Of a stretch of DNA of 36,528 nucleotides, positions 1 through 36,528 are shown in pieces. The notes under the pieces were generated by a model. The model made no database searches and was not told the DNA's origin. It saw nothing but the letters and a program-made list of their open reading frames with translations. A program made the position numbers and the translations under genes. Origin of the DNA: Candidatus Bathyarchaeota archaeon (GTDB lineage: Archaea; Thermoproteota; Bathyarchaeia; TCS64; B23); the NCBI GenBank assembly GCA_029259285.1, contig JAPDJB010000052.1, positions 1 through 36,528 of the forward strand, in the 5' to 3' direction. The stretch's first letter is position 1. The number at the start of each line of letters is the position of its first letter.

Positions 1-506
1 GAGCATACGACGATCATCTTGGTCTCAGGCTTAATCGCCTCCTTCAGCTCCTCGATGTCGGGGTGGAAGCGCCTCTCCTCCCTCAGGGCGACGGGTGAGA
101 GCTTGAGATTCAGGTAGTTGAAGACGGGGGAGTAGCCCATATAGTAGGGTTCGAAGACTATGATGCCGTCACCTCGCTGTAGCAGGGCGACGAAGCAGGT
201 GAATAGGGCTGGGGTGCTCCCAGAGAACAATCTCACCTCCGACTCGGGGTCCCAATCGGTTCCGTATTGGCTGTGATACTCCGCCAGCGCCGTTCTGAGG
301 TCTATATATCCATCCCAGGCTGGATAGTGGGTCCACCCCTCCTCTATGGCCTTTATGGCTGCCTCCCTGATATGCTTCGGAGTCTCGAAGTCTGGGTCTC
401 CGGCGAGGAGGCTCATCACCCCCTCCATCTTCCTAACCTTCGCCAGGAATCTCCGGTAGACGGGTGTCTCAATCTCCCAGAGCCTTGGGTCTCCAAACCG
501 CCTCAT
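1..506 (-). CDS. Pyridoxal-phosphate class I/II aminotransferase, N-terminal part (runs off the left edge)
   Basis: Reverse-strand translation from the ATG at 504..506: MRRFGDPRLWEIETPVYRRFLAKVRKMEGVMSLLAGDPDFETPKHIREAAIKAIEEGWTHYPAWDGYIDLRTALAEY...GSTPALFTCFVALLQRGDGIIVFEPYYMGY...AIKPETKMIVVC; typical aminotransferase start (GDPDF, TPKHI, Y.GS.PA, D.V....P.Y). Not in the supplied ORF track because it is truncated. Confidence 0.85.
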   Translation of the reverse strand, partial: MRRFGDPRLWEIETPVYRRFLAKVRKMEGVMSLLAGDPDFETPKHIREAAIKAIEEGWTHYPAWDGYIDLRTALAEYHSQYGTDWDPESEVRLFSGSTPALFTCFVALLQRGDGIIVFEPYYMGYSPVFNYLNLKLSPVALREERRFHPDIEELKEAIKPETKMIVVC

Positions 507-591
507 AGGTCTCCACTATTCTATCCAGATGATGTATAAAAGGCTCCCCACCCCAACCCTTTAACCCTCCCGACTCCCTTAATCCCATGGA

Positions 592-1860
592 ATGTCCCTA
601 GAGAGAATTCTCTCGGAGGCTGAGGCCGCGAGGGATGAGGTGGTGAAGCTCTGCAGCGACCTCATAAAGTTCGACTCGGCGCATCCGGAGGGGAGAACCG
701 ATGAGTGCGTCGCATACATCCAGAGCTACATGGATCGACACGGCGTAGAGACCGAGATACACAGCCGGAACCCTAAGAAGCCGAACATAGTCGCCAGGAT
801 ACCAGGGGAAGGTGAGGCCAAAATCCTATGGGTAGGCCACCTCGATGTGGTTCCCATAGGTAAACCAGAGGAGTGGAGCCATCCACCCTATGGGGGAGAG
901 GTCGACGGCGTCTACATCTATGGCCGAGGCGCCTCCGATATGAAGGGGGCATGCGCAGCGGCGATGGTGGCTGCGAGACTCCTCAACGAGCTGGGCTGCA
1001 GAAACACCGTCGAGTTCTGGTTCACAGCCGATGAGGAGATCGGGGGAGGAGACGGAGCCAGATGGCTGGCTGAATCGGGGAGATTTAAGGGGGATATCTG
1101 CATCATAGGCGATGGAACAGGCGGAGGCCTGGAGCATCCAGCCATAGACATCGGATGTAAGGGAAGCGTCCCAACGAAGCTTATAGCCAGGGGCAAGACA
1201 GCCCATGGGAGCACACCCTTCCTTGGGGATAACGCCATAAAGAAGCTGATGAAAGCCATACCCCACGTCGAGAGGATCGCCGAGTTCAGGCTCAGCCTAC
1301 CAGAGGAGCTGGAGGAACCCATAAGGCAGTCGATTGAGTTTATTGAGGCGACGATAGAGCTGACCGATGAGCAGCGGGAGGCGGTGAAGAGGCTTTACCA
1401 CCATCCAACGGTGAGCTGCAACATCATCCAGGGCGGCGTGAAGCGGAACGTGGTGCCAGACTACGCTGAAGCCGTCTTCGACATCAGATTGACGCCTGGT
1501 AGCGATCCAAAGGCCGTGAAGAGACGTATAGAGAAGCTCGTCGAGGAGGCTGCCATACCAGGCGTAGAGGTGGAGGTTACGGCGCCGGAGCAGGCCGGAT
1601 ACTACGAGTCTCCGAACACCAGCTTCGCCAGGCAGCTCGCCGAAACCATAGAGCTGGTCACCGGAAAGAGGCCAATATTCAAGATTCTAACCGGTGGAAC
1701 CGACGCCATCAGCATAGAGCGCTATGCCCACATACCCTGCCTCGGCTATGGGCTGTCGATGGTTGGTGAGGCCCACAAGCCGGATGAGAAGAATAAGATA
1801 GAGAACCTCATCTTAGGCGTGAAGGTCTATACGCTGTTTCCGATGAGGTATAGGGCTTAG
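592..1860 (+). CDS. M20-family metallopeptidase (ArgE/DapE/CPG2-like deacylase)
   Basis: LWVGHLDVVPIG, GRGASDMKG, TADEEIGG, GTDAISIERY, GEAHKPDE metal/catalytic motifs. Confidence 0.9.
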   Translation: MSLERILSEAEAARDEVVKLCSDLIKFDSAHPEGRTDECVAYIQSYMDRHGVETEIHSRNPKKPNIVARIPGEGEAKILWVGHLDVVPIGKPEEWSHPPYGGEVDGVYIYGRGASDMKGACAAAMVAARLLNELGCRNTVEFWFTADEEIGGGDGARWLAESGRFKGDICIIGDGTGGGLEHPAIDIGCKGSVPTKLIARGKTAHGSTPFLGDNAIKKLMKAIPHVERIAEFRLSLPEELEEPIRQSIEFIEATIELTDEQREAVKRLYHHPTVSCNIIQGGVKRNVVPDYAEAVFDIRLTPGSDPKAVKRRIEKLVEEAAIPGVEVEVTAPEQAGYYESPNTSFARQLAETIELVTGKRPIFKILTGGTDAISIERYAHIPCLGYGLSMVGEAHKPDEKNKIENLILGVKVYTLFPMRYRA

Positions 1861-1903
1861 CGTAAACAATATTACCCACTTTATTTCCCGTAATACGATT
1901 CCC

Positions 1904-2365
1904 TTGAAGCCCGAACACCCAAAACCCAGATCCCTCTCCGAGGAGCTCCTAAGAGGAGCGAAGGATTTCCACGGCCATAGAGGGCCGTTCCTAATCCTCG
2001 GCCTAAGAATCGGCCTAGCAGCTCTAAGATTGCTGGATGCTGAGGGGTGGTTCGACCTAAAATGCAGGGTGAGGCTCCCCCTCAGGGTTCCTGAGACCTG
2101 CCTCCTCGATGGCATACAGTTCTCAACGGGATGCACCCTCGGCAAGCGTAACATCGAGGTTGAGGAGGGGGAGGAGATCAAGGCCTTCTTCGAGAAGCGA
2201 GATGGCGGACGCCTAGTCATCAAGGTGAGGCCTGAGGCCCTGATACGAATCAGGGAGGTCCTATCAAGAGGGATGGAGGGGATGATGGAGGAGGCTGAAC
2301 ATCTGCTTAAGGCGTCGGATGAGGAGCTCCTAGAGATATTCACCCCTTCCCCCACTTCCAGGTGA
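1904..2365 (+). CDS. Formylmethanofuran dehydrogenase subunit E (FwdE/FmdE)-like protein
   Basis: FHGHRGPFLILGLRIGLAAL ... CLLDGIQFSTGCTLGKRNIEV motif; TTG start. Confidence 0.8.
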   Translation: MKPEHPKPRSLSEELLRGAKDFHGHRGPFLILGLRIGLAALRLLDAEGWFDLKCRVRLPLRVPETCLLDGIQFSTGCTLGKRNIEVEEGEEIKAFFEKRDGGRLVIKVRPEALIRIREVLSRGMEGMMEEAEHLLKASDEELLEIFTPSPTSR

Positions 2366-2402
2366 ACCAATCCTTTTATCCTCAGCATGGAAGTCTAACC
2401 CG

Positions 2403-3104
2403 ATGAAGGCGAGGTTCCTCCTCATCGGAGTCCTCATCGTCCTCGTAGTAGGCGTCCTCACCACCTATGCGGCGACTCCAGATGTCTCAGCCCTAGAGGA
2501 GAGGATCAGGGAGCTGGAGGAGGAGCTTGAGGGGCGGGAGGCTACGATAGAAGCCCTCCAGGGCGAGCTGGAGGATAAGGAGGCTGAGATTGAAAGCCTG
2601 GAGAGGCAGCTCTCAGGGCTTGAGGCGGAACTCTCCCAGTTGAGAGAGCAGCTCAACATCACCCTCATCGCCGTCAGCTTCTCAAGAACCGAGGATACGA
2701 GCAGCCTCATCAGGAGCTGGATCGACAGGGCCAACGAGTCGATCAGGGTGATGGTGATGCTCATCACCCAGGACGAGCTGGCCGACTCCCTCATAGATGC
2801 TCACAGGAGAGGAGTCGATGTAGACGTCATCATAGATGACGACTGGCTATATAAAACCGGAAGCGACTATGAGCGACTGCTGGAGGCCGGGGTGGACATC
2901 CGAGGGGACGATAGGCCGGGTCTGATGCACCACAAGGTTGTGGTCATCGACGGCTGCATAGTCATCACCGGCAGCTATAATTGGAGCAGGTCGGCGGAGG
3001 AGAGTAACGATGAGAACATAATCATATTGAGGAGCAGCCTCATCGCCGAGGAATACCTGGAGGAGTTCAATAGAATCTGGGCTGGGACCACGCCTGGGAG
3101 TTAA
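2403..3104 (+). CDS. Membrane-anchored or secreted coiled-coil protein with a single-HKD phospholipase D/nuclease-like domain
   Basis: N-terminal hydrophobic segment (FLLIGVLIVLVVGVLTTYAA), long heptad-like E/L-rich coiled coil, C-terminal HHKVVVIDGCIVITGSYNWSRSAEESNDENIII (HxK...SxN...N.EN). Confidence 0.85.
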   Translation: MKARFLLIGVLIVLVVGVLTTYAATPDVSALEERIRELEEELEGREATIEALQGELEDKEAEIESLERQLSGLEAELSQLREQLNITLIAVSFSRTEDTSSLIRSWIDRANESIRVMVMLITQDELADSLIDAHRRGVDVDVIIDDDWLYKTGSDYERLLEAGVDIRGDDRPGLMHHKVVVIDGCIVITGSYNWSRSAEESNDENIIILRSSLIAEEYLEEFNRIWAGTTPGS

Positions 3105-3993
3105 GGGTCAAATCACCCGCAGGTATGAGATGGCTTCCATCGCAGCTTGGAGCCGTATGGAGCTTTGGGAATCCCTCCCTACAGGTTGCGAAGGTTAAAC
3201 CCAATCGATCGCATAGGTCTCTAACCTCCCTCATCAGTTTAAGCCTCATCTCCCTTGGGAGATACCAGCTTCGCCCCCTTCTCTCTCCCCTGTCGAAGTA
3301 GAGGTGTCTCAGCCTTTCGCTCTCCTCTGGGAAGGCCTCGCTGACCCTCAGCCAGCTGTCCCATCGGGGTTTGAAGGTGCTGGAGACGACGTGGACGACG
3401 CCGGCTCTCTCGGCCTCGGTCAGCAGCTCCTCGATCGAGTCGTCGGTGATCCCTAGTATGATGGGATCGAGCCTCAGGCCTACGGGAATCCCATGGGCTG
3501 TTAGCTCCTCGATGATTTCAAGCCTTCTCATAGGCCTCGGAGCCTTAGGTTCGAGTCTTCCAGCGATATGGTCGTCGAGGGTTGTTATCGTCACCGTCAC
3601 CGCCGCCCTCAGCTCTTGTAGCAGGTCTATGTCTCTCAGGATGGTGTCCCCCTTTGTCACTATGAGGATCCTCAGGTTTCTCCCAGCGAACTCCTCTAGG
3701 CATCTCCTCGTCAGCCTCAGCCTCCTCTCCATAGGTGGATAGGGGTCTGAGCTATTCGACATCGAGATCAATGTGTCCTCAGGTATTCTCCTCAGGTCTC
3801 TCCTCACCATCTCTATGAGGCTGCGTTTAGGCCTGCAGTTGTAGAAGTCCTTGATGTAGGAGGAGGCGTAGCAGTAGAGGCAGCCGTGTTCACAGCCCGT
3901 ATATGGGTCGAGGGAGAGCTTCGGTGGACAGGTGCAGAGGGGACTTCTCCATGGGTCGAAGGGCCTTATGATCCGTGTTCTCAGCCTCTCCAA
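3067..3993 (-). CDS. Radical SAM protein, SplB/Rv2578c-like family
   Basis: CEHGCLYCYASSYI (CxxxCxxC) in the context SLDPYTGCEHGCLYCYA; NSSDPYPPMERRLRLTRRCLE; VTKGDTILRDIDLL. Confidence 0.85.
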   Translation of the reverse strand: MERLRTRIIRPFDPWRSPLCTCPPKLSLDPYTGCEHGCLYCYASSYIKDFYNCRPKRSLIEMVRRDLRRIPEDTLISMSNSSDPYPPMERRLRLTRRCLEEFAGRNLRILIVTKGDTILRDIDLLQELRAAVTVTITTLDDHIAGRLEPKAPRPMRRLEIIEELTAHGIPVGLRLDPIILGITDDSIEELLTEAERAGVVHVVSSTFKPRWDSWLRVSEAFPEESERLRHLYFDRGERRGRSWYLPREMRLKLMREVRDLCDRLGLTFATCREGFPKLHTAPSCDGSHLIPAGDLTLNSQAWSQPRFY

Positions 3994-4008
3994 CTCGCCT
4001 TAGACTCC

Positions 4009-5742
4009 TTATCTCTCCAGCTTTCTCAGGAGTTCGTCGACGGGTAGGGTGTTGATGACATCCCCTGGCTCCAGCCATCCCCTCCTTGCGACGGCTACAC
4101 CGAGGTTTAGGAACTCCATGTGATTCGGGGCGTGTGCATCGGTTCCTATACTCATCACTATGCCATGCTCCTTTGCGGCCTTTGCGTTGACGTCGTTGAG
4201 GTCTAAGCGGTTTGGGAAGGCGTTTATCTCCATCAGCACCTCCTGCTCGGCTGCGGCCTCGAAGACCTTGTCGAGGTTCAGTGCGTAGGGTCTCCGTCGA
4301 AGTATGATCCTCCCCGTTGGGTGGCCTATGGCTGAGACGTAGTCGTTGTGGATCGCCCTTATCATGCGCTCCGTCATCTGCCTCTCATCGGCCTTAAAGC
4401 CAGAGTGGATGCTGGCGACGACGAAGTCGAGGTCTTTGAGCACTGAGTCTGGTAGGTCGAGGCTTCCATCAGCCTTTATGTCGACCTCGATGCCCTTCAG
4501 CACCGTGAAGCCTTCAAGCCGTTCGTTCAGCCTATCGATCTCAGCCATCTGTTTTCGGAGGCGTTCCTCATCTAAGCCTCTGGCGATGCCCATGGACTTC
4601 GAGTGATCGCAGATGGCGATGTATTCGAGGCCGAGGCTCATCGCCTTCTGAGCCATCTCCTCTATGGTTCCTGTTCCGTCGCTCCACTTCGTATGTATAT
4701 GGAGGTCTCCCCTTATCTCCTCCTCCTTCACGAGTCGGGGCAGCCGTCCCTCCATAGCCGCCTCGATCTCCCCTCGGTCCTCCCTCAATTCAGGCTCGAT
4801 CCACTCTAGGCCGAGGGCCTTGTAGACGCTCTCCTCGGTCTCCCCAGCTATGCGTTCACCTGTCTCCCTATCGAATAGGCCATATTCGTTGAGCTTATAC
4901 CCCTTCTTCACGGCGATAGTCCTCAGCTTTATGTTATGCGCCTTGGAGCCTGTGAAGTATTGGAGCGCAGACCCATAGGATTCAGGGGGTATAACTCTCA
5001 GGTCTACTTGGAGATTGGCGCCTATGATGACTGTGCTCCGAGTCGTCCCCTGGGAGATCACCCTGGAGACCCTCGGCATAGAGACGAATCGCTCGACAAC
5101 CTCCTCAGGCCTCGTCGAGAGGACGAGTATATCGAGGTCTCCAACGGTCTCCTTGCGTCTCCTCGCCGATCCAGCGGGTTCTATTCTGAGAACGGCGTCA
5201 CACCCCTTCATGTAAGCCACGATCTCATCGATGACGGGTAGGATGGCTCCGAGGAGGAAGCGCTCCTGTCGACGTCTATACTCCTCTATGCTTTGGAGGA
5301 TGTTCTCCTCGGTCTTGGGGCCGAAGCCCTTTAGACGTCTGATCTTCCCAGCCTTAGCCGCCTTCTCCAACTCGTCTATAGAGTTGATCCCCAATTCCTC
5401 GTAGAGCCTCATCGCCTTCTTAGGCCCAACGCCGTCCAGCTCTATGAGCTCCATCACGCCCCTTGGAAGACCCTCCCTGAGCTCCTCCAGCTTACTGCTC
5501 TGCCCCGTCTCAAGATACTCCTCTATCACCGCCGCTATGCTCTTCCCAACCCCTGGAATCGATTGGAGTTCTCCCCGCTGCCATATCTTCCTTATATCCT
5601 CCGTCAGCGACCCAATCCGCTGAGCAGCCATCATATACGCCCTGCTACGATACTGCTCCCCCTTCAGGGCGTAGAGCTCGCTGATCTCATAGAGAATCTC
5701 AGCCACCTCAGCGTTTACACTCATCCCCTTTAGAGGATTCAA
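4009..5742 (-). CDS. polX: Family X DNA polymerase with C-terminal PHP phosphoesterase domain
   Basis: HhH motifs (IPGVGKSIAAVIEEYL, LDGVGPKKAMRLYEELG), GSARRRKETVGDLDILV and LQVDLRVIP catalytic aspartates, PHP motifs GDLHIHTKWSDG, CDHSKSMG, IGTDAHAPNHM. Confidence 0.93.
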   Translation of the reverse strand: MNPLKGMSVNAEVAEILYEISELYALKGEQYRSRAYMMAAQRIGSLTEDIRKIWQRGELQSIPGVGKSIAAVIEEYLETGQSSKLEELREGLPRGVMELIELDGVGPKKAMRLYEELGINSIDELEKAAKAGKIRRLKGFGPKTEENILQSIEEYRRRQERFLLGAILPVIDEIVAYMKGCDAVLRIEPAGSARRRKETVGDLDILVLSTRPEEVVERFVSMPRVSRVISQGTTRSTVIIGANLQVDLRVIPPESYGSALQYFTGSKAHNIKLRTIAVKKGYKLNEYGLFDRETGERIAGETEESVYKALGLEWIEPELREDRGEIEAAMEGRLPRLVKEEEIRGDLHIHTKWSDGTGTIEEMAQKAMSLGLEYIAICDHSKSMGIARGLDEERLRKQMAEIDRLNERLEGFTVLKGIEVDIKADGSLDLPDSVLKDLDFVVASIHSGFKADERQMTERMIRAIHNDYVSAIGHPTGRIILRRRPYALNLDKVFEAAAEQEVLMEINAFPNRLDLNDVNAKAAKEHGIVMSIGTDAHAPNHMEFLNLGVAVARRGWLEPGDVINTLPVDELLRKLER

Positions 5743-5778
5743 GAGGCCTCCTATTAAGATTGAGCTGAGAATGGATGG

Positions 5779-7017
5779 TCAGCTTGACTCTGAGATAGCT
5801 CTCCTATGGGCCTCCTTCACCTCCTCCAGCAGCCTTGGGTCTAGAATGAGCTCTAGGGCTGCGAGGGCCATGGCCTTGGCTCCGATCTCGATGGCTCTAT
5901 GCCCCCTCTCCGTCATCGTCGCCTCGGCGAACTCCCTTGTGTGGAGTGCCACTCCCTCAGGGGCGATGGAGATCATGGGATGGATCGCGGGAACTACATG
6001 GGTGACGTCTGAGAAGTCTGTGCTCGCCATGGGGATCCTCCTAGCCGTCAGCTCAGGCGGCTCCACCTCCTCCCCAAGCTCGCTGAGGATCCTGTAAAGG
6101 AGTCTCTCCAGGGGTTCATTTCTCACGTTTGATCTCAGTCCAGGCCGTACATCGATGTGGACTTCGCATCCCGTCGCTATGGCTGCGCCTCGGGCGCAGT
6201 TCTTCATCATCTTCACGAGTTCTGGTATATAGCTGTCGTCGCTGCTTCTCACGCCGAATTGAAGGACTGCCCTATCGGGTATAATATTCGATGCGGCTCC
6301 CCCCTCCCTTATTATGCCATGGATCACGGCGTTGGCGTCTCGTCTAAGCTGCTGTCGATTTGCGTGAACCGCCATATACATCAAAACAGCGGCGTTTAAG
6401 GCGTTTACGCCTAGATGGGGGAAGGCTGCGGCATGGGCGGCTCGACCCTTGAACTCCACGGTGATGCCGGTCACAGCTAGGAATCCCTCATTCACCCTTG
6501 TTATCCCGCTGGTTGGATGGATCATCATCGCGACGTCGAGATCGTCGAAGAGGCCTGCCTCTGCCATACGCCTCTTAGCTCCGGCGCTGGGGCCACGCCC
6601 CTCCTCCGCTGGGGTTCCATAGACGAAGACGGTTCCAGCAACTTCATCTAACACCCTTCTAAGGGCTATTCCAGCCCCTATGGCCGCGGCTCCTATTATG
6701 TTGTGGCCGCATCCATGCCCTATCTCAGGTAGGGCGTCATACTCCGCCATGAAGGCGATCTTCGGCGTTGGGCCTACTCCGCTGTATGAGGCCCTGAAGG
6801 CCGTCGGCATGTTCAGTATCCCCCTTTCAACCTTGAAGCCGTGTCTCTCCAGCTCCTCCGACAGCCTCTTAGAGGCCTCATACTCCTCGCTCCCCAGCTC
6901 GGGATGCATCCCAATCCAGTCGCTCAGCTCGATGAGCCTTGGAAGAAGTCTATCAACCTCCTCTAAAACGAGCTTCTTCAATCGTTCTTCGTCGCGCATC
7001 ATCAACCTCTCTATCAC
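5779..7017 (-). CDS. M20-family amidohydrolase (AbgB/HmrA-like)
   Basis: FMAEYDALPEIGHGCGHNIIGAAAIGA, YGTPAEEGRGPSAGAKRRM, FKGRAAHAAAFP, STDFSDVTHVVPAIHPM. Confidence 0.88.
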   Translation of the reverse strand: MIERLMMRDEERLKKLVLEEVDRLLPRLIELSDWIGMHPELGSEEYEASKRLSEELERHGFKVERGILNMPTAFRASYSGVGPTPKIAFMAEYDALPEIGHGCGHNIIGAAAIGAGIALRRVLDEVAGTVFVYGTPAEEGRGPSAGAKRRMAEAGLFDDLDVAMMIHPTSGITRVNEGFLAVTGITVEFKGRAAHAAAFPHLGVNALNAAVLMYMAVHANRQQLRRDANAVIHGIIREGGAASNIIPDRAVLQFGVRSSDDSYIPELVKMMKNCARGAAIATGCEVHIDVRPGLRSNVRNEPLERLLYRILSELGEEVEPPELTARRIPMASTDFSDVTHVVPAIHPMISIAPEGVALHTREFAEATMTERGHRAIEIGAKAMALAALELILDPRLLEEVKEAHRRAISESS

Positions 7018-7051
7018 CTCTCATAGCGTTAATAAGTCTTTGAAGAAACTC

Positions 7052-8302
7052 TCATGATCCCCTCTTGCTTCCGCCTAGGATCCCTCGCGCCACTATTGGC
7101 CCTAGAAGCGCTCCGTAGAGTATTGTTCCGAGGACGATGGGGAGGCAGAGGTTTGTGTAGGCCTCGGGGTGTTGGAAGAAGTGGTGGGCTGGATCATAGA
7201 GGTTTGGGAGTTGGGACATGACGAGGGCTGGTAGACCGTTAGCGAATATGAGGGCCGTTATGATGGTCTCGTTTCTCGTGAAGTGGAGGGGCTTTGAGAT
7301 GGTCTTCACCGCCATAAGCCTTATGACTGCGAGGAGGAGGACGAGGAGGAGGCCCGTTGTGATATATCTCTCCGTCGGCTGGGAGATGAGGCCTATGAAG
7401 ACGAAGAAGAAGGATTTTATGAAGAAGGTGATCTCCTCGTGGAACTCTCTGAGGTAATACTTATCGATCCAAACCCTCTCCTCAAGACCGATGCTTCTGA
7501 AGATGTAGTTGAAGTTGGTTATGGCTAGGCCGAAGGTGAGAGCTGAGACGGGGCCTCCCCCAGGGCCTATGAAGGATTCGGTGAAGACGTAGATGGGGAA
7601 TAGGGCTGCCATGGTCAGGATGTAGTTTAGAGGCCTCCCCCTGAGGAGGTGTAGAACCTTAGCCCAGAGGATGCCCGCGGCGAAGCCTATGATGGTGGAG
7701 GCTGAGAAGGTGAGGATAATCCTAAAGGCCGCATCGAGGGGGGAGACGCCCCGCATCATGATCATCTTGATGATGGTCATGGAGGTGATGATGCAGAGGG
7801 GATCCGAGATCACGGATTCCATCATCAATATCACCTTAGCCCCATCCATATCGATCAGCCTTTCAAGGTTGGCGAGGATGCTGAACACCGAGACGGTGCT
7901 GGTTCCCCCGATCATGGAGGCGAAGAGCATCGCCTGGAGCGGCGTGAAGCTGTCCGGCATGTAGAGGTGGAGGAGGACGCCGACGGTGATGAGGGTTATG
8001 GTGAAGGTCACGAGGCAGAGCGTCACCGCCTTATCCATCGTCTCTAAGACCTCCCTCACATCGACGTTGATGCCGGCGTCGAAGAGGATGACGATGAGGG
8101 CGATGATACACATCAGCGGTGAGAGTGATTCGAAGGTTGCGGTCTTCAGAAGATGAAGGATTGGGCCTAGGAGGAGGCCGAAGCTCAGCAGCCAGACCAC
8201 ATCCGGTATCCTTGTCCTATCATAGATGAGGCCACTGAGATAGCTGAGGAAGAGAGTGGATGAGATGAGTATTAGAAGTTCTCCTGCCTTAATCAAAACC
8301 AA
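7052..8302 (-). CDS. Cation:proton antiporter (CPA1/NhaP-like)
   Basis: About a dozen hydrophobic segments; LLGPILHLL, LFDAGINVDVREV, GGPVSALTFGLAITN. Confidence 0.82.
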   Translation of the reverse strand: MVLIKAGELLILISSTLFLSYLSGLIYDRTRIPDVVWLLSFGLLLGPILHLLKTATFESLSPLMCIIALIVILFDAGINVDVREVLETMDKAVTLCLVTFTITLITVGVLLHLYMPDSFTPLQAMLFASMIGGTSTVSVFSILANLERLIDMDGAKVILMMESVISDPLCIITSMTIIKMIMMRGVSPLDAAFRIILTFSASTIIGFAAGILWAKVLHLLRGRPLNYILTMAALFPIYVFTESFIGPGGGPVSALTFGLAITNFNYIFRSIGLEERVWIDKYYLREFHEEITFFIKSFFFVFIGLISQPTERYITTGLLLVLLLAVIRLMAVKTISKPLHFTRNETIITALIFANGLPALVMSQLPNLYDPAHHFFQHPEAYTNLCLPIVLGTILYGALLGPIVARGILGGSKRGS

Positions 8303-8407
8303 TCACCAGGGGACGAAGGAAACAAAAGCAGTGATTGCTTCCTATCCACCGCTCTTATTTAAGGGTTTCGACCCCCTATCTTCATAACTACCTTAAACAT
8401 AGATTGA

Positions 8408-9583
8408 TTGATGCCCCTGAACGAGGAGAGGGCTAGAAGCCTGATGGCTGAGAGGGGGGTTGAGGCCCTAATAGCTACGTCTCCCCAGAACGTCTATTAC
8501 ATCACCGATTATTGGAGCGATGGATTAGAGCTTGGAGCTTCAGAGGCCTACGCCATACTCCCCCTTGATGGAGCTCCACTCCTCATCGCCCCCGTGGATG
8601 AGGTCGACCTGATAGCTGAGGGTGAAGCCGTCTTCGAGTCCCTATACCTCTATGGTTCACCAGGCTTCGAGGCCTCAGCCGATTGGACGGCGGAGAGGAC
8701 GGGGGAGATCCTCGGCCTTCTAGAGAGATCCAAGATATATGTTGACGCCCCCTCAGCCCTCTCAGCCGCCCTGAGAGACCTCAAGCCATCTGGGAGAGTC
8801 GCCCTCAACTCCTCTGGACTCTCCCCTCAAAGCCTTGAGGCCTTGAGGGGGAGGCTTGGAGACTTTGAGGTGGTGGAGGGCTTTGAGCTGTTGAGGGAGA
8901 TGAGGATGGTGAAGACGCCTGTTGAGGTGGAGAGATTGAGGAGGGCGACGGAGGTTCTGGAGAAGGCGATGGAGGACGCCCTGGAGATCATCGGCTCAGG
9001 GGTATCGGAGCTTGAGGCTTCAGGGATGTTCAGATACTCTCTCGCCTCCGATGGGGGTGTGGAGACCCTCATCCTCCTCGGCTTTGGGGAGAGAAGCTCC
9101 TACCCGAACCCCCTCCCCTCAACCCTTGAGGCGGCGAGGGGAGATGTCATCAGGATGAGGCTTGGCTGCACCCTAGGCCACTACCACTCAAGGGTCTCTA
9201 GGACGGCCACCCTGGGGAGGCCGAGGAGGGAGGTTAGGGAGCGGTGGGAGGCTGTGCTCTCAGCCCAGGATGCAGCCCTAGAGGCCCTGGAGCCTGGAGC
9301 CTCAGCCTCAGAGGTCTATGAGAGGGCGGAGAGGAGGCTGAGGGAAGGAGGCTTAAGAGGTTTAGGCCTCTCCATAGGCTCTGGGATCGGCCTTGAAGCC
9401 TATGAGCCTCCTAGGATTAGACGTGGCAGCGATGAGGAGCTCCTGGAGGGGATGGTGATAACCCTCGATGTCAGAAGTCTCAAATTTGGCTCCTATGGGG
9501 TTGAGGTGGAGGATCTCTACCACATTACAGGGGACGGAGCCGAGCCATTGACGAGGACGGCGAGGGAGCTCTACCTGCTATGA
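8408..9583 (+). CDS. M24/creatinase-fold protein (Xaa-Pro peptidase homologue) with substituted metal-ligand positions
   Basis: N-terminal creatinase-like domain (ARSLMAERGVEALIATSPQNVYYITDYW) and pita-bread C-terminal domain (MVKTPVEVERLRRATEVLEKAM ... GSGIGLEAYEPPRIRRGSDEELLEGMVITLDVRSLKFGSYGVEVEDLYHIT). TTG at 8408; ATG at 8411 is an alternative start. Confidence 0.85.
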   Translation: MMPLNEERARSLMAERGVEALIATSPQNVYYITDYWSDGLELGASEAYAILPLDGAPLLIAPVDEVDLIAEGEAVFESLYLYGSPGFEASADWTAERTGEILGLLERSKIYVDAPSALSAALRDLKPSGRVALNSSGLSPQSLEALRGRLGDFEVVEGFELLREMRMVKTPVEVERLRRATEVLEKAMEDALEIIGSGVSELEASGMFRYSLASDGGVETLILLGFGERSSYPNPLPSTLEAARGDVIRMRLGCTLGHYHSRVSRTATLGRPRREVRERWEAVLSAQDAALEALEPGASASEVYERAERRLREGGLRGLGLSIGSGIGLEAYEPPRIRRGSDEELLEGMVITLDVRSLKFGSYGVEVEDLYHITGDGAEPLTRTARELYLL

Positions 9584-9587
9584 TGCG

Positions 9588-12500
9588 TTAAGAGTATCGT
9601 AGAATCCTATTCGAGAATTTATATTCTCCAACCCAGAGGAAGTGGCCGTCGAACCAGACGGCTCCAGGCCAGAAGAGGCCTCTCCTGGTATAGCTTGGTG
9701 GGAGGTCGGGTTCAAAGCTGTCCTGCCCTAACACCACATCCGGCTCCTCATCCCCCCTCTCAGGCAGCTTCTCCCATATCAGCACCCTGAAGACGGTGTC
9801 GGCTACGAAGAGCCTGTGATCATCGATGAAGACGTCTTCGGGGAGGTTGAAGTGGTATTGGAGCTCCATCATCTTGGCTTCCTCATCCATCAGGGAGTCG
9901 ACGTCTATGAGGAGGACTCTGCTTCCGCAGATGGCTGCGAGCCTCTCACCGTTGCTGTGGATGCTTCTGAACTCCTCTTCGAGGGTCAGCGTCTTTACAG
10001 GCTTCGAGTCTGGGGTGAAGGGCTGCCTGAAGATGTAGAGCGCTCCCCCCGCTATGAGATAGGCATAGTTGTCGTCGAGGGCTATGTCTCTCGCCTCGGA
10101 TAGGTCTATTCCGGCTAACTCCCTTGTGATGAGGGTTTCAGGCTTCTCTCCCCTCGTTATGTTTCTCCAGATGGCGAGTCCTCCCCCCTCTCCCCCTCTG
10201 CCGACGACGTATAGCTTATCCCCATATAGGTCTCCACCGGTGGGCTCGAAGGAGAGTTCATAGATGATGTCTGGCTTAGCTCCACTCTCATCCGGCATCC
10301 TCCTCCACACCATCACCCTCCCGTTATATCCAGCGAGGAGGATGAGGCTATGTCCATCGCTGATGGGCTTCCCGCCGTCGGTGAAGTAGTAGGTGTCGGT
10401 GAAGGGGTTCTTCATCACATCATCCGATCCTATGGCGAAGTCCGGCTCCCTATCCTCAGGTCTGCCAAAGTATCCGACAATTCTGCCTCCATTGTAGAGG
10501 GAGATGTAGGTGACCTGTAGGGTTCCATTATCGACGTAGACGGCTCCAGAGCCATCTCCATCCTCGAGGAATAGGTCTCTGAAGAAGGTGGCGCCTCTCC
10601 CCTCCAGCTCATAGAGGTCGAGGTCCCCCCTCAGGGATTTGAAGTTCTCTATGTAGAGGGGCTGGTTGTTGGCTATGGCGAAGAGATCTTCGCCTATGAC
10701 CTCCGAGCACCATAGGACCTTTCCTCCGATGTAGGCGTCGTAGGGTTCATCCCCCCTCTCGGGTATGCCCAGCCATAGGAAGTTTCCACCCCTCAGAGCC
10801 ATCTTTGCGTTGTGATCCCCTATTAGGAGGTAGGTCTCCCCGTCGCTCTCTATGTTCCTCGGAGTCCCGAAGTCATCGACGGAGAGGATGAGGTCTGGGG
10901 GCTGATTATTCTCCGTGGGGAAGCTGTTCCAGATGAGGATGCTTCTACCCATGGTGCTCGCCACTATCAATCGCTTACCATCGGTCCAGACGTCCCATGG
11001 CCAGGCGATGGAGCCGGCCCTCCACTCATCGAAGCTGTCCTGCCCCAGAACCATATCGGCTGGCGTCCCGTTTCGCTCTGGGAACCGATTCCAGATGAGA
11101 ACCCTGTTATTGTAGGTGTCGGCGACGATGATGTGCTCCCCATCGGTGGCGACGCTGACGGGCCACCTCAACCTACTCATCGAGGTTCCAGGGGCGTTGG
11201 CCTCGAAGTTTGGCTGACCCAATACGACGTCTGGAGGCTCGTTCCCCGTCGGTAGATGATTCCAGATGAGTATTCGGTTGTTCCTCGTATCAGCCAGGAG
11301 TAGATGCCTACCATCGCTCGCTATATCCATGGGATGATTGAAGCAGAGGGGGCCTCCGGAGTAGTTGAAGTTGAACCAGCTTAGGACTATGTCAGCCTCC
11401 TGACCGGTCTCGAAGACTCCGTCTCCAAGTCTCTCAGCCGCCTTATACTTTGAGCCTGTGAAGATGATGTTGACTCTCCCCTCTCCCTTCGGCGGCTTCT
11501 CCTCCTCTAAGGGCTTCTCAGATTCCTCGATGGGAGGCGGTGGGAGGTCTGAGATGTATATGAGGCCCTCGACATGCTTCCCCTTCAACTCTATGGGTTT
11601 GCCCTCCACGTCGAAGATGTTCATCTCCCCGATTCTCTCCAGAGCCTCATCGGGGATGGCGGCGTCTTTCACAACGTAGGTGACGCCATACTTCCCAGTG
11701 AATTTGAGACATCCCTCATCCATCCTCTCAACCTCATCATAGTAGCTGAGGGTGTGTATCAGCGTCTTCAGGGCGTTGTATCCCTCACCCTCCATCGCCT
11801 CCTCTCCTGGGCAGAGTATGATCCTCTCCGCACCCGATCCCAGGGCCTCGACGATGCCCCAGACGGCGCTCTCAGCCTCAACGTAGTGGGTGCCGAGGGT
11901 CTCCAGCATGAACTCGGTCTCCGTTATCCATATCGGCTTTTCGACGCCGTGGGATGATAGGAACCTCTTGAACTCTTCGAGGTTGTAGAGCCAGTGTATG
12001 TTGGCTATGTCGAAGTATTCTGCGCCTCCGAGTTCGAAGACCTTTGAATAAAACTCCTTACACTCTTTGCCTATCGTCATGTCGGCGATGCCTGCGTTGA
12101 GTATCTTCGCCTCTGGATCAGCCTCCCTTATCGCCTCTGCGGTGACTCTAAGTATCTCGAAGTATTCCTCAGCCGTCCCGTCGAAGAATCCGAAGACCTC
12201 CCCATGCTCTCCCCAGGGCCTTGGAACAACCTCATTCATCACCTCCCAATACTTCACCGGCTGAGTCAGCCCAGGCATGTCATCTACGCCGTCTCCGTCG
12301 TAACGCTCTACGAGGGCCTTGACGAACTCCCTGTAGGCTTCGAGGTTGTGTGGAGCCTTCTCCCCGTATTTCCCATATCCCTCAACCTGATCCCACTCTG
12401 CGTAGGGGAAGATCATTCCAATCGGTATCCTGCCATTCTCACCGCACCATCTCACCCAGCCGTCGGGTTCACTCCAGTCGTATTCCCCCCTCTCCCTCTC

Positions 12501-15278
12501 GACGACGCCCCATCTGAAGGGGGTGTCCCCAGGCCCTGCAGGCCTATCCCAGACGGCTCCCAGCTCCAGCGTCCTTGGATCCTTCATCAGGTATTGCTGT
12601 AGGATTCCGAATCGTGAGTTCTCAAGCCTATAACCCTCCAACGGCTTCAGGGGCGCTCCAACTTTACCCTCCTCTTCCTTGGGCTTCCCCTCCTTCTTCT
12701 CCCCTGGAGGTGGTAGGGCTATCCCCGCCGGAGCCTTCTTAACCCTCTCAGCTATACGGCTGCTCACAGTGATGTAGATGGGCTCTTCTGAGACCTCAAC
12801 CTCGGAGGTGTCCCTCTCCTCCACCTCGCCGTATATGTGGATGACGTAGATGGTGCCTGAGAGCTCCTCTGGTAGGGTTGCAGGGCTCCAGACGACGTAG
12901 ATAGTCTCTCCGCCTACGTCGAATCTGTATAGGCCCTCGCTAAGCCTCTCGACGGAGTTGAAGTCTCCGAGGATGTAGGCCATCACGACGCCTGGGTCGT
13001 GGTCGAAGAAGAGAACCTCAGCCCCCTCGGCGAAGGCCCTTATGGCCGCCTTGACGAAGGCTATGTCATCTTCCCTCGTCATATCAGGCTTCGGGCCGAC
13101 CTCCGTCACCCAGATGGGCTTCTCAAGGCCATACTCCTTTAGGAGGGCCTTCAACTCGCCGACGTTGAAGTCATCCATCTCGTCGCCGTAGCTGTGGACC
13201 GCTGCGATGTCGAAGTATTCTCCGCCTCCAAGCTCCAAGACCTCCCTCAGGAACTCCTCGGCCCCCTTCCCCTGGAGGGTTGCGAGGCCTCCGATGATGA
13301 CCACAGCCTCTGGATCAGCTTCCTTTACAGCCTCATAGGTGGCCTTTAGAAGCTCATAGTAGTCTGAGCCGCCTCCCTGGAAGAAGCATTTAATCCTACC
13401 ATCCTCCTCAACCGACTGAGACTCAGGCTCATTTAGGACTTCCCAATACTTGATGGGCCTCTCCAATCCAGGCATATCATCTATGCCGTCTCCATCATAT
13501 CGCTCAACGAGGCCTCTGACAAACGCCTTATAGGCCTCCATGTCATGGGGCTTGAACCTCGTTGAGGGGAGGACCTCTGCGAAGGGGCCGTCGCCTGTAG
13601 CCATTCCATATCCCTCCACCCCCTTATAGGCCTCCTCATCCCACTCGGCGTAGGGCCAGATGGTGGCCACCACCTCGGCCCCCTTCTCCAAAGCCCTCCG
13701 CACCCCCTCGTCGACGGTGGAGAAGTCATATTCACCTCGCCTTGGTTCGATGAAGAGGCGGTTGAAGGGGCCTGGATGCGGCTTCATCCAGCCGTATCCG
13801 ACGACGTAGGCATACTCGTCATGCTTATGCCCCCAGCAGCCGAAGTGGATGGCCCAGGCCCCCTCAACCCCCTTCTCCGCAGCCCCTGCGGCGACCTTTC
13901 CAGCTGGGGCGATCTCCCCCAGCCTCGACTGGAGCTCTTCCAGCTCCTCGGGGCTTCCCACGACGAGGTAGTATGGCCCCTCCTCTGGGCGGAGCTCCTC
14001 CACCCTCACCATCTCGGCTTCTCCAAGCATGGTGACCTTCAAGGCCTCGCCGCTCAGGGTCTTGGGGGCCTCACCCCAGAGGAGGTAGATGGTGAGGTCC
14101 CCAGCTCTGAACCTATAGGTTTGGGGGTCGAGTCTCTCGGCTTCGTCGAAGTTTCCCAGGAGTATCACCATCGTCTTCACGGCGTAGTAGGAGGGCTTGA
14201 GGCTTCCATCGAAGTCTATGAGGCTCCCCACGATCAGGTCTTCAGGCATTCCTGGCTCAGCCTTATAGGCTGTGAGGAAGATCCTCTCAACCCCCTCGGC
14301 GAAGACCTTAGCGGCCTCCACGTAGAGCTCCGCCTTCTCGGCTGAGAATTCGGTGACCCAGATGGGTTTACCTTTTATGTATTCGCCGAAGCTCTCCCTG
14401 AGGAGGGGTATGGACTCGGCGAGCATCTTTGAGAGGGCGTGGAAGTTGAGGATGTCGATATACTCGGCTCCACCGAGTTCGAAGACTCTCCCCCAGAACT
14501 TGTAGAAGGGGTCATCAGGGGGTGGGAGGGGGATCATCCCCCCATTTAGAACCTTAGCCTCCGGATCGGCCTCCTTAACGGCCTCATAGGTGGCCTTGAG
14601 AATTTCGAAGTAATCTTCGGCGTCGCCCATGAAGAAGGCCTTCGCCTTATCACGCATCTTCGCCTTGACGCCCGTCGAGGGCTCGTTTAGGACTTCCCAA
14701 TACTTGATGGGCCTCTCCAATCCAGGCATATCGTCGACTCCATCTCCATCATAGCGCTCGACGAGAGTCCTGATGAATCTCTTGTAGGCTTCCATGTCAT
14801 AGGGCTTATAGCGGCTTCTCGGGAGCTCTGGGAAATCCTCCATGACGAATCTCTCTACGTCTCCCCATCTCTCCTGATCCCAGTTGGCATAGGGCCAGAT
14901 GGTGGCGAGGATGTTGAGATCCATTTCCTGAGCCCTCTTCACCACCTCATCGGCCTCTGAGAAGTCGTATCTCCCCTCTTCAGGCTCGATGTGGCCCCAG
15001 ATGAAGGGGCCTGGATGGGGGCGAACCCATCCAAGATTTAGGTCTTCGAGGGCCTCCTCGTCGAAGCAGACGAAGCCGAATCTATCTCCTCCAATCCCCT
15101 TAGGCTTCTCCTCGACGATGGGCTTCTCCCCCGCCTTGCTTGGCTTCTCCGCGGGCTTCTCCTCTATCTCCCCTGTTGGAGGCCTGATGATATTTTTCGT
15201 GTAGAGGATGAGCAGGGTGGAGGCGATGAGAACTGCGATGAGGATGAGGACGGCGACCCTATGGATGGCGCCTCTCAT
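9588..15278 (-). CDS. 1896-aa anchored extracellular protein: three tandem glycoside-hydrolase-like (TIM-barrel) modules plus C-terminal NHL-type beta-propeller
   Basis: Signal anchor (VAVLILIAVLIASTLLILYT), three copies of ...ERYDGDGxDDMPGLxxPxKYWEVxNE... with later PIWxTE, P/E/K-rich linkers, then NHL-like repeats (DGEHIIVADTYNNRVLIWNRFPERNGTPADMVLGQDSF). Confidence 0.85.
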   Translation of the reverse strand: MRGAIHRVAVLILIAVLIASTLLILYTKNIIRPPTGEIEEKPAEKPSKAGEKPIVEEKPKGIGGDRFGFVCFDEEALEDLNLGWVRPHPGPFIWGHIEPEEGRYDFSEADEVVKRAQEMDLNILATIWPYANWDQERWGDVERFVMEDFPELPRSRYKPYDMEAYKRFIRTLVERYDGDGVDDMPGLERPIKYWEVLNEPSTGVKAKMRDKAKAFFMGDAEDYFEILKATYEAVKEADPEAKVLNGGMIPLPPPDDPFYKFWGRVFELGGAEYIDILNFHALSKMLAESIPLLRESFGEYIKGKPIWVTEFSAEKAELYVEAAKVFAEGVERIFLTAYKAEPGMPEDLIVGSLIDFDGSLKPSYYAVKTMVILLGNFDEAERLDPQTYRFRAGDLTIYLLWGEAPKTLSGEALKVTMLGEAEMVRVEELRPEEGPYYLVVGSPEELEELQSRLGEIAPAGKVAAGAAEKGVEGAWAIHFGCWGHKHDEYAYVVGYGWMKPHPGPFNRLFIEPRRGEYDFSTVDEGVRRALEKGAEVVATIWPYAEWDEEAYKGVEGYGMATGDGPFAEVLPSTRFKPHDMEAYKAFVRGLVERYDGDGIDDMPGLERPIKYWEVLNEPESQSVEEDGRIKCFFQGGGSDYYELLKATYEAVKEADPEAVVIIGGLATLQGKGAEEFLREVLELGGGEYFDIAAVHSYGDEMDDFNVGELKALLKEYGLEKPIWVTEVGPKPDMTREDDIAFVKAAIRAFAEGAEVLFFDHDPGVVMAYILGDFNSVERLSEGLYRFDVGGETIYVVWSPATLPEELSGTIYVIHIYGEVEERDTSEVEVSEEPIYITVSSRIAERVKKAPAGIALPPPGEKKEGKPKEEEGKVGAPLKPLEGYRLENSRFGILQQYLMKDPRTLELGAVWDRPAGPGDTPFRWGVVERERGEYDWSEPDGWVRWCGENGRIPIGMIFPYAEWDQVEGYGKYGEKAPHNLEAYREFVKALVERYDGDGVDDMPGLTQPVKYWEVMNEVVPRPWGEHGEVFGFFDGTAEEYFEILRVTAEAIREADPEAKILNAGIADMTIGKECKEFYSKVFELGGAEYFDIANIHWLYNLEEFKRFLSSHGVEKPIWITETEFMLETLGTHYVEAESAVWGIVEALGSGAERIILCPGEEAMEGEGYNALKTLIHTLSYYDEVERMDEGCLKFTGKYGVTYVVKDAAIPDEALERIGEMNIFDVEGKPIELKGKHVEGLIYISDLPPPPIEESEKPLEEEKPPKGEGRVNIIFTGSKYKAAERLGDGVFETGQEADIVLSWFNFNYSGGPLCFNHPMDIASDGRHLLLADTRNNRILIWNHLPTGNEPPDVVLGQPNFEANAPGTSMSRLRWPVSVATDGEHIIVADTYNNRVLIWNRFPERNGTPADMVLGQDSFDEWRAGSIAWPWDVWTDGKRLIVASTMGRSILIWNSFPTENNQPPDLILSVDDFGTPRNIESDGETYLLIGDHNAKMALRGGNFLWLGIPERGDEPYDAYIGGKVLWCSEVIGEDLFAIANNQPLYIENFKSLRGDLDLYELEGRGATFFRDLFLEDGDGSGAVYVDNGTLQVTYISLYNGGRIVGYFGRPEDREPDFAIGSDDVMKNPFTDTYYFTDGGKPISDGHSLILLAGYNGRVMVWRRMPDESGAKPDIIYELSFEPTGGDLYGDKLYVVGRGGEGGGLAIWRNITRGEKPETLITRELAGIDLSEARDIALDDNYAYLIAGGALYIFRQPFTPDSKPVKTLTLEEEFRSIHSNGERLAAICGSRVLLIDVDSLMDEEAKMMELQYHFNLPEDVFIDDHRLFVADTVFRVLIWEKLPERGDEEPDVVLGQDSFEPDLPPSYTRRGLFWPGAVWFDGHFLWVGEYKFSNRILRYS
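11540..15090 (-). repeat. Three-fold tandem duplication of a GH-like module within the giant ORF (approximate modules 15090-13900, 13870-12740, 12625-11540)
   Basis: By-eye alignment of WVRPHPGPFIWGHIEPEEGRYDF / WMKPHPGPFNRLFIEPRRGEYDF / WDRPAGPGDTPFRWGVVERERGEYDW and the downstream KYWEV.NE and PIW.TE blocks; modules 1 and 2 also share tttaggacttcccaatacttgatgggcctctccaatccaggcatatc at DNA level (near 13432 and near 14686). Confidence 0.85.
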
Positions 15279-15318
15279 CTCCTCCTCTAAGCTTCACCCA
15301 TCATTATGAGCCTTTTGC

Positions 15319-16302
15319 TCACCACCACTTCATGCTTAGTGCATACTTCGATGTATCCTCATCCTCAAGGGGTTTACGGAAGATGAAGAGGTGTTCATGG
15401 CTTATCAATAGGAAGTCCGTCCAGCGTCTCCGGCCTTTAGGCCGCTCGACCCAGCATTCCTCCGCAGCCTTAACCAGCCCCATCCACTTCTCCCTGCTCC
15501 GCTTCATACGCCACTGACATTTGATGACATTCTCCCTGAGGATGAAGCCTGCGTCGAGGAATTGCTGCATAACCCTGAAGGCTATGGGGACGTAATGCCT
15601 ATGCCTCCTGGTGTCGCCGATGAGGATGGCGCAGAATCTTCCAGGCTTCAACACCCTATAGCTCTCAGCCGCTATCCTCCTCATCGCCTCCAGATACTCC
15701 TCCAGATTCGAGGCCTTTGAGAGGTCTCCACGGCTTCCACCCTTGGAGTAGGGTATTATGTCTATGTAGGGTGGATGGGTGGCTATGAGGTCTATGCACT
15801 CATCCTCTATGAGGTCTAGATTTCTCGCGTCGCCTTGATATACCCTGATCTCAGGCTCCTCCCCGCCCTGGGGGCTGTAGGCGAAGTTCAATCGGTCTAG
15901 GGTGAGCATGAGGGCCTCATAGTTTATGTCAACCCCTATGGCGTTTCTACCGAGGAGCTTACACTCTATGAGGGTGGTTCCACCCCCACACATCTGATCC
16001 AGCACCCATTCACCTAGCCTACTGTATCTGATGAGGAGATTCCTAACCAACTGTGGAGGCCAATTCCCACGGTAATCGCCCCTATGAGTAGCCCATCTAC
16101 CCCTAGTGGGGAAGGACCACACCGTCGTGGTTTCAAGGGAGAAATCCCTAGGCTGGTATTCATCGATCTCATGGCTCGATCCGATTTTGATCATAGAATC
16201 CTCGATCGAGATTGAACCATGATTCTTTACGAATTCATGGTATTCCTCTTTTGTTATAAGCCTCATGGAGATGTAGCTCGATCCCTTATTATCAGACATC
16301 AA
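15319..16302 (-). CDS. DNA (N4-cytosine/N6-adenine type) methyltransferase, solitary
   Basis: WATHRGDYRGNWPPQLVRNLLIRYS..GEWVLDQMCGGGTTLIECKLLGRNAIGVDIN (SAM-binding motif I region) and ATHPPYIDIIPYS (motif IV-like HPPY). Confidence 0.82.
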   Translation of the reverse strand: MMSDNKGSSYISMRLITKEEYHEFVKNHGSISIEDSMIKIGSSHEIDEYQPRDFSLETTTVWSFPTRGRWATHRGDYRGNWPPQLVRNLLIRYSRLGEWVLDQMCGGGTTLIECKLLGRNAIGVDINYEALMLTLDRLNFAYSPQGGEEPEIRVYQGDARNLDLIEDECIDLIATHPPYIDIIPYSKGGSRGDLSKASNLEEYLEAMRRIAAESYRVLKPGRFCAILIGDTRRHRHYVPIAFRVMQQFLDAGFILRENVIKCQWRMKRSREKWMGLVKAAEECWVERPKGRRRWTDFLLISHEHLFIFRKPLEDEDTSKYALSMKWW

Positions 16303-16308
16303 TATGCA

Positions 16309-17949
16309 CTATGATTTATGATCTTTAAATCTATCCTCGAGAAATTCCCTCAATCTCCTCAGCGATGCTTCTCCATAAGGGTTAGAGACCTCTAAAACCC
16401 AAATCCTCTTTCCAAGGCTGTCGCAGATCTCCCTGCAGCATCTCTCGATGAGGATGTCGAGGTCTGTAGACCCCCTGTAGAGGATGACGCTCTCATAGGG
16501 TTTCTCCTCCATGTATCTCGCCGTCTCCTCAGCCGTCCACCTCATCATCTCTGGGTCTAGAGGCTCTGCGACCTCGATCTGGGAGAGGGGGTAGGTCTCC
16601 GACAGCTCTGGGGGGACGACGCCGAAGGGTGGGGCATAGAAGCATATATGGAGCTCCTCAAAGCCCATCAGATGTTCTCTAAGCCTCCTATAGTCGCTGG
16701 ATCGTATGTAGGGTCTCTCCCTTGGAGCTGGGGCTAAGAGTAGTATTGAAGCCCTCCTCGGTGGGTTATAATTTATGGTCATCCTCCTCCTATGCCTCAT
16801 GATCTCAGGTCTGGAGAGGTCGTAGTGGTCGAAGTAGAAGAGTCCCCTCAACTTATGCGTTGGACTCCACCGCTCCAGGGCTTCACGGTATTCGGTCAGC
16901 CTCCTAAAGGCTGAGGTCAGGGCTGGATGACCCCTACTCCTCGCCTCGAGGAGCTCCCATAGCCCTCCCTCCGAGATGGCCTGTTTCACGGTTTCAACCT
17001 CAGCCATACAGACGTAGAGGTTGTGCTCCGCCAGCAGCCTCTCCCGCTCAAACTTCAGCATCTCCCTCAACTCATCGGCATCATATCGACGACATATTGG
17101 ACAGGGGCAGGGTAGATACCTCAACTCATCGAGCTTCATCGTCCCCCTCGGCGTCAGGTATCGATCTTCTCTCGCGTAGAGGGCGTAGGCGGCTGAGTCG
17201 AATATGTCGCAGCCCATGGCTACGGCGAGGGCGAAGATCATCGGATGTCCAGCTCCGAAGAGGTGGAGGGGTCTGTTCACCGGTAGGTTCAGCTTCGCCG
17301 TCATCACCATGTCCACGAGGGTTGAGAAGAGATATTGCTCCATCACCTTCGTCGGGCTGCCGAGGGCGTAGATGTCGTAGGGGAGCTGACTCATGCTCTT
17401 GGCTGACCACTCAACGAGGTCTAGGTGATTTCCCCCCTGGACGGGGCCAACCCATAGGGCGTCGCTCTCAGCGATAAGGGGAAGCGCATCTTCCGCTCTC
17501 CTCAGGGTCTCCCTCACCGTCCATTCAGCCCTCTTCCTGGAGGTCTCCCAGCCGGTTGGGATGTCGAGTATCACAGCTATATCAGACCCTATACGCTTCT
17601 GGAACTCGACGATCTCGAGGGGGTCAGCCTCCACTTCGCCGTATACGAGTATCTGATATCCTCCCGAATCGGTGGCGATGACGCCGTCATAGTCTAGCAG
17701 CCTATGAACCTCCAGGTCTGGCTGGTCGCCGAGCCGTCTCTTTATGATGTAGGCGTTCGTTATGAGGGCCTTACAGTCGAACTCTTCGAGCATCCTCCTC
17801 GGCGGTATCGGCTGGGTTAGGGGGTTGACGACGGGGAGGAAGAGGGGTGTCTCAACTACGCCTCTCCTCGTCTTCAATCTTCCTATCCTGCCGAGGATGT
17901 CTCTGTCGACGACCTCAAATGACATCTTCCCCGATGAGATATTCCTCAA
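16309..17949 (-). CDS. tgtA: Archaeal tRNA-guanine(15) transglycosylase (archaeosine pathway) with ArcS-like C-terminal region
   Basis: ATDSGGYQILVYGEVEADPLEIVEFQKRIGSDIAVILDIPT, WVGPVQGGNHLDLVEWSA, zinc-binding YLPCPCPICRRY; C-terminal NPPRRASILLLAPAPRERPYIRSSDYRRLREHL....EVSNPYGEASLRRL. Confidence 0.92.
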   Translation of the reverse strand: MRNISSGKMSFEVVDRDILGRIGRLKTRRGVVETPLFLPVVNPLTQPIPPRRMLEEFDCKALITNAYIIKRRLGDQPDLEVHRLLDYDGVIATDSGGYQILVYGEVEADPLEIVEFQKRIGSDIAVILDIPTGWETSRKRAEWTVRETLRRAEDALPLIAESDALWVGPVQGGNHLDLVEWSAKSMSQLPYDIYALGSPTKVMEQYLFSTLVDMVMTAKLNLPVNRPLHLFGAGHPMIFALAVAMGCDIFDSAAYALYAREDRYLTPRGTMKLDELRYLPCPCPICRRYDADELREMLKFERERLLAEHNLYVCMAEVETVKQAISEGGLWELLEARSRGHPALTSAFRRLTEYREALERWSPTHKLRGLFYFDHYDLSRPEIMRHRRRMTINYNPPRRASILLLAPAPRERPYIRSSDYRRLREHLMGFEELHICFYAPPFGVVPPELSETYPLSQIEVAEPLDPEMMRWTAEETARYMEEKPYESVILYRGSTDLDILIERCCREICDSLGKRIWVLEVSNPYGEASLRRLREFLEDRFKDHKS

Positions 17950-17983
17950 CCTATATTCACTTTATGTCAAAAGAAGGGTGGGT

Positions 17984-18403
17984 TTACTTCATCTCCCTTA
18001 TGAACTCCTCATAGACCCTTCTAACCCTCTCGGCGGCTGGCCCAGTTCCCTCGACTACCCCCGTCTCGTCAACCCTGATCTTATCCATGACGACGATGAC
18101 TCCAGCCTCTGGGAAGAGCCTCACCATGTTTGGAAACACTCTCTCCAGACGCTCGGCTAAGGCCTCAAGGTTGAAGGGGCGCTCCGAGGCGAGTATCCTT
18201 GAGATGGTTGGGCCGTAGATGAAGACCCTGTGGAGGCTCTCCCCCCGCTCACCCTTCACGTCTCCTAGGCAGAGGCTGAGGGTGTTGGTGTCGAAGCCCA
18301 GCAGTTTCCCCTCCAAAACTCTTCCCTTAACATCCTCAACCTGCACAACCCTATTGATGAGGTGTCCCAGCTCCTCGAAGAACCTCCTGCTCGCCACCGC
18401 CAT
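17984..18403 (-). CDS. Archaeal Sm/Lsm-like protein with C-terminal extension
   Basis: LINRVVQVEDVKGRVLEGKLLGFDTNTLSLCLGDVKGERGESLHRVFIYGPTISRILASE (Sm1/Sm2-like) plus alpha/beta extension. Confidence 0.8.
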   Translation of the reverse strand: MAVASRRFFEELGHLINRVVQVEDVKGRVLEGKLLGFDTNTLSLCLGDVKGERGESLHRVFIYGPTISRILASERPFNLEALAERLERVFPNMVRLFPEAGVIVVMDKIRVDETGVVEGTGPAAERVRRVYEEFIREMK

Positions 18404-18450
18404 CTTCGATCCCAGATGAGATTTAGAGGCGAGCTATAAAAAGGGGTTCT

Positions 18451-18684
18451 TTAAATGCTCTCCAATAGGCTCTTAGCCGTCTCAGTGGTGTAGTATTTAC
18501 CGTCGGCGAAGGCTAGCGCCTTCACCAGTTTCAAGTCCCTCAATACGTCGAAGAGGCGTTCCTGCTTAACCCCCGCCTTCCTTAGTTCTCTCCAATCCCT
18601 CGGCTCACAGCAGAAGGATAGTAGCTTTCTGTAATCCTCGTTTTCGAGATATCTTCTCAGCTGGGCGAGTTCCTCTTCATTCAT
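18451..18684 (-). CDS. Small conserved-looking protein, possible winged-helix fold
   Basis: 77-aa ORF in a co-directional cluster; KLLSFCCEPRDWRELRKAGVKQERLFDVLRDLKLVKALAFADGKYYTTETAKSLLESI resembles a wHTH. Confidence 0.6.
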   Translation of the reverse strand: MNEEELAQLRRYLENEDYRKLLSFCCEPRDWRELRKAGVKQERLFDVLRDLKLVKALAFADGKYYTTETAKSLLESI

Positions 18685-18702
18685 GTTTTGACACTGAAAC
18701 CT

Positions 18703-18927
18703 TCAGTTTATCTTATGTCTCTTATATTTATTTCGATCTTTACCCCCCTCTCTCCTCTTAAGCTCCTGTATGATGGTGACGGCATCTCTAGGCGTATATG
18801 CCCTCGCTAATGGTATAAGCGCCGTAATTTTCATTCTTTTTCCACAATGGGGACATGTTCTGGTCTTGTACCTCGTGTTGGCTAATAATAGCCCGCCACA
18901 TTTTGGACATCTAACGATGAGATACAT
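18703..18927 (-). CDS. DUF1922-type zinc-ribbon protein
   Basis: RCPKCGGLLLANTRYKTRTCPHCGKRMKI followed by RAYTPRDAVTIIQELK. Confidence 0.82.
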   Translation of the reverse strand: MYLIVRCPKCGGLLLANTRYKTRTCPHCGKRMKITALIPLARAYTPRDAVTIIQELKRREGGKDRNKYKRHKIN

Positions 18928-19555
18928 CCTTCAGCCACTCCAATAATTGTTTTGCCTCAGGTCTATCAAGCCAGTCGACGACTCCAATTCGTGGAGGGCG
19001 CACCCCCCTTAAAACCTCATAGATCTCCTCCACGATCTCCTGTGGAGTCTTATCAGTTGTGTCCACTTCATGGATCCTCTCAGATCCATGGATCTCTATA
19101 GCCTCCGATAGGCAGACGTCTAGGAGTTCAGCCTCCACATTCTCCCTCACCTTCCCCGCATCGTATCCCCTCTCCTCCAGCTCATCCCTAAGTCTCCAGG
19201 GCGCCCTCCTGAGGACGAAGATCCAGGAACCCTTAGGGGCTATGTCGTGGGCGTAGTGGCCCTCGATGATCAGCCTCCCATATCTACTCAGAAGTCTCTC
19301 CACCCTCCTCTTCACGGCCTCGATATCCACGATGGCCGTGTCACGTTCCCCATTCCACTCCTCCATCAATCCCTCCTCGAGGGCCAGCCTGGAGAGATCG
19401 AGGTGGCGAGCTTCAAGCCTCTCGGCCAGAAGACGGCTGATGGTCGTCTTCCCCACACCTGGCGAGCCGGTGATGGCTATGATCAGCTTCCCCTTCCTCT
19501 CCACATAATCACTAGAGATCGGGGATTTAGGAGACCCAAACATTAATCCCTCCAT
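18911..19555 (-). CDS. Adenylate kinase AK6 (Fap7/hCINAP)-like P-loop kinase
   Basis: IAITGSPGVGKTTISRLLAERL; LIIEGHYAHDIAPKGSWIFVLRRAPWRLRDELEERGYDAGKVRENVEAELLDVC. Confidence 0.88.
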   Translation of the reverse strand: MEGLMFGSPKSPISSDYVERKGKLIIAITGSPGVGKTTISRLLAERLEARHLDLSRLALEEGLMEEWNGERDTAIVDIEAVKRRVERLLSRYGRLIIEGHYAHDIAPKGSWIFVLRRAPWRLRDELEERGYDAGKVRENVEAELLDVCLSEAIEIHGSERIHEVDTTDKTPQEIVEEIYEVLRGVRPPRIGVVDWLDRPEAKQLLEWLKDVSHR

Positions 19556-19637
19556 TTAAATCCCTCTCAAAACCTTTTAAGAGATTCCAGGGAAACGCTA
19601 CATGCCGTAAGATACTCGATTAGATTGATGAGGGGAC

Positions 19638-19914
19638 TATTCCTCACCCATGAAGCTCCTACTTATAGCCGCCGCGGGATGTACGGCCATAGATGTCTCC
19701 CGTCTATTAGGTTGGATGAAGCAGAGCGTTGAGGGGTTGGAGGTGGAGATCGAGGTGAGGGGAGGAATCATCCTCGGATCTATAGGCGCATGGAGATCGT
19801 CTATAGGGTTAGAGGGACGTAGACCCTGATCGGGTTAGGAGGGCGGTGGAGCTTAGCCTTGAGAAGTATCGTGGCACCTCGATGACTCAGAGCTGGTGCG
19901 GAGGTAGATTATAG
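19638..19914 (+). pseudogene. Degraded OsmC/Ohr-family protein remnant with frame disruptions
   Basis: Frame a: SPMKLLLIAAAGCTAIDVSRLLGWMKQSVEGLEVEIEVRGG (cf. OsmC SPxELLLAALxGCTAID). Another frame: MEIVYRVRGT. A third: RDVDPDRVRRAVELSLEKYRGTSMTQSWCGGRL*, matching the OsmC C-terminal half. No single ORF spans it. Confidence 0.75.
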
Positions 19915-19935
19915 AATCAAGGTGGAACCCTAGGG

Positions 19936-20790
19936 TTAGGGTGTGATGTACTCTATCCTTATCTGGAGTTCTCGGGAGACCTCTATTCCATAACGCTCCT
20001 CTAGTGTGGTGATCCCCCGATTCTCTAAGAGACCCCCCACCAATCCAGGTAGATCGCTGGATATTATCGCATAGGTCTCCCTCACCCTCTCCTCAATGGT
20101 TAGCTCTGGGTGGGCCTCAGCTATATGCCTGTAGGTTTGATAGGTCTTGTTCATGACGTAGACCTGAAAGGCATTCTCCAGCAGCTCCCTTATCAAGCTG
20201 TGCCCCCTATGCCTCGGGTATAGCCAGGGGTAACGTTGACTCTCATTCTCCTCGACCCTATAGGCCTGGATGAAGCGGTCTATGTCGACGATTCTATATC
20301 GACCATCGACGATGATGATGGGTATTTCCAATCCCTCATAGGGGTTTTCGCCGCTTAATAGGTCCCTGATATAGTTGTAGAGGCTGAAGGTTTTGAAGCC
20401 GTCCCTCGTCAATAGAGACCAGTATAGGAGTCTCCCCTCCTCATCCGTCGCTAAGGGGAGTATGACGGTGGTTCGCAGCTCATAACTCTGGGTTCCCATT
20501 CTAAACTTATAGTGCGTGTGGAGGGGCTTAGGTAGATGCCAATATAATCTTCCCATGGGCGTGGAGAGGAGGGGCCTATCCTCAAAGCATAGGGTCTTCA
20601 CGCCGCTCTCAGGTAGATCCCCATAGATTAGGAGGATGAGATCATTCAGCCCCTTAATCTTTCTCAGATCATAGGTGAGTATCACCGCCACCTCGCCTCT
20701 ACCGAGGAGTATGAAGCCTGTGAGGGCGTAGACGCCTAGTAGTAGAAGGAGGCCGGCGGCTATTCCCCTAGCCCCCCTCAATCCCTTCAC
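19936..20790 (-). CDS. Single-pass membrane-anchored protein, possibly SPFH/band-7-like
   Basis: N-terminal TM (GIAAGLLLLLGVYALTGFILL) then RGEVAVILTYDL ... LLTRDGFKTFSLYNYI ... EVSRELQIRIEYITP; arrangement recalls SPFH domains, but this is by eye only. Confidence 0.5.
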   Translation of the reverse strand: MKGLRGARGIAAGLLLLLGVYALTGFILLGRGEVAVILTYDLRKIKGLNDLILLIYGDLPESGVKTLCFEDRPLLSTPMGRLYWHLPKPLHTHYKFRMGTQSYELRTTVILPLATDEEGRLLYWSLLTRDGFKTFSLYNYIRDLLSGENPYEGLEIPIIIVDGRYRIVDIDRFIQAYRVEENESQRYPWLYPRHRGHSLIRELLENAFQVYVMNKTYQTYRHIAEAHPELTIEERVRETYAIISSDLPGLVGGLLENRGITTLEERYGIEVSRELQIRIEYITP

Positions 20791-21623
20791 CTCCAGCTCT
20801 TCAGCTCCCTCAGCCAGCGGTTGAGGGCCTTATCCCTCCCCAGTACGCGTCTCTCCCTGCTCAATCTGTAGAAAGAGGTTTTAAGCCTGTGATAATAGTC
20901 GACGAGGGCTTCCAGGCCGTAATAACTAGCCTGCGCCTGCATCTCAGCGAGTCTCCTAATCAGTCTCCTACAGGCCTTAACCCTAGCCTCTATAGCCGGT
21001 GAATGGAGGTCTATGAGGCTTTTTCTCGCCTCCTCCACCAATCCCTGGATACTCTCCCTGAAGTCCTCAAGCTCAGGGCTATCCCTCATCTCAGCCTTCT
21101 GCTCCATAAGTTCCCTAAGCCACTCGGCGATCTCCCCCTCTCTTCCCGCTTCTCGAGCCATGTATTGATGCGTTATGATGAGGGTGAGGATCAGGGGTGA
21201 TAGGCCTAGGATGAAGCCGAGGGCTGTGGCGAAGGGGATGGCGACGGGGTCCAGGACGGTCTCTACAAGCTCACTCGTCAGGAAGAGGTATCTACTTAGA
21301 TGATATGCCAGAGGTATGAAGGCTAACTTGAAGAGGGGTTCGAAGGCGTAGACGCTTACTGCTGCTCCGCAGAATCTAAGGAACCACGCCCAATCCATAC
21401 GTTTACCAGCCCTCTCCCCATATCTCCTCCAAAGTTTCTCCTCGAATCTCCTAAGTATATCATCTCCACCTCTTCTAGGCGTGTATAGGATGCGTCTTAC
21501 GGTTCCCCCGCCCTTATACTCTTCAAAGGCTCTCCATAGTTGATGCCGGCTGTAGCCTATGGTCTCCCCCTCATCTAGGGGGTCTTCTATGAGGTAGTAG
21601 TGGATCTCGCCGCTAGTCTCCAT
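20787..21623 (-). CDS. Membrane protein with central TM hairpin and C-terminal helical/coiled-coil region, unknown function
   Basis: ORF overlaps both neighbours by a few bases; hydrophobic segments around FCGAAVSVYAFEPLFKLAFIPLAYHL and PFATALGFILGLSPLILTLIITH. Confidence 0.65.
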   Translation of the reverse strand: METSGEIHYYLIEDPLDEGETIGYSRHQLWRAFEEYKGGGTVRRILYTPRRGGDDILRRFEEKLWRRYGERAGKRMDWAWFLRFCGAAVSVYAFEPLFKLAFIPLAYHLSRYLFLTSELVETVLDPVAIPFATALGFILGLSPLILTLIITHQYMAREAGREGEIAEWLRELMEQKAEMRDSPELEDFRESIQGLVEEARKSLIDLHSPAIEARVKACRRLIRRLAEMQAQASYYGLEALVDYYHRLKTSFYRLSRERRVLGRDKALNRWLRELKSWR

Positions 21624-23520
21624 CCTTGATCCCCAGTATTTTTAATATGCCTCCCTCGACGAAGGCGAGGGCTTCCCCAACTCTCTCATCGATTGGGTTT
21701 TGGAAGGTCTCGGTGGTATAGCTAAGTGTTCCAAATCTATGATGGAGCCATGCTGGACACACCCTTATATCGAGCTTGAAGAGTAGCGGCCCATCTATGG
21801 TTCGGCCTACATCGATGGAGATGAGTTGTGGAGGCCAATCCGGCGATGGCTTATCCAGGAGCTTCTGATACTCCCCTCTATAGACCTTAAAGCCCTTCTC
21901 AGCGACGTGCCTCATCATTGCCTCCCCGATCTCGAATTCGGGGATCTCCGCCATCAGGGTTCGGACATACTCTAGGCCCAATAGTCTCCTCAGTATCCTC
22001 CTCTTGGAGAGGTATCTGGCCAGTCTATTCTCGGGGCGTTTCATCATATTCTCCAATCGGTCTCGGATCTCTGGGGGGATGTAGAAGTTCTCTATGGAGA
22101 GGATTCCCGCCCCCTTATAGATGAGGTCAGCCATCTTCCCTATGGTCTCATGGAGGTCGACGGCGAAGGTTGGCCTAAACTCCTCAAGGTACTCCTGGAG
22201 TGCAGTTATCCTGGGCGACTTGACGTTGTCGCCCCAAACCACATTAGGGTCTCTAAATCTGACGGCATATTCCAATAGCTGAGCTGGGTGTAGGCTCCCC
22301 CTATTCAGTAGTCTCAGTGCTAGGAGCTCCGCCTCGCCCTGTAGGCTATAGGGGCCTCCCTGTGGGGGCCAGTGTTCCTCTCTCCCAGCCATGTCGACTC
22401 CCATCCATGCTCTCATGCTGTATCCCTCTGGGTCGTCGACGGGCATGAATGCGATCCGGCTTCTGCTGAGAACCTCTTCGGTGTATCTCCCCTCCTTCTC
22501 AAGGCTTCTCATCATCTGCAGTATCGCCAGCGGCCCTGCGGGCTCCCTCCCATGGCATCCGGCCTTTATGAGGATTCGGGCCTCACCGCCGTCGCCGATC
22601 TCATAGGCGTTTATCTCATACCCCCTCTCCGTCTCATAGACGGTGATCTTCTCAGCCCCTATCCGCTCGGCTGCCAGCTCCAGCTCCCTGTGTAGCTCCC
22701 GATAGGTGGAGAGGCGATATAGGTATTTGGCTCCTATATTGAAGTCGAAGAGTTCCATCTCCTCGTCTTTCATCCTTGAGGGCTTGGTGGCTGCTCTATG
22801 TCGCCGCTTGAAACTCTCGATGCTCCATCCCTCATCGTATAGGGGGAATCCCAGGTGGGGTTCTCGGTATCTCCACTCGGTGATGGGGGCGCTGTAGCAG
22901 TAGAACTCCTTAAGCTCTGGAAGCCCCATCTTGTCGCAGGTGTGGAGGGCTTCTACGTAGGCCTCGGTCTTATCCTTAGCCCTCTCCATGATCTCCTTGA
23001 GCTTCCTCAACCCTGGATGCTCTACGCATTCAATCCTCTCCAAGCCCTTCAGGGTCTTCTCTATCCCACTTTCAACCTCCTCGTAGTAGTCTCTGATCTC
23101 CTTGACGATCCTCTTGACGAGGAGGTGGTTTCCCATGAGGAGGTATAGGCCGATGAGGAGGTCTGCTGCCCCTCCGCTGAGGTATCCCCTGATGAGGCCG
23201 CTGGCAAGGAAGGTTGGGCCGAGGAAGAGTCTCAGCCATAACGGGTCGAGGAGGCTGAGGTAGTAGCTTAGAAGCCTCTTCAAAACCTCGCTTATGAGCT
23301 TCTTATCCCTGTAGAAGGTGTCGAGAAGTCCTTCCTTCACCTGTTTCTCGATGTTCTCAGCCTTCCCATCCGCCGTTAGGAGTTGGATCGTCAATCTCTC
23401 CTTCCTCTCCTCCAGCTCCGTGTACATCCCCTCGGCCTCTAGGAACCAGAAGGGGTGTAGGTCTATGTAGAATAGGTCTGGCTCATCCTTCCTGGGAACC
23501 CTGTAGACTAGCCACTTCAT
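21613..23520 (-). CDS. Membrane-anchored M14-type zinc carboxypeptidase-like protein
   Basis: TM hairpin (LWLRLFLGPTFLASGLI / LLIGLYLLMGNHLL), then M14 signature residues: GCHGREPAGP (HxxE), DDPEGYSMRAW (NPDGY..R-like), FAVDLHETIG (zinc His), TLSYTTETFQNPIDERV (catalytic Glu context). Confidence 0.75.
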   Translation of the reverse strand: MKWLVYRVPRKDEPDLFYIDLHPFWFLEAEGMYTELEERKERLTIQLLTADGKAENIEKQVKEGLLDTFYRDKKLISEVLKRLLSYYLSLLDPLWLRLFLGPTFLASGLIRGYLSGGAADLLIGLYLLMGNHLLVKRIVKEIRDYYEEVESGIEKTLKGLERIECVEHPGLRKLKEIMERAKDKTEAYVEALHTCDKMGLPELKEFYCYSAPITEWRYREPHLGFPLYDEGWSIESFKRRHRAATKPSRMKDEEMELFDFNIGAKYLYRLSTYRELHRELELAAERIGAEKITVYETERGYEINAYEIGDGGEARILIKAGCHGREPAGPLAILQMMRSLEKEGRYTEEVLSRSRIAFMPVDDPEGYSMRAWMGVDMAGREEHWPPQGGPYSLQGEAELLALRLLNRGSLHPAQLLEYAVRFRDPNVVWGDNVKSPRITALQEYLEEFRPTFAVDLHETIGKMADLIYKGAGILSIENFYIPPEIRDRLENMMKRPENRLARYLSKRRILRRLLGLEYVRTLMAEIPEFEIGEAMMRHVAEKGFKVYRGEYQKLLDKPSPDWPPQLISIDVGRTIDGPLLFKLDIRVCPAWLHHRFGTLSYTTETFQNPIDERVGEALAFVEGGILKILGIKDGD

Positions 23521-24308
23521 GCTCCCACATCCATATTCCTCATGGGAGCCGTTATCCTGGGCACCTCAACCTTGAAGCCTAGATAGTAGAGCTTGATCCT
23601 CCTCCATAGGCTGGCTGGATTATACTTGGTGTAGAAGCTCTCCTCTTCTCGTAGCTCCCTGATCAGCCAGTCGTAGAACCTCACGGCGGCTTGGAATCCC
23701 AGGTTTCTCGCGTAGTCCCTCAACCTCCCGTATAGGTTGATCTCCCCTCCATCGATCTCCGAGAAACGTTCCCGCATCATCTCCACGAGTCTTAACTTGC
23801 CCTTGTCCTCCCCCTCAACCACCTCGCATCCCTTAAGCCTCTTGATGGCTCTGTGAACTCCCCGCTCTATGGAGCCGTCTAGCAGCCATCGATATAGGGG
23901 CCTGAAGCAGTGGCCGAAGATTAGGATGTGGAAGAAGAATACGTCGACGCAGACGGCGTAGATATTGTAGGGGTAGGGTAGGAAGAGATATGAGGAGATC
24001 GCCACGAAGGTGGCGATGGAGTAGGCGATAATCCCCATCAACCTCCAGTATCGATATATCCTCCTATTCTTCTCCACATCTGCGAAGTATCTTGAGAAGG
24101 CGTTGTCGAAGGCTCTGGCGATCCTCTCCAACTCTCCTCGACTTAACCTCTCTGGAGAGTAACAATGTATTCTAACTTTATGTTCCACCCCTCCACATCT
24201 CATTATATGTTTATCTATTTCTAAGTCAACATAAGCAGTATAATTTAATCCACCACTAATTCTGCCCAATGTTGGTAGAACATAGGCGTCGACATCGATT
24301 ATCTTCAT
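23517..24308 (-). CDS. Membrane protein, apparent paralogue of the non-catalytic half of the adjacent M14 protein
   Basis: Two TM segments; GVHRAIKRLKGCEVVEGEDKGKLRLVEMMRERF resembles GIEKTLKGLERIECVEHPGLRKLKEIMERA of the neighbouring ORF at the same position after the TM hairpin. Confidence 0.6.
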   Translation of the reverse strand: MKIIDVDAYVLPTLGRISGGLNYTAYVDLEIDKHIMRCGGVEHKVRIHCYSPERLSRGELERIARAFDNAFSRYFADVEKNRRIYRYWRLMGIIAYSIATFVAISSYLFLPYPYNIYAVCVDVFFFHILIFGHCFRPLYRWLLDGSIERGVHRAIKRLKGCEVVEGEDKGKLRLVEMMRERFSEIDGGEINLYGRLRDYARNLGFQAAVRFYDWLIRELREEESFYTKYNPASLWRRIKLYYLGFKVEVPRITAPMRNMDVGA

Positions 24309-24362
24309 TTCCTAATCTCTATTGATTTCACTCGATATTTATCTTTTTAGAGCTAGTTGTCT
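24309..24362. promoter_or_regulatory. Compact divergent promoter between the M14 operon and mntP-like gene
   Basis: 54-bp gap containing gatatttatc (24334..24343), TATA-like in both directions, about 24 nt from the ATG at 24363 and about 30 nt from the start of the minus-strand gene. Confidence 0.5.
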
Positions 24363-24968
24363 ATGATGATAAAAGATGCCATAAGGCTTAATTCCCACCT
24401 AATAGAAATTCATCAGACCATGCTAGACCCCATCGCCGTCTTCCTCCTCGCCGTGGGCCTGGCGATGGACTCCATCTCTGTGGCCATAGCCGTGGGGTTG
24501 AAGCTGGGTGATAGGCTGCTCCAGGCCTCGAGGCTCTCGATGGCCTTCGGCTTATCCCATATCGCCATGCCGATGCTGGGCTGGTGGCTTGGCCTATCCA
24601 TCATAGACCTCATCTCAGCCTATGATCATTGGGTGGCTTTCCTACTGTTAACCCTCATAGGGTTGACGATGATCCTCAGGGAGGAGCAGATGGAGCCGCA
24701 GCTTTTAGGCCTCTTAAACCTCTTAGCCCTATCCATCGCGACGAGTATAGACGCCATAGCGGCGGGCATCACCCTATATCTGGAACAGGTTCCGATCATC
24801 CCCTCAACCCTCCTAATAGGGGTGGTGGTGGCCCTCCTCACCTTTACCGCGGCCCTCGCAAGTGGAAGGATCAGTCGGGGTCTGGGGAGGTGGACTAGGA
24901 TCGTCGGCGGCTTCATCTTAATCTCCGTTGGTTTGAGGATACTTATGATTCATATTTTAACTTCATGA
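24357..24968 (+). CDS. MntP-like (DUF204) manganese efflux pump
   Basis: LAVGLAMDSISVAIAVGLKLG and LALSIATSIDAIAAGITLYLE duplicated motifs; six TM segments. The real start may be ATG 24363 or ATG 24421. Confidence 0.85.
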   Translation: MSMMIKDAIRLNSHLIEIHQTMLDPIAVFLLAVGLAMDSISVAIAVGLKLGDRLLQASRLSMAFGLSHIAMPMLGWWLGLSIIDLISAYDHWVAFLLLTLIGLTMILREEQMEPQLLGLLNLLALSIATSIDAIAAGITLYLEQVPIIPSTLLIGVVVALLTFTAALASGRISRGLGRWTRIVGGFILISVGLRILMIHILTS

Positions 24969-25023
24969 TGTAATCATCTTTATTCGGGAAATGTATTAGA
25001 GGTGAATTTCAGTTAAATATGGT

Positions 25024-25033
25024 TGTATATACA
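25024..25033. promoter_or_regulatory. Perfect 10-bp palindrome TGTATATACA at TATA-box spacing from an HTH gene
   Basis: tgtatataca equals its own reverse complement; centre about 26 nt upstream of ATG 25055. Confidence 0.5.
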
Positions 25034-25054
25034 TACATCAAGTCGGTGTGTTGA

Positions 25055-25330
25055 ATGTCCAAGAGGAGATCCATGCTTGACATAGTGTTAGATGTCCTCT
25101 CCGTGGTTAGGGATGGGGTTGATAAGCCGACTAGGATTATGTATGCCGCAAACCTCTCTTGGAGGCCGACGCAGAGGATTCTAAAGATGATGGTTGAGAG
25201 AGGTCTCCTCAAGGTGGTTGAGACGGAGGGGGATGGGAGGACTAAGAGGAGATACCTCATCACCGAGAGAGGGCTCAACGTATTGGAATACTTCGAGAGG
25301 GCTAAGGAGCTCCTGGATCTCCCAGTTTAG
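25055..25330 (+). CDS. Archaeal winged-helix transcriptional regulator
   Basis: SMLDIVLDVLSVVRDGVDKPTRIMYAANLSWRPTQRILKMMVERGLLKVVETEGDGRTKRRYLITERGLNVLEYFERAKELL, typical archaeal wHTH. Confidence 0.85.
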   Translation: MSKRRSMLDIVLDVLSVVRDGVDKPTRIMYAANLSWRPTQRILKMMVERGLLKVVETEGDGRTKRRYLITERGLNVLEYFERAKELLDLPV

Positions 25331-25405
25331 CCCCATCCCTCGAGGAGGAGGCGGAGGGGAGGGCAACGTTAATAAGCCCTCTCTCCGCACATCGAATTAA
25401 AACCG

Positions 25406-26866
25406 GTGTTTAGGATGGGGTTTAGAGATAAGTTTAGGGATGCTGAACATGCCCTCACCTTCAACGACGTCCTCCTCCTCCCTGGCTGGACAACCGTTGA
25501 GCCCTCCGAGGTGGATGTTAGAACACATGTCACTAGAAATGTGATGCTCAACGTCCCCTTCGTCTCCTCCCCCATGGACACCGTCACCGAGAGCGATATG
25601 GCCATAGCCCTCGCCAGGCAGGGAGGCCTAGGGGTGCTACATCGAAACTGCTCCATCGAGGAGGAGGTGGAGATGGCGAGGAGGGTGAAGAGGGCTGAAT
25701 CTCTCATCATCAGGGACGTCATCACCGTCACGCCGGAGACGACGGTGGAGGATCTCCTACGGATGATGGAGCAGCATCGCATACATGGCTTCCCCGTCGT
25801 TGAGGATGACAACCGTCTTGTAGGCATCGTCACCTGGAGGGATGTCCGCCTCGCTGATCCACAGCTGAAGGTTAGAGATGTCATGACAAAGGATGTCATA
25901 ACAGCAACGGAGGACATAACCCTGGAGGAGGCGAAGAGGATTCTCCATAGGCATCGAATCGAGAAGCTCCCCATCGTCGATGGGGAGGGCCGGGTTAGGG
26001 GTCTCATAACCATGAGGGACATAACCCTTAAGGGGACATACCCAAACGCCGTGAGAGATGATCAGGGGAGGCTCATCTGCGCCGCCGCCATCTCCCCCTT
26101 CGACCTCCGAAGGGCGAAGGCCCTGGACAAGTATGTCGACATACTCGTCGTAGATGTCGCCCACTTCCACAACAAGAACTGCTTCGACGCTACGAGGAGA
26201 TTGCTGAAGGAGGTCTCGGCGGAGGTAATCGTCGGCAACATCGGAACCTACGAGGCGGCTGAGGACTGCATAACGAAGCTGGACGGCGTCGCTGGGCTGA
26301 GGGTTGGCATAGGAAGCGGCTCCATCTGCACCACCAGCATCGTCACCAGGGCTGGGTCTCCGACCCTCTACGCCGTCGCTCAGGCGGCGGACGCCGTTAG
26401 GGATTATGGGGCTGACATACCTGTGATGGCCGATGGAGGCATAAGGAATCCTGGAGATGTCGCCGTCGCCCTCGCTGTGGGGGCCAGCTGCGTGATGATG
26501 GGAAACGTCTTCGCAGGGTGCACCGAGAGTCCAGGCCGCCTCATCGCCCTCGAGGGCAGATACTATAAGGAGTATTACGGCATGGGGAGCGCAGCTGCGA
26601 GGAAGAAGCGCTACGCCTTAGACCGCTATTCACAGCCCTCTAAGACCATCACGGAGGGCGTTGAGGGTTGGGTTCCCTATAGGGGGCCGGTCTCGGAGAT
26701 CGTCGCCGAGTTCGTCGGAGGCCTGAAGGCTGCGATGGGCTACGTAGGCGCCAGAACCATACCTGAGATGTGGGAGAGGGCTCGGCTGGCCCTGGTGACG
26801 GAGAGGGGGGCCGATGAGCTGAAGCCCCACGACATCCTCCTACCAGGCTCCGAGAAGAGGCCCTGA
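25406..26866 (+). CDS. guaB: Inosine-5'-monophosphate dehydrogenase with tandem CBS domains
   Basis: [64 protein letters not shown]; two CBS repeats; GSGSICTTS active-site Cys; [39 protein letters not shown]. Confidence 0.93.
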
Positions 26867-26903
26867 GTGAAGTTTTATCTCCTCCACCCATATCTTAGAT
26901 GAC

Positions 26904-27503
26904 ATGATTAGGCGAGCCCTCATCAGCGTCTATGATAAGGGCGGCCTCGAAATCCTCATCGACGCCCTGAGACGCTTAGACGTTGAGATCATAGCCTCCT
27001 CGGGGACTGCTAAGAGGATAAGGGAGCTCGGCTACGACAACATCATAGAGGTCTCAGCCTACACCGGCCACCCTGAAAGCCCTGGAGGCCTGTTGAAGAC
27101 GCTTCACCCAAGGATTCATGGAGGCATACTCCTCAACCCCCATGACCCGGAGCAGGGGGCCTATATGGAGCGGTATGGCATCGAGGCCTTCAACCTCGTC
27201 GTCGTCAATCTCTACCCCTTCGAGGAGGCCGCCTCGAGGGGGCTGGGTCCCAGGGAGGCCGCCGAGTTCATAGACATCGGAGGCCCAGCGATGATCAGGG
27301 CTGCGGCTAAGGCTTCACTGCTGCGGGATGACATCACCGTCGTCGTAGACCCCTCACAGTATGAAGCTGTCGCCGAGGCCTTGGATAGATATGGCCATAT
27401 ACCTGATGACTTGAGGAGGAGGCTTGCCCTGGAAGCCTTTAAGAGGACGGCCAAATATGATGAGGCGATAATACGCTACCTGGAGGCCTTGGGATGGGGA
27501 TGA
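26904..27503 (+). CDS. purH: IMP cyclohydrolase domain of PurH (stand-alone N-terminal half)
   Basis: RRALISVYDKGGLEILIDALRRLDVEIIASSGTAKRIRELGYDNIIEVSAYTGHPESPGGLLKTLHPRIHGGIL; ends at the usual PurH domain boundary (199 aa). Confidence 0.9.
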   Translation: MIRRALISVYDKGGLEILIDALRRLDVEIIASSGTAKRIRELGYDNIIEVSAYTGHPESPGGLLKTLHPRIHGGILLNPHDPEQGAYMERYGIEAFNLVVVNLYPFEEAASRGLGPREAAEFIDIGGPAMIRAAAKASLLRDDITVVVDPSQYEAVAEALDRYGHIPDDLRRRLALEAFKRTAKYDEAIIRYLEALGWG

Positions 27504-28558
27504 GGAAGCGTTATAGGACGCCGACCCCTGAGAGCTACCCCAACTCCATATCGGTGCGCATCGGGGATAGGGAGCTCCACTATGAGAAGGCGATGAGCCT
27601 CAGATATGGGGAGAATCCCCATCAGCCCGCCGCCCTATATAGGCTGCGGGATGCCCCTGTCATCATCGGGGGATTGGAGCTCCTTAAGATGGGGAAGGGA
27701 GGCCTCAGCGAGACGAATGTGGAGGATATAGACAACGCCCTCAACATCCTGAAATACTTTGAGCAGCCAGCCTGTGCGGTTATGAAGCATCTAAACCCCT
27801 CAGGGGTTGCCGCAGCGAGGCCTGGAGACAGCCTCAGGGATGTCTATATCAGGGCGAGGGATTGCGACAGGCAGGCTGCCTTCGGAAGCGTCGTCGCCTT
27901 CAACGTCGAGGTGGACGCCGAGACGGCTGAGGAGGTGGCCTCAACCTTCGTTGAGGTCGTCGCAGCCCCAGCCTATGGGGAGGGGGCCTTAGAGGTCTTC
28001 GAGGGGAGGAGGAGTCTGAGGGTTGTGAGGATCAACGATCCGAGGATGCTCCCCCGATACATCGGAGATGAGGTGAGGCATCTCCGCCTCAGGGTTTTGG
28101 CCGACGGCTCCATCGTGCTCTCCACGCCTCTCCTGACGGGGGTTAGGGGCCCTGGGGATGTGAGGGTCGTCACCGAGAGGGAGCCGACGGAGGGGGAGAT
28201 GAGGGATCTCCTCTTCTCCTGGTATGTCTGTATGAATGTTCGGAGTAATGCTATCGTCGTCTCCAGGGACCTCGCCACCCTCGGCGTTGGGACGGGTCAG
28301 CAGGATCGGGTGACGGCTGTTAGGCTGGCTCTGGAGAAGGCTGTGGCTCAGGGGCATGGCGATGAGCTTAGGGGCTCCGTCCTCGCCTCCGATGGCTTCT
28401 TCCCCTTCACCGATTCGATTGAGTTGATGGCTGAGTATGGCGTCTCAGCCTGCATCCAGCCTGGAGGCTCCATCAGGGATAGGGAGGTCATAGAGGCCTG
28501 TAATGAGTATGGGATAGCGATGGTCTTCACCGATGAGCGGTGCTTCAGACACTTCTAA
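27494..28558 (+). CDS. purH: AICAR formyltransferase domain of PurH (stand-alone C-terminal half)
   Basis: LRYGENPHQPAALYRL, AVMKHLNPSGVA, GVGTGQQDRVTAVRLALEKA, DGFFPFTDSIELMAEYGVSACIQPGGSIRD. Confidence 0.9.
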   Translation: MGMRKRYRTPTPESYPNSISVRIGDRELHYEKAMSLRYGENPHQPAALYRLRDAPVIIGGLELLKMGKGGLSETNVEDIDNALNILKYFEQPACAVMKHLNPSGVAAARPGDSLRDVYIRARDCDRQAAFGSVVAFNVEVDAETAEEVASTFVEVVAAPAYGEGALEVFEGRRSLRVVRINDPRMLPRYIGDEVRHLRLRVLADGSIVLSTPLLTGVRGPGDVRVVTEREPTEGEMRDLLFSWYVCMNVRSNAIVVSRDLATLGVGTGQQDRVTAVRLALEKAVAQGHGDELRGSVLASDGFFPFTDSIELMAEYGVSACIQPGGSIRDREVIEACNEYGIAMVFTDERCFRHF

Positions 28559-28710
28559 TATAAGGCTTAGACCCCCTGAAGACGGCCTTCAGGCCGCCCT
28601 CAGCCCCGCAGATTATACAGATGTCTTTAAAGATGGAGTTCTCCTCATCGATGGATGAGCATAGATGGATGAATTCTCTCCCCCTCAGAGTCTCCCGCTC
28701 TCCCCCAAAT
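28545..28710 (-). pseudogene. Possible small zinc-ribbon ORF or remnant with no clear start codon
   Basis: Reverse frame ending at TGA (28545..28547): FGGERETLRGREFIHLCSSIDEENSIFKDICIICGAEGGLKAVFRGSKPYIRSV*; CxxC plus upstream Cys/His, protein-like composition; upstream in-frame ATG/GTG/TTG not found. Confidence 0.4.
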
Positions 28711-28737
28711 CGATGAGGGAGATGTAAAAAGGATAAA

Positions 28738-30825
28738 ATGAGGCGGAGGGGGAGATCACCTTCGATGGGTGCCTACCGGAGGGCGGCGCTCTACCTCGCA
28801 GTCCTCCTCCTATCGGTCATAATGCTGACCTCCACCATCCACCTCCTCGGAGACCTATCCAGGGTGGATCTAGGTGGATTGAGGATACGGAAGACGAGTA
28901 AAGCCAGCGTCGGGGAGGAGGGGCCTAGGAGGCGGGGTGGAGTCCCCGTTGAGGCACTCCCCTCCGGTGGAGGCGCCCTCTTTGAGATACATATGCAGAC
29001 GGGGACGAGATATCTCCGATGTCGGGTTGGAGAGATATATGACGAAGGCGTGTGGCGTCCCCATGAGGGCTGTAGGCCTCTTCCCTATGAGGGGGGAGCC
29101 GTCGACCATAATGTCTCTCTTCCCCTCCCCTACGAGGACTACATCTTCTATGTGAAGCCCCTCGTGAATCTCACCGGCTATATACCGGTCACCCTGAACG
29201 TTGAGAACCTCGTATTCGACGGCGATGTGCTTCAATACCCCTCTCTCCAAGTCTTCTACACCGAGGAGGTTTTCCCCCAGGTCTATTGGGTAACCCACAG
29301 GCATTATCAATACTCGAAGGAGGAGCTCCTAAGGGCCAGTGTCAAACCTGTAACCCACTGTCTACAAATCCCAGGGGAGATGAAGGAGAGGCTGAGGGAG
29401 CTGGCGCTGAGCGCCGTGGGCGACGTCTCAACCCCCTATGAGAAGTTGAAGGCTCTAGAGGCGTATCTGAAGGAGAACTACATCTACGACGCCAACTATA
29501 CGCCTCCACCCAGTAATCTAGACCCGATAGAGTGGTTCCTATTCTATGAGCGGCGGGGAACCTGCAGCCACTTCAACTCCGCCCTCGCCCTCCTGGCTCG
29601 AACTCTGGGCATACCCACTAGAGTTGTGATGGGGTATCTCGTTTCTCCCGACGCTGAGTATCAGGTGGTGACGCCTAAGCATGCTCACACCTATGTGGAG
29701 GTTCCCTTCGAGGGTTTAGGGTGGATCATCTTCGACGCCACTCCGGAGGAGACTAGGGAGTCTCCAGGTAAGTCGACTCGTATTCCAACGGTGACGAATA
29801 TCACGTGGTGTAGCCCCACGGCGCTTAGGGGTGGGAGCTTCATCACCGTGGGGGTCGTCGAGACCTTCAATGGGACTCCGGTCTCCGATATGGAGGTTCA
29901 GATCTTCCTGACGCCGAATAAGAATGAGACGGGCCTCCTCGTAGGCGTGGGAGTCGTCCATGACGGCCTCTTCAACGTCACCTGTCGAGTTCCACCTGAG
30001 GCTGATGTCGGTGATTACCACGTGGTTGCGAGGGCTGTAGGCAACGCCGTCTATATGGAGTCTTGGAGTGATCCGAGGCTTAAGTTGATGTCGAGAACTG
30101 AGGTGGTGGTGGAGCCCTCCTATAAGGCCTATGTGGGCGAGGAGGCCGTCATCAGGGGGAGGGTTAAAGACCCCCTGACAGGTAAGCCTATAGCGAATAT
30201 CACCCTCACAGTCGAGGTGGATGGCGAAACCTATCTCGTGGAGACCGATGGGGAGGGATGCTTCACCTTCACCTACACACCTGAATCCGAAGGGGAGAAG
30301 ACCATCAGGTTTTTGATTCCACCCTCCGAATATTATCTACCATCAGAGGGGAGGGTCACCCTCCAGATAGAGCCTAGGAGGAGCTCTCCCATAGCGGTTT
30401 TACTCAGCTTCCCCCACAATCTAATAATAGCGACGGCTGGAGGCTTAATAGCCGTGGCGCTGATGATTGGGAGGAGGGGTAAGGAGGAGGCTAAGGCTGA
30501 GGAGAAGCCGGATGTAGAGGCGGAGCCCCCCCTAGAGGAGCCACCCCTCACCTATGACACCTATAGGGAGGGGGTTGTAAAGCTCTATAATCGCCTATAC
30601 ATCAGGGCTAAGAGGCGATTCGGCGTAGGGGATAACCTGACGCCTCGGGAGCTCCAAGCCTTCCTATTGAGGCATCTACCCGATGGAGCCGCATATCCCC
30701 TTGAGGTTCTGGTCTCAACCTTCGAGAAGGCCAACTACGGCGGGGTAGAGCCGACGGCTGGGGAGTTTGAGCGCTGCAGGGATGCCTTAGACGTCTTGAT
30801 GGAGTTGATGGAGCATGGGGATTAA
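28738..30825 (+). CDS. Transglutaminase-like membrane protein with Ig-like/carboxypeptidase-regulatory-like domain and C-terminal DUF4129-like region
   Basis: RRGTCSHFNSALALLARTLGIPTRVVMGYL (Cys), KHAHTYVEVPFEGLGWIIFDATPEE (His, Asp); YVGEEAVIRGRVKDPLTGKPIANITLTVEVDG; TM IATAGGLIAVALMIG; C-terminal LTPRELQAFLLRHL. Confidence 0.87.
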   Translation: MRRRGRSPSMGAYRRAALYLAVLLLSVIMLTSTIHLLGDLSRVDLGGLRIRKTSKASVGEEGPRRRGGVPVEALPSGGGALFEIHMQTGTRYLRCRVGEIYDEGVWRPHEGCRPLPYEGGAVDHNVSLPLPYEDYIFYVKPLVNLTGYIPVTLNVENLVFDGDVLQYPSLQVFYTEEVFPQVYWVTHRHYQYSKEELLRASVKPVTHCLQIPGEMKERLRELALSAVGDVSTPYEKLKALEAYLKENYIYDANYTPPPSNLDPIEWFLFYERRGTCSHFNSALALLARTLGIPTRVVMGYLVSPDAEYQVVTPKHAHTYVEVPFEGLGWIIFDATPEETRESPGKSTRIPTVTNITWCSPTALRGGSFITVGVVETFNGTPVSDMEVQIFLTPNKNETGLLVGVGVVHDGLFNVTCRVPPEADVGDYHVVARAVGNAVYMESWSDPRLKLMSRTEVVVEPSYKAYVGEEAVIRGRVKDPLTGKPIANITLTVEVDGETYLVETDGEGCFTFTYTPESEGEKTIRFLIPPSEYYLPSEGRVTLQIEPRRSSPIAVLLSFPHNLIIATAGGLIAVALMIGRRGKEEAKAEEKPDVEAEPPLEEPPLTYDTYREGVVKLYNRLYIRAKRRFGVGDNLTPRELQAFLLRHLPDGAAYPLEVLVSTFEKANYGGVEPTAGEFERCRDALDVLMELMEHGD

Positions 30826-31999
30826 GAGAGTCGTCGTCAGGAACACCCTGCTCTACGCTTCCCTAGCGTTCCCCCTCCTCTGGGCCATGCTGATTTGGAG
30901 GCCAACCCTCGGGGAGTTCGGTTCGTTGCTTCCAAATTTGCCCGCTAAGATGGCCTCCATGGAGCTCTCCCCCCTCTTCCTCTCCTTATTAGCCTCTGCC
31001 TCCACCTTCTACGCCGGCAGCATAATCGGAGCCATCTTCGAGGGCAGCGCAAAGGAGCTCCTCGTCGGCAGCCTCTACGCGGCGAGCTTCGCCCTTCTCC
31101 TAAGCCTCCCCCTCATATATGCCCCAGGCTCAGAGGTTTACAGCTCCCTCGGCCTCTACATCCTCCTCTCCTTCCTCACCTTAATCCTACACAACGTCGC
31201 CTCCACCCTCCTGAAGCTTAGGGGCCTCCTATCCCTCAGATCTCTCTCCGCCAGCGCCGCCATCTACATAGAGGGCCTTGCCATATCCAGGATCATCGAC
31301 ATCGCCCTCAGAAATCTCCCATTCCCTCTCCCACCGGATCTCTCCAGGCTGCTCTACATGGCCATGACGGCCTCAGCCCTCCTCTCCCTCCCCTCCGCCT
31401 TTAAAGGATCTAGGAGTAATGCCCTGGCGTCTATAGGTGAGGCCTCATCGAAGTATCATATCATAATCCCCTCCACCATCGTTGCAGCCCTCTACTTCGG
31501 CTATTATAGGGAGAATCTGTCGACGCTTCTCCCGAGTCTCTCCCCCCTCTCACCCTATCTGGAGTGGATGTTTATCACAGCCCTAGCCGCCCTCGTCTAT
31601 AGGGGCGCCAGGAAATCCATCGAGGTTTCAGCCCTCGACAGGGTTGGAGATTGGGCTAGGCATATACAGGAGGTCTCCACCTATAGGGGTGAGAGGCTGT
31701 CGGAGCTGACATCTGCCATGGAGGAGTTCATAACTCAGGGTAGGAAGGAGAGGCTCATCCTACTCCTAAGCCTCATACTCCACGATGAGGGCTTAAGTGA
31801 GGGGGAGGTAGAGCGGATCCTCTCCCCCCTCCTAGAGCATAGAGATAAACCTAAACCAATTCTCTCTATCAAGGGACGAGTGGAATCCCTGGAGAGGAGG
31901 GACATCGAGAGGCGTAGCAGAGTTCTGGAGAGGGTGGTTGAGAGGATCACAACCCTAAGCCATATACCCATCAGCGTGGAGGGGGTAGAGGCAAGGTGA
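30815..31999 (+). CDS. Multi-spanning membrane protein of the MoxR/DUF58 cluster
   Basis: Several TM segments; overlaps the transglutaminase gene by 11 bp and moxR by 4 bp. Confidence 0.7.
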   Translation: MGIKRVVVRNTLLYASLAFPLLWAMLIWRPTLGEFGSLLPNLPAKMASMELSPLFLSLLASASTFYAGSIIGAIFEGSAKELLVGSLYAASFALLLSLPLIYAPGSEVYSSLGLYILLSFLTLILHNVASTLLKLRGLLSLRSLSASAAIYIEGLAISRIIDIALRNLPFPLPPDLSRLLYMAMTASALLSLPSAFKGSRSNALASIGEASSKYHIIIPSTIVAALYFGYYRENLSTLLPSLSPLSPYLEWMFITALAALVYRGARKSIEVSALDRVGDWARHIQEVSTYRGERLSELTSAMEEFITQGRKERLILLLSLILHDEGLSEGEVERILSPLLEHRDKPKPILSIKGRVESLERRDIERRSRVLERVVERITTLSHIPISVEGVEAR

Positions 32000-32970
32000 A
32001 TGTTGAGAAGGTTAGGGATCTAGCCACGGCGATCCTGGACGAGGTGAATAGGTTTTACGTTGGGAAGAGATTGATGCTGAGGAAGCTTCTATCAGCCGCC
32101 CTCGCCAACGGCCACGTCCTCTTCGAGGATTACCCTGGACTTGGGAAGACGCTGCTCGCCAAGGCGCTGGCGCGGGTGACGGGATGCAGCTGGAGACGCA
32201 TACAGTTCACTCCGGATCTGATGCCGGCGGACATCCTTGGAACCAGGGTCTGGCGTATAAGGGAGGCCCGCTTCGTCTTGGAGAAGGGGCCCATCTTCAC
32301 CAACATCCTATTGGCCGATGAGATCAATCGTTCACCGCCTAAGACTCAGTCAGCCCTGTTGGAGGCGATGGAGGAGCGTCAGGTCACCATAGAGGGTGAG
32401 ACACATCGATTGGAGCAGCCCTTCTTCGTAATCGCCACCCAGAACCCGATAGAGCTGGAGGGAACCTATCCGCTGCCTGAGGCCCAGCTGGATAGGTTTC
32501 TGGTGAAGCTCTCCATCGGCTACGTCGAGACCCAGAGGGAGGAGAGCCTCATACTGAAGAGGAGAATCCTATGGAAGAAGGATGACCCCACATCGCTGAT
32601 GGAGCCTGTGACGGATCAGAGAACCTTCGTAGAGATGCAACGCTTCATAGAGGAGGATATCTACGTCGACGATCAGATCATCGACTACATCACAGCCATA
32701 GTCAGGGCTACCCGCAGCCACTACGCCGTCGAGGTCGGATCCAGCCCAAGGGGAGGCCTCGCCCTCCTTAAGCTCTCAAGGGCTCACGCCGCCATCTCGG
32801 GTCGAGACTTTGTCACGCCTGATGATGTGAAGCTCTTCGCCTTCGACGCCCTTGGGCATAGGCTGATCCTGAGGATGGAGTATGCCCTTGAGGGTAAGGT
32901 GACGCCTGGAGATGTCATAAGGGAGATCCTCGATAAGATAGAGGTTCCCAGGGATTTCCTACGTAGGTGA
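31996..32970 (+). CDS. MoxR-family AAA+ ATPase
   Basis: NGHVLFEDYPGLGKTLLAKALARV (Walker A), RIQFTPDLMPADILGTRVW, GPIFTNILLADEINRSPPKTQSALLEAMEERQVTIEG (Walker B), FFVIATQNPIELEGTYPLPEAQLDRF. Confidence 0.95.
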   Translation: MNVEKVRDLATAILDEVNRFYVGKRLMLRKLLSAALANGHVLFEDYPGLGKTLLAKALARVTGCSWRRIQFTPDLMPADILGTRVWRIREARFVLEKGPIFTNILLADEINRSPPKTQSALLEAMEERQVTIEGETHRLEQPFFVIATQNPIELEGTYPLPEAQLDRFLVKLSIGYVETQREESLILKRRILWKKDDPTSLMEPVTDQRTFVEMQRFIEEDIYVDDQIIDYITAIVRATRSHYAVEVGSSPRGGLALLKLSRAHAAISGRDFVTPDDVKLFAFDALGHRLILRMEYALEGKVTPGDVIREILDKIEVPRDFLRR

Positions 32971-32977
32971 AGCCCGC

Positions 32978-34417
32978 TTGTCGACTCGGGAGGCGCTGGA
33001 GCCTGCGGTCACCTCCTTCGCCTTCATAGTCTTCGGAATGCTTCTAGGCAACGTGATCCTAATCCTCGTCGGCCTCCTCCCCCTCCTCTTCATCGTCCTC
33101 TCGCTGCTCATCCCTCCGCCCCAGGAGGTGGAGGTGGAGCGCATAGGGGAGGATCAAAGCCTATTAGTCGATGAACAGTTCTCCGAGACCATCAGGATTA
33201 GGGTTAGAGGAGGCATCGGCATCGTAACCATCGGCGACATCCTCCCATCCTCCTTCAGCCTCGAGGATGGAACCAACTTCAAGGCTCTTTGGAAGGGCGT
33301 CGGCGACGTGGAGGCAGCCATCAGCTATACAGCCACCTGCGCCAGGAGAGGCCTATACCAGCTGGAGGGAGTCCACTATGAGGCCAGGCATTTCCTACGG
33401 ATGTTGAAAACCGATATCGGGCTGGTGGAGGCTCCTAGAACCATCACCGTCAGGCCGAGACCCCTATTGGTAAGGCGGGTTAGGCATAGGGAGGCCGTCT
33501 CAGCTATCCCCATGCCAGCTGAGGCTAAGTATCGATTCGGAATTCCCACGACCGATTTCCTTGAGGTGAGGGACTACGCCCCAGGGGATCCCTATAGGAT
33601 GATAAACTGGAAGGCGACGGCTAGGAGGCTCTCAGCCTCGCCGAGTCCACTTCAGGTCAACGAGTATGAGAGGGAGGGGCGGAAGGTCGTATGGATATTC
33701 CTAGACTCGGCTCCCCACATGGCGGCTGGAACCACGCTTCGAAGCGCATTAGACTACGCCGTCCAGGCCGCCCTCGGGTTGGCTGACTTCTATCTAAGCC
33801 GTGGATGTAGAGTTGGATTAGCCATCTACAATCATGATGCCTATCGATGGGAGGGCCCCTTCGAGAGGAGGGTTAAGCCTCCACCGGAGCTTCTCAAGGC
33901 TCTCTCAGGCCTCAAAGCCCTGGAGCCGCCGATGGAGATGCCTGATGAGGCGGAGGGGGTTAAGATGCCTCAGAGCCGGATAATCTTCCCCGATGTAGGC
34001 CGGAGACAGCGATATAGGTTGACGAAGGAGATGGTTAAAGTCGAGATCGGATACAGCCTAGAGTCGCTGAGGGAGGTGGTTCACAGCTGTCGGGGGCATC
34101 TGAGGGGGTCTAGACCCCTCTTCATCATCATTACCATGGTGGAGGCGGGTGAGCTTGAGGGGCTTCTAGAGGGCGTAAAGGCTCTTTACCGCTATACTCT
34201 GAGGGGTAGGAGGCCGAGTATTATGCTGCTCGATGTGAGAGGAGACAGGTTGGCGGTGAGGACGAGGGAGGAGGAGCTGGCCTCTAGGATCGTTAAGAGG
34301 GAGCTGGAGACGGCTTACATAGCTCTAAGAGGGCTGGGGGTTGAGATCGTATCCTGGAATCCGAGGGATGAGAGCTTCGTTGAGATCCTGGCTAGGAGGG
34401 TGAGATATGGGCGTTGA
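32978..34417 (+). CDS. DUF58-family protein
   Basis: FLEVRDYAPGDPYRMINWKATARR motif, two N-terminal TM segments, vWA-like C-terminal region (VVWIFLDSAPHMAAG). Confidence 0.9.
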   Translation: MSTREALEPAVTSFAFIVFGMLLGNVILILVGLLPLLFIVLSLLIPPPQEVEVERIGEDQSLLVDEQFSETIRIRVRGGIGIVTIGDILPSSFSLEDGTNFKALWKGVGDVEAAISYTATCARRGLYQLEGVHYEARHFLRMLKTDIGLVEAPRTITVRPRPLLVRRVRHREAVSAIPMPAEAKYRFGIPTTDFLEVRDYAPGDPYRMINWKATARRLSASPSPLQVNEYEREGRKVVWIFLDSAPHMAAGTTLRSALDYAVQAALGLADFYLSRGCRVGLAIYNHDAYRWEGPFERRVKPPPELLKALSGLKALEPPMEMPDEAEGVKMPQSRIIFPDVGRRQRYRLTKEMVKVEIGYSLESLREVVHSCRGHLRGSRPLFIIITMVEAGELEGLLEGVKALYRYTLRGRRPSIMLLDVRGDRLAVRTREEELASRIVKRELETAYIALRGLGVEIVSWNPRDESFVEILARRVRYGR

Positions 34418-35087
34418 AAGGTCTATAAGGGGTGTGGAGCTTCTCCTCGCCGTGGCCCCCAGCTATCTCTCAGCCCTCCTCCTGGTGAAGAGCGGCCTCT
34501 ATGTAGAGTTTAAGAGTCTCACCCTCCCAATCCTAGGCCTCCTCGGTCTACCCCTCGAAGCCTATCTCGATTTGATGCCCCTCGCAGCAGCCGTGCTGCT
34601 TTCGCTGCTCATCTGGAGGAGGGGGAGTGAATCGGCCTATGCTAAGCTCTTCAGCCTCAACCTCCTCATGTTCTTCCCAGCCGTCCTCGACTACAGCCAC
34701 TTCAACTGGGTTATGCTGATACTCCCCTACACCCCTAGGGCTGAGATGCCGCTTCTAACCTTCATCACAGGCCTACTACTCCAGCTCTCATATCTAACCA
34801 TCAGATCTACACTCCTCATCCGATATACGAGGGATGAGCTTCTAGGTCGAGGGGCTGAACCCGAGGATGTCGACGCCATCTCCAAGGGGCAGATAGCCTA
34901 CCTCACCTTAATCCTAACGGCCTCAACTCTGATGCTGGCAGCCATATATCTCGCCCTCCCCCACCTGGAGGCCCTATTGAGGGCTGAGATGTCGGGGATC
35001 CCCTATACGCATATAACCATCGGCTTCTCAGCCACCCTCCTCATAGCCATCGCCACCCTTCTCTTCCTAAAGGGCTGGAAGAGATGA
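34407..35087 (+). CDS. Multi-spanning membrane protein of the MoxR/DUF58 cluster
   Basis: Hydrophobic ORF overlapping the DUF58 gene by 11 bp. Confidence 0.65.
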   Translation: MGVERSIRGVELLLAVAPSYLSALLLVKSGLYVEFKSLTLPILGLLGLPLEAYLDLMPLAAAVLLSLLIWRRGSESAYAKLFSLNLLMFFPAVLDYSHFNWVMLILPYTPRAEMPLLTFITGLLLQLSYLTIRSTLLIRYTRDELLGRGAEPEDVDAISKGQIAYLTLILTASTLMLAAIYLALPHLEALLRAEMSGIPYTHITIGFSATLLIAIATLLFLKGWKR

Positions 35088-35171
35088 CAAGGAGGCAAAT
35101 CAGAGCTGGAAAATCGGCTTCCCCTGGGAGACCCCCTTTATATCATCCAACCCCCAATTCTTCATCATCTG

Positions 35172-36116
35172 GTGAATGAGATGAGGAGAGTGCTGGAGGC
35201 CGCTAAGAGGATTAGGCGTCTAGAGGTTCAGGGGGCCACGAACGTCGCCCTCACAGCCATAAGGGCCTTGGTGGAGCAGATGCGGGAATCGAGGGCTGAG
35301 AGCCGTGAGGAGGCCCTGGCCGAGATAGAGGAGGCCCGAGACATCCTCTTCGGGGCGAGGGAGACTGAGCCCTTCATGAGGAATACCCTCAGATACATAG
35401 AGTGGAGGGTTAGGGCTGCCAGGTGGGAGAGCGTCGAGGAGCTCAACCGGCTGATGGAGGCCGTGGCCGAGGAGCTCATACAGCGCTTCAGGGAGGCCCG
35501 TAAACGCATCGAGGACGTCGGCTCCAGGCGCATACTCCCTGGAACCCGCATCCTCACCCACTGCCACTCCTCAGCTGTCATAGCCGTCCTCGGAGCAGCT
35601 AAGAGGAGGGGAATAGAATTCGAGGTGATCTGCACCGAGACCAGGCCCCTATACCAGGGGCGCATCACAGCCAGGGAGCTTCTGGAGATGGGGGTTAAGA
35701 CGACGATGATCGTCGACTCGGCTGTTAGAACCTTCCTGAAGCAGGTTGACCTAGTCCTCGTCGGGGCAGATGCCATAACATCCGAGGGGAACATCATCAA
35801 CAAGATCGGAACAAGCCTCATCGCCCTCGCAGCCCAGGAGGCCCGAGTCCCCTTCTACGTCGTCACGGAGCTGCTGAAGTTTGATCCGCAGACAATCCAC
35901 GGCGACTATGAGGCGATAGAGGAGAGGGCTGCCTCGGAGATATGGCCCGACGCCCCAGAGGGCCTAGCCATAAGGAATCCAGCCTTCGAAGTCACCAGAA
36001 GAGACTACATACATGGAATCATCTGTGAGGAGGGGGTCATATCGCCCCACTCGATTTTGGAGGCCGTAAGGCGTCGATACCCCTGGATACTCGAATCCGT
36101 CGGCATACCAGCCTAA
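35172..36116 (+). CDS. Ribose-1,5-bisphosphate isomerase / eIF2B-alpha-like protein
   Basis: LTHCHSSAVIAVLGAAKRRGIEFEVICTETRPLYQGRITARELLEMGVKTTMIVDSAV, DLVLVGADAITSEGNIINKIGT; conserved Cys and Asp of R15P isomerase. GTG start. Confidence 0.85.
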   Translation: MNEMRRVLEAAKRIRRLEVQGATNVALTAIRALVEQMRESRAESREEALAEIEEARDILFGARETEPFMRNTLRYIEWRVRAARWESVEELNRLMEAVAEELIQRFREARKRIEDVGSRRILPGTRILTHCHSSAVIAVLGAAKRRGIEFEVICTETRPLYQGRITARELLEMGVKTTMIVDSAVRTFLKQVDLVLVGADAITSEGNIINKIGTSLIALAAQEARVPFYVVTELLKFDPQTIHGDYEAIEERAASEIWPDAPEGLAIRNPAFEVTRRDYIHGIICEEGVISPHSILEAVRRRYPWILESVGIPA

Positions 36117-36171
36117 CCAGGTTTTTGTCGAGGAAAACAATTAAACACCTGAAATCCAACTATTCGACAAC

Positions 36172-36408
36172 ATGCCCCTAAAGGTCTCAATAGAACCCCG
36201 AGAGGAGTGTATAGGATGCGGGAACTGCCAGGCAAACTGCCCCCAAGTCTTCGAGCTCATCCCAGAAGACGGCCTATCGGCCATCAGAGCCGGATATAGA
36301 GGCGCCTCCCAAGCCGAGGGCGAAGTCCCAGACGACCTGGAGAGCTGCGTGAGGGACGCAGCGGAACTCTGCCCCGTAAACATAATCCACGTGGAGAAGA
36401 CGAGTTAG
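36172..36408 (+). CDS. Single-cluster ferredoxin
   Basis: CIGCGNCQANCPQVFEL ... CVRDAAELCPVNII. Confidence 0.88.
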   Translation: MPLKVSIEPREECIGCGNCQANCPQVFELIPEDGLSAIRAGYRGASQAEGEVPDDLESCVRDAAELCPVNIIHVEKTS

Positions 36409-36415
36409 ACTTCTC

Positions 36416-36528
36416 TCATTCTCTCCCAGATATTTTCAGTCCAAGTTCCTTTAGTCGTTCGAAGTGGTGGTTCCTTGTTTTCAGCGTCAGATCGTTGGCG
36501 AGGGCTGTGGCGGCTATAAGTAGATCGG
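36416..36528 (-). CDS. PIN-domain (VapC-like) protein, C-terminal end, truncated by the window
   Basis: Reverse translation to TGA at 36416..36418: DLLIAATALANDLTLKTRNHHFERLKELGLKISGRE*, typical PIN C-terminus (D..IAA.A......L.T.N..HF). Not in the ORF track. Confidence 0.75.
   Translation of the reverse strand, partial: DLLIAATALANDLTLKTRNHHFERLKELGLKISGRE

Follow-up and report, generated by a model that had tools for sequence, protein, structure and literature searches.

A four-gene operon of predicted membrane proteins around a putative M14-type zinc hydrolase, found in one genus of Bathyarchaeia

Four overlapping genes on the minus strand

The window analyzed here (the whole stretch of DNA, 36,528 nucleotides) corresponds to contig C2 in assembly G000, which is 1.30 Mb long and 86% complete. 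It contains four minus-strand open reading frames, genes A, B, C and D, in which neighbors overlap by 4, 11 and 4 bp (Table 1). Open reading frame calling reproduced the four genes, coordinates, strand and overlaps that had been given in an initial annotation of this DNA. By eye, SD-like purine runs lie ahead of the starts of B (GGGAG) and D (GGAGGTG). The C/D junction is kept in relatives, where a longer start is possible. These data support a genuine operon, in which genes for predicted membrane proteins surround one with a membrane-anchored M14-type domain.

Table 1. Features of the operon, in window coordinates
Feature	Position	Strand	Description
Gene A	23517..24308	-	263 aa; orphan family with a TM hairpin
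Predicted TM hairpin of A	23907..24035	-	Residues 92-134, hydropathy
A/B overlap	23517..23520	-	4 bp, ATGA, GGGAG ahead; identical overlap in G003 and G002
Gene B	21613..23520	-	635 aa; N-terminal membrane module (1-255) and M14 domain (about 256-635)
Predicted TM region of B	23104..23238	-	Residues about 95-139; one clear segment, first segment marginal
Pfam Peptidase_M14 match in B	22411..22650	-	Residues 291-370
HxxE zinc motif in B	22543..22554	-	HGRE (H323, E326); inside Pfam match, invariant in genus
DLHE motif in B	22147..22158	-	Probable third zinc ligand H457; weak alignment with DVHES of nearest M14 relative
TTETF motif in B	21703..21717	-	Probable catalytic Glu E604; invariant; assigned by motif only, region unaligned by any profile
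B/C overlap	21613..21623	-	11 bp
Gene C	20787..21623	-	278 aa; orphan family with a TM hairpin and a helical C-terminal part
Predicted TM region of C	21168..21374	-	Residues about 84-152; hairpin, hydropathy
C/D overlap	20787..20790	-	4 bp, GTGA, GGAG ahead
Gene D	19936..20790	-	284 aa; orphan family with an N-terminal TM and a mixed alpha/beta body
Predicted N-terminal TM of D	20704..20766	-	Residues 9-29, hydropathy

Conservation and selection within the genus

All four genomes of the genus (G000 and three others, G001-G003) keep the gene order and the overlaps as far as the contigs reach. G003 has the complete operon with all three overlaps. G002 has B, C, D and the tail of A and keeps the A/B overlap (as read from the A tail) along with those of B/C and C/D, and G001 has the end of B followed by C and D, with the B/C and C/D overlaps kept. 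A peptide-pattern scan, which reveals close relatives, gave named matches in Candidatus Bathyarchaeota B23, AUK253 and SRR6823441_bin.104. Co-occurrence beyond this genome, which the initial annotation had proposed as a test, thus extends to four genomes within one genus only.

Counts of synonymous and non-synonymous change between orthologues gave dN/dS values of 0.09-0.28 over all four genes: 0.09 for A against G003, and 0.13, 0.19 and 0.16 for B, C and D against G002. Between G000 and G002, the M14 half of B has a dN/dS of 0.07 with 88% identity, and the N-terminal half has 0.27 with 74% identity. These low values indicate that purifying selection acts on A-D, which are constrained coding genes, and that the catalytic half of B is the most constrained of all.

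Membrane topology and the orphan genes A and C

TM segments were called by simple hydropathy rather than by a trained predictor. The annotation's statement that all four products carry TM segments stood for the hairpins of A and C and for the N-terminal segment of D, and stood in part for B, in which the predicted hairpin consists of one clear and one marginal segment. In A, positively charged residues lie outside the hairpin, with zero in its loop. Positive-inside counts predict a cytoplasmic location for the soluble regions of A, B and C; the counts for D are ambiguous. A weak match of the B TM region to a coiled coil proved to be chance.

A, C and D each stand as an orphan family. No Pfam or NCBIfam family matches A, which is full-length in G000 and G003, with its C-terminal end present at a contig edge in G002. 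Weak matches of A to glutamate dehydrogenase and of C to ABC permeases proved to be chance.

A, the N-terminal half of B, and C have a common layout and length, with an N-terminal domain, a TM hairpin and a helical tail. Between A and B, a collinear alignment of the tails reaches z 3.2 (5/500 shuffles), and the global alignment of A with C scores above segment-wise shuffles (z 2.65, 3/400). The similarity of B to C was weak in a shuffle test, and profile comparison of the three was not significant. Because several pairs were tested, we treat the similarity as a lead only; its weak signal suggests that the three regions are perhaps of shared ancestry. A bolder possibility is that one genus duplicated a membrane module (now A, the N-terminal half of B, and C), fused an M14 domain to one copy and added a fourth subunit of new fold, creating a new membrane metallohydrolase machine. 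We consider this unlikely.

The M14 domain of gene B

B scores above the cut-off for Pfam M14 (PF00246; 29.1 bits against 21.6, E 9.5e-7), and the family is matched in all three full-length copies. The match spans just the first third of the M14 profile. The motifs H323xxE326, DLH457E and TTE604TF, noticed when the sequence was first read, are all present and identical in the three full copies (G000, G003 and G002). The order HxxE...H...E, with its last Glu assigned by motif, is the same as in the M14 family, including its AstE/AspA and N-acetyl-ornithine deacetylase side. B differs from the family in its added N-terminal membrane module and in the absence of a recognizable GVDxNRN clamp: the usual Asn-Arg clamp site reads GVDMAGRE. 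Residues 422-424, FRD, may provide a substitute through R423; loss of the clamp was dropped as a reading once this possible substitute was noticed. The interval from the third ligand to the catalytic Glu would be roughly 70 residues longer than in carboxypeptidase A.

Weaker matches of B in the PDB were to carboxypeptidase B (7eqx, E 0.003-0.004) and a Shewanella metallopeptidase (3b2y, E 0.03). The best NCBIfam match was N-acetyl-ornithine deacetylase (E 5e-4, far under the cut-off), and NF052223 and PF24827 were among the weak matches. Together these may point, weakly, to the N-acyl amino-acid deacylase side of M14 as well as to carboxypeptidases. The M14 match and the conserved motifs, taken with an unclear clamp site, support the assignment of B as a putative M14-type zinc hydrolase and leave the narrower term carboxypeptidase not established. 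An AlphaFold2 model of B (pLDDT 33, 3-row alignment) gave no meaningful Foldseek matches; this model and that of D (see below) were unusable because the alignments were too shallow.

B could also be a pseudoenzyme, an M14-fold binder that serves as a sensor or structural subunit. The unrecognizable clamp motif and the confinement of the Pfam match to the first third of the profile would fit such a protein, but the invariance of HxxE, DLHE and TTETF and the slow evolution of the M14 half, the slowest-evolving part of the operon, argue against it, and we judge the pseudoenzyme improbable.

Other M14 proteins of the class are distinct from B. The nearest among the class relatives compared is a 308-aa TM-bearing protein in G046 (phmmer E 4e-8). 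It shares an N-terminal TM with B, but it is half the size, reads HGDE and DLNRD, and has unrelated neighbors. M14 proteins of about 850 aa from sister families share the M14 domain and the taxonomic order with B; the 11 examined are without a strong hydrophobic segment, and their relation to B was not significant (HH probability 0.3%). Other genomes of the order have many M14 proteins, often of about 830-900 aa and with a conserved GHDNNRD, and there are up to 10 M14 matches per genome elsewhere in the order; in the genus of the window, gene B alone was found.

Gene D and SPFH proteins

The initial annotation described D as SPFH-like. To the eye, D resembles such proteins in its N-terminal TM, in a beta-rich stretch, in a segment (IVDGRYRIVDIDRF) reminiscent of the SPFH core, and in its end, which reads GIEVSRELQIRIEYITP. 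Such a protein might be a divergent stomatin- or HflC-like scaffold that clusters the M14 enzyme, as in stomatin-NfeD or HflKC-FtsH, and known SPFH genes often adjoin membrane protease genes (PMC2636767). However, the search results for D ran against this. There was no Band_7 match at E up to 10 in four orthologues, and profile scores were at the level of shuffled sequences. The PDB search returned no SPFH chain. In comparisons with 30 Band_7 proteins from this class, D reached a shuffle z of at most 1.0 (mean -0.4), and HMM and profile-profile scores against Bathyarchaeia Band_7 alignments were no better than those of reversed or shuffled D (HH probability <1%). The same tool detected Band_7 in 55 of 61 genomes, including a normal Band_7 gene on contig C19 of the window genome itself. 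Four close sequences make a weak profile, and so we call an SPFH identity for D unsupported rather than choosing a stronger word. We consider an SPFH-scaffolded peptidase complex unlikely.

The window copy of D matches no Pfam family, and a chance AAA-ATPase-like match appeared at E up to 10 in one of the four orthologues. Several weak matches, among them an ABC transporter ATPase and an FAD-linked oxidase, proved to be chance. The AlphaFold2 model (pLDDT 38, 4-row alignment) had no significant Foldseek matches.

The operon shares with stomatin-NfeD (PH1510/PH1511) and HflKC-FtsH the idea of a membrane protease and small membrane partners in one operon. Those systems use other protease families, and neither an SPFH nor an NfeD protein could be detected among A-D; A and C are without a Pfam match above the cut-off. 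No PADLOC model for anti-phage defense matched at E up to 1. The gene combination had not been recognized at first reading, and we likewise found no characterized complex that matches it.

Distribution and genomic neighborhood

Outside the genus, B was not found among the 257 genomes of the class that were searched or in 300 genomes sampled across the phylum, and D was not found in the same 300. The lone class match to B (G046, E 2e-4) is an ordinary M14 protein. Weak matches aside, C was not found in the other 28 genomes of the order and A was not found in 57 other relatives; those of the weak matches that were inspected were unrelated proteins or had no matching open reading frame. Plasmids and viral contigs yielded no relatives of B, and viral contigs none of C or D; phages gave one 34% match to B, confined to the HxxE region. 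Phyla beyond that of the window were covered solely by the peptide-pattern scan, which finds close relatives.

As a control, the adjacent kinase gene was searched for in 32 genomes of the order and turned up in 28; copies from outside the genus are 39-57% identical. The Lsm-TGT pair beside it is kept in eight order genomes (in G009 an overlapping open reading frame hides the kinase call), and on the operon side of the kinase these eight have different genes, none matching A-D. With the kinase block kept and the flanking genes different, the operon lies at a genus-specific junction with no recognizable positional counterpart. Gain, transposition, and loss elsewhere cannot be told apart as its origin.

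This setting could also be explained if A-D are independent, lineage-specific accessory genes that arrived together where the genome was rearranged and are co-transcribed without forming one machine. In favor of this, the far side of the block that adjoins the operon differs in all eight order genomes examined, no other genome of the class has B, and C and D evolve faster than the catalytic half of B. Against this, three overlaps are conserved, the membrane layout is similar, and no member has been lost within contig limits, which together suggest a joint function. We regard independent genes as rather unlikely.

Proposed function

Tentatively, we favor the reading that A-B-C-D is a genus-specific operon for a membrane-bound M14-type zinc hydrolase and three membrane partners. 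In B, an N-terminal module would anchor the M14-type active site to the membrane. Going by the positive-inside rule, the catalytic domain probably faces the cytoplasm, and B would then most likely work on the cytoplasmic side of the membrane, trimming peptides or taking acyl groups off amino acids or peptides, with peptides or N-acyl amino acids as the most likely substrate class. We suspect that A and C, which may be old duplicates of the N-terminal half of B, pair with that half as non-catalytic membrane subunits, and that D is a single-TM accessory subunit of orphan family. A physical complex of A-D, the adaptor roles that the initial annotation proposed for A and C, and a carboxypeptidase activity of B are all hypothetical, and co-transcription is no proof of a complex.

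Bathyarchaeia and other sediment archaea have been proposed in the literature to feed on peptides and detrital protein (e.g. PMC9534799, PMC9123169). Such a lifestyle fits the operon but does not single it out. If our reading is true, a membrane-anchored M14 branch and three orphan membrane families would be added to a lineage proposed to live on detrital protein. The restriction to one genus makes the reach of this finding modest: it would be lineage-specific variation and no widespread system.

Other genes in the window

The order as a whole keeps the kinase-Lsm-TGT block (17984-19555). On the far side of the kinase, many sister-family genomes have genes in common that are not shared by the genus of the window. 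Between the kinase and D, on the plus strand (19644-19930), are the remains of a gene that we read as OsmC-like. G003 and G002 have whole copies of 129 and 136 aa, respectively, and the G001 copy may carry a frameshift close to its start. In the window the gene is broken up across reading frames into pieces of 37 aa (92% identity) and 57 aa (53% identity), which may reflect a sequencing or assembly error.

The minus strand also encodes a 1896-aa protein (9588-15278; 1891 aa in G003) with an N-terminal TM; by eye, glycosidase-like units recur in it, with NHL-like repeats behind them. Divergent from A is a gene for an MntP-type manganese efflux protein (24357-24968, plus strand), and after it comes a gene for a chromatin protein of the Sso10a family (25055-25330), with an NCBIfam match above the cut-off.
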